From: Alphaproteobacteria bacterium | Lineage (GTDB): Bacteria; Pseudomonadota; Alphaproteobacteria; SMXS01 | DNA length: 48,897 nt | Direction: 5' to 3' | Assembly: GCA_030836535.1 (NCBI GenBank) | Contig: JAURPT010000148.1 | Location: 1 to 48,897, forward strand | Part shown: in pieces, positions 1 through 48,897 of the stretch | Layout of the letters: each line of letters starts with the position of its first letter | Numbering within the stretch: the first letter of the stretch is position 1 | Notes under the pieces: model-generated | Told to the model about the DNA's origin: nothing | Database searches by the model: none | What the model saw: only the letters and a program-made list of their open reading frames with translations | Made by a program: the position numbers and the translations under genes

Positions 1-1878
1 GATCTTCTGCGGATCGACGGTATTGCCTTCAGACTTCGACATTTTGCGGCCATTTTTGTCGAGCGCCATGCCGTGGGTCAGGACCGCGTCATAAGGCGCC
101 TTGCCGCGCGTGCCACTGGATTCAAGCAGGCTGGACTGGAACCAACCACGATGCTGGTCGGACCCTTCCATATAAAGGGCGGCAGGCGGGTCCAGATCGT
201 CCCGGTCTTCCATCACAAAGGCGTGGGACGAGCCAGAGTCGAACCACACGTCGAGAATGTCATCGACCTTGTCGTAGTCATCCGCATTGTGTTCATTGCC
301 CAGGAAGTAGGCGCTGTCTTCAGCGAACCAGATGTCAGAACCATGTTCTTCAAATGCCTGGGTGATGCGGGCGTTGACGGCTTCATCCTTCAGCGGCTCA
401 CCGGTTGCCTTGTTGATAAAGACGGTGATGGGCACGCCCCAGGCGCGCTGGCGGGAGACAACCCAGTCGGGCCGGTTGTCGACCATGGACTTGATGCGGT
501 TATAGCCGGCATCGGGTACCCAGCGGACACGGTCAATTTCCTCTAACGCCGTTTTGCGCAGGTTATTTTCATCCATGGAAATGAACCATTGCGGCGTGTT
601 GCGGAAGATCAGCGGTGCTTTGGAGCGCCAGGAATGCGGGTAGGAGTGTACCAGTTTACCCTGGGCCAACAGCGCGCCGGCTTCTGTCAGCGCTTCACAC
701 ACGGGACCATCGGCGCGGAACACGTGTTGGCCGGCAAACAGCGGCACGTGTTCGTAGTAGAGGCCATCTGGACCAACCGTATCGGGGATTTGGCGATGGC
801 CATGCGCCAACCAGACTTCATAGTCTTCCTGACCATGGCCAGGGGCCGTGTGCACGAAACCGGTGCCTGCCTCGGTGGTGACGTGGTCACCGCCCAGAAG
901 CGGGATATCGAAATCGTAACCCTGACCATGCCAGGGGTGGCGGCAGACCGTATCGGCAAGGGCTTCACCCTTGAAGCGCTCAACAACTTCATGAGCGGCA
1001 ATGCCTGCACGACCGCAGACGTCGGCCAGCAGGGCTTCGCCCAGCACAATCGTCTCTCCGATCTGAGCCAGGCTATCGTCATCCGTTTCAGTGACGCGGA
1101 TCACGACGTAATCCATGTCCGGGCCATAGGAGATGGCGCGGTTACCGGGCAGTGTCCATGGCGTCGTCGTCCAGATGACAATGGTTGCGCCTTCAAGGGC
1201 GGCAATGCTGCTGGAGGCAACCGGGAAGCGCACATCCACCTGCGTTGACGTGTGGTCTTCATATTCCACTTCGGCTTCGGCAAGTGCGGTCTTCTCAACG
1301 ACCGACCACATCACCGGCTTGGCACCCTTGTAGAGCCCGCCATTCATCAGGAACTTCATCAGTTCATCGGCGATGCGGGCTTCTGCGGCATAGGTCATGG
1401 TGGTGTAGGGGTTATCCCAGTCACCGCCAATCGCCAGGCGCTTGAATTCTTCGCGTTGGATGTCGACCCATTCCTGTGCAAACACGCGGCATTCATGCCG
1501 GAATTCGTTGATGGGGACCTCGTCCTTGCTCTTCTTGGCCTTGCGGTATTTTTCTTCGATCTTCCATTCGATGGGCAGGCCGTGGCAGTCCCAGCCGGGC
1601 ACATAGGGCGTGCGCTTGCCGAGACTACGCTGGGTACGGTTGATCACGTCCTTGATGATCTTGTTCATGGCATGGCCAAGGTGAATGTGACCATTGGCAT
1701 ATGGCGGGCCGTCATGTAGCAGGAAGGTGGGGCGATCAGCCGTTGAAGCGTTGATCTGGCCTTCCAGGTCGTTTTCCTGCCAGAAGGCGAGCATATCCGG
1801 CTCGCGCTTGGGCAATTGGGCCTTCATGGCAAAATCAGTTTGTGGCAGCCGGATGGTGGCTTTGTAGTCCTTCGTCAT
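1..1878 (-). CDS. ileS: isoleucyl-tRNA synthetase (C-terminal part outside window)
   Basis: Class I aminoacyl-tRNA synthetase that charges tRNA-Ile in the cytoplasm. The first 626 codons are present and the frame runs off the left edge. Visible are the HIGH-type motif in PYANGHIHLGH, the signature WDCHGLPIEW that follows it in IleRS, the editing-domain stretch TTTPWTLPGNRA, and near the edge the KMSKS loop (KMSKSEGNTVDPQKI). The anticodon-binding and zinc domains lie outside the window. The ATG at 1878 starts MTKDYKATIRLP, a usual IleRS beginning. It lies downstream of ribF on the same strand after a gap of about 125 bases; ribF-ileS is a common bacterial gene order. Confidence 0.97.
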   Translation of the reverse strand, partial: MTKDYKATIRLPQTDFAMKAQLPKREPDMLAFWQENDLEGQINASTADRPTFLLHDGPPYANGHIHLGHAMNKIIKDVINRTQRSLGKRTPYVPGWDCHGLPIEWKIEEKYRKAKKSKDEVPINEFRHECRVFAQEWVDIQREEFKRLAIGGDWDNPYTTMTYAAEARIADELMKFLMNGGLYKGAKPVMWSVVEKTALAEAEVEYEDHTSTQVDVRFPVASSSIAALEGATIVIWTTTPWTLPGNRAISYGPDMDYVVIRVTETDDDSLAQIGETIVLGEALLADVCGRAGIAAHEVVERFKGEALADTVCRHPWHGQGYDFDIPLLGGDHVTTEAGTGFVHTAPGHGQEDYEVWLAHGHRQIPDTVGPDGLYYEHVPLFAGQHVFRADGPVCEALTEAGALLAQGKLVHSYPHSWRSKAPLIFRNTPQWFISMDENNLRKTALEEIDRVRWVPDAGYNRIKSMVDNRPDWVVSRQRAWGVPITVFINKATGEPLKDEAVNARITQAFEEHGSDIWFAEDSAYFLGNEHNADDYDKVDDILDVWFDSGSSHAFVMEDRDDLDPPAALYMEGSDQHRGWFQSSLLESSGTRGKAPYDAVLTHGMALDKNGRKMSKSEGNTVDPQKI

Positions 1879-2003
1879 AATGGTGACGCTCTTCCGTCAG
1901 GCGGGCCACCCTGTTGGCGGTTGGCCACGGTCTGTTGGCGGCTTTTGGCCGCGGTTGAATTTGGTGGCTCTGTTTATCAAGGCTGTAGCGGCCTGTCGAC
2001 CCG

Positions 2004-2978
2004 CTAACGCTTTACCTCAGGATAGCGATCAGCGCCATATTCGGCTTGGCCCAGGCGCTTGCGCGCTTCGTCACTGTCGGCAGCGATCTGCGCCTTGAGG
2101 GCATCCAGCCCATCGAACTTCTGTTCGGGGCGAATGAAGGAGACAAAATCCACACTCATATGGCTGCCATAGAGGTCGCCCTGAAAGTCCAGCAGATGGA
2201 CCTCAAAACACAGTGCTGTTTTGTTGAATGTGGGGCGCATGCCCAGATTGGCAACGGCATCATACGTGCCGACGTGGGGCCCATCTTCAACATGGGCACG
2301 CATGGCGTATACACCCAGGCAAGGTTCAAGATAATTTCCCCAAGCGACATTGGCGGTGGGGAAGCCGATGGTACGGCCGCGTTGGTCGCCTTCTTCAACC
2401 CGGCCTTCAATGCGCCACCAGTGACCCATCAGATCAGCTGCTTCTTCCGGTCGGCCTTCGCGCAGGCAGGCGCGCACCTGGGTCGATGAATAGGCCTCGC
2501 CGTCATGGGCGACGGGCTCAATAGCGGTGACGCCAAAGCCAAGCTGGCTGCCCATGCGTACCAAAAGGTCCGTATCACCCGCTCGGCCCTTGCCAAAGCG
2601 TTGGTCATAGCCGGTGACAATGTGGCGCACGCCAAGACGGCCAACGAGCAATTCTTCTACGAAGGCATCAGCGCTCATGCTGGACAGGGCGTCGTCAAAA
2701 TTCAGGACGAAGAGGGCATCAACACCGAATGTCTCCAGCACATGGGCCTTATTGCGCAATGACATGAGGCGGAAGCTGGGCGCTTCGGGCGCAAAGAATT
2801 CCCTTGGGTGCGGTTCTGTTGTCAGGGCCGTCAGCGGGGCATGTTGCGCATCGGCGATGGCGGCCGTCTGGCGGAACACTGCCTGGTGCCCCTTGTGGAA
2901 ACCATCAAAATTGCCCCATGCGACGACCGAACCCTGAAGGCTGGCTGGTACCGCATCAGTGTGACGATACAATTCCAT
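2004..2978 (-). CDS. ribF: bifunctional riboflavin kinase / FAD synthetase
   Basis: Makes FMN from riboflavin and then FAD. The N-terminal half is the nucleotidyltransferase with GNFDGFHKGHQAVF; the C-terminal half is the flavokinase with GRTIGFPTANVAWG and the ending region FIRPEQKFDGLDALKAQI. The 324-residue length fits the family. I chose the ATG at 2978 (MELYRHTDAVPAS) because AGGAAC stands about seven bases upstream; a longer frame back to 3014 exists but adds residues outside the family. It is followed on the same strand by ileS. Confidence 0.96.
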   Translation of the reverse strand: MELYRHTDAVPASLQGSVVAWGNFDGFHKGHQAVFRQTAAIADAQHAPLTALTTEPHPREFFAPEAPSFRLMSLRNKAHVLETFGVDALFVLNFDDALSSMSADAFVEELLVGRLGVRHIVTGYDQRFGKGRAGDTDLLVRMGSQLGFGVTAIEPVAHDGEAYSSTQVRACLREGRPEEAADLMGHWWRIEGRVEEGDQRGRTIGFPTANVAWGNYLEPCLGVYAMRAHVEDGPHVGTYDAVANLGMRPTFNKTALCFEVHLLDFQGDLYGSHMSVDFVSFIRPEQKFDGLDALKAQIAADSDEARKRLGQAEYGADRYPEVKR

Positions 2979-3099
2979 ATGGTTGTTCCTGTTTGCCCTA
3001 ATCATGGCGACCACAAGTCAAGGCAGTGCCATAGCCATCACGACCGTGCAAGAAAAGAGTGGTCATCACGCTTGAGTGACAAGCTTTTTGTGCCATATC

Positions 3100-3108
3100 T
3101 GTTATGAT
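3100..3108 (+). promoter_or_regulatory. candidate extended -10 promoter for the gene at 3160
   Basis: TGTTATGAT is an extended -10 (TGn-TATGAT, one base off TATAAT). No convincing -35 lies 16-18 bases upstream, which suits an extended -10. It would start transcription near 3115, about 45 bases before the TTG start at 3160, in the region divergent from ribF. This is pattern matching only. Confidence 0.35.
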
Positions 3109-3159
3109 GCAAGCCGGTATGCGGCCAGTGGGATGGCGTCGCGCAAGACGGAGTAGACT

Positions 3160-3903
3160 TTGAAACTTTTACGTAATCTGGTGTTGGCCGTGGTGCTGGT
3201 TGTTGTCGGCGCTGTCGTTGTGGTGATGTGGCAGGGCGAATCAATCGTTGCCGCGGGGATTGAAGAATTTGGTCCGGAGGTCACCGGCACGACAGTTGCA
3301 GTGGGTGACGTCTCTATTGGGCCGCTCACAGGGTCCGCAAGTCTGGAAGATTTGGTCGTTGGCAACCCGGCAGGATTTACGGAACCGCATTCCTTGCGAT
3401 TGGGTGAAATTTCCACGTCTCTTGATATCCAGTCTCTGTTTTCTGAAAAAGTGGTCATCCATTCGGTGGAGGTGATCAATCCGGAATTCACCTTTGAGCT
3501 GGGTGACGACACGCAGAACCTGACGCGAATCAATGAAAATGTGCAGGCATTTGTCGGTCCTGAAGAAGCTGCTGGCGATGCGCCACCAACCCTGTTTGTG
3601 ATTGAAGACTTTCATCTCAAGGGCGCGAAAGTGAAGGTGGCCGGGCTGGGCGTAAAGGCATTGAATCAGGAAATCACCCTACCGGACCTGCATTTGCAGG
3701 GTATTGGCGAAAAGGAAAATGGCGTGCTGGCGGCCGATGCAGCGAAACAGATTTTCGCGGCTGTCACCGACTTGGTGAAGAAAGAACTGGTCAAAGCCCA
3801 GGCAACCGGGCTAATCAGCGACACGTTGAAATTACCAGGTGGCATTGGCGGGTCGACGTTCGACAATGTCAAAAGCGAGATCAAGGGCTTCTTCTCGCGC
3901 TAG
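3160..3903 (+). CDS. AsmA-like membrane-anchored periplasmic protein
   Basis: A 247-residue protein of unproven function. Residues about 5-24 form one hydrophobic helix (VLAVVLVVVGAVVVVMW) acting as membrane anchor or uncleaved signal. The rest is a beta-rich periplasmic domain with short repeats such as VTGTTVAVGDVSIGPLTGSA and VVIHSVEVINPEF, the style of the AsmA/DUF748 group of envelope proteins, which are usually much longer. The start is a TTG at 3160 with GGAG seven bases upstream; no better ATG exists before the anchor. DUF2849 follows after 31 bases on the same strand. The family call rests on pattern only. Confidence 0.7.
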   Translation: MKLLRNLVLAVVLVVVGAVVVVMWQGESIVAAGIEEFGPEVTGTTVAVGDVSIGPLTGSASLEDLVVGNPAGFTEPHSLRLGEISTSLDIQSLFSEKVVIHSVEVINPEFTFELGDDTQNLTRINENVQAFVGPEEAAGDAPPTLFVIEDFHLKGAKVKVAGLGVKALNQEITLPDLHLQGIGEKENGVLAADAAKQIFAAVTDLVKKELVKAQATGLISDTLKLPGGIGGSTFDNVKSEIKGFFSR

Positions 3904-3934
3904 GGGCCGGGCAGAAGCAAGGAGACAATGAAGC

Positions 3935-4261
3935 ATGTCCGACAGTGAACAAGATTATCAGGTCATCACAGCCAACCGGCTTAAGGACGGCCTGATTGTT
4001 TACATGACCAAAGACGGCGGCATGACAGGTTGGACCGAGAACATCGACTACGCCCATGTTGCGGGTGCAGACGAGCTTGAAGGCCTACTGGCAACGGCGC
4101 AGAAAGATGAAGCCCGCAACATCGTTGTTGGCATTTATCCGGTGGAGATCGCCGGGAACAAGGTGCCTTTGACCGCGCGCGAACGCATTCGGGCATCTGG
4201 TCCGTCGATCCGTATGGGTGATGATGCCGTACCGTTCAACAGTTCGGATTTCAGCATCTAG
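3935..4261 (+). CDS. DUF2849 family protein
   Basis: A 108-residue cytoplasmic protein. It begins with the DUF2849-like pattern QVITANRLKDGLIVYM, followed by a WTENIDYAHVAG segment, and ends in a tail containing RIRASGPSIRMGDD. In other proteobacteria DUF2849 is often found beside sulfite reductase or siroheme genes; no such gene is here, so context gives no function. AAGGAG lies upstream of the ATG. It shares a strand and short gaps with the AsmA-like gene before it and the secreted protein after it. Confidence 0.75.
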   Translation: MSDSEQDYQVITANRLKDGLIVYMTKDGGMTGWTENIDYAHVAGADELEGLLATAQKDEARNIVVGIYPVEIAGNKVPLTARERIRASGPSIRMGDDAVPFNSSDFSI

Positions 4262-4290
4262 AAATCATCAGGGCGCAAAGGGGCTGGCGC

Positions 4291-4884
4291 ATGAGGGGAG
4301 ACATTGGCAGAGCAATCATCGGTGGCGTGGTCGCGCTTGTGCTGGCTGCGCAGTCCTCTGTTGCGGCTGCCTCCTGTATGACGGCCTCTGAATTACGCGC
4401 TGAACGAAGCCGCACTATGCAGTCCGGCCTGATGTTTGCCGCGCTCAAATGCATCCACAAGCCGCATTTGGGCCTGCAGGACAAATACAATGCGGTCATG
4501 GCGCGCTTTGGCCGCGACCTGGCGGCAACATCGGATGTCGTGCAAGACTATTTTAAACGAACAATTGGTCGCGGCCACCGGGCTGCCTTGCATGACCATG
4601 TGACCAGCATGGCCAATCGTTATTCTGTGAACAGTTTCACCGCGCCCCAGTTTTGTGAAAACATGGCCGCTCTTGGCGCAGATATATTGGCGGGCGATGA
4701 TGATGTTGTCCTCAATGCCCGGTTTTCCTACGCTATGTTGCTGCCACCCCTGGCGAAAGCCTGTCGGGTTGAAGCAGACCCGGCCCTGGCCTATCTGAAC
4801 CAGCGGGTCCCCGACCTTGTCAGTATTCATGTGCCTGATATTGATGCCCGTATTCGGGCCAATTTGGTGGGAGCTGGCGAGTAA
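4291..4884 (+). CDS. secreted protein of unknown function with four mature cysteines
   Basis: I do not recognise a family. The first 27 or so residues look like a Sec signal peptide (AIIGGVVALVLAAQSSVAAA followed by SCMTAS). The mature part of about 170 residues is mostly helical and holds four well-spaced cysteines (SCMTA, LKCIH, QFCEN, KACRV), consistent with two disulfides in the periplasm. It follows DUF2849 after 29 bases and precedes an acyl-CoA dehydrogenase after 83 bases, so transcription could be shared, but no functional link is evident. Confidence 0.6.
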   Translation: MRGDIGRAIIGGVVALVLAAQSSVAAASCMTASELRAERSRTMQSGLMFAALKCIHKPHLGLQDKYNAVMARFGRDLAATSDVVQDYFKRTIGRGHRAALHDHVTSMANRYSVNSFTAPQFCENMAALGADILAGDDDVVLNARFSYAMLLPPLAKACRVEADPALAYLNQRVPDLVSIHVPDIDARIRANLVGAGE

Positions 4885-4967
4885 TCCTTCCTGAGGTCTT
4901 GGCAAATGGCCGGGCAGCCGCTAAAGGTGTGCGCCGAATCCAACCACCACGAAAATAGGATGCCATT

Positions 4968-6188
4968 ATGGATTTTGCCTTCAGCGATCGGGTCCAGGAC
5001 CTTCAGGCTCAGATTACCCAATTTATGGATGACCATGTCATTCCCGTAGAACATCTGTTCTATGACCAGATTGACGAAGCGGATAACCGCTTCCGGACGC
5101 CGCCGGTTCTTGATGAACTGAAAGAAAAAGCAAAGAAAGCCGGCCTGTGGAACCTGTTCCTGCCGGAGGTTTTCCGCGGTGAATATGGCATTGGCTTGAG
5201 CAACCTTGAATATGCCCCGCTGGCTGAAATCATGGGCCGTGTTGACTGGGGGGCCGAGGTCTTCAACTGTCAGGCACCTGATACAGGCAACATGGAAGTG
5301 TTCGTCAATTACGGCACCAAGGAACAGCAGGATGAATGGCTGATCCCGTTGCTCGAGGGCAAGAATCGCTCTGCCTTCTGTATGACCGAGCCAGCTGTTG
5401 CCTCCTCTGACGCAACCAATATCTCAACCCGTATCGAGCGTGATGGCGACGAATATGTCATCAATGGCCGCAAGTGGTACTCCACAGGCGCCATGCGCGA
5501 GACGTGTAATATCTTCATCGTCATGGGTAAGAACGACCCCAATGCCGCCCGCCACCAGCAGCAGTCGCAAATTCTTGTCCCGCGCGACACACCGGGTGTG
5601 AACATCCTGCGGGCCTTGCCGGTCTACAATGATGATCATGCGCCATTTGGCGAAGCTGAAATTGAATTCGACAATGTTCGCGTCCCGGCCAGCAATATGC
5701 TGCTGGGTGAAGGCCGCGGCTTTGAAATTGCCCAGGGGCGTCTTGGCCCAGGCCGTATTCACCACTGCATGCGGCTGATCGGCGCTGCTGACCGCGCTAT
5801 TGAAGAATTGTGCCGACGCGCCACCAGCCGTGAGGCTTTTGGTAAGCAGCTGTCTGAGTTTGGCACGATCCGCGACGACATTGCCCGCTCACGTATTGAA
5901 GTGGAACAGGCCCGTCTGTTGGTGCTCAAGACCGCTTACATGATGGACCAGGTAGGCGCCAAGGGTGCGCGCAAGGAAATCGCCATGATCAAGGTGCTGG
6001 TCCCGCAGATGGCCCAGAACGTCATCGACCGTGCGGTGCAGGCACATGGTGCCATGGGCTTCACCAATGACACCTTCCTGTCACGCGCTTGGGCTTATGC
6101 CCGCACCACGCGGATGGCAGATGGTCCCGATGAAGTGCATGCAGAAACCATCGCCAAGCTGGAACTGCGTCCTTACACGAACAAGTAG
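4968..6188 (+). CDS. acyl-CoA dehydrogenase, ACAD10/11 type
   Basis: FAD-dependent acyl-CoA dehydrogenase of 406 residues. Typical segments are [17 protein letters not shown] (FAD/substrate loop), [13 protein letters not shown], and the C-terminal [20 protein letters not shown] ending in [17 protein letters not shown]. The ADGPDEVH ending and an Asp (GFTND) where medium-chain enzymes have the catalytic Glu (TEYP) are features of the ACAD10/11 and FadE-like branch. In animals that branch is fused to an aminoglycoside-phosphotransferase-like kinase; a separate kinase of that kind lies at 36987-38057. The substrate may be a longer or hydroxylated acyl-CoA, which is inference. The ATG at 4968 starts [12 protein letters not shown]. 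Confidence 0.93.
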
Positions 6189-6191
6189 GGG

Positions 6192-6479
6192 CTAAAAAAG
6201 CCGAGAAAGCGAGTCGGCCGCTGTCTTGAGAGCGCGGCCGACCACAAAGATCATGGAATACATGATCATCGTATCAGTGGCCCAGTCAGTGATGCCGCCA
6301 CTGCGGAACACCGTGTAGGCAAGCATGAACAGGCCGAACATGGCCAGGACATTGCCGAACAACTCAAAACGGTTGCGCACTGCCTTCTGTTTTGGCGTGC
6401 GGTCTGGTGCTTCCTTGCGACCGGCTTTGCGGTCGGCGACGCGTTCCGTCAGGCGTTTTCTGGGTAAATCGCGTTTCAT
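6192..6479 (-). CDS. small membrane protein of unknown function
   Basis: A 95-residue protein (from the ATG at 6479) with a very basic N-terminus (KRDLPRKRLTERVADRKAGRK) followed by two hydrophobic segments (LFGNVLAMFGLFMLAYTVF and TMIMYSMIFVVGRAL). It is probably an inner-membrane hairpin protein with the basic arm in the cytoplasm. The frame can be extended to a TTG at 6515; the ribosome binding site is weak for either start. It converges on the acyl-CoA dehydrogenase with three bases between them. Confidence 0.55.
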   Translation of the reverse strand: MKRDLPRKRLTERVADRKAGRKEAPDRTPKQKAVRNRFELFGNVLAMFGLFMLAYTVFRSGGITDWATDTMIMYSMIFVVGRALKTAADSLSRLF

Positions 6480-6544
6480 GACCCTATTGTTATTGGCTCG
6501 CGGGGCCGCTATCAAGCCCTGCCGGAATTTGGGAGATCGTTACC

Positions 6545-6721
6545 ATGAAGTTTCATGTCACGCTAAAGAGCGACGTGTCGCGCGGAACGTTTTACTGGGT
6601 ATGCGATGTCGAAGCCGCTTCGGAAGACGAAGCCTTGGTTGCCGCCCAACATCTGTTTGAAGCACAGGTCGAATCCTCGGAAGAGTGGACCTTCGCCGAT
6701 TACGACGTAGAGGCCGCCTAA
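6545..6721 (+). CDS. small acidic protein, 58 residues, unknown
   Basis: A short frame starting MKFHVTLKSDVSRGTFYWVC and ending in an acidic stretch (SSEEWTFADYDVEAA). Strongly acidic composition, a clean ATG and an intergenic position between divergent and convergent neighbours support a real gene. Its TAA overlaps the TAG of the SRPBCC gene on the other strand in the shared bases CTAA, so the two genes meet tail to tail with no spacer. Function is unknown; the pattern of Ala/Glu helix after a beta pair resembles small single-domain proteins. Confidence 0.55.
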   Translation: MKFHVTLKSDVSRGTFYWVCDVEAASEDEALVAAQHLFEAQVESSEEWTFADYDVEAA

Positions 6722-7269
6722 CGACCTTCTTGCGTTTGCTGAATGATGAGCTGCTGCAGGGCTTGGGCATTATGGGTGACATTGTCATCGCTGCGCTGGC
6801 TGACGAAGAACGCAAAGAACGGGGCGAGCGTGCCTTCCAGAGCGCGTGTAGCCGTAATGATCAGTCGCGTGCGGGTGCCACCAGGGCCTGCCGGTTTCAA
6901 TTCATAGCGCGTTGCAACCTGAATGACACCTTCGCGGTCACCAATCTGGGTCTGCAACAACAAGGGTGCGGCTGAAACAACAACATCTTCATAAATGTTG
7001 CTCATCCGCCCCTCCTGATAGACCGACAGCATGGTAGACGAGGCAGCCGTGCCAGAGGCCCCGACCATCTGGGTTGCGCCGGTCACAAATTCCATCCATT
7101 CAGACTTCAACGATGTATCCGTGAGGATTTCCCAAACAACATCCGGGCTGGCGGGCACCTCAATGCTGGCGGTGCTCACGACTTCGTCGGTACGCAATGC
7201 AAAGGCAATAACAGCCAACAGCACGACGATGCCAACAGCTGCACGAAGGACCACTCGATCAATACTCAT
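6718..7269 (-). CDS. SRPBCC / polyketide-cyclase-like protein with N-terminal membrane anchor
   Basis: 183 residues from the ATG at 7269. One N-terminal hydrophobic helix (AAVGIVVLLAVIAFAL) is followed by a START/SRPBCC domain: STASIEVPASPDVVWEILTD is the standard first strand and helix of this fold, and ALQQLIIQQ fits the long C-terminal helix. SRPBCC domains bind hydrophobic ligands; the ligand here is unknown. One base separates it from the lipoprotein gene upstream, whose own start lies one base behind the CoA-transferase stop, so the three form one operon. The longer frame to 7356 overlaps the lipoprotein and is rejected. Confidence 0.78.
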   Translation of the reverse strand: MSIDRVVLRAAVGIVVLLAVIAFALRTDEVVSTASIEVPASPDVVWEILTDTSLKSEWMEFVTGATQMVGASGTAASSTMLSVYQEGRMSNIYEDVVVSAAPLLLQTQIGDREGVIQVATRYELKPAGPGGTRTRLIITATRALEGTLAPFFAFFVSQRSDDNVTHNAQALQQLIIQQTQEGR

Positions 7270-7270
7270 A

Positions 7271-7960
7271 TTATTCACTTCCTGCCGCTGTTGTGGGCTG
7301 TTGATTTTGCTGTGCGGCTTTCCGGCCCGCGGTGCGTTCTTCTTTGGTGACACCATTAAAGAAGCCTTCCGGGTGCCAGCCCTCTTTCCAAACGGATAAT
7401 GGTTGCACGTCAGCCAATTCGCCGTTCAAGCCGAACCAAGAGTCAATAACATAGGCGTCACCTGATGCATTCTCAATAACCACCGCCGTGTTGTGGAACC
7501 AACGGTCCAGGATCATCCCTCGGTGCGCCACCGGGCCGACCCGGTGCCAGTGCAGCAGGCCATCTGCTTCCAGAAAGTGAAGCAGTGTCGCTGTGTTGTG
7601 AGATTCGTCAATACAGTCCAGTTGGCCGCGTTTGGACGAAAAACTGAAAACGGTCGCGCCTGCTTCATCTTCAGTCGTCTTGGTCTTTGGGCCTACTGTC
7701 TGTTCGAACAATGCTACCGTCTGGGCAATAAGCCGTCTTTCAGCCTCGGCGCTGCTGGCGCTGGTTTTTAATGGGACGGTGATCTCCGACCATTCATCGG
7801 CGGCTAGTTGCACCGTCCAGGGAATGGTGCACCCGTAACCGGTGCAGTACGTAAAGCGGTTGGGCGATGCGCCGGGCAGGTTTTTCTCCATGATGCCCGG
7901 CGTTGGGCTGGCGCAGGCAGCCATGAGCAGCGGCAGCAGAATGAACATTGCCTTGCGCAT
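7271..7960 (-). CDS. lipoprotein with possible papain/transglutaminase-like Cys-His-Asp triad
   Basis: 229 residues. A signal peptide ends in a lipobox (LLMAAC, Cys16), so the mature protein should be lipid-anchored. Not a family I can name. The centre contains Cys116 in QLDCIDES, His156 in RWFHNTAVV and Asp173 in YVIDSW, in the order and spacing seen in transglutaminase-like and papain-fold enzymes, with the His on one strand and the Asp on the next. That reading is inference. The tail is Gln/Ala/Thr-rich and probably disordered. It is the middle gene of the CoA-transferase, lipoprotein, SRPBCC operon with one-base gaps on each side. Confidence 0.72.
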   Translation of the reverse strand: MRKAMFILLPLLMAACASPTPGIMEKNLPGASPNRFTYCTGYGCTIPWTVQLAADEWSEITVPLKTSASSAEAERRLIAQTVALFEQTVGPKTKTTEDEAGATVFSFSSKRGQLDCIDESHNTATLLHFLEADGLLHWHRVGPVAHRGMILDRWFHNTAVVIENASGDAYVIDSWFGLNGELADVQPLSVWKEGWHPEGFFNGVTKEERTAGRKAAQQNQQPTTAAGSE

Positions 7961-7961
7961 G

Positions 7962-9167
7962 TCAGATTACCTTTTTGTCTCTGAGCTGTTCAATCTCACC
8001 GGGTGTCATGTCGAGCAGGTCCTGCAATACACGCTCGGTGGCATTGCCAAGTGTCGGGCCCAGGTGGGCGATTTTGCCAGGGCTGGCCGACAGGCGGGGT
8101 ACAACGCCGGGGATCGTAATGTCGCCCAATACCTCATCTTCCAGGGTGGCCATGGTCTTGCGCTGGGTGATGTGTTCATCTTCCATGATGTCGGCAATGG
8201 AGTTGATGGAGGAAGATGGCACGTCATGCTGCTGCAAAATGACGAGCGTTTCCTCTCGGGCGCGCGCCCCTACCCAGTCGGCGACGATCCCTTCAATCTT
8301 CTCTGCTTCTGCCAGGCGCGCCTGGGTTTTGCCATACATGCCCTCAGCGGCCAGGCCTTCCATATCCATCGCCTTGCACAGGCGGGCGAACATCTTGTCA
8401 TTGGTGCAGGCAATCGCCAGCCATTTTCCGTCGGCGGCCTGAAAGTGGCCATGGGGGCAGGCCACGGTCGTCATCACGCCCTGTGCCTGGCGGATCGTGC
8501 CGTTGAGGTTATAGGCCGGGGCAAGGTCATCCAGTGCCCGGAAGATCGGTTCAAACAGGGCAATATCAATCGTCTGACCTTCTCCGGTCAGGTCGCGGTG
8601 GCGCAGGGCAATCATAATCGCCAAGGCGCCATAGGTGCCTGACATATAGTCGGCCAGCGATGTAGAGCCTGGTGTGATGGGGGCTTCACCGGGCATGCCA
8701 GCCAGATGCGACAGGCCGCCAAAAGCGTGCGCAATGCGGGCAAAGCCTGGCCGTTGGGCATAGGGGCCGTTCTGCCCATAACCGGAAACCTGTAGCAGGA
8801 TAATACCCGGGTTGGCCGCTTTGAGTTCCTCATAGCCGAGGCCCCATCGCGCCATGGTGCCGGGGCGGAAATTCTCGCAGACAACATCGGATTTGGCGAC
8901 CAGCTGCAGAAATATTTCGCGTCCCTGGTCACTCCGCAGGTCGAGCGTCATGGAGTCCTTGTTTCGGGATTCCGACAGCCAGACCAGGCTGTCGCCTTTC
9001 TCGGTCGGGGTGCCAAAGGCGCGCAGGCTATCGCCTTTGCCGGGCTGTTCGACCTTGATGACCTCTGCGCCGAATTCGGCAAGGTTGGAGGCGGCCAGAG
9101 GCCCTGCCAGAAAGGTGGCGCAATCTAGAATGCGGATATTGTTGAGCGGGCCTTTGACGGCTGCCAT
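7962..9167 (-). CDS. CaiB/BaiF family (class III) CoA-transferase
   Basis: 401 residues. Moves CoA between carboxylic acids. N-terminal NIRILDCATFLAGPLAASNLAEFGAEVIKVEQPGKGD is the family hallmark; VVCENFRPGTMARWGLGYEEL contains the GLGYEEL segment, and GRIAHAFGGL-like and SLADYMSGTYGALAIMIALRHR segments follow. The catalytic Asp is expected in SLADYMSG. The ATG at 9167 (MAAVKGPLNN) has AGGAAAC about eight bases upstream; the longer frame to 9230 adds non-family residues. First gene of a three-gene operon. The acid substrate cannot be read from sequence. Confidence 0.93.
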   Translation of the reverse strand: MAAVKGPLNNIRILDCATFLAGPLAASNLAEFGAEVIKVEQPGKGDSLRAFGTPTEKGDSLVWLSESRNKDSMTLDLRSDQGREIFLQLVAKSDVVCENFRPGTMARWGLGYEELKAANPGIILLQVSGYGQNGPYAQRPGFARIAHAFGGLSHLAGMPGEAPITPGSTSLADYMSGTYGALAIMIALRHRDLTGEGQTIDIALFEPIFRALDDLAPAYNLNGTIRQAQGVMTTVACPHGHFQAADGKWLAIACTNDKMFARLCKAMDMEGLAAEGMYGKTQARLAEAEKIEGIVADWVGARAREETLVILQQHDVPSSSINSIADIMEDEHITQRKTMATLEDEVLGDITIPGVVPRLSASPGKIAHLGPTLGNATERVLQDLLDMTPGEIEQLRDKKVI

Positions 9168-9300
9168 GGCTTTGTTTCCTGCAGTTGCGGCCAGCTGCGC
9201 TCTGTGGCGCTTGACCGGGCTGATTATCACACCATACGATCACAAGGCCTGCAAGGGTACTTGGGAGACCGTTGCGTAAACAACTGAGGGGACTTTTACA

Positions 9301-9711
9301 ATGTTTGAAAACATGCTGGCGGGTGGACCGGCCATCACACTGACCTATGGCAGTATTCTGGCGATTATTTTTGTGATTCTGAGCTTCAATGTGGCCATGA
9401 AGCGGGGCAGCGCCAAGATTTCACACGGGCCAGGGGACAATAATGAGCTTTTGGTCCCGATGCGGGCGCAGGAGAATTTTGCTGAATATGTGCCAATTGC
9501 GCTGGTGCTGCTGGCCTGTTTGGAAATGACGGGCGGCGATCAGACTTGGCTGCGTGTGCTGGGTGGTGGCCTTGTCATCGCGCGTGTTCTGCACGCGGCC
9601 GGGCTCTATATCGGTGAGAAATTCATCATTGGTCGCGGCATCGGGGCGCTGGGGACGCTCCTGATCATTGCTGCAGAAGGCATCTGGGGGCTCGTTAGGG
9701 TCTTATCGTAG
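9301..9711 (+). CDS. MAPEG family membrane protein
   Basis: 136 residues with four hydrophobic segments. MAPEG-typical motifs are VPMRAQENFAEYVPIALVLL (helix 2, RAQxNxxE) and ARVLHAAGLYIG (helix 3, RxxHxxG). Members are inner-membrane glutathione-linked or related proteins; bacterial homologues are often of unknown activity. GAGGGGA stands upstream of the ATG. It is transcribed away from the CoA-transferase operon and is followed by a Rho-independent terminator at 9733. Confidence 0.9.
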   Translation: MFENMLAGGPAITLTYGSILAIIFVILSFNVAMKRGSAKISHGPGDNNELLVPMRAQENFAEYVPIALVLLACLEMTGGDQTWLRVLGGGLVIARVLHAAGLYIGEKFIIGRGIGALGTLLIIAAEGIWGLVRVLS

Positions 9712-9732
9712 CACCAAATTTCCGTTAGGAAG

Positions 9733-9760
9733 AAGCCGGGCCTTGCGCCCGGCTTTTTTT
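9733..9760 (+). terminator. Rho-independent terminator after the MAPEG gene
   Basis: GCCGGGC (9735-9741) pairs with GCCCGGC (9747-9753) around a five-base loop, with flanking AA/TT pairs and a run of seven T at 9754-9760. It sits 22 bases after the MAPEG stop and just before the pabB-pabC start. Confidence 0.9.
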
Positions 9761-9781
9761 ATACTGCAGGTGCTGGTATCG

Positions 9782-11629
9782 ATGCGCTATCTGCCCCCCG
9801 GGGAAATAATCGTCTTGCTGGAAAACAGCCTCGACCCGGACGGGACCTCCTGGCTGTATCAGGATCCAGAAGACATCATTACCTGTGCCGCCCCCGCAGA
9901 TGTCGAGGCTTGCATAGCGGCATTACAAAGCGCGGTTGATGGCGGTGCCTATGTGGCGGGCTTTTTCTCATACGAAATGGGCTATCTGCTGGAGCCGGGT
10001 CTCCGGCATTTGCTTCCCGAAGACCGGCCGCAGCCGCTTCTTTGGTTTGGTGTTTTTGATCGGCGGGACAGGTTGGACAAAAACCAGCTGGAAGATTTCT
10101 GGCTCGAGCGTTGCCGGGGCCGGGTCGGTGCACTTGGCCCGCTGTCGGCTGATATCAGCAAAGCCGACTATTTGGCAGGTATTGGGGCCATCAAGGAGCA
10201 TCTGGCCGCAGGCGATGTGTACCAGATCAATTATACATTTGGTCTTGAAGGACAGGCGGCCGGCGACCCTGCCTGCGTTCATGCTGCTTTGCGGCAAGCG
10301 CAGCCGGTAGGATGGGGGGCCTATATCGAAACATCTGACTGGCTGTTCTCCTCCCATTCGCCAGAGTTGTTCCTTGAAAAGCGCGGTAAGACCGTGCGCC
10401 TACGCCCCATGAAGGGAACAATTTCACGGGGTCGTTGGCCGGAAGAGGATGCGTCTCAGCAACAGACACTTGTTGAGGACGAAAAATCCCGCGCTGAAAA
10501 TCTGATGATTGTCGATCTCGAGCGGAATGATTTATCCCGTATCGCAGAAGCCGGGACCGTTCAGGTGCCTCAATTGTTTGAGGCGGAAACATACCGATCC
10601 GTTGTTCAGCTGACATCAACCGTTACCGGGCAGGTGCCCGAGGATACGTCGATCAGTGCCGTATTGCAGGCACTGTTCCCCTGTGGGTCTGTGACAGGCG
10701 CCCCTAAGATCAAGGCCATGGAGGTCATCCGGTCACTGGAGCGTGGGCCGCGTGGCATCTATACCGGTGCGATCGGCCATGTGGCCCCTGGTGGCGATAT
10801 GGTCTTCAATGTTCCCATCCGAACCCTGGCCATCGATCACAACGGCAAAGCCCGGCTGGGGGTGGGAAGCGGTGTCGTTGCCGATTCCGATGAGCAGGCC
10901 GAATATGAAGAGAGCCTGTTGAAAGGGCGTTTTGCCGAGGTGCCGCAGCGTGCCCCGGCTCTGATAGAGACGATGCGCTGGGTGGCCGATGAAGGCCTCT
11001 GGTTGCTTGAGGCGCATTTGGAGCGGCTTTCTTCGTCGGCCGAATATTTTGGCTATGCGCTGGACCTGGAAGAGGCCCGCACCATGTTGACCGACCATAT
11101 CAGCGCTCTTCCGGAATTGTATGATGGCCCGCCTGAGGACAGGCGAGTGCGTCTGTTGTGTTCTCCGCAAGGGGAGCTTTCGATCAAGTCCGTTCCGGTA
11201 TCGGGTCGTTTGACCCGATCATTGCAGGCCGCGCTGTCACAGGAGCCTGAACATGTGGCCTTCGCCAGTGAGGCGGTTTGTTCCGATGATGTCTTCCTGT
11301 TTCACAAGACAACCCATCGACAGCAATTGGATCGTCTCCATGCACGAGAAGCGGCACCCCGGGGATACAGAGACGTGCTTCTGGTGAATGAATGGGGGCA
11401 GGTCACCGAGGGTACGCGCTACAATCTACTTGTCTATCTGGATGGAAGCTGGGTTACGCCGCCGCTTTCCTGTGGTGCGCTTGGCGGTACATTCAGGACT
11501 GACTTTATGGAAAATGGTGATTCTCCGCTGATTGAACGAATCCTTGAGAAAGAAGAGGTCATGCGTGCAGAAAAAATCTGCCTCGCCAATAGCCTCTTTG
11601 GCCTTATTGCGGTTGAAGTGGTCGAATGA
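9782..11629 (+). CDS. pabBC: fused aminodeoxychorismate synthase component I / aminodeoxychorismate lyase
   Basis: A 615-residue fusion for p-aminobenzoate, hence folate, synthesis. Residues about 1-380 are the chorismate-binding PabB part: LAAGDVYQINYTF, LRPMKGTISRGRW (the PIKGT-like site), DEKSRAENLMIVDLERNDL, LFPCGSVTGAPKIKAMEVI. Residues about 385-615 are a fold-type IV PLP enzyme (PabC): the catalytic Lys is in FLFHKTTHRQQLD and the cofactor loop in VTEGTRYNLL. It would turn chorismate plus ammonia into aminodeoxychorismate and then into PABA and pyruvate. The glutamine amidotransferase PabA is not in the window. The start is the ATG at 9782 (MRYLPPGEI); the frame extends back over the terminator and is not used there. 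Confidence 0.92.
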   Translation: MRYLPPGEIIVLLENSLDPDGTSWLYQDPEDIITCAAPADVEACIAALQSAVDGGAYVAGFFSYEMGYLLEPGLRHLLPEDRPQPLLWFGVFDRRDRLDKNQLEDFWLERCRGRVGALGPLSADISKADYLAGIGAIKEHLAAGDVYQINYTFGLEGQAAGDPACVHAALRQAQPVGWGAYIETSDWLFSSHSPELFLEKRGKTVRLRPMKGTISRGRWPEEDASQQQTLVEDEKSRAENLMIVDLERNDLSRIAEAGTVQVPQLFEAETYRSVVQLTSTVTGQVPEDTSISAVLQALFPCGSVTGAPKIKAMEVIRSLERGPRGIYTGAIGHVAPGGDMVFNVPIRTLAIDHNGKARLGVGSGVVADSDEQAEYEESLLKGRFAEVPQRAPALIETMRWVADEGLWLLEAHLERLSSSAEYFGYALDLEEARTMLTDHISALPELYDGPPEDRRVRLLCSPQGELSIKSVPVSGRLTRSLQAALSQEPEHVAFASEAVCSDDVFLFHKTTHRQQLDRLHAREAAPRGYRDVLLVNEWGQVTEGTRYNLLVYLDGSWVTPPLSCGALGGTFRTDFMENGDSPLIERILEKEEVMRAEKICLANSLFGLIAVEVVE

Positions 11630-11672
11630 CTGCCCTAAATCCTATTATATAACAGCCGGTTGAAGGCGCTTA

Positions 11673-11687
11673 TTTGAACGTATCAAA
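11673..11687. promoter_or_regulatory. dyad TTTGA-N5-TCAAA upstream of the TonB locus
   Basis: A perfect 5+5 inverted repeat with a five-base centre in an AT-rich stretch about 180 bases before the first gene of the TonB locus. TTGAAC inside it could serve as a -35 with a loose -10 (AATATC) 16-17 bases on, so a bound regulator would cover the promoter. The spacing is one base short of an FNR/FixK box. Candidate operator only. Confidence 0.25.
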
Positions 11688-11854
11688 ACTGTAAAAATAT
11701 CTACATTTGATGCGTAGCCAAACGAAAATGAAGTTGTTAGTATGCCCGCCTCACACGCAGGCGATTGACGAACGTTGCCTTTGCATTGCAAAGAGGCGTA
11801 ACCGTTATGCGTTTGCTAAATGAAAACCCTGGGAAGGTGCTTGGGATAGCAAGA

Positions 11855-12625
11855 ATGAAAAGATACACACCCATCGGAATGTCGATTGCGGCGGCGATGC
11901 TTCTGGCATGGTCACCGGCGAATTCGACCGAACTTGAAGAAATTCTGGCGGCTGAAAAGAGCTCAAACAGGCAGCTCGTTCAGGCGCAAAGTCAGATCGA
12001 TAATCTTGACGACCAGACGAATGATCTGCTCGACGCTTATAAGATTGTGATCGAAGAAAACGAAGTGTTGCGGACCTATAACAAGCAGGTTAGCGACCAG
12101 ATTGACCAGCAGAAGGCAGACATTGCCCTGATCAATCAGCAGCTGGAGGGTATTACAAAGACCCGCCGCGAAGTGATGCCGCTGATTCAGGAAATGATCG
12201 ACAGCCTGCGGTCATTCGTTATGGCTGACATTCCCTTCCGCCAGGAAGAGCGTCTGGAGCGCATCGAAGCGCTGCAGGACCTGATGGACCAGCCTGATGT
12301 TGCGCCGTCCGAGCGTTATCGCCTGGTGCTGGAACGCTATCAGACGGAAGTCGACTACGGTCAGAAGCTTGACGTCTATGACGGCACTGAAGTCATTGAT
12401 GGTAACGAAACCAAAGTTAACTATCTGAGCATTGGCCGCATCGCGTTCATGTTCCAGACGCCCGACGGTAGCCGTACTTTCGTATGGAACAATAACTCTC
12501 GTGGCTGGGAAGAACTGCCGAGCGAATATAATGGCCGCGTAGGTCAGGCTATCCTGATGGCGCAGAAAGCCGTTCAGGCTGACCTCGTTCGCGTCCCGGT
12601 CTTCGCTCCTGTGGAGGCAAAATAA
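11855..12625 (+). CDS. DUF3450 periplasmic coiled-coil protein of the TonB locus
   Basis: 256 residues from the ATG at 11855. A signal peptide (IGMSIAAAMLLAWSPANS) is followed by a long coiled coil (about residues 30-130) and a globular C-terminal part with KVNYLSIGRIAFMFQTPDG and SRTFVWNNNSRGWEEL, the pattern of DUF3450. In Vibrio and Shewanella such proteins are encoded first in TonB2/TtpC loci and are thought to assist the complex from the periplasm. An in-frame ATG at 11807 has a better AGAGG and would add 16 residues before the signal peptide; I could not settle the start. The stop overlaps the next ATG by one base (TAATG), so translation is coupled. Confidence 0.85.
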   Translation: MKRYTPIGMSIAAAMLLAWSPANSTELEEILAAEKSSNRQLVQAQSQIDNLDDQTNDLLDAYKIVIEENEVLRTYNKQVSDQIDQQKADIALINQQLEGITKTRREVMPLIQEMIDSLRSFVMADIPFRQEERLERIEALQDLMDQPDVAPSERYRLVLERYQTEVDYGQKLDVYDGTEVIDGNETKVNYLSIGRIAFMFQTPDGSRTFVWNNNSRGWEELPSEYNGRVGQAILMAQKAVQADLVRVPVFAPVEAK

Positions 12626-13980
12626 TGAATAAGATCAAGACACTTGCCCTCGCTGCCCTGCTTGCCATGCCGGCAACAGGTAGCTTCGCACAGGCTGATG
12701 AACCTCAGGCAGTTTCTCTTGAACGCCTGATGGAACTGGTTCGTCAGGGTACCGCCCGTGAACGTGCTGAAGAGCGTCAACGCATTCAGCAGTTCCAGGC
12801 CGACAAGAACAACCAGCAGCGCCTGCTGAACGAAGCTCGAGCTGAACGGTCTCGCTTGCAGCGCCGCTCCAAGCAGCTGGAAGACCAGTTTGATGCCAAC
12901 GAACGTCAGATCACTCAGCTGGAAGGCCAGCTGCGCGAACGTCAAGGTAACTTGAACGAGCTGTTCGGCGTCGTGAAACAGTCTTCTGAAGACCTGCGCG
13001 GTTTCATTGGCCAGTCACTCGTCAGCGTTCAGATCCCGAACCGCGAAGAGTTCCTGGACAATCTGGCTCAGAAGCGTGACCTCGAATTGCCGACCATCGA
13101 AGAACTCACCGAGTTCTGGCAGATGTATATGGAAGAAATCTACCAGTCCGGTCAGGTCGTTAAGTTCAACGCCTCGGTCAATACGGCTGCTGGCGGCACG
13201 GAAGATCGTGAAGTTGTCCGTGTTGGTGCCTTCAACCTGATTTCTGACGGCGCTTACCTGAACTATAGCGGTGGCGACATCAGCGAATATGGCGCACAGC
13301 CTGCTGGTCGCTATGTCGACTCTACCTCGGACCTCGCAACGGCCTCTTCCGGTTATGCCGCTTTTGGTGTTGACCCAAGCCGTGGCCAGATCCTGAGCAC
13401 CTTCATTCGCCTGCCGTCTCTTTGGGACCGCTTTAACTACGGTGGTTACATTGGCTATGCCATTGCCATCCTGGGTATTGCCGGCCTGATCCTGACGCTG
13501 ATCCGCTGGGCCGTCTTGTTCGGCATCGGCAGCAAGGTGAACGCACAGATGAAGAGCGATGCCGCCAATGAAAACAACCCGCTGGGTCGTGTCATGGCCG
13601 TCTACGAAAACAACAAGGGTGTTGATGTTGAAACACTTGAGTTGAAGCTCGACGAGGCCATTCTCAAGGATGCGCCGAAGATCGAAGCCGGTCTGCCGAT
13701 CATCAAGGTGATCTCCGTGGTTGCCCCGCTGATGGGTCTGCTCGGTACGGTGACTGGTATGATCAACACCTTCCAGGCGATTACGCTTTACGGTGCTGGT
13801 GATCCGCAGATCATGGCTGGCGGTATTTCGCAGGCTCTTGTCACCACGGTGCTTGGTCTGTTGGTCGCTATCCCGCTGACCCTGCTCTACACGCTCGTGT
13901 CTTCGCGCGCCAAGCGCATCATTCACGTGCTTGAAGAACAGGCTGCTGGTATCGTTGCCCTTCACGCCGAAAAGAACTAG
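12625..13980 (+). CDS. ttpC: TtpC-like MotA/TolQ/ExbB proton channel protein with periplasmic coiled coil
   Basis: 451 residues. Signal peptide to about residue 24 (ending SFAQA), then a charged coiled coil (about 30-115, ERQRIQQFQADKNNQQRL onwards), a globular periplasmic region, a membrane helix near 272-300 (GYIGYAIAILGIAGLILTLI), and a MotA/TolQ/ExbB domain at about 330-445 with VVAPLMGLLGTVTGMINTFQ and GISQALVTTVLGLLVAIPL. This build matches TtpC, the extra ExbB-like subunit required by Vibrio TonB2 systems. It follows DUF3450 with a one-base overlap and precedes a short ExbB by ten bases. The ttpC symbol is by architecture and gene order, not by database match. Confidence 0.88.
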   Translation: MNKIKTLALAALLAMPATGSFAQADEPQAVSLERLMELVRQGTARERAEERQRIQQFQADKNNQQRLLNEARAERSRLQRRSKQLEDQFDANERQITQLEGQLRERQGNLNELFGVVKQSSEDLRGFIGQSLVSVQIPNREEFLDNLAQKRDLELPTIEELTEFWQMYMEEIYQSGQVVKFNASVNTAAGGTEDREVVRVGAFNLISDGAYLNYSGGDISEYGAQPAGRYVDSTSDLATASSGYAAFGVDPSRGQILSTFIRLPSLWDRFNYGGYIGYAIAILGIAGLILTLIRWAVLFGIGSKVNAQMKSDAANENNPLGRVMAVYENNKGVDVETLELKLDEAILKDAPKIEAGLPIIKVISVVAPLMGLLGTVTGMINTFQAITLYGAGDPQIMAGGISQALVTTVLGLLVAIPLTLLYTLVSSRAKRIIHVLEEQAAGIVALHAEKN

Positions 13981-13990
13981 GCGCTGAATA

Positions 13991-14506
13991 ATGACTGAAG
14001 CATTAGAAGCGATCAGAGACTTCATGGAGTTGGGAGGGGATGTCCTTTGGGCCATCCTCGCCATCACCTTCTTCATGTGGATGCTGATTATTGAACGGTT
14101 CTGGTACTTCCGGTCAGCCCACAGGCAACTCACCACCCAGATCATCGCAAGTTGGGAAGCACGCGAAGATCAGACCTCCTGGTACGCTCACCGCATCCGC
14201 GATGCGCTTATCTCGCAGGTCTATGAAAGCCTGAATGCCTCCGTCCCCATGATCAAGACACTCGTGGCCCTTTGCCCGCTCTTGGGTCTGCTGGGTACGG
14301 TAACAGGCATGATCTCGGTGTTTGACGTTATGTCATTCTCCGGTGGTGGTAATGCACGTGGTATGGCCGCGGGCGTGTCCAAAGCTACTCTGCCAACCAT
14401 GGCAGGGATGGTGGCCGCGCTTTCCGGGCTGTTCTTCAGCAACATGATCGAACGCTATGTCTATCAGGAGACCGACCGGGTCGCTGATAGTCTGGTTCAT
14501 CACTAG
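13991..14506 (+). CDS. exbB: ExbB-type proton channel subunit
   Basis: 171 residues, a compact ExbB without the N-terminal extension of other members. Three membrane helices: VLWAILAITFFMWMLII (about 18-34), a second in SVPMIKTLVALCPLLGLLGTVTGMI and a third around LPTMAGMVAALSGLFFSNMI. The LLGTVTGM motif is the pore signature. With ExbD it forms the inner-membrane proton channel that drives TonB. It resembles Vibrio ExbB2 in size and position between ttpC and exbD. Confidence 0.93.
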   Translation: MTEALEAIRDFMELGGDVLWAILAITFFMWMLIIERFWYFRSAHRQLTTQIIASWEAREDQTSWYAHRIRDALISQVYESLNASVPMIKTLVALCPLLGLLGTVTGMISVFDVMSFSGGGNARGMAAGVSKATLPTMAGMVAALSGLFFSNMIERYVYQETDRVADSLVHH

Positions 14507-14515
14507 GGGGCAGGC

Positions 14516-14911
14516 ATGGCCATAAGAAAGGTTGAAGAAAAAGAAGAAATCAACATGACGCCGATGCTCGACATCGTGTTTATCATGCTTATCTTCTTTA
14601 TTGTGACCGCCACGTTTGTGAAAGAAACGGGCATTGATGTTGACAAGCCCCTCGCTGAAATGGCTGAGGAAAACAAGCTTGCCAACATTTTGGTGGCTGT
14701 TTCTGGCGACGGGGAAATCTGGGTCGAAGGCCGACCGGTGGAACTTGGTGCTCTGCAGAGTGTGATTGCACGACTGTATGCCGAGAACCCCAAAGGTGCC
14801 ATGTCGATCCAGGCTGACAAGGATGCACCGGGCCGTCATATCGTTGATGTGATTACCGAAGCAAAAGAAGCCGGGTTGCAAGATATCTCGGTTTCTCTTG
14901 ACCAGCCGTAG
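14516..14911 (+). CDS. exbD: ExbD-type subunit, first copy
   Basis: 131 residues. Short cytoplasmic N-terminus, then NMTPMLDIVFIMLIFFIVTA, a single membrane helix carrying the conserved proton-binding Asp (Asp19 or so in PMLDIVF), then a periplasmic domain ending in DISVSLDQP. Works with ExbB and TtpC as the stator of the TonB motor. AGGGGG precedes the ATG nine bases after the exbB stop. Confidence 0.94.
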   Translation: MAIRKVEEKEEINMTPMLDIVFIMLIFFIVTATFVKETGIDVDKPLAEMAEENKLANILVAVSGDGEIWVEGRPVELGALQSVIARLYAENPKGAMSIQADKDAPGRHIVDVITEAKEAGLQDISVSLDQP

Positions 14912-14920
14912 CGGCAAGAC

Positions 14921-14936
14921 GTCTTCCAGGGAAGAC
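14921..14936 (+). repeat. stem-loop between the two exbD genes
   Basis: GTCTTC (14921-14926) and GAAGAC (14931-14936) form a perfect six-base stem with loop CAGG (or a seven-base stem with a tighter loop). No T-run follows, so it is not a standard terminator. It lies in the longest gap of the operon (50 bases) and could mark processing or stability control of the transcript. Confidence 0.5.
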
Positions 14937-14961
14937 ATTCTGAACGGGAGTTTTAGTATCT

Positions 14962-15372
14962 ATGCGTAAGAAGCACGGATCAGCAGAAGATGAGGTCGAG
15001 GTTGACCTGACGCCCATGCTGGACATTGTGTTCATCATGCTCATCTTCTTCATCGTGACGGCGACCTTCGTGAAGGAATCTGGCATCAATGTTGCCAAGC
15101 CGAACGAAAACGATACGCCGCCACCGCCCGACGCGAAGCCAAAGACTGTTGCGCTCACCGTAACGGAAGACTGCTGGGTTCGCCTGCAGGGTCGTCGGAT
15201 TGACCCGGGCCAGGTTGCCCCGAACGTTCAGCGTTTGGTGGCAGAACGTCCTGGCGCACCGGGGATTATTACCATTGAAGGTGACGCACAAACAGGTTGC
15301 GTAACTGAGGTGATGGACCAGATGCTAATCGGTGGTGCCGCTGGTGTATCACTGCGCGCTGTGGAGTATTGA
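14962..15372 (+). CDS. exbD: ExbD-type subunit, second copy
   Basis: 136 residues. The membrane segment LTPMLDIVFIMLIFFIVTAT and the following FVKESGINVAKP are nearly the same as in the first ExbD, while the periplasmic domain has diverged: a PPPP linker (NDTPPPPDAKPK) and two cysteines (EDCWV, TGCVTE) absent from the first copy. ExbD works as a dimer inside the ExbB pentamer, so the two copies could form a heterodimer. The tonB gene starts two bases after its stop. Confidence 0.92.
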   Translation: MRKKHGSAEDEVEVDLTPMLDIVFIMLIFFIVTATFVKESGINVAKPNENDTPPPPDAKPKTVALTVTEDCWVRLQGRRIDPGQVAPNVQRLVAERPGAPGIITIEGDAQTGCVTEVMDQMLIGGAAGVSLRAVEY

Positions 15373-15374
15373 TC

Positions 15375-15971
15375 ATGATTGCACGTTTCGGTGGCGCAAT
15401 TGGGCTTTCAGTCCTCGTTACATTTGGTTTGTTTTTCATCATGCAGTTTCTGGTCGCTACAGGCGAAATGGCACTGCAGGAAGGCGAGCGTTTTTCGCCC
15501 ATCGACATCACGATGGAAGATGAAGAGCAGTCTGTTCAGCGTAAGGAGCGGGCCAAGCCCAAGAAGCAGGAAGTACGCAAACCGCCGCCCCCGGCTCGGA
15601 CGCAATTGGCCACCAATGCGCCGAAGTCTGGCCCGACGGTCGACTTTAACACTGGCTTCAGCAATGACATGAATATCGGCATTGGCACGGCGGCGATTGA
15701 CCGCGGCGCCTATCCGAAGTTCCGTGTGCAGCAGCAATATCCGCGACGCGCCCAGGAACGTGGCATTGAAGGCTGGGTGATTGTTCGCTTTACCATTACC
15801 AAAACGGGTGGTGTGCGTGATGCAATGGTGCTCGAATCGTCTTCGAGCCTCTTTGAGCGGTCAGCACTCAAGGCTGTGTCGCAGTACAAGTACGAACCGC
15901 TGGTGGTGAATGGTGAACCGCAAGAATCACCGAACCAGCATATTCGCCTTGTTTATGAGATGGCCGACTAG
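15375..15971 (+). CDS. tonB: TonB energy transducer
   Basis: 198 residues. N-terminal anchor helix (GGAIGLSVLVTFGLFFIMQF), a short basic and Pro-rich linker (KPKKQEVRKPPPPAR, about residues 60-78), and a C-terminal TonB domain (about 112-198) with YPKFRVQQQYPRRAQERGIE, GWVIVRFTI and QYKYEPLVVNGEP. The short linker and the YPRRAQERGIEGWV pattern fit the Vibrio TonB2 type, shorter than E. coli TonB. It couples the proton motor to outer-membrane TonB-dependent receptors. ATG at 15375 with GGAG eight bases upstream; the upstream in-frame TTG at 15369 is not needed. Confidence 0.94.
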   Translation: MIARFGGAIGLSVLVTFGLFFIMQFLVATGEMALQEGERFSPIDITMEDEEQSVQRKERAKPKKQEVRKPPPPARTQLATNAPKSGPTVDFNTGFSNDMNIGIGTAAIDRGAYPKFRVQQQYPRRAQERGIEGWVIVRFTITKTGGVRDAMVLESSSSLFERSALKAVSQYKYEPLVVNGEPQESPNQHIRLVYEMAD

Positions 15972-16034
15972 GGAATTGGCCGTCCAGGCCAGCGGTAGAG
16001 CTTCATGCTCAATATCCGTGAAAGGGAAGAAAGA

Positions 16035-17330
16035 ATGAACGGGTTCAGTTGGAATAAGATGGCGCTTGGTGCATTGGTGGCTGTTGCGGTGGTTGCGACA
16101 TCTACAATGTCCATGACAAGCGCGGCCCAGGCGCAGTCAGCGCAGTGCGGTAAGTCTTCCGGTAACAAGGTATTGTCGCCGAAAGTGTTCCGCGTAATTG
16201 AAGACGTCCAGAAATTGCTGGAAGCCGAAAATCTCGGTGAGGCGATGATGGAACTGGACGGTATCAAGAACAAGAATGAGTTGCCCGCCTACGATCAGAC
16301 GGTGCTGTATCAATTCTATGGCCAGATTTACGCTGAGCGCGAGCAGTACATCCAGTCTGCGCAAGCTTTGGAACGGGTTATCCGTTTGGGTGAATGTATC
16401 CTGCCGCCTGAACAGATCAGCCAGACGGTGTTTAACGTTGGTCAGCTCTATATTGGTGCCGAACAGTATCGCAAGGGCATGAATTACCTGCAGAGCTGGT
16501 TCGACAAGAACCCGGACCCGCCCGCTTCTGCCCTGGCATTTATGGCCAGTGCCAATCTTGGCATTGATCCGCCCAACTACCGCGAAGCTTTGAAGTGGAT
16601 GTTGCGGGCCGTAGAGAAATCCAAGTCCATGGGTGAAGAACCCAAGGAAAATTGGTACTCCACATTGGTTGCGCTCTATATGGAAAACGACCAGATGCGC
16701 GAAGCGCTGCCCATTATTGAGCTGCTGGTCAAAAAATATCCGAAGCGCAATTACTGGATGCAGCTGTCTTATGTTTACGGTGAGTTGAACCGGGATGCCG
16801 ACCAGTTCGCTACCCTGGAAAGCGCTTACCATCAGGGCCTGCTGATCAAGTCACAGGAACTGGTCTATTTGGCGCAGCTTTATATGGCGAATTCTATTCC
16901 GGATCGCGCAGGCGACATCATGGAAGAGGGCATCAAAGCCGGCAAGATCGAACGTAAGGCCGAAAATCTCCGCTTCATGGCCGACGCCATGTATACCGCC
17001 AAAGAGCTGGACCGTGCTATTCCGTGGTATGAAGAAGCCGGCAAGGCATCTGCTACGGCTGATACATTGTTCATGTTGGGTCAGATTTATATGCAGCAGG
17101 AAGAGTGGAAAAAGGCCATCAAAGCTTTTGAATCCATGTTTGCCAAGGACCGCCAGGCCCACAAGGATGATAAGCTTCGGACTATTGGTACTGCTCACTA
17201 CAATATGGGTATCGCCCTCTATAGTGATGGTCGTATTCGTGACGCCAAACGGTTCTTCACCAATGCCAAGAGTTACAAGGCAACCCGCAAGGGTGCTAAT
17301 CAGTGGCTCAAACGGATAGCGAGCGAATAA
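16035..17330 (+). CDS. periplasmic TPR protein of the TonB locus
   Basis: 431 residues. Signal peptide with cleavage near AAQAQS (about residue 34), then helical repeats over most of the length, several clearly TPR-like (ALMFASANLG-type helices, AIPWYEEAGKASATADTLFM, MGIALYSDGRIRDAKRFF). TPR proteins close TonB2/TtpC loci in Vibrio and Shewanella, where they are proposed to bind complex members or receptors in the periplasm. The ATG at 16035 has AAGGGAAGAAAG in front; the longer frame to 16005 is rejected. A strong terminator follows. Confidence 0.88.
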   Translation: MNGFSWNKMALGALVAVAVVATSTMSMTSAAQAQSAQCGKSSGNKVLSPKVFRVIEDVQKLLEAENLGEAMMELDGIKNKNELPAYDQTVLYQFYGQIYAEREQYIQSAQALERVIRLGECILPPEQISQTVFNVGQLYIGAEQYRKGMNYLQSWFDKNPDPPASALAFMASANLGIDPPNYREALKWMLRAVEKSKSMGEEPKENWYSTLVALYMENDQMREALPIIELLVKKYPKRNYWMQLSYVYGELNRDADQFATLESAYHQGLLIKSQELVYLAQLYMANSIPDRAGDIMEEGIKAGKIERKAENLRFMADAMYTAKELDRAIPWYEEAGKASATADTLFMLGQIYMQQEEWKKAIKAFESMFAKDRQAHKDDKLRTIGTAHYNMGIALYSDGRIRDAKRFFTNAKSYKATRKGANQWLKRIASE

Positions 17331-17355
17331 GCTTCGGCGTGAGAAACAAAACATG

Positions 17356-17384
17356 AAAAGCCCGGCTCTGTGCCGGGCTTTTTT
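17356..17384 (+). terminator. Rho-independent terminator closing the TonB operon
   Basis: AAAAGCCCGGC (17356-17366) pairs with GCCGGGCTTTT (17372-17382) around TCTGT, with a run of T to 17384. It lies 25 bases after the TPR stop and separates the seven-gene operon from the second tonB copy. Confidence 0.93.
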
Positions 17385-17435
17385 GTGTCTGAGGGTTGCG
17401 TGGTCGCTCTTTACACCTAGTTACTAAACAGGGTT

Positions 17436-17526
17436 AGGCGACATTTTGCCTTCCCAGGGGGACTAATAGCCCGAAAGGGCCGAACCAGCTGTGATGAGGC
17501 AGCTGATATTCCTCTGGGAGAGAAAA
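17436..17526 (+). promoter_or_regulatory. structured 5' leader, possible riboswitch-like three-way junction
   Basis: The bases just before the second tonB copy can fold into a compact RNA. Helix P1 pairs CCCAGGGG (17453-17460) with CCTCTGGG (17511-17518), eight pairs with one G-T. Inside it P2 is GCCC-GAAA-GGGC (17469-17480) with a GNRA loop, and P3 is CAGCTG (17486-17491) with CAGCTG (17500-17505), loop TGATGAGG. An extra hairpin AGGC/GCCT (17436-17451) stands in front. The 3' strand of P1 runs into the GGGAG ribosome binding site at 17516-17520, so folding would mask it. It does not match the riboswitch consensus sequences I know. Function is inference. Confidence 0.5.
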
Positions 17527-18135
17527 ATGAATCCTACACATTATTGGAAAAGACTAAGTGGTGCGGGCGCGGCTGCACTGCTCATAACGGGGTGATTGGC
17601 TCTGGTCATGCAAGCGCTTGTTTTGCGCGGTGACATGGAATTGGGCGTCATTGATGATTACATACCCATCGATATCTGGATGGAGGACGAAGGGGTTGAA
17701 AAGCCTGAAACAACCCGCAAATTACCGGAGAAAATGGAAGTTCTTCCAATACCCAAAGTAGGTCCTGTACCGCCTACTATTGGTGATCCGGGCGGTGCTG
17801 TCGCTATCGAACGTGTTGAGCCGACCGGCCCCACCAAGCCAGTCATCGACGGTTTTGGTGACAAGGGTTCCTACCCTAAATTCCGGGTCCAGCATGAATG
17901 GCCGCGGCGGGCACTGGACCAGGGCATCTCTGGCTGGGTGATCGTTGGCTTCACCATTACGGCAACCGGTGCCGTCACGGATGCGCAAGTCATCGACTCA
18001 TCCCACCGGATGTTCGAAAGAAAAGCGCTCAAAGCTGTTGGTTCATACAAATATGAACCGACGGTCGTGAATGGCAGTGCTATTCCAACGTCCAGGCAGA
18101 CAATTCGTCTCGTCTGGCAAATCAGCGACAGCTGA
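17527..18135 (+). pseudogene. second tonB paralogue interrupted by an in-frame TGA
   Basis: The ATG at 17527 has a strong GGGAGAG site and opens MNPTHYWKRLSGAGAALLIT, then codon 23 (17593-17595) is TGA, in the middle of what should be the membrane helix; the same frame goes on LALVMQALVLRGDMELG to the stop at 18135. The C-terminal TonB domain (YPKFRVQHEWPRRALDQGIS, GWVIVGFTI, SYKYEPTVVNGSA) is intact and closely like the first TonB. Restart at TTG 17596 or ATG 17608 would lose half the anchor, leaving a domain that could not reach the periplasm. So it is a recent pseudogene, or is read through. The linker is shorter and the leader is separate from the main operon. Confidence 0.75.
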
Positions 18136-18158
18136 TTCCGAGAAAGGTCAGTCGTGGC

Positions 18159-19295
18159 CTAAAGGCTGCGGCTGATCAACTCTCGCATGATTTCTGAGGT
18201 GCCACCAAAAATGCGCTGTATGCGGGCATCCAGGAAAACACGGCTGATGGGGTATTCCATCATATAGCCATAACCACCAAACAGCTGCACGCATTCATCT
18301 GCCATGCGACCCAGCATTTCGCTGGTCCATAGTTTGGCCATGGCTGCATCCGTTGCGTCTAACTCACCCCTGCAGTGATGTTCAATGCACTGGTCGGTCA
18401 GCGCCCACCCGGCAGCCAATTCGGTTTTCAGGCTTGCGAGTTTGAACCGGGTGTTCTGCAGTTCAATGATTGGTTTGCCGAAAGCCATACGTTCTTTGGT
18501 GTATTCAACCGTTAAGTCATAGGCGCGCTGGGCAAGGCCCATACAGCCCACGGCGATGGCCAGTCGTTCTTGCGGCAATTCGGTCATTAGCTGCACAAAG
18601 CCACGTCCTTCTTCGCCCAGCAGGTTGGACTTGGGGACACGTACATCATCAAAAAAGATCTCTGATGTGTCCTGCGCATGCAGGCCCATCTTTTCCAAAT
18701 TACGCCCGCATCGATACCCGTCCCGATCACTCTCTACGAGAATAAGGCTAATGCCTTTGGCGCCCAGACTTGGGTCTGTCTTGGCGACGACAATGACCAC
18801 ATCGGCGTTTTGGCCATTGGATATGAAGGTTTTTGAGCCATTGATGACCCATTCATCCCCATCGAGCCGTGCTGTGGTGCTTACGCCCTGCAGGTCGCTG
18901 CCGGTGCCGGGCTCTGTCATGGCAATAGCGAAGATTGCCTCACCAGACACCATCTTGGGCAGCCATTTCTGTTTCTGCTCTTCGCTACCCTGATTGAGGA
19001 TATAGGCCGAGCAAATATCACTGTGGACGGCAAAACCTGGGCCTGTGGCGCCGGCCATATGCAGTTCCTCCACAACGACAGAAAGGTAACGATAGTCCCC
19101 GCCAGGGCCGCTATATTCTTCGGGGATCTGTGGACACAGCAGGCCTTGTTCGCCTGCTTTTAGCCAGAAGGAACGCGGTACAACGCCGTCTTTTTCCCAT
19201 TGGTCATAATTGGGTTCCAGTTCGCGGTTAAAGAAACCGCGAACGGCATCGCGAAACATTTCGTGGTCGTCATCATAAACAGCGCGTTGCAGCAT
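18159..19295 (-). CDS. acyl-CoA dehydrogenase
   Basis: 378 residues, FAD-dependent. Motifs: AIAMTEPGTGSDLQGVSTTA, WVINGSKTFISNGQNADVVI, the FGKPIIELQNTRFKLA helix, and QLFGGYGYMMEYPISRVFLD with the catalytic Glu in MMEYP, then IFGGTSEIMRELISRSL. Fits the short/branched or long-chain type common in fatty-acid and sterol-side-chain breakdown; substrate unknown. Start ATG at 19295 (MLQRAVYDDDHEMF). It is convergent with the broken tonB copy and divergent from the MFS transporter after 191 bases. Confidence 0.94.
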   Translation of the reverse strand: MLQRAVYDDDHEMFRDAVRGFFNRELEPNYDQWEKDGVVPRSFWLKAGEQGLLCPQIPEEYSGPGGDYRYLSVVVEELHMAGATGPGFAVHSDICSAYILNQGSEEQKQKWLPKMVSGEAIFAIAMTEPGTGSDLQGVSTTARLDGDEWVINGSKTFISNGQNADVVIVVAKTDPSLGAKGISLILVESDRDGYRCGRNLEKMGLHAQDTSEIFFDDVRVPKSNLLGEEGRGFVQLMTELPQERLAIAVGCMGLAQRAYDLTVEYTKERMAFGKPIIELQNTRFKLASLKTELAAGWALTDQCIEHHCRGELDATDAAMAKLWTSEMLGRMADECVQLFGGYGYMMEYPISRVFLDARIQRIFGGTSEIMRELISRSL

Positions 19296-19486
19296 GGGGG
19301 ATCCTGTTCATCAGTATTGGTCTGTTGCCTTGGTCTTACATCAAGCAACCTGTGCAGGCGAGACTATTCTTTCGTTCCCATGGTCAGGCCTTGCGGCTCG
19401 ACTGTTTTTGCTGGTCATCGGTTCAGTGGATGCTACTGTTTTCCCTGGTCAGGGGCACAGGGAAGGCCCTTTCTTGGGGAGTATTC

Positions 19487-20842
19487 ATGTCATCTGTTTC
19501 GGGGGGCGAACCCGCGTATCCTAACCAGACTTACGCCTGGTATGTGGTTGGCGTTCTGGTTCTGGCCTATACATTTTCGTTTATCGACCGGCAAATCCTG
19601 GCCTTGTTACACGCGCCTATCAAGGCGGACCTTGGCCTGTCTGACACGATGTTCAGCCTGTTGGGGGGTATTGCCTTTGCGTCCTTCTATACCTTGTTGG
19701 GCCTGCCCATTGGCCGGCTGGCTGACCGGCGGTCCCGGCGCGGCATCATTATGGTGGGCATTGCGGTCTGGAGCCTGATGACAGCCGTCTGCGGGTTGGC
19801 CAAGAACTTCTGGCAATTGTTCTTTGCCCGTATGGGAGTCGGTGTTGGTGAAGCTGCTTTATCTCCCGCTGCCTATTCCATGATCGCGGATTATTTCAAA
19901 CCGAAATATCTGGGCACGGCGATCTCCATTTACGGCATGGGCATCTATATCGGCAGTGGCCTGGCGTTCATTGTTGGTGGTGTTGTCGTCGACTGGGCGG
20001 TCTCCGCGCCGGATTTCGACCTGCCAGTTGTTGGCACTATTCGCCCCTGGCAGTTGACCTTCTTCGCCGTGGGGCTGCCAGGCCTGCTGCTTGTTCTTTT
20101 AATGATGACGGTGAAGGAACCCGCCCGTCGCGGGGTGGCTGCCAAAGCCGCTGCCCAAGCCGAAATGGCCAGTGTCGGTGAGGTGGCAACCTTTGTACGC
20201 AAACGCTGGCGGACATTTCTTGGGCACTTTTTGGGCTTTGCGCCCTTGTCGTTGATTGGCTACGGTTCATCAGCTTGGATGCCCGCCTTTTTCGACAGGA
20301 CTTATGATGGCTTTCAGGTCGCCCTCTGGTACGGCTCAATCATTCTGATTTTCGGGCCGCTGGGTATCGTTGCAGGTGGCGCGCTGGCCGATCGATGGCG
20401 TGCGCGGGGGCGTCTGGATTCCTACATTCGGGTCGGCATTATGGCGGCGCTGGTGCTGATCCCCATCAACGTTTTTCAGCCATTGATGCCCAATGAGTGG
20501 CTGGCGATTGCGCTCATTGTACCCTCGGCCTTTTTTGGGGCGATGCCGTTTGGCGTGGCGCCTGCTGGCCTGCAAGCCATTACGCCCAACCGCATGCGCG
20601 GGCAGGTGAGCGCGCTATATCTTTTCACCGTAAATATTATTGGTTTGGGGCTGGGGCCAACGGTCATTGCCTTTGCCACAGACTTCATCTTCAAGGATGA
20701 AGCCTTGCTCAAATATTCTCTGTCTTCCGTCGGTGGGCTGACAGGGGTTTGGGCGGCATTGATGTTGTGGTTTGGCCTCAGTGCCTTCAGGGCCAGTGCC
20801 AAAGAGGCGGAAGACCAGATTCAGGTGACGGCCAGCGGCTAG
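19487..20842 (+). CDS. MFS transporter, Spinster-like
   Basis: 451 residues, twelve predicted membrane helices. N-terminal TFSFIDRQILALLHAPIKADLGLSD is the pattern of Spinster-type MFS proteins, with loop 2-3 GRLADRRSRRG (MFS motif A) and ARMGVGVGEAALSPAAYSMI. Bacterial members sit near catabolic genes and may move lipids, organic acids or aromatic compounds; substrate not readable. I chose the ATG at 19487 (GGGGAG six bases before); the frame extends to 19325 but that part is not membrane-like and overlaps the intergenic region. Confidence 0.9.
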   Translation: MSSVSGGEPAYPNQTYAWYVVGVLVLAYTFSFIDRQILALLHAPIKADLGLSDTMFSLLGGIAFASFYTLLGLPIGRLADRRSRRGIIMVGIAVWSLMTAVCGLAKNFWQLFFARMGVGVGEAALSPAAYSMIADYFKPKYLGTAISIYGMGIYIGSGLAFIVGGVVVDWAVSAPDFDLPVVGTIRPWQLTFFAVGLPGLLLVLLMMTVKEPARRGVAAKAAAQAEMASVGEVATFVRKRWRTFLGHFLGFAPLSLIGYGSSAWMPAFFDRTYDGFQVALWYGSIILIFGPLGIVAGGALADRWRARGRLDSYIRVGIMAALVLIPINVFQPLMPNEWLAIALIVPSAFFGAMPFGVAPAGLQAITPNRMRGQVSALYLFTVNIIGLGLGPTVIAFATDFIFKDEALLKYSLSSVGGLTGVWAALMLWFGLSAFRASAKEAEDQIQVTASG

Positions 20843-20844
20843 CG

Positions 20845-21567
20845 CTATACTTCTTCGGTGATGTCTTCGAGGTGGTCCATGTCATTGACGATGACATGGT
20901 GATTACCTTCCAGGGTGATAACCTCGTCATTGCGCAGTTTGGTGAAAGTGCGGCTGACGGTTTCGATGGTCAGCCCCAGATAATCTGCAATATCGCTGCG
21001 GCCCATCACGAGGTCTATTTCGTTTTCACTGTCACCGGTACGGCCACTTTCCTGGCACAGGCGGTAAAGGAAGCTGGCAACTTTCTCAATAGGTGACTTG
21101 CGGCCCAAAAGCAGCATCTGTTCCTGTGCTTCGCTCAGTTCGTCAGCGGCAATATTCAATAGCCGTGTCTTCATGCTGGGGAATGTTTCCAGCAGGTCCA
21201 GCAATTGCTGGCGCGGGAACTGACAGACCTTGATCGGTGTAATGGCCTCGGCACTGCAGGTATAGAAACCATGTGTGGCAAGCCCCATCATGTCGCCGGG
21301 AAAGTTGAAGCCGACGATCTGGCGTCGTCCATTAGGCAACAGTTTGACCAGGCGAATTGTGCCCTCAGTCAAATTGTAGATGAAGCGGGGGTCTTCTCCT
21401 TCATCAAAGATGGCCTGGCCCGGTTCAAAAGTGCGGGTTTTGGAAACCGCTTCCAACCGGGCCAGTTCATCTTTATCCAGCACAGAACAGGCGGCGATTT
21501 CGCGCACTTTACAGGTCTCGCAGAGACCTGCGCGCGGAATGATCCGAACGTTACTGTGCTGATTCAT
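20845..21567 (-). CDS. Crp/Fnr-family regulator, FnrN type with N-terminal Fe-S cysteines
   Basis: 240 residues. Cys16-x2-Cys19-x7-Cys27 (GLCETCKVREIAACS) plus Cys104 (FYTCSAE) give the ligands of an oxygen-sensitive [4Fe-4S] cluster, as in FnrN/AadR-type proteins. A cyclic-nucleotide-like sensor domain (about 30-140) and a dimer helix precede a winged-helix with recognition helix LTIETVSRTFTKL; the E-x-x-S-R pattern predicts TTGAT-N4-ATCAA sites. It is the second gene of an operon with the SCP2 gene, 17 bases apart, AGGAC before the ATG. I found no good box of that type within the window. Confidence 0.92.
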   Translation of the reverse strand: MNQHSNVRIIPRAGLCETCKVREIAACSVLDKDELARLEAVSKTRTFEPGQAIFDEGEDPRFIYNLTEGTIRLVKLLPNGRRQIVGFNFPGDMMGLATHGFYTCSAEAITPIKVCQFPRQQLLDLLETFPSMKTRLLNIAADELSEAQEQMLLLGRKSPIEKVASFLYRLCQESGRTGDSENEIDLVMGRSDIADYLGLTIETVSRTFTKLRNDEVITLEGNHHVIVNDMDHLEDITEEV

Positions 21568-21584
21568 TGTGTCGTCCTGGTGTG

Positions 21585-21896
21585 TTAGGCGCGGGTCTGC
21601 ATGTACTGGCCAAATGCCATTGCAGCGCCCATGTCGCCTTCCAGCTTCAGCTTGCCGGTCATGAAGGCCATCTGACCATCCAGTTCGCCTGCCAGCATCT
21701 TGGTGTAGTCGTCCAGTGCAATTTTCAGCGTAACGTCTGATTCACCATCTTCGGTGGAGACGGTGTGCGGTGCATCTGTCAGATCGATGAGGATGCAACC
21801 ATCATCACCAAAGTCCAGTTTCACTTTCTTGCCAACGCCGCTGTCGTCGCTGCCCAGGCCGTCTGTAATCTGTTGTGCCATATCCTGAAGACTCAT
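21585..21896 (-). CDS. SCP2 sterol-binding domain protein
   Basis: 103 residues, a stand-alone SCP2 domain: VKLDFGDDGCILIDLTDAPHTV, DVTLKIALDDYTKMLAGELDGQMAFMTGKLKLEGDMG and AFGQYM tail. These small proteins bind acyl-CoA, sterol or other lipids in the cytoplasm. Cotranscribed with the fnrN-like gene behind it, and divergent from a Rieske oxygenase, which suggests handling of a lipid or hydrophobic substrate under oxygen control (inference). Confidence 0.92.
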   Translation of the reverse strand: MSLQDMAQQITDGLGSDDSGVGKKVKLDFGDDGCILIDLTDAPHTVSTEDGESDVTLKIALDDYTKMLAGELDGQMAFMTGKLKLEGDMGAAMAFGQYMQTRA

Positions 21897-21965
21897 GTTT
21901 TTTCCCCCCTACTGGTAATGAGCTGCCTTCGATAGTTTGGCGATTATGGTGGAGGCAGGCTTGTT

Positions 21966-21979
21966 AATTCAAGTGAATT
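21966..21979. promoter_or_regulatory. dyad AATTCA-AG-TGAATT between SCP2 and the Rieske gene
   Basis: A perfect 6+6 inverted repeat with a two-base centre, 70 bases upstream of the SCP2 start and 114 bases upstream of the oxygenase start. Its place in a divergent control region makes it a candidate operator for both sides. The regulator is unknown; the sequence is not an FNR box. Confidence 0.3.
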
Positions 21980-22092
21980 CCGAGCCTGAAAGGGTGGCTT
22001 TGGGTGCAGGTAACATGTAAATATTCATGGCTGATGGTTTTAGATCGTCAATATGTTGTCAGTGGTCGATGGAACGGAACGGGAGAACAGGT

Positions 22093-23490
22093 ATGAACGT
22101 TGAAAACCCCAAGGGCTTAAAGCCTGGTGAAGCTCGCAGCGAAGGCAAAAGTGTTCAGGAGATTCTGGACGATGATCGCCGTGATGTACCAGAGCGCCTG
22201 CGCCGGAATACTTATGTTTACAACGGCTCCGACGACCTTGATCCCAAGAGGTGGACGTCACGGGAATTCCACGACCTGGAAATGGACCATGTCTGGTCCA
22301 AAGTCTGGCAATTGGCTTGTCGCTTGGAGCAGATCCCCGAAGTGGGTGACCATCTGGTCTATGAAATAGGCGACTATTCCTTCATCGTGGTGCGCACAGG
22401 TGAAGATGACGTCAAAGCCTATTACAATTCATGCCTGCATCGCGGCACGCAGCTGCGCCCGAGCGGCTCTGAAGGTAATGCGTCAGAGTTCCGCTGCCCA
22501 TACCACGGCTGGACATGGAGCGTGGAAGGCGAACTGGTCGATCTGCCGTGTGACTGGGACTTCCCGCATGTAGACAAAGCAGAATTCAACCTGCCTGAAA
22601 TTCGTGTCGACTTCTGGGGCGGTTTTGTTTTCATCAATATGGAGGAAGACTGCGAATCCCTGGCTGACTATCTGGGCGATATGCCCGGTGAGTTTGAAAG
22701 CTGGAATTTTGAAAACAAATATCTCCAGCATCACATTGGCAAGCGGGTCGATATGAACTGGAAAGTGGGCGTTGAAGCGTTCATCGAAAGTTATCACGTC
22801 ATTGCCACGCATCCGCAGATTATGCCGTCTACGGGTGATGCAAATACGCAATATGATGTGGACCCGAGCCTGAACTTTAACCGGATGATTACACCGATGG
22901 CAGTGGCCAGCCCGCATCTCGATGATGTGGAAGAGCAAGACATTGTCGATGCGATGACGGGCCGTTCGGTGCGCACCGGTGTCAATACCGATGGTCTGGA
23001 AGTGCCGGAGGGCGAAACCGCGCGTTCCTTTATGGCCGAAGTACGCCGCCAGACGGTGGGGCCAGACCTGGGTCAGGATTACTCGTCCTATACGGACAGC
23101 GAAATGCTGGATGCCATTCAGTATTGGGTGTTTCCGAATTTCTTCCCATGGGGTGGTTGCGGGACTAATATCGTTTATCGTTTCCGGCCGGACGGGAACA
23201 ACCCTGACTCAGCCTTTATGGAAGTGATGATCTTGTCGGACTATGACCAGTCCGGTCCGCGGCCTGACCCCGCAGACCTGCGGGTGCTGGGTGAAGATGA
23301 GCCCTGGAGTTCGGCAGAAGACCAATTCGGCGGCCTGGCCCATGTGTTCGAGCAGGATATGGCCAATATGCCGCGTGTTCAGACTGGTATGAAAAACCTG
23401 CGCAAGGGTATTACCTTGGGCAATTATCAGGAAAGCCGTGTACGTCACCTGCATCACAAAATCGACGAGTATATTGCCAAAGGCAGCTAA
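22093..23490 (+). CDS. Rieske non-heme iron oxygenase, alpha subunit
   Basis: 465 residues. Rieske cluster ligands are in CLHRGTQL (C-x-H) and CPYHGWTW (C-x2-H), about residues 115-137. The catalytic iron site is in EAFIESYHVIATHPQ (His-x4-His) with the C-terminal QYWVFPNFFPWGG segment typical of the family. Such enzymes hydroxylate aromatic or other hydrophobic substrates and need a separate reductase, which is not in the window. The ATG at 22093 follows GGGAGAACAGG; the in-frame extension to 22027 is rejected. Neighbours on both sides run the other way, so it is transcribed alone. Confidence 0.92.
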   Translation: MNVENPKGLKPGEARSEGKSVQEILDDDRRDVPERLRRNTYVYNGSDDLDPKRWTSREFHDLEMDHVWSKVWQLACRLEQIPEVGDHLVYEIGDYSFIVVRTGEDDVKAYYNSCLHRGTQLRPSGSEGNASEFRCPYHGWTWSVEGELVDLPCDWDFPHVDKAEFNLPEIRVDFWGGFVFINMEEDCESLADYLGDMPGEFESWNFENKYLQHHIGKRVDMNWKVGVEAFIESYHVIATHPQIMPSTGDANTQYDVDPSLNFNRMITPMAVASPHLDDVEEQDIVDAMTGRSVRTGVNTDGLEVPEGETARSFMAEVRRQTVGPDLGQDYSSYTDSEMLDAIQYWVFPNFFPWGGCGTNIVYRFRPDGNNPDSAFMEVMILSDYDQSGPRPDPADLRVLGEDEPWSSAEDQFGGLAHVFEQDMANMPRVQTGMKNLRKGITLGNYQESRVRHLHHKIDEYIAKGS

Positions 23491-23508
23491 AGCGTCAGCT
23501 GGAGGCGG

Positions 23509-24366
23509 CTATTGCCGTAGCATTTCATGCAACATTAGATCGATACTGGCGCTGTATTGACCCTTTCTCTTGAGCCAGTGAAAGGCGGCAAGGTACAGAG
23601 GCAAGGCATCAGTGAATTCTGACCAGTTTACGCCTGCTGCAGCTACCAGTTTTTTGGTGGCGAGGTGATGTTGACCGGTTTCTGACAGATAGTCTTTCGT
23701 CAGGGTTGGGCGGTCGAAGTTGGCCATCGACGCCAGCAATGTCGCCATATCGAAGCCCGGCAGGTCAACGAGGCCATAGTCCTCCCAATCTAGAATGAAT
23801 GGCTGTGTGTCCTGAAGGTGTCCCAGATTATTGATGGTAAAGTCGCCGTGCTGGGCGACACGTTGCTGCAATATGTGGCCGGGCTGGGCAAATACGTTGT
23901 TCCATTTTTCGACGAGGTGGGGATGCGTAATCTCAAGAAAATGGTAAAGCGAAGGACGGTCTGCGTGGGGGCTTTCAGGGGCATTTTCGTAGAAATGCTT
24001 TATGAGCGTTAGCCACTTCCGGGACAAGGCCGTGGGTGCGCCCCCCTGGCTGTAGGTGAGGGTAGTAAATTCTTCGAATCGCAATACCAGGAAGGTCAGT
24101 CCCTGTTGGGTTTCAAGGGCAAAGGACTTTGACAGGTGGCCACCCAGAATGCCGGACAAGCGGTTTAAGGCATTCAGCTCCCTTTCCAGACTGTCGCAAT
24201 GGCCTGCAGAATCCGCTGCGCTAACCTTAACCACGACAGGCCCCAGGGGAGCGACGTGGCAAAATGCGCTCAATTTGTGCCTCCGGACCAGTTGCCAGAC
24301 ATCAACGGCCGCGCCATTTTCAGCAAGGCCGGTTCGCACCAGTACTTTTGTTATCTCATAAATCAT
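23509..24366 (-). CDS. APH/choline-kinase-like phosphotransferase
   Basis: 285 residues from the ATG at 24366. Kinase features: Lys47 in PVVVKVSA (ATP lysine), Glu in SLERELNALNRL, catalytic loop QHGDFTINNL (His173-Gly-Asp175) and metal-binding ILDWEDYG (Asp193). The family phosphorylates small molecules such as aminoglycosides, choline or sugars; the substrate here is unknown. The start overlaps the stop of the gene upstream in ATGA, so the frame extending to 24450 is rejected. Third gene of a coupled operon whose first gene is a broken methyltransferase. Confidence 0.8.
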   Translation of the reverse strand: MIYEITKVLVRTGLAENGAAVDVWQLVRRHKLSAFCHVAPLGPVVVKVSAADSAGHCDSLERELNALNRLSGILGGHLSKSFALETQQGLTFLVLRFEEFTTLTYSQGGAPTALSRKWLTLIKHFYENAPESPHADRPSLYHFLEITHPHLVEKWNNVFAQPGHILQQRVAQHGDFTINNLGHLQDTQPFILDWEDYGLVDLPGFDMATLLASMANFDRPTLTKDYLSETGQHHLATKKLVAAAGVNWSEFTDALPLYLAAFHWLKRKGQYSASIDLMLHEMLRQ

Positions 24367-25010
24367 GGCCTGTGGACCATTGTGAACGTATATTCCTGCA
24401 TCCAGTGAAACAGGCCTAAACAGGCAAGCAGGTGCCGGAGTGGAATCCATCGTCGTGGTTCCTGCCGTTTCATGACGTCCAGCACCAGTCGGTAATGCCC
24501 GCTATCCAGCCGACTCAATCGTGATGAGCCTTCGTCTCGCCCTTCCCAGGCCCAGATGGTGATCGCCCCGGGCAAGGATGCAAGTGCCTTGCGCAGGCCG
24601 CCATTTGTCGCAAGGCACCCGGGGCGTTGCTGGCTGGCGATAATCAGACACCCCTGTTCACCTGTATGGTTAAATGCGGCATCGACCAGTGTCGCCATAT
24701 CAGTCTGCTTCAACCCGTCCAGAACCTGGGGCATGATGATGGTGCTGGCACGTTTTGGGACTGTGCTATGCAGGTTTGCCTGGTGTTCTTTAACAATGTT
24801 GAAATCAGGTAGCGGTGACCAGTCTAATGCCGGGCCAACCATCGGCTGCGCACCAATATAGGTGGCGGTCAGTTCCTTATGCCAGGGGGCAACGCCAAGC
24901 ATGATATGTGCGGGTGTGCCTTCCGGTCGGTCGAATACAGTGATCAGTTGCGCGTCGACCGGGAGAAGAGCCAAAAAATGTCCCAGGCTCCTGTCATTCC
25001 AGGGTTTCAT
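24363..25010 (-). CDS. protein of unknown function in a methyltransferase/kinase operon
   Basis: 215 residues from the ATG at 25010. No family recognised. Mixed alpha/beta sequence: FLALLPVDAQLITVFDRPEG, a GAQPMVGPALDWSPLPDF turn, MATLVDAAFNHTGEQGCLII, and a C-terminal helix-rich part with RRWIPLRHLLACLGLF. The start overlaps the methyltransferase stop (ATGA) and its stop overlaps the kinase start (ATGA), so it is the coupled middle gene. The longer frame to 25154 lies inside the methyltransferase and is rejected. Confidence 0.65.
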   Translation of the reverse strand: MKPWNDRSLGHFLALLPVDAQLITVFDRPEGTPAHIMLGVAPWHKELTATYIGAQPMVGPALDWSPLPDFNIVKEHQANLHSTVPKRASTIIMPQVLDGLKQTDMATLVDAAFNHTGEQGCLIIASQQRPGCLATNGGLRKALASLPGAITIWAWEGRDEGSSRLSRLDSGHYRLVLDVMKRQEPRRWIPLRHLLACLGLFHWMQEYTFTMVHRP

Positions 25011-25810
25011 GACGCTGAACGGGCTGGCTTGGCGACAATTATCGTGTCGAGCGCTACAGAGGACATCCATGCCATGCGACATAGGCGGTCCAACGCCCGG
25101 CCTGCAGAGCTGTTCCAGACACGATGGTTTAGACAACGGTGCAACGCCACCCAAACCCCGATAGGGACGCGGCGCTCAATACGATAGCCTGCGTCGGCTA
25201 ATATCTTGTCCAAATCCCGTGGATCCAGATATTACCCTTTTTTCGGCGTGCGGCGTGCCAACAGGGAGCGTGGATTCCGATGGTTGTTGATGATTAAGAG
25301 CCCATTGTCTTTGAGCAAGGGCTGGAGGGCTCGAAGAACGTCGGACCTAAGCTATTCCTGGGCATTGCCAAAGAAACGGAATGTTGTAATCAGGTCGAAG
25401 GGGGGCTCGTTGAGTGTGTCCTGGGTGATGTCGGTGAGACGAAAGTCGACCGCGCAATTTGCCTTGGACATCTTGTCCCGCGCGGCATTGATCATGTTTT
25501 CTGAAACATCCACGGCGATGGTCGTCTCGAACAGCGGTGCGAAGATGGACAGAATGCGCCCGGACCCACAGGCAAAATCAAGATAGCGCGATCGGTGACC
25601 GGTAAGGTGCCTGTCGAGCAGGGCCGGCAGTAGGTCTGCCTCTCGACTAGCCATATATTGATTTAATCCCCCGTCGCTCAGGTCGCTGTCATAGTCCGCA
25701 CCTTTCTTGTCCTGATGGCTTTGGCGATAGTCAGCTTAGTTCAGTTTGGTGCGTCTCGAATTGTTCTTCAGCAGCACAAAAAGTTTAGCGTTACTGGTGC
25801 TATAGGTCAT
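25007..25810 (-). pseudogene. class I SAM methyltransferase interrupted by three in-frame stop codons
   Basis: Reading one frame from the ATG at 25810 to the TGA at 25007-25009 gives 267 codons with TAA at codon 25 (25736-25738), TAG at codon 153 (25352-25354) and TAA at codon 193 (25232-25234). Between stops the protein is coherent: RQSHQDKKGADYDSDLSD, YLDFACGSGRILSIFA (SAM motif I, residues 76-90), TIAVDVSENMI (motif II), FDLITTFRFFGNAQE, LRALQPLLKDNGLLIINNHR (post-motif), YLDPRDLDKILADAGYRIER. No frameshift is needed anywhere. Residues 53-152 form the longest open part and might be called as a fragment. The end overlaps the next gene in ATGA, showing it once headed this operon. Confidence 0.78.
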
Positions 25811-25924
25811 CCCGCTTTTCCATCTCGCTGTCCGGTGTGTGGAAGGCACCCGAATACACTGGCGCTTTTTGGGTTGCCCGGGCATGCTTGAGCGAGTGTT
25901 GCCGTCCTAACCTGCAGGAAGCAC

Positions 25925-27205
25925 ATGTCCGCACCGACTGCGTCCAATTCCAGATATTACATTCTGTTTCTGCTGCTGGCCGTGCAGATTGTTGCGCAGG
26001 TGGACCGCATGGCCATGTCTATGCTGGTGGAACCTATCAAGGCCGACTTTTCCCTATCAGATGCTGAGGCGGGTTTTCTGCTGGGGCCTGCTTTTGTGGT
26101 GCTCTATGCAGTTTTGGGCGTTGGCTTCGGTATCTGGGCCGACAAAGGCAACCGTCGCAACCTGATCGGCTATGCCTTGGTGGTCTGGAGTGTGCTGACC
26201 ATGGCCTGTGGCATGGCGGTTGGCTTCATCACCATGGCGCTGGCCCGCATGGGCGTTGCCGTGGGTGAGGCGGGGGCCAACCCGCCAGCCTATTCCATGA
26301 TGTCGGACCTGTTTGACGAACATGAACGCGGCACGGCTATCGGGGTTTATTCCACCAGTTCGAATATTGGTATTTTGGTGGGGTTCGCCGCAGCCGGGGC
26401 GATCAGCGAGGCCTTTGGTTGGCGCAATACGTTCCTGCTGTTCGGCATCCCTGGCATTTTGCTGGCACTGGTGATGTTTGCCACCGTGCGCGAGCCTGCC
26501 CGCAGGCAGATAGACATAGATGCCGGTGATCAGTCGCTCGGACTCATGGCAACGGCTCGCCATATGTTGTCGCAGCAAACCATTCGGCACCTGTTGGTGG
26601 GCGGCGCCTTGACGGCCTTTGTTGGCTTGGGCTTTTCCAACTGGTTGCCCGCCTATTTTGAACGCACATTTGTGGACCTTGACCGCACGACTATTGGTAT
26701 CGGGCTGGGGGTTGTGATCGGGATTGTTGGCGGGGCAGGAACATTTCTGGGCGGTTTTTTTTCAGACAGGGTGGCCCGGCGTGATATCCGCTGGCGCTTG
26801 TGGATCGCCTGTATTGCCATCGCCGTTGGCTGGCCTATCGGCATTTTGTCGCTCTTTGCAGATGACTATCGGCTTGTTTTGGCGTTGATGGCATTGCCCG
26901 CCTTTGTGGCCTTGTTTCATCTGGCGACTTTGTTCGCGCTTGTCCAACAATTGGTGGCCAGCCGCATGCGGGCCACGGCCACGGCTATCCTGATGTTGTT
27001 TACCAACCTGCTGGGCGGCGGCCTGGGTCCCTATTTTGTGGGTTGGCTCAGCGACCAGTTGGTTGATCAATATGGCGAGCGATCATTGGCGATTGCCCTG
27101 TCGACACTGATTGTCTTTGCCTTTTGGGGTGGGTTGCACTTCTTCATGGCCAACCGGCACCTTGTGGATGACGTGGAGAGGAACCGCGCCCTCGGCCACA
27201 CTTAG
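25925..27205 (+). CDS. MFS transporter, Spinster-like
   Basis: 426 residues, about twelve membrane helices. Opening segment IVAQVDRMAMSMLVEPIKADFSLSDAEAG is the Spinster-type pattern, followed by FGIWADKGNRRN (motif A) and ALARMGVAVGEAGANPPAYSMM. Clearly related in layout to the transporter at 19487, so the region holds two paralogues. AGGAAG stands eight bases before the ATG. Its TAG shares bases with the TAA of the acyl-CoA dehydrogenase on the other strand (four-base tail overlap). Confidence 0.92.
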   Translation: MSAPTASNSRYYILFLLLAVQIVAQVDRMAMSMLVEPIKADFSLSDAEAGFLLGPAFVVLYAVLGVGFGIWADKGNRRNLIGYALVVWSVLTMACGMAVGFITMALARMGVAVGEAGANPPAYSMMSDLFDEHERGTAIGVYSTSSNIGILVGFAAAGAISEAFGWRNTFLLFGIPGILLALVMFATVREPARRQIDIDAGDQSLGLMATARHMLSQQTIRHLLVGGALTAFVGLGFSNWLPAYFERTFVDLDRTTIGIGLGVVIGIVGGAGTFLGGFFSDRVARRDIRWRLWIACIAIAVGWPIGILSLFADDYRLVLALMALPAFVALFHLATLFALVQQLVASRMRATATAILMLFTNLLGGGLGPYFVGWLSDQLVDQYGERSLAIALSTLIVFAFWGGLHFFMANRHLVDDVERNRALGHT

Positions 27206-28383
27206 ATGCCCATCTGGCGGGCTGCCAGGTCGAGCATGATTTCCTCGGATCCGCCGCCGATGGCATTCACCCGAACTTCACGATAAATGCGTTCAACCCG
27301 GTTGCCACGGATGAAGCTGGCGCCGCCCAGGATCTGGGCAGCTTCTCGCGCGCAGAATTCTGACGTACGGGTCGCCTGAACTTTCAACAGGGCCAGGTCG
27401 GCGGCAGGTGTCTCACCCTGGTTGACGCGCCAGGCGCACAGCTCGAGAAAGGACTGTGTGGCCTTGATCTTGCGGACCATCTCGGAAATCTTGTGGCGGA
27501 TAACCTGGTGGTCGGCCAGTCGCTTGCCGAAAGTCTCACGCTGGCGTGCCCAGGTGATGGCTTCCTCCAGGCAGGCCTTTGCGGCCCCGACGCAACCGGC
27601 AGCCATGCCCAGGCGTTCGCCGTTGAAATTATGCATCACGCCGGCAAAGCCCTGGTTTTCGCCTCCGATCAAGTTGCCTTTTGGCACCCGAACGTCGTCA
27701 AAGTAGATGGCGGCGGTATCGGAGCTGTGCCACCCCATTTTCTCTAGCCTCGTGCGGGATACGCCAGGGCTATCCATTTCGATCAGCAGCAGGGATATGC
27801 CGCTACTGCCGCTGTCGCCGGTACGCAGGGCGCAGGTCAAATAGTCAGCCCGCATGCCAGATGTGATGAACATTTTAGAGCCGTTGACGACGTAATCATC
27901 GCCGTCCAGCACGGCACGTGTCTTGATAGCTGCAACGTCTGACCCGCCGGAAGGCTCGGTAATGCCCAGCGCAATAATCTTGTCACCCGCCAAAACAGCG
28001 GGGGCGATACGCTGCTTCATTTCCTCGCTGCCGATAGCCAGGATAGGCGGCAGGCCAATGCCATGGGTCATGAGAGAGGCGCCAATGCCACCTGCCCCCA
28101 TGCGCCCCATTTCCATAGACGTTAGCAGTCGGTGGAATGGGTCAATACCTTTAGAGGTGCCGCCATATTCTTCGGGATAGCCAAAGCCCAGCAGGCCAAA
28201 TTCTGCCGCTGTTTTGTGGAGCGAGCGGGGTAACTCACCAGCGCTTTCCCATTCCTCGATATTGGGGATGATTTCCTGGGCCAGGAAGCGGCGCAACTGG
28301 TTGCGCCAGAGTATGTGGGAATCATTATAGAATGGACTTAGCCCATCCAGCATATCTGCATTGAAATCTTCCATCTCGTTCAT
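27202..28383 (-). CDS. acyl-CoA dehydrogenase family protein without the usual C-terminal catalytic Glu
   Basis: 393 residues with standard domains: IALGITEPSGGSDVAAIKTR, YVVNGSKMFITSGMRADYL, RQRETFGKRLADHQVIRHKI and a C-terminus ILGGASFIRGNRVERIYREV, GGGSEEIMLDLAARQMG. Where most relatives have the base in TEYP, this one reads FIRGNR, so the base must come from elsewhere (isovaleryl/long-chain enzymes use a Glu on another helix; FNGERLGMA contains a candidate). Substrate unknown. Convergent with the MFS gene and divergent from the flavin protein gene. Confidence 0.92.
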   Translation of the reverse strand: MNEMEDFNADMLDGLSPFYNDSHILWRNQLRRFLAQEIIPNIEEWESAGELPRSLHKTAAEFGLLGFGYPEEYGGTSKGIDPFHRLLTSMEMGRMGAGGIGASLMTHGIGLPPILAIGSEEMKQRIAPAVLAGDKIIALGITEPSGGSDVAAIKTRAVLDGDDYVVNGSKMFITSGMRADYLTCALRTGDSGSSGISLLLIEMDSPGVSRTRLEKMGWHSSDTAAIYFDDVRVPKGNLIGGENQGFAGVMHNFNGERLGMAAGCVGAAKACLEEAITWARQRETFGKRLADHQVIRHKISEMVRKIKATQSFLELCAWRVNQGETPAADLALLKVQATRTSEFCAREAAQILGGASFIRGNRVERIYREVRVNAIGGGSEEIMLDLAARQMGI

Positions 28384-28503
28384 GAAGACCCTCCCTGGTC
28401 CCTTATACTATAGCTTAGGCCACCCATTTCATGCGGGACAGTTGTAAATTATTCGTGTAGATATGCCTCCAGTCTATACCATAGCCATACTGAGGAACCC
28501 CCC

Positions 28504-29058
28504 ATGGTCAAACAGTCCGCCAACTATGATGATGTGAAACAATATCGCCTGGACCCGGAACGCGAACAGGAACTGCTGATGACAGCAGGCGAATGCGTGT
28601 TCATCTGGGCCAACAAGGAAGGCCACCCCATCGGTGTGATCACCGCTTATGTGCCTGTTGACGGCAAAATCTGGATGACAGCCACCCGCGAACGCGTCCG
28701 TATCAAGGCGATTGCGCGTGACCCGCGTTCTTCTGTGGTGATTACCTCCAAGGGTACGCCGATGGGCGGCGGCAAGACCGTGACCTACAAAGGCAACACC
28801 ATCATTCATGACGATGATGAAACCAAGCAGTGGATGTACAGCATTCTGGCTCAGGGTATGGCCATGGCCAAGGATGACGGCAATGCCTTCACCAAGGACC
28901 TGGACCCGGCCATGTTTGTGCGCTTCCTCGATACGCCGGAACGCATCGTGCTGGAATTCACGCCTGAAATGTCGATCCCGTTTGATGGCGACAAGATGGC
29001 GGCTGGCACTGCCGCTGCCTATGCTGAATTTGCTGCACAGGACGCTGAAAACAGCTAA
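28504..29058 (+). CDS. pyridoxamine-5'-phosphate-oxidase-like flavin split-barrel protein
   Basis: 184 residues. Split-barrel pattern: ECVFIWANKEGHPIGVITAYVPVDGKIWMTATRERVRIKAIARDPRSSVVIT is the FMN/F420 barrel core, with a second strand set around ERIVLEFTPEMS. Such proteins bind FMN, F420 or heme and often reduce quinone-like compounds; the cofactor cannot be told here. Preceded by a short AT-rich gap and followed by a Rho-independent terminator. Confidence 0.82.
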   Translation: MVKQSANYDDVKQYRLDPEREQELLMTAGECVFIWANKEGHPIGVITAYVPVDGKIWMTATRERVRIKAIARDPRSSVVITSKGTPMGGGKTVTYKGNTIIHDDDETKQWMYSILAQGMAMAKDDGNAFTKDLDPAMFVRFLDTPERIVLEFTPEMSIPFDGDKMAAGTAAAYAEFAAQDAENS

Positions 29059-29082
29059 GCCTGTGCCAGAAGCTGATGCTTT

Positions 29083-29108
29083 AAGGCCCGCCTCTTGGCG
29101 GGCCTTTT
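29083..29108 (+). terminator. Rho-independent terminator after the flavin protein gene
   Basis: AAGGCCCGCC (29083-29092) pairs with GGCGGGCCTT (29097-29106) around TCTT, followed by TT. It lies 24 bases after the stop and between convergent genes. The T-run is short, so termination may be moderate. Confidence 0.85.
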
Positions 29109-29115
29109 CATTTGC

Positions 29116-30501
29116 TTAAACCGGTGGGTTTTGAGGGTCGATCTCGCCGGAAATATATTGGTCGATGGTCTGATGGAAATGCCTCAACCGTATTTCCTGG
29201 TCGCACAGGATCATACCTTTGAAGCCCTTTGACTTCACGCCTCGCTGCATGGTCTCCATGTTCGAGCCATCCTGCCGCAGCACATTAGCCAATATGGGGT
29301 CGAAGGTGCCTTTGAAGGCAGCCGCATAGTGTTCATGGTCACCATGGCTGTGCGTTTCGGGCACGACATCTGGCGGCGTGCTGCCCGGTGGCAGGTAGGC
29401 CATGATGATAAAGTCGTAGTAGCAGATATTCGGGTCTGTCGCGTGGGGGCGGTATCGGAAGATCACCCCATGTTCCGGTGTCTGCGTGAAGGTGGTGTTG
29501 GGAAAGAATGTGTAGTGATACTGGTGTACCAGCTGCTCGTCATTCATCTTCTTGTAGGGCAGGTAGGTATCGTTTTCCATCGCCCGCTTTGTTTTGATGA
29601 TTTCCAGATGCACATCCTTTGCGGCTACGTTCCGCAAGGGAGAATCGGCGGGTTCGCGCCGTGCCATCATATGTTCGCGCAAGGGCGTCATGTCATCGCG
29701 TTCGTCCACCAGTTCGCTGACGGTGGCGTTGTAATTCATCATCCGACTGTGGATGCCGTGCAGCTCAATGGGCACGTCATGTCCTTCACCAAACTCTACC
29801 ATGTCCGGGTGCAGAGCGAGGAAGTGATAGCTTTCATTGAAGGCGTCGACGGCATGCTTCCAGTTGCCTTTCCACTCGAAAGACTGTTGGTCCATATAGC
29901 TACGTTTTTCCAGCTCATAGGATTCCAGGTGCTGCCCAGCCTCGCCCAGGAAGTCGCGCAATGGCATGGCGTTGTCATCCATATTGAACCAGATAAAGCC
30001 GGCCCAGCTGTCGGTACGCACCTGCTGCAGGCCCAGGTCATCGACGGGAATGCCGTTATCAAATTGGCGGAAGAACTGCGGGTCGGCGACATCTTTCAGG
30101 GTGCCATCAATGTTCCATTCCCAACCGTGGAAGGGGCAGGAAATTGATTCTGCCTGTCCTTCAGGCGCCTGGCACAACACATTTCCCCGGTGCTGGCAGA
30201 TATTGTAAAAGCCGCGCGCGACCCCTTTCTTGTCGCGGGTAAACAGGAAGGATTCGCGGCCAAATTCGTAAACGAAGAATGAACCAGGTTCCGGCAGGTC
30301 CGTTTCATGAATGGCCAATTGCCACGTCTTGGTCCAGACATGTTTCCACTCCTGTTCCATGAATTCAGGAGAATAGAAGCGTTCGCCTTCGATACGCTCC
30401 AGCCCAAGGTCTGGGATCGGCTTTCTCGGCAGGAAAGGTGGCGCCAAAAAGTCGCGCTCTGTTTTTTCCAATGCCTCAAGGTCTTTTTCTATCAGTGCCA
30501 C
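29116..30501 (-). CDS. Rieske non-heme iron oxygenase, alpha subunit
   Basis: 461 residues from a GTG at 30501. Rieske ligands: NICQHRGNVL and CPFHGWEW; iron site: DAFNESYHFLALHPDM; the YHYTFFPNTTFTQTPEHG segment follows. It hydroxylates an unknown aromatic or lipid substrate and needs an external reductase, not found here. I chose GTG because GGAGAGG stands five bases upstream (30507-30513); the ATG at 30540 and the TTG at 30567 lack any such site. This shortens the N-terminus to ALIEKDLEALEKTE. The gene is followed downstream by the terminator region and preceded by an isopenicillin-N-synthase-like gene on the same strand. Confidence 0.9.
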   Translation of the reverse strand: MALIEKDLEALEKTERDFLAPPFLPRKPIPDLGLERIEGERFYSPEFMEQEWKHVWTKTWQLAIHETDLPEPGSFFVYEFGRESFLFTRDKKGVARGFYNICQHRGNVLCQAPEGQAESISCPFHGWEWNIDGTLKDVADPQFFRQFDNGIPVDDLGLQQVRTDSWAGFIWFNMDDNAMPLRDFLGEAGQHLESYELEKRSYMDQQSFEWKGNWKHAVDAFNESYHFLALHPDMVEFGEGHDVPIELHGIHSRMMNYNATVSELVDERDDMTPLREHMMARREPADSPLRNVAAKDVHLEIIKTKRAMENDTYLPYKKMNDEQLVHQYHYTFFPNTTFTQTPEHGVIFRYRPHATDPNICYYDFIIMAYLPPGSTPPDVVPETHSHGDHEHYAAAFKGTFDPILANVLRQDGSNMETMQRGVKSKGFKGMILCDQEIRLRHFHQTIDQYISGEIDPQNPPV

Positions 30502-30591
30502 GAGTTCCTCTCCCGTTACATGGCAAATGGAATGGCTCATAGTGTCGCTAAAGCGCACCGTAGCCAAGGCCCAAATTGCAGGTAGGCCGTC

Positions 30592-31536
30592 TCAGGTGGT
30601 TATGCGGAAATGGTCGACCTGGGTGTCGTCTGCCCCAAGGTCAGCATAGTTATCATCGACACGTGCCTGGATGAAGTCACGCCAGGAAAAGGGGCGGTAG
30701 TGAGGTGGTGAAGTATCATCCAAAGGGGTAATCGACGCGTCTGCGACAGGCTGGTAGAAAAACGGAATGCTGTAGCGGGAGCGCTGGTCTGTCCGCCGGG
30801 TTACCCGATGCATGGCCGCTTTGTAACGGTCATTAGTCCATACCTGCATAATATCGCCCAGATTGACAACAATGGCATTGCCATCGGCGGGAACATCAAT
30901 CCAGCCATCTTCCTTGGACTTAGCTTGAAGACCACCGACATTGTCCTGGAACAGCAGCGTTAGCGCCCCTGGGTCAGTATGGTGGTGCAGCGCCATGTCT
31001 CCCAGTTCGTTGACCGTGCCTCTGTCTTCCTCTGGTAAGGGGTCATAAGCCGGATAATGGTTAATGCGCGCTGTGCTGGTATGGCGTTGGCCAAAATGAT
31101 GGGAAAGTGAATCCGGTGCGGCGCCCATAGCTTGGCAAATCAGTTCAAGCACGTTTTCTGATAGTTGAATGCAAGCGGCAAAATAGGCGCGCAGGGCAGC
31201 CTCAAAGGCAGGCATGTCGTTGGGCCAGGGCATGGCCCTGTCACCCTTCTGCCAGTCATTGATCCGGAAATCGAAAACCTCTTTCTGGTCTCGTTTACGC
31301 TTGGTCAGCTCCCGGTCGTAATAACCCAGCGGATTTACGGCCGTGCGCCGAACGGCATTCTTGGCTTCCAGTGGTTCCTCGAAAAACGCCGCAGAGACAT
31401 GCCACATGTCGTCCATCAAGTCATCAAGCCCATGGCCCTTCAGCCGGAAAAAGCCGTGGTCCCTGCAGGCAGCATCCAGCGATGCCAGTGCAACTGTATT
31501 CAGATGGCGCAGGTCGATGGTCGGTACACTACTCAT
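30592..31536 (-). CDS. isopenicillin-N-synthase-family 2-oxoglutarate/Fe(II) oxygenase
   Basis: 314 residues. Fe(II) ligands: HHTDPGALTLLFQD (His-x-Asp) and AAMHRVTRR (distal His); the 2-oxoglutarate-binding RSRYSIPFF follows. An N-terminal DIOX_N part (PTIDLRHL, DHGFFRLKGHGLDDLMDDMW) completes the family. Members oxidise small molecules or lipids; the substrate is not readable. It lies 91 bases upstream of the Rieske gene on the same strand, so both may be transcribed together. Confidence 0.9.
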   Translation of the reverse strand: MSSVPTIDLRHLNTVALASLDAACRDHGFFRLKGHGLDDLMDDMWHVSAAFFEEPLEAKNAVRRTAVNPLGYYDRELTKRKRDQKEVFDFRINDWQKGDRAMPWPNDMPAFEAALRAYFAACIQLSENVLELICQAMGAAPDSLSHHFGQRHTSTARINHYPAYDPLPEEDRGTVNELGDMALHHHTDPGALTLLFQDNVGGLQAKSKEDGWIDVPADGNAIVVNLGDIMQVWTNDRYKAAMHRVTRRTDQRSRYSIPFFYQPVADASITPLDDTSPPHYRPFSWRDFIQARVDDNYADLGADDTQVDHFRITT

Positions 31537-31656
31537 ACATACAGCCTATAGCATAAATGGTGGCGACCCAAATATGGGCGATATGCTGGCGAAAAGTATA
31601 AGGGGCTGGTAGACTGCGCCACGGAAGGCACGAATCTTCCAAATCCGGGGGTTGTG

Positions 31657-32121
31657 ATGCGGTTCAAGAAACAGCAAGAGCTGAATAGTAATTGGCGGCC
31701 AAAAGACAAGGCGCCCGTTGTGGTCTACACAGCAGCAGGGGACCCAGTACATTGCAGCGTTTTTTGCGCTGAAGATGAAGTGGTGAGCGACGTCATCAAT
31801 CAAGCGCATCCATTTCTATTGGTTGAAACGCACGCCGGTGCCGTTTCCATGGTCAAAAAGACCCAGATCAAGAAAGTGGTGCCCGAAGCGGCGCAGAGTC
31901 TTGTGTTCATGATGGCCAGTGAGGAAGGCGAGCATATTGCCATTACCTTCCTGGACGGCACCTATAGTGAAGGCACTATTTATTTGCCGCCCAGCATGCG
32001 CGCTTCTGACATCGCCAACAGCTCGACCCCATTTTTCCTCTATCGGCCCGACGACGGTGCCCCGGAATATGTGTGTGAATATAATATCCAACAGATTGTG
32101 ATCAATCCGCGCATGAATTAG
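31657..32121 (+). CDS. protein of unknown function with an internal duplication
   Basis: 154 residues from the ATG at 31657 (GGGGG in front; a GTG three bases earlier is possible). Two similar beta-rich units: residues 21-75 (VVVYTAAGDPVHCSVFC, SDVINQAHPFLLVETHAG, QIKKVV) and 94-150 (IAITFLDGTYSEGTIYL, SDIANSSTPFFLYRPDDG, NIQQIVI). Each pair SDxxNxxxPFxL and IxxVx aligns, so the gene arose by duplication of about 57 residues. No signal peptide. Family and function unknown; it resembles small Sm/split-barrel-like units. Precedes an NTF2-like gene on the same strand. Confidence 0.7.
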   Translation: MRFKKQQELNSNWRPKDKAPVVVYTAAGDPVHCSVFCAEDEVVSDVINQAHPFLLVETHAGAVSMVKKTQIKKVVPEAAQSLVFMMASEEGEHIAITFLDGTYSEGTIYLPPSMRASDIANSSTPFFLYRPDDGAPEYVCEYNIQQIVINPRMN

Positions 32122-32160
32122 CCTTTCTGTTCGGGATGAATGGCAAAAGGGGAGAGAGCC

Positions 32161-32721
32161 ATGAAGATTTCACCAATCAAAGGATGGCATGCCTATACGA
32201 CCCATATGGATGCGGAAACGGACCCAAAGCGTAAGGCGATGCTCGACAATATGCGGCACCATTTGAAGTATGAGTGCCTGGCTGACCCGGAAATATTCAA
32301 CACTATGGTGCCGGAACCGGATTACCGCTTTTATGCCAGTTATGACAATGCAGTCATCAAAGGCATGCCCGATGTCCAGCAGTTCTATTACAATATCTGG
32401 GACACGCGCAGCAGCCTTGTAGAGTTGAACATTACCCATTGTGCTGCTGCCGATTGGGGTGTGGCCTGTGCGGGTGAATGGTATCAGCAAGTGCCAGGTG
32501 AAACGCTGATTGCCGACGGTACAGAGGTGCCAGACCCCGATGCGTGGTATTTGTCACGGGCGGACTTGTCGTGGTTTTTTCCGTTCGAGGAAATTGACGG
32601 CAAGATGTTGCTGGTCGGCGAGATCTGCTACATCGATGAAGCGGGAGCCACGCTTACCCAGCTTGCACCAGAAGATGTCCTGAGCATGGAAGAAGCACAG
32701 GCGGAATTCGACAGCGTCTGA
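32161..32721 (+). CDS. NTF2/SnoaL-like protein
   Basis: 186 residues. GGGGAGAGAG before the ATG at 32161 fixes the start; the longer frame is rejected. The pattern of N-terminal helices (HMDAETDPKRKAMLDNMRHHLKYECLADP), then PDYRFYASYDNAVIKGMPDVQQFYYNIWD, and strands ADWGVACAGEWYQQ and FPFEEIDGKMLLVGEICYID, fits the cone-shaped SnoaL/NTF2 fold. Members bind or isomerise hydrophobic ligands. It may be cotranscribed with the duplicated-unit protein 39 bases upstream. Medium confidence in the fold. Confidence 0.7.
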   Translation: MKISPIKGWHAYTTHMDAETDPKRKAMLDNMRHHLKYECLADPEIFNTMVPEPDYRFYASYDNAVIKGMPDVQQFYYNIWDTRSSLVELNITHCAAADWGVACAGEWYQQVPGETLIADGTEVPDPDAWYLSRADLSWFFPFEEIDGKMLLVGEICYIDEAGATLTQLAPEDVLSMEEAQAEFDSV

Positions 32722-32748
32722 ATTCATCATTCTATGTAGGCTGGGTAA

Positions 32749-32835
32749 TGGTGCCCCCGGGGAGAATCGAACTCCCACTCCCGTAAGGGAACTGGATTTT
32801 GAATCCAGCGCGTCTACCAGTTCCGCCACAGGGGC
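32749..32835 (-). tRNA. tRNA-Leu (anticodon CAA)
   Basis: 87 bases with encoded CCA at 32749-32751. Acceptor arm GCCCCTG/CGGGGGC, anticodon stem-loop CTGGA-TTCAAAA-TCCAG giving CAA (decodes TTG), and a T-arm with GTTCGATTC. A long variable arm (TTCCCTTACGGGA) marks a class II tRNA as expected for Leu. Transcribed on the minus strand behind the promoter at 32856-32883. Confidence 0.97.
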
Positions 32836-32855
32836 CCATGGGGTTGGAGCCGCGC

Positions 32856-32883
32856 ATCATAGCCAAGCGCTGGCATTCGTCAA
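32856..32883 (-). promoter_or_regulatory. sigma-70 promoter of tRNA-Leu
   Basis: On the minus strand TTGACG (-35) and TATGAT (-10) are separated by exactly 16 bases, each one base off consensus. The -10 ends 20 bases from the first base of the tRNA, so transcription starts a short way upstream of it. One of the clearest promoters in the window. Confidence 0.8.
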
Positions 32884-32966
32884 CTACCCGTGCGTGGTGG
32901 TGCTGTTCCTTTTATGCCCGGGCTGCTATATGCAGGTCTGTCAATGAGCATGGATAGTCACCGGGC

Positions 32967-33545
32967 ATGATACGTCGCCTCTACAATTGGACATTGGGTT
33001 TAGCAGAGCGCAGATCAGCCATGTGGTGGCTGGGCGGCGTTTCCTTCGTGGAAAGCTCATTTTTCCCCATTCCGCCAGATGCGTTGCTGATCCCCATGGT
33101 ATTGGCGGCAAGGGCACGGGCCTGGCTGATTGCCGCCGTGTGTACGGCATCTTCCGTGGCAGGCGCACTGCTGGGCTATGCGCTAGGCTTTTTTGCCTTT
33201 GATGCTATCGGCCAGCCATTGATCGCCTTCTATGGCTATGAAGAACAATTCGCATCCTTTACGGAAGGATTTGGCGAATGGGGCGTTTGGGCCGTTGCCT
33301 TTTTTGGGCTGACGCCGTTCCCCTTCAAGGTCATCACCATCACCAGTGGGTTTGTGGGGATGGATGTGGTTCCATTCCTGCTCGCCAGTATTGTGTCGCG
33401 CGCCGCACGCTTCTATCTGGTCGCTGGCCTGTTGTGGAAGTTTGGCGACCCAATCCGCGACTTTATCGAGAAGAGACTTGAATGGGTGGTGCTGGGTGCC
33501 TCTGTTCTGATTGTATTGGGCTTCGTTGCCCTTAAATATCTCTAG
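32967..33545 (+). CDS. YqaA/VTT-family inner-membrane protein
   Basis: 192 residues. The hydrophobic segments and the pattern GGVSFVESSFFPIPPDALLIPM, GALLGYALGFFAF, FFGLTPFPFKVITITSGFVGM and ARFYLVAGLLWKFG are those of YqaA in the SNARE-associated/VTT (DedA) superfamily. DedA-type proteins move lipid carriers across the inner membrane; YqaA itself is not characterised. Close upstream of dsbB and coq7 (19 and 4 bases), so probably an operon. Confidence 0.88.
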   Translation: MIRRLYNWTLGLAERRSAMWWLGGVSFVESSFFPIPPDALLIPMVLAARARAWLIAAVCTASSVAGALLGYALGFFAFDAIGQPLIAFYGYEEQFASFTEGFGEWGVWAVAFFGLTPFPFKVITITSGFVGMDVVPFLLASIVSRAARFYLVAGLLWKFGDPIRDFIEKRLEWVVLGASVLIVLGFVALKYL

Positions 33546-33564
33546 AGGCAATTGGGAGGCATTC

Positions 33565-34068
33565 ATGGCAAAGCAGGCAACCAATGCAGTCTTGAAACCA
33601 GCGCTATTACTGGTGGTCAGCCTCGTGCTGTTGCTGGCAGCCTATGGCTTCCAATATATCGGCAAGATGGAACCCTGCGAGATGTGCTACTGGCAGCGCT
33701 ATGCCTATTATGTGGCGATACCGTTTTTGGCCATGGCGGTCCTGCTGGCGGCGGACACAGCGCAAAACATTTTGCCGCGGTTCTTTATTGGCCTGGCGAC
33801 ACTCGCCTTTATGACGGGTGCGGGCATTGCTGCCTATCACGTCGGTGTGGAGTATGGCTGGTGGGCAGGGCCGGAGTCCTGCACCGGCGGTGGCCTGGTA
33901 GCCGATACGGCAGAAGCGTTTTTGGAGGCGCTCAAGGGCACCAATATTGTGCGGTGTGATGAAATTCCATGGTCCTTGTTTGGCATCTCTATGGCGGGGT
34001 ATAATTTCCTCGCATCGGTGGTGCTGAGCATCGCCGGGGCGATCTTCACATTTGGCAAGCAGGGTTAA
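33565..34068 (+). CDS. dsbB: disulfide bond formation protein DsbB
   Basis: 167 residues, four membrane helices. First redox pair in PCEMCYWQRYAYY (Cys-x2-Cys) and second pair in ESCTGGG and NIVRCDEIPWSLFGISMAGYN, the DsbB pattern. It re-oxidises DsbA with ubiquinone in the inner membrane. GGGAGGC lies before the ATG at 33565; an in-frame upstream TTG is rejected. Followed by coq7 after four bases, which makes sense because both use ubiquinone. Confidence 0.94.
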   Translation: MAKQATNAVLKPALLLVVSLVLLLAAYGFQYIGKMEPCEMCYWQRYAYYVAIPFLAMAVLLAADTAQNILPRFFIGLATLAFMTGAGIAAYHVGVEYGWWAGPESCTGGGLVADTAEAFLEALKGTNIVRCDEIPWSLFGISMAGYNFLASVVLSIAGAIFTFGKQG

Positions 34069-34072
34069 TCGC

Positions 34073-34624
34073 GTGCTGAACCAAACAGACAGACTAAAAC
34101 CGCGCCTTCCCGGCCGCCGGAACAATACGGAAGAAATGATCCGTGTCGACCAGGCGGGCGAATATGGTGCAGTGCAGATTTATCGGGGCCAGATCGCCGT
34201 GCTCTCCAACCGGGCGTCGGGGGCAACCATTGCCCATATGGCCCGCCAGGAAGAAGAGCATCTGGTAAAATTCGATGCCCTGATGAATGCCCGCCAGGTG
34301 CGACCCACGGCTCTGTCGCCCTTCTGGCATATGGCGGGGTTTGCGTTGGGTGCCGGTACGGCCCTGATGGGTGAAAAGGCGGCCATGGCCTGCACGGTTG
34401 CCATCGAAGAAGTGATCGAAGAGCACTACAACGAACAGGCGGAAGAACTAGGGGTCCGTGATCCCGAGCTTTCAGCCCTGATTGAAGAATGCTGTGCCGA
34501 TGAAGTGGCCCACAAGGAAACGGCGCTGGAACATGGTGCGCAGGAAACCCCCGGTTATGGGTTGATGAGCGCATTGATCAAGGCCGGTGCCAAAACCGCT
34601 ATCCGGATCGCTCGTAAAATTTAG
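34073..34624 (+). CDS. coq7: demethoxyubiquinone hydroxylase (COQ7-type)
   Basis: 183 residues from a GTG at 34073 with AGGG eight bases before. Di-iron carboxylate protein: ligand patterns ARQEEEHLVKFDAL (E-x-x-H), VAIEEVIEEHYNEQ and DEVAHKETALEHG. RVDQAGEYGAVQIYRGQ is the N-terminal signature. It hydroxylates demethoxyubiquinone in ubiquinone synthesis. The TTG at 34052 gives a longer form that overlaps dsbB. Confidence 0.95.
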   Translation: MLNQTDRLKPRLPGRRNNTEEMIRVDQAGEYGAVQIYRGQIAVLSNRASGATIAHMARQEEEHLVKFDALMNARQVRPTALSPFWHMAGFALGAGTALMGEKAAMACTVAIEEVIEEHYNEQAEELGVRDPELSALIEECCADEVAHKETALEHGAQETPGYGLMSALIKAGAKTAIRIARKI

Positions 34625-34757
34625 AGCATTGACCGTTCGTGCCGAGTGGTTTTGTGCGTCAGCGCAAAACTGTATCGAGGTGCGGACGTAAGTGGATAGG
34701 GCCTTGCCTTGGACCTCAACGGCTCAGCGTTCGCAAAGCGAACTGCCGTGAGCGTTG

Positions 34758-35351
34758 CTAAGGCTCCAACTCGGAATCCCAATACAGATAGTCGCGCCAA
34801 CTTTCGTGCAAATAGTTCGGCGGAAACCGCCTGCCGCGGTCCTGCAGCTCATAGGCTGTGGGGCGGAAGGGGATCTGATCGACCGTCATGCCCGCTTCAC
34901 CGGGTGTTCTGCCGCCCTTGCGCAAATTGCAGGGCGAACAGGCCGTGACCACATTTTCCCAAGACGTTACCCCGCCATAGGTACGCGGGATCAAGTGATC
35001 AAAGGTCAGCTCCTCGCCTGAGCCGCAATATTGGCAGGTGAAGCGGTCGCGCAGGAAAAGATTAAACCGCGTGAAGGCGGCATAGCGAGCGGGCTTCACA
35101 TAACGCTTCAGCGATATCACGCTGGGTAGCTGCAGGGTGAAACTGGGTGAATGCACTTCCCGGTCATAGTGTTCGACAATATCGACACGTTCCATGAACA
35201 CGGCTTTGACAGCATCCTGCCAGGACCAGAGGGATAGAGGGTAGTAGCTCAGGGGCCGATAGTCGGCGTTCAGGACGAGCGCGGGGCATTGCTCCAGCGA
35301 GACCGGCTTGACCGGTGCTTCAGTGTGATGCCCTGTACCCTCTTCCGTCAT
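34758..35351 (-). CDS. HNH endonuclease family protein
   Basis: 197 residues. C-terminal HNH: CQYCG, then LTFDHLIPRTYGGVTSWENVV and CSPCNLRKGGRTP hold the zinc cysteines and the D-H, N residues. The N-terminus (ALVLNADYRPLSYYPLSLWSWQDAVKAVF) is the extension found in the chromosomal proteobacterial HNH group of unproven role. Start ATG at 35351 has GAGGGA about six bases upstream; ATG 35354 is adjacent. Downstream 34625-34757 holds two short hairpins, GTTTTGTGC/GCGCAAAAC and GTTCGC/GCGAAC, and no gene. Confidence 0.9.
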   Translation of the reverse strand: MTEEGTGHHTEAPVKPVSLEQCPALVLNADYRPLSYYPLSLWSWQDAVKAVFMERVDIVEHYDREVHSPSFTLQLPSVISLKRYVKPARYAAFTRFNLFLRDRFTCQYCGSGEELTFDHLIPRTYGGVTSWENVVTACSPCNLRKGGRTPGEAGMTVDQIPFRPTAYELQDRGRRFPPNYLHESWRDYLYWDSELEP

Positions 35352-35426
35352 CATCAATCCCTCGATAGATGACAATACCATATGATGTGTTTTAGAGGTT
35401 GAAAACCCCTTTATCTGGACAGGTGT

Positions 35427-36095
35427 TCAAGATTCGATAGCGAAGGCCTTTTTCAGGAAGTTGCCACCCAATTGGATGCTGTCCGGGCCGATGCCGTGGC
35501 CCATGCCTTCCGACAGATGCGTCTCCACCTCAATGCCCTGTTCTCGCAGAAAACGCGCAGAGGCCGTCATCGCGGTGGGTGGGATCATATTGTCCATCGA
35601 TCCGTGCATCAGCAGCACCGGTGGCTTGGAGCGAATATTTTTGGCCAGCAGCTCGGGTGCGGCGACAGCGCCGGAATAACCGATGATACCCGCCAGTGGG
35701 CGTTCACGCTGCAGGCCAACGAACAGCGACAGCATGGTGCCCTGGGAAAAACCGATCAGCACCAAATCTTCTTCGGTCAGCCCCGCTTCTTCCAGCTTCT
35801 GGTCGATATACATGTTCATAATGGGGGCCGCGCGGGTCACGCCTTCTTCCTGTTCTTCCTGGCTGAAGCTCTTGATCGCCCACCACTGAAAACAGCCCGG
35901 CATGCCAGGTGTCTTTTGCGGGGCGTCGGGCGAAAAGAAGGATGTCGTTGGCATGTCCTGTTGCCAATTAATGGCCAGGCCAATCAGGTCCTGCCCATTG
36001 GCGCCATAGCCATGGCACAGAATCACCAGTTTTTCTGGGGGCAGGTCGCCTAGTCGTTCCAGTGACGGGCCGTAGAGAGCGGGAAAGCTGGACAT
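35427..36095 (-). CDS. alpha/beta-hydrolase carboxylesterase
   Basis: 222 residues. Serine nucleophile in LIGFSQGTMLSLFVGL, Asp in LMHGSMDNMIPP and His in SEGMGHGIGPDS form the triad; LVILCHGYGANGQDLIGLA carries the oxyanion HG-Y pattern of the phospholipase/carboxylesterase (YpfH-like) family. Cytoplasmic; natural substrate unknown. Divergent from gluQ with 50 bases between starts. Confidence 0.92.
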   Translation of the reverse strand: MSSFPALYGPSLERLGDLPPEKLVILCHGYGANGQDLIGLAINWQQDMPTTSFFSPDAPQKTPGMPGCFQWWAIKSFSQEEQEEGVTRAAPIMNMYIDQKLEEAGLTEEDLVLIGFSQGTMLSLFVGLQRERPLAGIIGYSGAVAAPELLAKNIRSKPPVLLMHGSMDNMIPPTAMTASARFLREQGIEVETHLSEGMGHGIGPDSIQLGGNFLKKAFAIES

Positions 36096-36145
36096 GGTGC
36101 CTCTTTCAGTTTGTTCAGCGCACAGGTTGTGATTTGATAGCTTAT

Positions 36146-36979
36146 ATGACTGACTTCGTCACCCGCTTCGCACCCAGCCCCAATGGCTATTTGCACCTGG
36201 GCCATGCCTATTCGGCGCTGGTGGGCTTTTATGCCGCCCGGCGGCATGGTGGGCGGTTCCTGTTGCGGATTGAAGATATTGATCTGGGCCGTGCGCGCCC
36301 TGAATTTGAGGCAGCCATCTATGAGGACCTGGCCTGGCTGGGCATCGAATGGGAAGAACCCGTGCGGCGGCAGTCTGAGCACTTCAGTATCTATGAGGCT
36401 GCGACTGCCAAGCTGACTGATGTTGGATTGACCTATCCCTGTTTCTGCACCCGCAAGGAAATGCTGTCGGCCGGGGCAACCCATGGGCCGGATGGCTTGG
36501 TCTATCCCGGCACGTGCAAAGAGTTGAATGCGCCAGATGTCGCTGCGCGGATCAACGCAGGTGAACCCCATGCTTTGCGGCTGGATGTAGAAAAGGCATT
36601 GGCGAGGATGGAAGCCCCTTTGTTCTGGCAGGAGGAAGAAGAAGGCCAGGTGCTCGCGAACCCGGCAGCCTTTAGCGACGTCGTGCTGGCGCGAAAGGAT
36701 GTCCCCACGAGCTATCATGTCTCCGTCGTGGTGGATGATGCGCGGCAAGGCATCACCACCGTGACGCGGGGGCGCGACCTGTATGAGCACACGGCTGTCC
36801 ACCGCCTGTTACAGGCCTTGCTGGATTTACCGATGCCGCACTATCACCACCACGCTTTGGTGACAGATGATGCCGGCCAGCGCCTCGCCAAAAGCAAGGG
36901 GTCAACCAGCCTGCGCGACCTGCGAGCAGCCGGTTATACGTGGCAGGACATTCTGGCGGCCCTGCCGCCGCTAGACTAA
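36146..36979 (+). CDS. gluQ: glutamyl-Q tRNA(Asp) synthetase
   Basis: 277 residues, a truncated GluRS without anticodon domain. RFAPSPNGYLHLGHAYSAL (HIGH region), LLRIEDIDLGRARPEFEAAI, zinc cysteines in YPCFCTRKEM with YPGTCKEL, and the KLSKS-type RLAKSKGSTSLRDL. It attaches Glu to queuosine in tRNA-Asp. The ATG at 36146 is the start, an extension back to 36062 overlaps the esterase start. Convergent with the kinase gene (7-base gap). Confidence 0.95.
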   Translation: MTDFVTRFAPSPNGYLHLGHAYSALVGFYAARRHGGRFLLRIEDIDLGRARPEFEAAIYEDLAWLGIEWEEPVRRQSEHFSIYEAATAKLTDVGLTYPCFCTRKEMLSAGATHGPDGLVYPGTCKELNAPDVAARINAGEPHALRLDVEKALARMEAPLFWQEEEEGQVLANPAAFSDVVLARKDVPTSYHVSVVVDDARQGITTVTRGRDLYEHTAVHRLLQALLDLPMPHYHHHALVTDDAGQRLAKSKGSTSLRDLRAAGYTWQDILAALPPLD

Positions 36980-36986
36980 CGACGTC

Positions 36987-38057
36987 TTAAAGCAGCTTGC
37001 TTTCCACAATGCCCCAGGCGCGTTCGGCCAGTGGCCTTGCGGTCTTGGCGGTCTCCATGGCCTCGGCATTTGCGGCAGTGCCGTTCTTGATACGGACCAT
37101 GATGCCTTCAGCAATGGCTGACAGGCGGAACATGTTAAAAGCGGTGTAGAAGTCCCAATTGTCGATGCTGCTACGGCCGGTGCGCTCGCAATACATGGCG
37201 ATATAGTCATCGCCAGATGGAATGCCCATGCCATCAATGTCCTGCCCCAACAGGCCTGAGAATCGACCGCCCAATGGCATCGAATATGGCAGGCAATTGT
37301 AGTTGAAGTCGGCCAGCGGGTTGCCCAGTGTCGATAGCTCCCAGTCGAGGATCGCGATGACGCGGGGCTCGGTGGGGTGGAAGATCATGTTGTCGAGGCG
37401 GAAGTCGCCATGGATAACGGTGGTCTTGTCATCGGCGGGGATATTCTCCGGCAGCCATTCCAGCAACCGTTCCATGGGCTCGAACTCTTCAGTCGCTGCA
37501 GCACGATATTGCTTTGACCAGGTATTGATCTGGCGGGCGACATAATTGCCTTCGCGGCCAAAGTCCTGCAGGCCGATGTCTTTGTAGTCTGCATTGTGCA
37601 GGCGGGCGAGGGCATCAACCATGCCTTCGTAAATGGCAGCGCGTTCACCCTTGCTGACTTCTTCCAGGTGCGGTGCCCAGAAGATGCGGCCCTCGCAATA
37701 GTCCATGATGTAGAACCAGGTGCCCAGCACGTCTTCATCGGTGCACAGGGCATAGGTGCGGGGGACGGGTACGTCTGTCTGGCCTAGGGCTGTCAGCACC
37801 TTGTATTCGCGGTCAACCGCATGGGCGCCCCTGAGTAATTGCCCAGGCGGTTTGCGGCGCATCACATAGGTTTTGCCGCCAGCTTCCAGCAGAAATGTGG
37901 GGTTAGACTGCCCGCCGCTGAACTGGCTGACCTCAATAGTGCCGGTAAAGCTTTCAACATTGGTTTCCATCCAGGTCTGCAACTTGCTGATATCGACCTG
38001 GTGTTTTTCCTGAACGGCCTGGGTGCCGGGTACGGATGATGTCTGGTTTTCTGTCAT
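36987..38057 (-). CDS. ACAD10/11-type kinase-like phosphotransferase
   Basis: 356 residues. FSGGQSNPTFLLEAGGKTYVMRRKPPG, HGDFRLDNMIFHPTEPRVIAILDWELSTLGNPLADFNYNCLPY and PSGDDYIAMYCERTGR are typical of the APH-like domain fused in animal ACAD10/11; that domain phosphorylates 4-hydroxyacyl-CoA. Here it is a stand-alone gene. The partner dehydrogenase of the same type is at 4968-6188, about 31 kb away. ATG at 38057 with GAGG before; purD lies upstream on the same strand (10-base gap). Confidence 0.9.
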   Translation of the reverse strand: MTENQTSSVPGTQAVQEKHQVDISKLQTWMETNVESFTGTIEVSQFSGGQSNPTFLLEAGGKTYVMRRKPPGQLLRGAHAVDREYKVLTALGQTDVPVPRTYALCTDEDVLGTWFYIMDYCEGRIFWAPHLEEVSKGERAAIYEGMVDALARLHNADYKDIGLQDFGREGNYVARQINTWSKQYRAAATEEFEPMERLLEWLPENIPADDKTTVIHGDFRLDNMIFHPTEPRVIAILDWELSTLGNPLADFNYNCLPYSMPLGGRFSGLLGQDIDGMGIPSGDDYIAMYCERTGRSSIDNWDFYTAFNMFRLSAIAEGIMVRIKNGTAANAEAMETAKTARPLAERAWGIVESKLL

Positions 38058-38067
38058 CGTCTTGCCT

Positions 38068-39336
38068 CTACTTCTGAAGAGCGCGCCAGCCAATGTCGCG
38101 GCGGTAAAAACCCTGCGGCCAGTCTACTTTTTCAACAGCGCCATAGGCGGCATCACGGGCGGCCTGCACATCGGGGCCCATACCCGTTACGTTCAGCACG
38201 CGCCCACCAATGGCCGTGATAGTCTCGCCATCCCTTGCGGTGCCGGCGTGGAAAATCTTCACATCATCTGATGCGCCAGCGCCGTCAAGATTACCAATCA
38301 CACTGCCTTTTTCGTAGGAACCCGGATAGCCGTCAGCAGCCATCACCACCGTCATGGCTGCGGCGTCGTGCCAGCGTAGGTCGAGGTGAGCCAGGCCCCC
38401 ATCCTTACAGGCCATCAGGGCCGGCAGGACGTCTGACTTCAGGCGCATCATCAGCACCTGGCATTCCGGGTCGCCGAAGCGGACATTATATTCGATGAGG
38501 CTGGGGCCAGTGTCCGTGATCATCAGGCCGGCGAAGAACACACCCTGATAGGGCATGCCTTCGGCCTTCATGGCCGCCACGGTAGGCTTGATGATTTCAT
38601 CCATTACCTGTTCTGCCAGAGCGTCTGTCATGATCGGGGCAGGGGAATAGGCGCCCATGCCGCCGGTGTTCAGGCCTGTATCGCCTTCACCGACGCGTTT
38701 GTGGTCCTGGGCAGAGGCAAGCGGCAGGGCGTTGTCGCCATCGCACAGGGCAAAGAAGCTAATCTCCTCGCCACGCAGCCATTCTTCAATGACAACTTCG
38801 GCACCCGCATCTCCGAATTTTCCAGAGAAACTTTCGTCAATAGCGGTCAGGGCTTGTTCATTGGATTCGGCCATAATCACGCCCTTGCCGGCGGCCAGCC
38901 CGTCGGCTTTCACCACAATGGGGGCGCCCTGTTCTTCTACATAGGCTTTGGCACTGGCCGCATCAGCAAAGCGGCCATAGGCGGCGGTGGGGATGTTGTA
39001 TTTGGCGCAGATATCTTTGGTAAAGCCTTTGGAGCCTTCCAGCTGGGCCGCACCCGCGCTGGGGCCAAAGCAGTCGATGCCTTCTGCCCGCAAGCGATCG
39101 GCGAGCCCATCAACAAGTGGCTGCTCCGGGCCGATGACAACAAAGTCGATGGCTTTTTCACCGCAAAAGGCGACTAGGCCGTCAATATCATCGCCTGAAA
39201 TATTGACGCATTCGGCCACTGTAGCGATGCCGCCATTGCCAGGGGCGCAGTACAGGGCGTCGCACAGGGGGGATGCGGAAATTGCCCAAGCCAATGCGTG
39301 TTCGCGTCCGCCAGAGCCAACGACCAGAATGTTCAT
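38068..39336 (-). CDS. purD: phosphoribosylamine-glycine ligase
   Basis: 422 residues. N-terminal [22 protein letters not shown]-grasp region [36 protein letters not shown], then [27 protein letters not shown]. Second step of purine synthesis. The ATG at 39336 starts the family N-terminus; the longer frame to 39480 would run into xseA. Divergent from xseA, a usual alphaproteobacterial arrangement. Confidence 0.97.
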
Positions 39337-39455
39337 TGCCAGCCTCGTTGCAATATTTATGAACCATGTCCCTGCTGGTACTTTCAACAGGCGTGGGGCT
39401 CTTGTAGCATAGGCTCTCCCCAGCACAAGGGGGCAACCGCAACAAGGATCAACGC

Positions 39456-41027
39456 GTGTCCACAACCCAGGCCAATGCACCAGAATTTTCCGTCACCGAG
39501 GTTTCCTCGGCGCTCAAGAAGACGGTCGAAGGCGCGTTCAGCCATGTCCGCGTGCGGGGCGAGGTCTCTGGCCTCAAGCGGCCGCCGTCTGGCCATTTGT
39601 ATTTTGACCTCAAGGACGACAAAGCTGTCATCAATGGCGTGTGCTGGAAGGGCGTGGCCAACCGGCTGAAATATCTGCCGGAAGACGGGTTGGAAGTCAT
39701 CGTCACCGGCAAGATCACCACCTACGCCCCGCGTTCCAACTACCAATTGGTTGTCGAGACGATTGAGCCTGCAGGCGCCGGGGCGCTGATGGCCATGCTG
39801 GAAGAGCGCCGCAAGAAACTGGCGGCTGAGGGCCTGTTTGATGCCGAGCGCAAAAAGCCTATTCCGTTCCTGCCGCGCACGATCGGGGTGGTGACATCGC
39901 CAACGGGGGCGGTGATCCGCGATATCCTCCATCGGTTGGCAGACCGATTTCCCAGCCATGTGGTGCTTTGGCCCGTGCTGGTGCAGGGCGACAACGCCGC
40001 CCCGCAGATTGCGCGGGCAATCCGTGGTTTTAATGCGTTGGGTGACGGTGATTCTGTCGCGCGACCCGATGTGCTGATCGTCGCCCGTGGTGGCGGAAGC
40101 CTAGAAGATCTATGGGCTTTTAATGAAGAAGAAGTGGTGCGGGCCGCTGCCGAAAGCGACATTCCGCTCATTTCTGCGGTGGGCCACGAAACGGACACAA
40201 CGCTGATTGATTATGCTTCCGACCTGCGGGCACCAACGCCGACGGCGGCAGCCGAAAAAGCAGTGCCTGTTCGGGTCGACCTGCTCGCCGGAGTGCACGA
40301 TTTGGCGCGCCGCCGTCTGCAGGCGGTGAGCCGATCCATGGAAGAACGGCAGACGCATCTGCGCGGCCTGGTACGTGGGCTGCCCAGCCTCAATGACATT
40401 CTCGGGATGCGCCAGCAGCGGTTCGACGACATAGCCGAACGCCTGCCGCGCGCGCTGATGGCGAATACGCAGGTCCATCGCCAACGGTTGGCCGACAAGG
40501 GGGCGGGGCTGCGTCCGGCCTTATTGCAGTCGCGGCTGCAACAGATGGTTGGAATGGTGGATGGCCTGGGGCAGCGGCTTGTTCCATCCCTGCAGCGTCA
40601 GGTCACCAATGGCCAGCAGCGCATAGACCAATTGTCTGGCCGATGGCAACCGACCGTGCAGCGCAGGGTCGATCAGGCAGGTGACCGCCTGACACGCCCC
40701 GCAGAACGGCTGGCGCCGAATGTGGAGCGACGCCTGGCGGACGCCAGCCAGCGGCTGGAGGGTGTTGGTCGTTTGCTTGGGAGTCTGGGGTATCAGGCTG
40801 TGCTGTCACGCGGCTATGCCGTGGTGCGCAATGCGGATGATGCACCCGTGATGGCCTCTGCTGGGTTACAGAAGGGCGAGGCGCTTTCGGTTGAATTTGC
40901 CGATGGCCGCACGCATGTCCAGGTAATGGACGATGCAGTGGGTAGCCGTAAGAAGACACCCCCCAAGAGGTCGGCTAGAAAAGCGAAACCCAAGACGTCA
41001 ACGCCAGATCAGGGAGATCTCTTCTAG
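39456..41027 (+). CDS. xseA: exodeoxyribonuclease VII large subunit
   Basis: 523 residues from a GTG at 39456 with AAGGA eight bases before. N-terminal OB fold ([41 protein letters not shown]), nuclease core with [33 protein letters not shown] and [18 protein letters not shown], then a long helical region and a basic tail ([15 protein letters not shown]). Degrades single-stranded DNA with XseB. The M23 gene starts one base after its stop. Confidence 0.96.
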
Positions 41028-41028
41028 C

Positions 41029-41871
41029 ATGCGCGTAACATTGTCACTGATCGTTATGGTTCTGGGGTTGGCGCTATCAGGCGCGTCGGCATTGGCTGCG
41101 GGTATGGTGCAGGTGCCAGGCAGTGTCCAGCAGGGTCAATTGGTCATTGGCTGGGCACCGGGCAATACGGTCATTCAGCTGGGGGAAGAGGCCCTGCCGC
41201 TCACGGAGGATGGCCAGTTTGTTTTTGGATTTGGTCGGGACGAGGGTCCCAATGCTGAATTAACGATACGATATGCAGATGGGTCGACGGAGGTGTTGCC
41301 CATCAAAATCAGTCAACGGCAGTACGATATCCAGCGGATCGATGGCCTGACACCCTCCAAGGTGACGCCGCCACCGGAACGGGCCGCCCGACTGAAGCGG
41401 GAGCGAGGCATGGTAGCTGCTGCCCGTAAACCCGAGACAACAGATGATGCCTGGACAGGCGGGTTCATTTGGCCATCAAAAGGGCGCCTCAGCGGTGTTT
41501 ATGGCAGCCAGCGGGTGCTGAACGGCATTCCCAAATGGCCGCATTTTGGTCTGGATATTGCAGCCCCCACAGGCACGCCCGTTGTGGCGCCGGCCGCCGG
41601 TGTCGTGCGTTTGGCAGAAGCGGACTTCTACTATGAAGGCGGCATTATCATTATCGACCATGGCCACAACGTCACCTCGACCTTGTTTCATTTACATAGT
41701 GTGGATGTAACTGTCGGGCAGGTGGTCAGCCAGGGTGGGCAAATCGGTACGATTGGGGCAACCGGTCGGGCAACGGGCCCCCATGTGGACTGGCGCATTA
41801 ACTGGCGGGGCAGGCGTTTGGACCCGGCATTGGTGCTGCCTACAGCCGCGCCGCTACCGGTGATTGACTAA
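41029..41871 (+). CDS. M23-family metallopeptidase with Asp in the HxH motif
   Basis: 280 residues. Signal peptide to about residue 24 (ALAAG), a beta-rich linker, then an M23/LytM domain (about 145-270): HFGLDIAAPTG (His172, Asp176), FHLHS (His221/His223) and GPHVDWRINW, where the usual GPHxH reads His252-Val-Asp254. The Zn ligand at the second His is thus Asp. That change is seen in part of the alphaproteobacterial family and may keep activity. Cell-wall endopeptidase or an inactive regulator of amidases. Follows xseA with one base between. Confidence 0.9.
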   Translation: MRVTLSLIVMVLGLALSGASALAAGMVQVPGSVQQGQLVIGWAPGNTVIQLGEEALPLTEDGQFVFGFGRDEGPNAELTIRYADGSTEVLPIKISQRQYDIQRIDGLTPSKVTPPPERAARLKRERGMVAAARKPETTDDAWTGGFIWPSKGRLSGVYGSQRVLNGIPKWPHFGLDIAAPTGTPVVAPAAGVVRLAEADFYYEGGIIIIDHGHNVTSTLFHLHSVDVTVGQVVSQGGQIGTIGATGRATGPHVDWRINWRGRRLDPALVLPTAAPLPVID

Positions 41872-42050
41872 AAATTATTCACAAAATTCTATATGAGTAA
41901 AAATTAGGCATACGTTATTTGGCTCAGTGCTATTTTTTCATCTATGTGGTTTCATGACAGCCGTTCCATTTGCGGGAATTCCTTTTTTTCATAAGGCAAT
42001 GCTTTGATTCTAAATGGAATAATTAGTTCACCTGTTATTTTTGTACACTT

Positions 42051-42066
42051 TGGCACGGAAATTGAA
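42051..42066 (+). promoter_or_regulatory. sigma-54-like promoter upstream of the TorF porin gene
   Basis: TGGCACG-N4-TTGAA in an AT-rich region matches the sigma-54 consensus TGGCACG-N4-TTGCW except that the -12 C is A. Transcription would start near 42075, about 60 bases before the ATG. TorF/Gcw_chp genes are often near nitrogen-control genes, so RpoN control is plausible. The mismatch at -12 weakens the case. Confidence 0.4.
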
Positions 42067-42137
42067 TAGTAGTCGGGCGAGAGCAGCTTCTGCCTCCAAA
42101 GGAACAAGAGCCCTGATGGGCCAAGAAAGGAAATATC

Positions 42138-42872
42138 ATGAACCGTAAAGCGATCGGCGTTATTGCAAGCGTCTGCATGGGCTTTGGCGCCCTGTTTGCC
42201 GGCCCTGTTGCCGCTGAGGAATCAAGCGACTGGGACTTCTCCGGTAATGTTGCAATTACCAATGACTACATGTACCGCGGCTTCACTCAGACCGGCGGTG
42301 ATTTTGCTATCCAGGGTGGTTTTGACGTAGCTCACTCCAGCGGCTTTTATGTCGGTACCTGGGCTTCCAACATCGACTTTGGTGACTCCGCCAATATCGA
42401 AATGGACTTCTATGGCGGTTACGCTGGCGAGTTCGGCAATTCCATGTTCAGCTATGACGTTGGCGTCATCTACTATGCGTATCCGGGTGATCCAAAAGGC
42501 TCCAAGTACGACTTCGTTGAATTTGGTGCGACCCTTGGTGCCGATTTCGGTCCGGCTGCCCTGAGCGTTGGTGCCTGGTTCTCCCCGAACTTCTTCGGTG
42601 GTATCGGTGACTCAATCTATGTGCCGATCGGCCTTGAAGTTCCCATCCCCGTTGGTGACGGCCCGGTTGGCCTGGCTGCAAGCGGTACGGTTGCTTTCAA
42701 TCACTTCTTCGATGCTGGTGGCAACTACATTAACTGGGACCTGGGTCTGACGGTTTCTGTTGAAGACCTGTTTGACATCGACCTGCGTTACCACGACACC
42801 GACATCCCCGATGTATTGTGTAAGGGCGTATGTGATGCTCGCTTTGCCGCGACAATCAGCCGCTCCTTCTAA
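42138..42872 (+). CDS. TorF-family putative outer-membrane porin (Gcw_chp)
   Basis: 244 residues. Signal peptide to about residue 26 (AGPVAAEE), then a beta-barrel sequence: DFSGNVAITNDYMYRGFTQT (the family signature NDYxYRGxSQT), alternating strands each ending in aromatic residues, and a C-terminal strand ARFAATISRSF with terminal Phe for barrel assembly. Outer-membrane porin; substrate unknown. AAAGGAAATATC before the ATG. A strong terminator follows. Confidence 0.9.
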   Translation: MNRKAIGVIASVCMGFGALFAGPVAAEESSDWDFSGNVAITNDYMYRGFTQTGGDFAIQGGFDVAHSSGFYVGTWASNIDFGDSANIEMDFYGGYAGEFGNSMFSYDVGVIYYAYPGDPKGSKYDFVEFGATLGADFGPAALSVGAWFSPNFFGGIGDSIYVPIGLEVPIPVGDGPVGLAASGTVAFNHFFDAGGNYINWDLGLTVSVEDLFDIDLRYHDTDIPDVLCKGVCDARFAATISRSF

Positions 42873-42904
42873 GTTCTCAATCTTTCCTGTTTGAGAAACA
42901 TCTT

Positions 42905-42934
42905 GCCCGGCCTGTTAAACAGGCCGGGCTTTTT
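42905..42934 (+). terminator. strong Rho-independent terminator after the porin gene
   Basis: GCCCGGCCTGT (42905-42915) pairs with ACAGGCCGGGC (42919-42929), loop TAA, followed by five T. It separates the porin from the convergent phosphatase gene. Confidence 0.92.
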
Positions 42935-42977
42935 GGTCTTATGAGGTCGCTGCTGGCGGCCACTTTTTTGCAGCAGG

Positions 42978-43811
42978 TTAGCCCCCCGGCGTTGAGGCTT
43001 TTTTGGGGATGCGCGGCTCAAATTCTTCCAACTTGCGGACCAGCTTTTTCTGCAACACGGGGTTTGCTGCAATCACGCTCTGATTTTTCCCGCCCTTGCC
43101 GTGGAAACGATAGGCATCACCCTGGCGATTGGTGCAGATGCCACCGGCTTCCCGCAAAATCAGTTCTGCAGCAGCAATGTCCCAATCATTTTGCGGCTTC
43201 AGGTTGATGCAGGCATCATGGGTGCCATTGGCAACCAGCATTACCCGATAGGCGATGGAATTGACCATTGCGATTTCGATCTTGGGCCAAGGGTTGCGCC
43301 AGTGTCGGTCGGCATACATGTCGCGATAGCCAATCATTTTGCAATTAGCGAGTTCGCGATGGTTACCAACGCTGATTGTGTCAGTATTGCAGGTGGCGCC
43401 GTGGCCGAGTCGGGCTTCGAAATATTCGTCACTGGCCGGGTTAAAGACAAAGCCCAGCTGCGTTTCCCCTTTCCAGACCAGCCCAACACAGATCGTAAAG
43501 TGAGGCTTCTCGTCAATGAAGGCGCGGGTGCCGTCAATAGGGTCGACAACCCAGACATAGTCGTTGGGTTCTGAGGCGTTATTCCCTTCATGCACGCTTT
43601 CCTCTGATAGCCAGCCGTCGTCGGGAAAGCTGTCTAACAGGCGTTCCTTCAATAAGGCGTCTATGGCCAGGTCGGCTTCTGTCACCGGGTCATTCTCTGC
43701 CTTGTCCCATTGTTTGAGATGCTGGCGAAAGAAAGTCATCGCCAGGGCGCCCGCGTCACGGACGGCCTGTCGTGCAATGTCTGCTCTGTTTTCCAGATCA
43801 GGTGCCGGCAA
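42978..43811 (-). CDS. inositol-monophosphatase/CysQ-family phosphatase
   Basis: 277 residues. Metal-site motifs: NDPVTEADLAID, LSEESVHEG, VVDPIDGTRAFI and NDWDIAAAELILREAGG. The family includes inositol phosphatases and 3'(2'),5'-bisphosphate nucleotidase (CysQ); the position next to pmbA is frequent for CysQ-like members in alphaproteobacteria, but I cannot separate the activities. The start overlaps pmbA by 14 bases, so the two genes form an operon. Confidence 0.9.
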   Translation of the reverse strand: MPAPDLENRADIARQAVRDAGALAMTFFRQHLKQWDKAENDPVTEADLAIDALLKERLLDSFPDDGWLSEESVHEGNNASEPNDYVWVVDPIDGTRAFIDEKPHFTICVGLVWKGETQLGFVFNPASDEYFEARLGHGATCNTDTISVGNHRELANCKMIGYRDMYADRHWRNPWPKIEIAMVNSIAYRVMLVANGTHDACINLKPQNDWDIAAAELILREAGGICTNRQGDAYRFHGKGGKNQSVIAANPVLQKKLVRKLEEFEPRIPKKASTPGG

Positions 43812-45168
43812 GTGTCAGTCCTTCCAACCGCAGGGTGGGGACATTGCTGCCATATTTGAAGACCAAATCGTCGGCTGCTGTCAGGTTCAGGAACATGTCT
43901 TTCAGGTTACCGGCAATGGTCAGGCCATGAACGGGGCCGGCGATCTCACCATTTTCGATCCAAAAACCGGAGGCGCCCCGGCTATAGTCGCCGGTAACAC
44001 CATTGACGCCCATGCCGATCAACTCCGTGACATAGAAGCCCGATTCAATATCGGCCATCAACTCGCTTGGTGTTTGGTTACCCGCAGCAAGATAAAAATT
44101 GCTGGGCCCCGCGCCGGGTACGCTGCTGGTGCCGCGACTGGCACTGCCGGTGAGGGGTAGGCCGAGTTGGCGGGCTGAGGCTGCTTCGAGGAACCAGCTG
44201 GTCAGAACGCCATCCTTGATGAATTCTCGCTTCTGCGTGGCAACGCCTTCTCCGTCAAAGGCCTTGGACCGTAACCCCCGTGGTCGCAGGGGGTCATCGA
44301 TGATGGAAATGTTTTCGCTGAAGATCTGCGTCTCCATCGCATCTTTCAGGAAGCTGATACCGCGGGCAATGGATGCGCCATTGATGGCCCCCGACAGGTG
44401 CCCCAACAGGCTGGCGCCCACACGCGGGTCAAAAACAACCGGTACTTTACAGGTTTCGTGGCTGCCGGGGTTCAGGCGCTTGATCGTCTTCTCTGCTGCT
44501 TCGCGGCCAATGTCTGTGGCAGCATCCAGGTCTTCCAGATGCCGGGCTGAGCTGAACTCGTAATCTCGTTCCATGCCCGTGCCTTCGCCTGCGATGACAG
44601 AGATGCCACGAGAATGGCTGCTGGACTGATACCAGGCTGCGAAGCCGTCGCTGGTGACCAAAGCAACGGCGGAGCGTCCCCAACTGGCGCTGCCACCCTC
44701 AGAATTGGTGATGCCGTCAACCGCCAGAGCGGCCTCTTCAATCTCTTTGGCCGTGGCGAAAAGCGTCTCCGCTTCAGGTCGCGCGTCGTCGCACAGGTCC
44801 AGTTGCCCACTTGTTGCTATCGCCGAGGCGCTGTCGGCCAGCATGTCGGGTTCAACCAGCCCGCAATAGGGATCTTCAGGCGCATAACGGGCCATGGACA
44901 CGGCACGGTCCGCCATTGCTTCCAGCGCCTCTGCGGACAGGTCGCTGGTCGAGACAATGGCTTGTTGCTTGCCGATGAAGACACGCAGGCCAAGGTCGCG
45001 CGCCTCTGACCGTTCCAGGTCTTCCATTTCGCCAAGCCTGCAGGAAACACCAAGGCTGTCCGATTCAATGATCACGGCGTCAGCCGCATCGGCCCCTTTG
45101 GCCCGGGCTGTTTTCATCAGGCTGTCGAGAATGGAGAGCTGTTGCTCTTGTTGATCTTGTGCGCTCAT
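43798..45168 (-). CDS. pmbA: TldD/PmbA-family metalloprotease-like protein
   Basis: 456 residues from the ATG at 45168 (MSAQDQQEQQLS). Typical parts: GVSCRLGEMEDLERSEARDLGLRVFIGKQQAIVSTSD, LNPGSHETCKVPVVFDPRVGASLLGHLSGAINGASIARGISFL and the C-terminal GVNGVTGDYSRGASGFWIENGEI. PmbA partners with TldD in processing peptides; PmbA itself lacks the full HExxxH zinc site that is in TldD. Upstream 45169-45333 is the divergent region with the TetR gene. Confidence 0.94.
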   Translation of the reverse strand: MSAQDQQEQQLSILDSLMKTARAKGADAADAVIIESDSLGVSCRLGEMEDLERSEARDLGLRVFIGKQQAIVSTSDLSAEALEAMADRAVSMARYAPEDPYCGLVEPDMLADSASAIATSGQLDLCDDARPEAETLFATAKEIEEAALAVDGITNSEGGSASWGRSAVALVTSDGFAAWYQSSSHSRGISVIAGEGTGMERDYEFSSARHLEDLDAATDIGREAAEKTIKRLNPGSHETCKVPVVFDPRVGASLLGHLSGAINGASIARGISFLKDAMETQIFSENISIIDDPLRPRGLRSKAFDGEGVATQKREFIKDGVLTSWFLEAASARQLGLPLTGSASRGTSSVPGAGPSNFYLAAGNQTPSELMADIESGFYVTELIGMGVNGVTGDYSRGASGFWIENGEIAGPVHGLTIAGNLKDMFLNLTAADDLVFKYGSNVPTLRLEGLTLAGT

Positions 45169-45333
45169 GGAATCCGGTTCTATGCGAGGTGGACCCCTTG
45201 TATAGAATAGGTTTTCGGTCAAGAGCAACGGTGCCGCGTATTTTGGGTCAAATCTGTCGCCAGATCAGGGCCTTATCGCTATAAAGGCACGCACCTGCCT
45301 CAAAAAGCCGGGGCGGGAAAAGGACACTACCCC

Positions 45334-45969
45334 ATGGCCCAACGGGACTCGGAAACAACCAAACAGAATATTCTCGACGCTGTTGGTCGCGTGTTGGAGC
45401 GCGACGGCTTTCGTGGCTTGGGCATCAATGCCATTGCCAAGGAGGCCAATGTCGGCAAACCCCTGATCTATCGTTATTTTGGTGGCATGCCACAATTGCT
45501 GGAAGAGTTTGGCAAGGACGCCGATTTCTGGATGGGCCTGGACGACATGCTCTACGAGGCCGATCAGGAAATCGGGGGCAAGCGCTCCAAGGTATTCTCC
45601 GAAAATATGCGGCTGGTACTGATTGTCTATGCTCGGATTTTGCGGAGCAGGCCGCTGTTGCAGGAAATTCTGGCGTCGGAACTGACGGCCCCGGCTGGCC
45701 TGGTTGAACCCCTGGCTACCGCCCGGCGTGACCGCGCCCGTGAAGCCTTGTTGGATTTTATGGGCGATATTGAATGGCCAAAGGATTTTGATGCCACGGC
45801 CACCTTTGCCATCCTGTTGGCGGGGGTTCAGTACCTCACGCTTCGTACCCGTATTTCAGAAGATTATTGGGGTGTGCCGTTGAAGACGGAAGAAGACTGG
45901 GAGCGTTTTGAGGCCGCCGTCGGCCGCATTGCGGACCTGGCCTTTGCCAGCGCAGAGCAGGACAAATAG
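45334..45969 (+). CDS. TetR-family transcriptional regulator
   Basis: 211 residues. N-terminal helix-turn-helix: KQNILDAVGRVLERDGFRGLGINAIAKEANVGKPLIYRYFGGM is the TetR DNA-binding domain; the rest is helical ligand-binding. Gene divergent from pmbA, and 15 bases upstream of an ABC-F gene on the same strand, so it may control that operon or pmbA. I found no clean palindrome in the divergent gap. Confidence 0.93.
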   Translation: MAQRDSETTKQNILDAVGRVLERDGFRGLGINAIAKEANVGKPLIYRYFGGMPQLLEEFGKDADFWMGLDDMLYEADQEIGGKRSKVFSENMRLVLIVYARILRSRPLLQEILASELTAPAGLVEPLATARRDRAREALLDFMGDIEWPKDFDATATFAILLAGVQYLTLRTRISEDYWGVPLKTEEDWERFEAAVGRIADLAFASAEQDK

Positions 45970-45984
45970 CAAAGCGCCCCGCTC

Positions 45985-47808
45985 ATGCCGCCTATTCTTG
46001 CCCTCAAAGATGCCGCTGTCCGGTTCAGCGTAAAGCCGTTATTCGAGCATGTTGACCTGGCGATAGAGCCAGGCGACCGCCTTTGTCTCGTGGGTCGCAA
46101 CGGCACGGGCAAGACAACCCTGCTACGTGCCCTCATGGGTGATCAGGAATTGGATGAAGGCTCCCGTTTCGTTCAACCCGGCACCCGTATTACCTGGTTG
46201 CGGCAGGAGCCTGAGGTACTGGAAGGCCAGACAGTCGAGCAGTTTATCGAAGCCGGGCTCGATGACGATGAAAAAGACCTGCGGCAATATCGTGTCCGCG
46301 ATTTAGTGGGCACGCTGGGGTTGGAGGCGGATGCGCTGGCCGGGAACTTGTCTGGCGGCGGCTTGCGGCGTGCGGCCATTGCGCGGGCCTTTGTATCGGA
46401 CCCCGACGTGGTGCTGCTGGATGAGCCGACCAACCATCTCGACATCGCCACAGTTGAATGGCTGGAAGGCTTTTTGAAGCAGAACCCCGCCGCCATGTTG
46501 ATCATCAGCCATGACCGGGCCTTTTTGCGCCAGATGAGCCGCAAGACCCTTTGGCTTCATGGCGGCACGCTGCGCGTTAACAACCAAGGGTACGATGCCT
46601 TTGATGACTGGGCAGACCAGATCCGTGAAGAGGAAATGGCCAGGCGGGCGCGGCTGGAAAAGAAAATTGCACAGGAGACAGCCTGGCTACAAACGGGGGT
46701 GACGGCCCGTCGCAAGCGGAACCAGGGCCGGCTGCGCAATCTGTATAAAATGCGGGAACAGCGCGCCAAGCAGATCAAGGCGTTGTCGGCACCCAAGATC
46801 GATTGGGAAGATGGGCCACCTGCCAGCCGCAAAGTGATTGAGACGCGGGCGATCTCCAAGGCATTTGGCGAAAAACAGATTGTGGATAAATTCTCTACCC
46901 GCATCATGCGGGGAGACCGCGTTGGTCTGGTCGGCCCCAATGGGGCGGGCAAGACAACACTGGTACGGCTGTTGACAGGGGAACTGGTGCCGGATTCTGG
47001 CCGCCTGAAGCTGGGTGGCGATATCGAGCTTGTCTATTTTGACCAGAACCGGGACAGCCTGAACCCCAAGCACACCCTTTGGGAAACGCTGATCGACAAG
47101 GAACATGGCGGTGGCGGCGATTCGGTGGTGGTGCAGGGTCGATCGCGCCACGTTGTTGCCTATCTGAAGGATTTTCTCTTCGATGAAAAACAGGCCCGCC
47201 AACCGGTGGGGTCCCTATCTGGCGGCGAACGCAACCGGTTGCTGTTGGCCAAGACGCTGACCAAACCATCAAACCTGCTGATCCTGGATGAGCCGACCAA
47301 TGACCTCGACATGGACACGCTCGATGTTCTTGAGGAACTGCTCGAAAATTATGACGGTACGCTGATCCTGATCAGTCATGACCGTGACTTTCTCGACAGG
47401 CTTGTGACAAGCATTATCAGCTTCGATCCGGACGGTAAGGTGCGGGAATATGCGGGTGGTTATACAGATATGATCGACCAGCGCGGTACCCGTTTTGCCA
47501 AGCAGCCTGAGGTGGAAGAGGCCAGCACTGTTACAGACGCCAAGACGCAGCAACCACGCCAACGCAACCGAACCCAGAAATTGTCCTATAAGGAACAGCG
47601 GTTGCTGGATGTTCTGCCGGATGAGATCGACGCGTTGGAGCTGGAAGCGACAGATATTGAAGCACAGCTGGCTGATTTGAGCGATGTGGCCAAGATTACA
47701 GAACTAGCCGAACGGTTAGAGACCATTCGCAATGATATTGATTCCAAGCAGGAGCAATGGCTACTATTGGAAGAGAAGCGAGAGACTATAGAACAATCAA
47801 AGGTTTAG
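45985..47808 (+). CDS. ABC-F family ATPase (Uup-like)
   Basis: 607 residues, two ABC cassettes and no membrane domain. Cassette 1: Walker A GRNGTGKTTLL, signature LSGGGLRRAAIARAF, Walker B VVLLDEPTNHLD. Linker near residues 200-260 is rich in charged residues. Cassette 2: GPNGAGKTTLVRLL, LSGGERNRLLLAKTL, LLILDEPTNDLD. A C-terminal charged coiled coil (KLSYKEQRLLDVLPDEIDAL onward) fits Uup, which acts on ribosomes and on DNA structures. Starts 15 bases after tetR. Confidence 0.93.
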   Translation: MPPILALKDAAVRFSVKPLFEHVDLAIEPGDRLCLVGRNGTGKTTLLRALMGDQELDEGSRFVQPGTRITWLRQEPEVLEGQTVEQFIEAGLDDDEKDLRQYRVRDLVGTLGLEADALAGNLSGGGLRRAAIARAFVSDPDVVLLDEPTNHLDIATVEWLEGFLKQNPAAMLIISHDRAFLRQMSRKTLWLHGGTLRVNNQGYDAFDDWADQIREEEMARRARLEKKIAQETAWLQTGVTARRKRNQGRLRNLYKMREQRAKQIKALSAPKIDWEDGPPASRKVIETRAISKAFGEKQIVDKFSTRIMRGDRVGLVGPNGAGKTTLVRLLTGELVPDSGRLKLGGDIELVYFDQNRDSLNPKHTLWETLIDKEHGGGGDSVVVQGRSRHVVAYLKDFLFDEKQARQPVGSLSGGERNRLLLAKTLTKPSNLLILDEPTNDLDMDTLDVLEELLENYDGTLILISHDRDFLDRLVTSIISFDPDGKVREYAGGYTDMIDQRGTRFAKQPEVEEASTVTDAKTQQPRQRNRTQKLSYKEQRLLDVLPDEIDALELEATDIEAQLADLSDVAKITELAERLETIRNDIDSKQEQWLLLEEKRETIEQSKV

Positions 47809-47811
47809 TTA

Positions 47812-48729
47812 GTGCGTACCAGCCCTCCAGGCAGCGAATATGCCTTTATGGAAGCCGCAGACGGTACGCGTCTGCGGGTTGCATGCTGGCCCGGTGCCGA
47901 AGGCAAGCCGACGATCATTCTGCTGCCCGGCTTTCGCGAATATATTGAGAAACATTTCGAAACTATTGAGGACCTGCAGAAGCGTAGCATGGCGGTCTAT
48001 ACAATAGACTGGCGCAGCCAGGGGCTTTCCGACCGACCGTTGGACAATCCACAGAAAGTCCATGTTGAGGACTTCGACCAATATATTGCGGACCTTCACC
48101 AGTTTATCTCAACGGTAGTTATCCCGGACACGGAAGGCGAACGGTACATCTTGGCCCATTCCATGGGCGGGCATATTGCCCTGCGCTATCTGCATGATCA
48201 TCAATTTGATGTGGATGGCGCTGTCCTGAGTGCGCCGATGGTGGAAATATATACCCCGACGGGGTTTCGCTGGCTTGCGCGCCTTTTGGTTAAAACCCTC
48301 AAGGCGATGGGTTTGAGCAAAGCTTACTTCCCGGGGCGCAGGGATTACGGCCCCAAGTCGTCGCGGTTTGAAGGTAATAAGTTAACGTCTGATGAGGCGC
48401 GATTTGCTGAAGACCATGACCAGCAGGCTGCCAACAAGACCTTGCGCACCGGCGGCCCCTCTGTCGGTTGGGTGGCTGCGGCCCTTCGTTCCAGCCGTCG
48501 CCTGAAGGACGAACGCTATCTCAAGGCGATCAGTGTGCCGATCTATATTGCGCAGTGTATGGAAGACCGGATGGTGTCCAACCGGGCACAGGATCTATTG
48601 TCGTCCCGTATCAACCGGTCACAGCTCTTCCATATCGACGGCGCAAAACATGAAATTTTGCGGGAACGGGATGAACTGCGTGACCAGTTCTGGGACATCT
48701 TCGACCACTACTTTGAGGTTCGCAGCTAG
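47812..48729 (+). CDS. alpha/beta hydrolase, lysophospholipase (PldB)-like
   Basis: 305 residues from a GTG at 47812, three bases after the ABC-F stop. TIILLPGFREYIEKHFETIEDL, YTIDWRSQGLSDR, and the nucleophile motif LAHSMGGHIALRYL; C-terminal VPIYIAQCMEDRMVSN and GAKHEILRERDELR give the Asp and His. Close to the PldB/monoacylglycerol lipase group. Cytoplasmic; substrate unproven. Likely cotranscribed with the ABC-F gene. Confidence 0.9.
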   Translation: MRTSPPGSEYAFMEAADGTRLRVACWPGAEGKPTIILLPGFREYIEKHFETIEDLQKRSMAVYTIDWRSQGLSDRPLDNPQKVHVEDFDQYIADLHQFISTVVIPDTEGERYILAHSMGGHIALRYLHDHQFDVDGAVLSAPMVEIYTPTGFRWLARLLVKTLKAMGLSKAYFPGRRDYGPKSSRFEGNKLTSDEARFAEDHDQQAANKTLRTGGPSVGWVAAALRSSRRLKDERYLKAISVPIYIAQCMEDRMVSNRAQDLLSSRINRSQLFHIDGAKHEILRERDELRDQFWDIFDHYFEVRS

Positions 48730-48739
48730 CGCCCAAAGC

Positions 48740-48897
48740 TTATTGGCTCAGCAGAACCATCGCCTGTTCATGGATGCGGGCATCACCCGTGGCCAATATC
48801 TGGCCGCCATCCAACACCGGGTTTCCCTGCCAGTCTGTCACTTTGCCGCCGGCGGCTTCAACGATGGGGATCAGCGCCTGAATGTCATAGGCCTGCA
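48740..48897 (-). CDS. inositol-phosphatase-family enzyme, histidinol-phosphatase HisN type (3' end only)
   Basis: Only the C-terminal 51 codons lie in the window, frame entering from the right edge: YDIQALIPIVEAAGGKVTDW followed by GNPVLDGGQILATGD and the end HEQAMVLLSQ. YDxQALIPIVEAAGG is the segment around the last metal Asp in HisN-type histidinol phosphatases. The stop is TAA (48740-48742). It would make histidinol from histidinol phosphate. Confidence 0.7.
   Translation of the reverse strand, partial: QAYDIQALIPIVEAAGGKVTDWQGNPVLDGGQILATGDARIHEQAMVLLSQ

Follow-up and report, generated by a model that had tools for sequence, protein, structure and literature searches.

The second TonB gene (TonB2) of the window, that is, of the whole 48,897-nucleotide stretch of alphaproteobacterial DNA analyzed here, is preceded by a 5′ leader that folds into a three-way junction, with the closing helix pairing the Shine-Dalgarno (SD) sequence of the gene. 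This leader is probably a genus-level SD-masking element, which would keep translation of TonB2 low unless it is unfolded. Its fold, its stability, its location and its retention in one other species of the same genus are computed results. On the model energies, the leader is a real and unusually stable structure that masks the SD, and selection would appear to maintain this masking and not a ligand pocket.

Fold and stability of the TonB2 leader

Folding of the region 17436-17526 gives a minimum free energy (MFE) of -41.8 kcal/mol with a z-score of -4.45, and none of 200 shuffles is as low. The three-way junction is formed by the 77-nt leader of the ORF starting at 17527, namely positions 17450-17526, and is composed of a closing helix P1 of 11 pairs, or 12 if a terminal U-G is counted, of two hairpins (P2 and P3) and of the junction strands CUAAUA, CGAAC and AUA (Table 1). 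Specifically, P1 pairs the GGGAG site, with pairing probabilities of 1.0 for each of the first three G, 0.92 for the A and 0.67 for the last G. A sequence-only reading of the same DNA had already placed a three-way junction with a GNRA-capped hairpin on this site; the junction is indeed present there and P2 carries a GAAA loop, but the helices are longer than had been proposed, as P1 had been given 8 pairs and P3, which has 7, had been given 6.

Table 1. Positions in the window of the TonB2 leader elements and of the neighboring features.
Feature	Positions	Strand	Description
TPR gene	16035-17330	+	last gene of the DUF3450-ExbB-ExbB/TolQ-ExbD-ExbD-TonB1-TPR operon
Intrinsic terminator behind the TPR gene	17356-17382	.	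11-pair GC-rich stem and T run; terminator-like on both strands
Small 5′ hairpin	17436-17451	+	AGGCGACAUUUUGCCU; in MFE and centroid structures; no match in G001
P1, 5′ strand	17452-17462	+	UCCCAGGGGGA
P2 hairpin	17469-17480	+	GCCC-GAAA-GGGC; 4 pairs, 17469-17472/17477-17480; GAAA loop
P3 hairpin	17486-17505	+	CAGCUGU-GAUGAG-GCAGCUG; 7 pairs, 17486-17492/17499-17505
P1, 3′ strand	17509-17519	+	covers the SD; pairs with 17452-17462
Shine-Dalgarno sequence	17516-17520	+	GGGAG; masked
Second TonB gene	17527-18135	+	begins with ATG; codon 23 is TGA, after which the frame stays open until the stop codon 18133-18135; TonB_C domain
In-frame TGA	17593-17595	+	within a predicted membrane helix

The stability of the leader was compared with that of a background sample, consisting of leaders of 77 and 84 nt from genes that are preceded by an intergenic region, taken from sampled parts of the genomes (279 leaders at 77 nt in the source genome and 124 at 84 nt in the same-genus relative G001). 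Gene starts in this sample were called simply from a start codon together with an SD; some of them are therefore wrong, and some leaders may overlap unlisted short genes. At -36.7 kcal/mol, the 77-nt leader of the window lies below all 279 leaders of its own genome (best -36.2, mean -19.8, sd 5.4 kcal/mol), and the orthologous leader of G001, at -35.3 kcal/mol, is the lowest of the 124 sampled there. At 84 nt a few leaders of the source genome are equally or more stable (six at -35 kcal/mol or below), none of them with a junction on the SD. Moreover, opening of the SD costs 8.1-8.7 kcal/mol in the window, as compared to 2.9 kcal/mol at the median and 6.3 kcal/mol at the 90th percentile of 175 leaders. 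The SD is paired in the predicted ensemble and is costly to open.

The terminator that the sequence-only reading had recognized upstream of the leader is confirmed (Table 1), and the sequences of both G001 and G002, a relative from the same family, show at the equivalent place a GC-rich stem with a T run behind it. A promoter belonging to the second TonB gene itself, also proposed in that reading, is a plausible assumption, yet the gap before TonB2 yielded no sigma-70-like promoter. An upstream ORF or leader peptide was considered and rejected: the candidates are a TTG at 17446 in the window and an ATG (MSQRG) and a 41-codon ORF in G001, none of which is conserved or preceded by a good SD. The 41-codon ORF of G001, which has no conserved counterpart in the window, extends across P1 and P2, and its stop codon is the UAA of junction 3/1.

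The leader in relatives and in wider searches

The genomes compared include 2 of the genus and 10 of the order, and G001 (MAG N074bin47) is the only same-genus relative of the source genome among them. The two species have the same gene order, with ExbB/ExbD genes, TonB1, the TPR gene, the terminator, TonB2 and a convergent acyl-CoA dehydrogenase. Protein identity between them is 79% for TonB1 and 69% for the TPR protein, while it falls to 49% for TonB2, which therefore evolves fast. The TonB2 leader of G001 adopts the same architecture, a three-way junction with P1 covering the SD, and has a z-score of -3.73, which drops to -2.14 once 44 more upstream bases are included. In particular, when the two P1 helices are aligned by the SD they are collinear except for one bulged A, and 10 of the 12 pairs are kept: six are unchanged, three have changed on one side and are still paired, one has changed on both sides (A-U to U-A), and the remaining two have become A.G mismatches. 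The first two G of the G001 SD sit in this A.G/A.G internal loop, and masking is weaker than in the window, with an opening cost of 5.2-5.9 kcal/mol.

The collection of homologous leaders, suggested in the sequence-only reading, recovered the closing helix in G001, whereas the side hairpins and junctions have diverged and the structure is absent in G002. P2 has 4 pairs in the window and 7 in G001, P3 has 7 and 8, respectively, and the hairpin sequences differ; the junction strands of G001 are A, G and A, unlike those of the window, and the loops differ too. The two leaders share the GAUA of J3/1 and, in P1, the inner GGGGG. Overall similarity between the two is not clearly above that of shuffles, 9% of which are as good, and a covariance model built from the leader of the window fails to recognize its ortholog in G001. 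The comparison within the genus consists of two sequences, too few for covariation statistics. In G001 (L028, 4433-4560, minus strand), two extra hairpins precede the three-way junction.

As the sequence-only reading had anticipated, no known RNA class matches: scanned against Rfam 15 in both gathering and E-value modes, the leader reaches the gathering score of no family, and the Rfam matches that overlap it are sub-threshold (for example Hrs13, on the minus strand, with 11.7 bits against 52). A DNA similarity search in 60 relatives returned the window alone, and the covariance model retrieved from the relatives the window and a single weak hit from a distant genome (E 0.36, 22.3 bits). No second copy was found ahead of another gene of the source genome, where the leader is single-copy. 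In G002 the leader of the second TonB gene has a different fold and an open SD (1.1 kcal/mol). None of 29 other TonB leaders of the class, first TonB genes included, has a three-way junction over its SD; many of these leaders fall within the preceding exbD-like gene. No TonB2 was seen after the TPR gene at the Iodidimonas and other distant TPR loci (L032-L035), and a literature search returned no described tonB leader of such kind.

Possible modes of control

In the mechanism that we propose, the three-way junction would set two hairpins on a closing helix of 10-12 pairs, with the ribosome binding site as the 3′ strand of this helix. Low translation of TonB2 would be the default state, and its level could be set by an event in trans, namely an sRNA or RNA chaperone or a bound protein, or by none, which would amount to a fixed attenuation. 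Such a leader would be of the same general kind as the SD-sequestering translation-control leaders, in which a stable 5′ UTR structure likewise pairs the ribosome binding site; it differs from these in being known from one genus only and without an identified effector. If the masking is real, TonB2 would be quiet at the level of translation while TonB1 is made together with its operon, and would represent a spare energy transducer held in reserve. The wider value of this finding is limited by its restriction to one genus and by a stop codon in the gene of the present assembly.

The sequence-only reading had proposed a translation-controlling riboswitch or a protein-binding leader. A structured leader on the SD, kept in G001, is what stands of this proposal; the riboswitch part is not supported, as the side hairpins and junction strands have diverged within the genus and the second TonB of G002 lacks the fold. 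A junction able to bind a small molecule or a metal, and thereby to open or close P1, would agree with the position of a compact three-way junction over the SD in front of a transport gene, with the lack of a matching RNA class and with the GAUA and GGGGG elements common to both species. The add adenine riboswitch is an SD-sequestering riboswitch with a three-way junction, and riboswitches of this type have the same geometry, from which control at the translational level would be expected; the TonB2 leaders differ from them in that neither junction nor loop nucleotides are conserved from one species to the other, and they have no Rfam match. The core of an aptamer would be expected to persist within a genus, and for this reason a riboswitch is disfavored by the comparison of the window with G001 (two sequences), in which no conserved aptamer core was found, neither in the junction strands nor in both hairpins and loops. 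The failure of the covariance model to find the G001 ortholog, the single copy in the genome and the absence from the other TonB leaders also argue against a riboswitch, which we regard as improbable. It is very doubtful that a genus-restricted riboswitch, or another effector-operated leader of a new class, gates a spare TonB through a small conserved core made of GGGGG, UA and GAUA at the junction. The helix over the SD has persisted and the parts that it encloses have changed, as would be expected of selection for masking and not of selection for a ligand pocket, and a translation-lowering leader is therefore favored over a riboswitch. Operation of the leader by a protein or an sRNA, for example by an RNA-binding regulator that holds the hairpins or by an sRNA that invades P1, would be compatible with the architecture, and divergent arms could be tolerated if P1 and the hairpin shape alone matter. 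Nevertheless, no conserved binding motif is recognized between the two species and no partner is known, and we consider this a minor possibility.

A neutral origin, in which GC-rich intergenic sequence just happens to fold, gains some room from the small number of sequences compared (two). When the leaders are shuffled with the SD tail fixed, a multiloop-closing stem falls on the SD in about 6% of the shuffles of either leader, and the same is observed in 4-7% of real SD-bearing leaders, which speaks for chance. The native energy is reached by 0 and 0.05% of the shuffles of the two leaders, and such a stem at native energy by 0 of 2000. As the stability is extreme in the samples of both genomes and at orthologous places, a chance fold appears rather unlikely. 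The G-U pairs of the SD-masking helix would be in line with an RNA thermometer, but model energies give opening costs still as high as 6.9 kcal/mol in the window and 3.6 kcal/mol in G001 at 55 °C, so that the closing helix stays shut in the model throughout the physiological temperature range; no Rfam thermometer matches either, and thermosensing of this kind is highly improbable. In topology only, the leader recalls a Type I hammerhead ribozyme, by its stem-junction-stem order and by the junction letters CUAAUA and CGAAC. The core strands of that ribozyme are CUGAUGA and GAAA; the CUGAUGA...GAAA core is absent from the leader, there is no Rfam match and the resemblance is not kept in G001, and this candidate was rejected.

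The second TonB gene

From the ATG at 17527 the frame reads MNPTHYWKRLSGAGAAALLITG, TGA, LALVMQALVLRG and continues into the TonB_C domain; the stop codon within it had not been reported in the sequence-only reading. This ATG is the right start, since G001 has an equal number of residues (27) before MQALVLRG, and an N-terminal extension from the ATG at 17494 is thereby ruled out. At the column of the TGA, TonB1 and G002 have Gly and G001 has Thr. The TonB2 ortholog of G001 is intact and without a stop, and when 385 genomes of the class were searched, the window gene alone among the TonB matches listed had an internal TGA. One base change separates TGA from the Gly codon GGA. A TTG directly follows the TGA, and a start there would cost most of the membrane helix. 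The TGA is most likely a recent nonsense mutation or a MAG assembly error, and the leader may here serve a dead or mis-assembled gene.

Selenocysteine was considered because the source genome has tRNA-Sec and SelA (G000:C80:1262-2353, L110) and probably decodes this amino acid. tRNA-Sec is found at two places with identical scores, both at contig ends (G000:C59:4871-4960, L040, and G000:C80:3823-3912, L041), which are possibly one locus split by the assembly. None of the homologs compared has Cys or Sec at the column, and the hairpin that follows the TGA, as a candidate SECIS element, does not surpass shuffles (z from -0.5 to -1.4); selenocysteine at this position is thus unlikely despite the presence of tRNA-Sec and SelA.

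In G002 (L029, C24, 4833-10756), a series of TonB-domain proteins is encoded behind TonB1 and the TPR gene; one of them apparently has two TonB-like domains and another a TPR-like part. A further cluster lies on C39 of the same genome, and the arrangement looks like a lineage-specific expansion of TonB.

Follow-up and report, generated by a model that had tools for sequence, protein, structure and literature searches.

Within the analysed window, a stretch of 48,897 nucleotides from an alphaproteobacterial assembly, the minus-strand frame running from 25810 to 25007 is very probably an ordinary, young methyltransferase pseudogene, inactivated by point mutations within a three-gene module. The frame comprises 267 codons including stops at codons 25, 153 and 193 (TAA, TAG and TAA) and is free of indels, exactly as a sequence-only reading of the window had described it, and among the explanations which that reading had put forward, the one with most support is decay solely by point mutation. 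On the minus strand the translation reads MTYST...N*ADYRQSH...AQE*LRSD...KKG*YLDP...RSAS* (asterisks marking stops); the methyltransferase gene is absent from the translated plus strand of 25007-25810. Set against intact orthologues, the lesions are inactivating: two internal stops and no usable start, with the frame open in all 19 orthologues. According to the explanation favoured here, a class I SAM methyltransferase gene that heads an overlapping trio, whose other members encode an unknown protein and an APH-type kinase, would have suffered point mutations, probably recent ones, that lost or blocked its start and placed two nonsense codons within the catalytic domain, with the outcome that functional enzyme would not be produced.

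Reading frame, fold and start region

The Pfam Methyltransf_25 match of the frame (E=4.8e-14) indicates that its resemblance to a methyltransferase is not due to chance; the match to the family profile reaches E=1e-93, a figure that is partly by construction, since the window's own row was in the profile. The read-through frame carries the SAM motif YLDFACGSGR, and its predicted structure, read through from codon 27 and built on an alignment of the window with 11 of 20 relatives, has a mean pLDDT of 85, with E. coli CmoM (8joz; TM 0.76, 19% identity) as the top PDB match. Taken together, the frame when read through is predicted to be a class I SAM methyltransferase with a Rossmann-type fold and a glycine-rich SAM motif. 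Every NCBIfam model stayed under its cut-off (best 49.7 of 180 bits), and none therefore assigns a substrate.

The conserved part of the pseudogene (25007..25732, minus strand) extends from codon 27 to the terminal TGA and contains two internal stops. Aligned with the 19 orthologues, the reading frame is unbroken from codon 27 to its end, the length differences being whole codons (+1, +4 and -4) and the tail about three codons longer. The terminal TGA overlaps the ATG of the next gene, and the ATGA junction that had been proposed there is indeed found, at 25010. The description of the frame as one coherent SAM methyltransferase from its start holds from codon 27 to this junction; it does not extend to codons 1-24, which lie 5' of the point where homology begins.

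These codons, together with the TAA and a following GCT, form a leader (25733..25810, minus strand) that differs from the remainder in several respects. Conserved homology starts at codon 27 with DYRxSH, present in all 19 orthologues with one S-to-V change, and an ATG stands immediately 5' of the counterpart of codon 27 (25732-25730) in five of them and also in the more distant relative L089, while the putative start of the remaining orthologues probably lies some 2 to 24 codons further upstream. In the window, the codon before the conserved region is GCT, itself preceded by the TAA, and between that TAA and the ATG of codon 53 (25654-25652) there is no in-frame ATG, GTG or TTG. GC content at the first codon position of the leader is 0.28 (25 codons, a modest sample), compared with 0.53-0.71 in 27 gene frames of the window. 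Because homology begins at codon 27, five orthologues carry an ATG immediately before it and the composition of the leader departs from that of coding sequence, codons 1-24 are probably not part of the gene and the start at 25810 is doubtful. The TAA of codon 25 (25736..25738, minus strand), which lies just 5' of the conserved region and blocks any in-frame start upstream, is therefore more plausibly one element of a lost or blocked start than a mid-protein stop, leaving two nonsense codons inside the gene.

Of these two, the TAG of codon 153 (25352..25354, minus strand) occupies a variable column two positions past the invariant FRFFGNAQ, at the start of a helix in the model, and the TAA of codon 193 (25232..25234, minus strand) falls in a variable stretch that is modelled as a lower-confidence loop. 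The stops delimit pieces of the frame, such as codons 53-152, that had been suggested as products made separately, and the ATG of codon 53 does open a 100-aa frame that includes the SAM-binding motif. However, such a fragment would be missing the conserved DYRxSH segment at the N-terminus as well as the strands, encoded past codon 153, with which the modelled fold is completed, and it would leave unexplained why invariant columns are retained on both sides of the stops, which makes a separate functional protein extremely improbable.

Conservation, decay and decoding of the stops

A pattern scan of one genome per species across 84,980 species returned 25 loci; the scan used exact short peptide patterns and may omit records near the window's own genome, so that closer relatives are possible. 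Full-length orthologues account for 19 of the 25 (34-40% identity) and derive from Nitrosomonas, Accumulibacter, Sedimenticola, Burkholderiales and a few others, the six partial loci L051-L056 (25-30% identity) having been excluded as non-orthologous. In all 19 the frame runs uninterrupted from the conserved start as far as the gene's own terminator, including in L043, which was scored intact with its terminator 18 bases short of the end of the tblastn match. Screening 384 other genomes of the class at E 1e-12, an even sample of the larger class with no more than six candidates scored per genome, added one more distant relative, L089, whose frame is likewise open. Matches in 40 relatives, the window's own genome aside, were weak (best E 1.1e-8, 23-45% identity over parts) and were set aside as other methyltransferases. 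The window's own assembly (2.68 Mb, 96% complete) yielded no second full-length match. At codons 25, 153 and 193, for which a comparison of orthologues had been proposed, a stop occurs in none of the 19 and not in L089.

Residue conservation in the interrupted frame is high. Of the 40 columns that are invariant among the orthologues, the window keeps 39, the sole change being T to S in the SAM motif. Where L089 is added and columns conserved at 90% or more are counted, 5 of 55 are changed in the window, against 2 of 43, 4 of 45 and 3 of 44 in the isolated intact orthologues L039, L043 and L050, 5 of 47 and 6 of 47 in the pair L037 and L045, and 19 of 53 in the distant, open L089. At 80% conservation the counts are 14 of 74 for the window and 10 of 69, 10 of 68 and 9 of 69 for the same three isolated genes, placing its rate of change at or slightly over their range. 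Simulations of neutral decay on L039, L043 and L050, halted at the second or third nonsense codon, lost on average about 5-7 of the 40 invariant columns by the second (probability of losing at most one, 0.07-0.18) and about 7-11 by the third (0.02-0.07); for the columns conserved at 90% or more, at most five changes occurred with a probability of 0.31-0.53 at the second nonsense and 0.12-0.36 at the third. Conservation is thus somewhat high for the number of stops, yet within chance, and neutral decay is mildly strained. The codon-usage score of the frame is 0.033, that of the intact third gene of the module 0.021 and those of the other two frames -0.07 and -0.22; GC at the codon positions shows nothing unusual for the window. 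That GC3 and codon usage are still gene-like counts, as does the high conservation, against a pseudogene. Conservation and codon usage fit a recent inactivation, short of proving relaxed selection, and the best protein identity to any orthologue, about 40%, is too distant for dN/dS.

The same conservation, nearly that of intact genes, would also be expected if the true gene were intact and the stops had arisen by sequencing or assembly error or from a minority strain allele in the consensus, and the assembly is a draft of 183 contigs. This explanation is nonetheless unlikely: on general expectation, three independent substitution errors each yielding a stop within about 500 bases are improbable, the conserved region would have no usable start directly 5' of it even without the TAA, and the genes for the release factors, at other places in this assembly, show normal reading frames.

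A second alternative holds that the stops are decoded or read through, yielding trace amounts of full-length enzyme from a gene still under selection. Retention of 39 of 40 invariant columns is in keeping with this, as is the position of both internal stops at sites that tolerate many residues, and bacterial genes with in-frame stops and dN/dS below 1 are described in the accessible part of Belinky et al. (PMC7918605). Against it, the stops are absent from every orthologue, and a blocked start followed by two serial stops would be expected to cut leaky output to almost nothing. We consider readthrough very unlikely, and give the same low weight to a related variant in which the frame, its partners being intact, is still selected as a switched-off or trace-expressed allele through readthrough at a low rate, frequent reversion or a suppressor that escaped detection.

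The decoding apparatus of the genome gives the same picture. ARAGORN typed all 40 tRNA genes of the assembly, and none of them, in a set that is near-complete, has a stop-reading anticodon, so that the suppressor tRNA proposed earlier as a check does not appear among them. tRNA-Ile(GAT) is missing from that set, perhaps lost with an rRNA operon in the draft assembly. Both release-factor genes are present: prfA is free of internal stops, and prfB (L101) has a single in-frame TGA (about 1503-1518, within AGGAGG...CTTTGAC), which we take to be the usual programmed frameshift site. TAA, which makes up two of the three stops, is recognised by both release factors. The 27 genes of the window, this one included, end in TAG (12), TAA (9) or TGA (6), TAG being the commonest; since the genes were picked for being open, the absence of internal stops from them is a consequence of that choice. 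There is no indication of stop-codon reassignment, and programmed readthrough, which would show as a stop conserved in orthologues, finds none among the 19 or in L089. With release factors in place, TAA and TAG serving as ordinary terminators and orthologues without the stops, suppression or readthrough, which had been listed among the options, is unsupported.

The initial interest of the frame lay in the absence of frameshifts, on the ground that decay usually includes indels. That premise is true; as evidence it is weak when only two or three lesions are at issue. With assumed indel-to-substitution ratios of 0.02-0.15, and with 2-5% of random substitutions in these genes creating stops, nonsense would account for both of two lesions with a probability of 0.02-0.54 and for all of three with one of 0.003-0.40. 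In the Salmonella set, as given in the accessible part of PMC2916853, premature stops are responsible for 131 of the 346 single-lesion pseudogenes, which is why indel-free decay says little, and an altered start codon accounts for two. Multiplied out, that proportion gives about 0.14 for two stops and 0.05 for three (PMC2916853). Multi-lesion pseudogenes are scarce there (32 of 378), and most of the pseudogenes show little or no accelerated divergence, according to the same portion of the text (PMC2916853). In a scan covering many pseudogenes, stops without a frameshift are unremarkable. The available text of Belinky et al. (2021; PMC7918605) describes in-frame stops as common in bacteria and mostly short-lived, and a young lesion therefore also fits; the expression of pseudogenes in endosymbionts is the topic of a further study, as far as its accessible part indicates (PMC13345370).

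Gene neighbourhood and wider meaning

The window order is methyltransferase, 215-aa protein and kinase, with ATGA overlaps throughout. The second gene (24363..25010, minus strand) is open, matches no Pfam or NCBIfam model, and overlaps the third through a further ATGA, at 24366. The third (23509..24366, minus strand) encodes an APH-family phosphotransferase of 285 aa from its ATGA start, with HGDxxxNN and DWED intact. That the downstream partners are intact, as had been stated, is borne out by the lack of stops in either and by the kinase keeping 16 of 17 invariant columns in an alignment of 14 of the 16 loci with a match, the short or weak matches of L039 (E=1.7e-5 over 60 residues) and L050 (E=0.007) being excluded. 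Following loss of the methyltransferase, the downstream pair may now be translated via weak or internal initiation. A promoter and terminator scan gave 0 and 1 sites, under the shuffled means of 1.8 and 3.0.

A recurring gene group accompanies the FRFFGNAQ methyltransferase: a homologue of the APH-type kinase lies nearby in 16 of the 19 orthologue loci, a gene of about 240-260 aa, here termed X, in 13 of 19 (query loci included), and a flippase-like gene in five of six loci tested. In those six, Pfam assigned the gene beyond to the flippase-like Polysacc_synt_3 in L032, L035, L041, L044 and L048 and to SecD in L050; no kinase match was obtained at L035. Among the other neighbours, tested in L033, L036, L038, L040 and L045, none was flippase-like. 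Loci such as L037, L044 and L045 share the order methyltransferase, X, kinase; L032 and L033 begin with X, followed by the kinase and then the methyltransferase, and the X of these two may belong to another family. Near the L089 methyltransferase, an APH-type gene lies on the opposite strand.

The second gene of the window is the positional counterpart of X, the link being one of position, with a profile score of 3.4 bits; modelled alone, it gave an unusable structure (pLDDT 34). It has no homologue in the 384 other genomes of the class (an even sample of the larger class), and the third gene has none in the nine other genomes of the family. In the window, the module is flanked by genes for an MFS transporter and a Rieske oxygenase, with no flippase. 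Judged from neighbouring genes only, the module may act in the modification of surface polysaccharides or of related compounds.

As a pseudogene, the frame has little importance past annotation. The case illustrates that stops without frameshifts are weak evidence of readthrough, and it draws attention to a methyltransferase and a kinase that are conserved as a pair, frequently joined by a third gene and, at some loci, adjacent to a polysaccharide flippase; the family models used here gave this pair no function name. Should readthrough occur after all, it would be a surprise for a single gene to have three such stops in the absence of a suppressor tRNA.

Likeness to known systems

With the class I SAM methyltransferases (Pfam Methyltransf_25, 31, 11 and others), the window frame has the fold and the Pfam match in common; it differs in its interrupting stops and in reaching the cut-off of no NCBIfam model. 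The young pseudogenes described by Kuo and Ochman (2010), in the accessible part of that study (PMC2916853), are likewise inactivated by point mutation, show little accelerated divergence and have intact orthologues, but usually carry a single lesion, whereas the window gene has three and no close orthologue for dating. The in-frame stops of Belinky et al. (2021), as presented in the available portion of that work (PMC7918605), similarly stand amid conserved residues; its focus is on stops common to at least two species, whereas those of the window occur in no orthologue.
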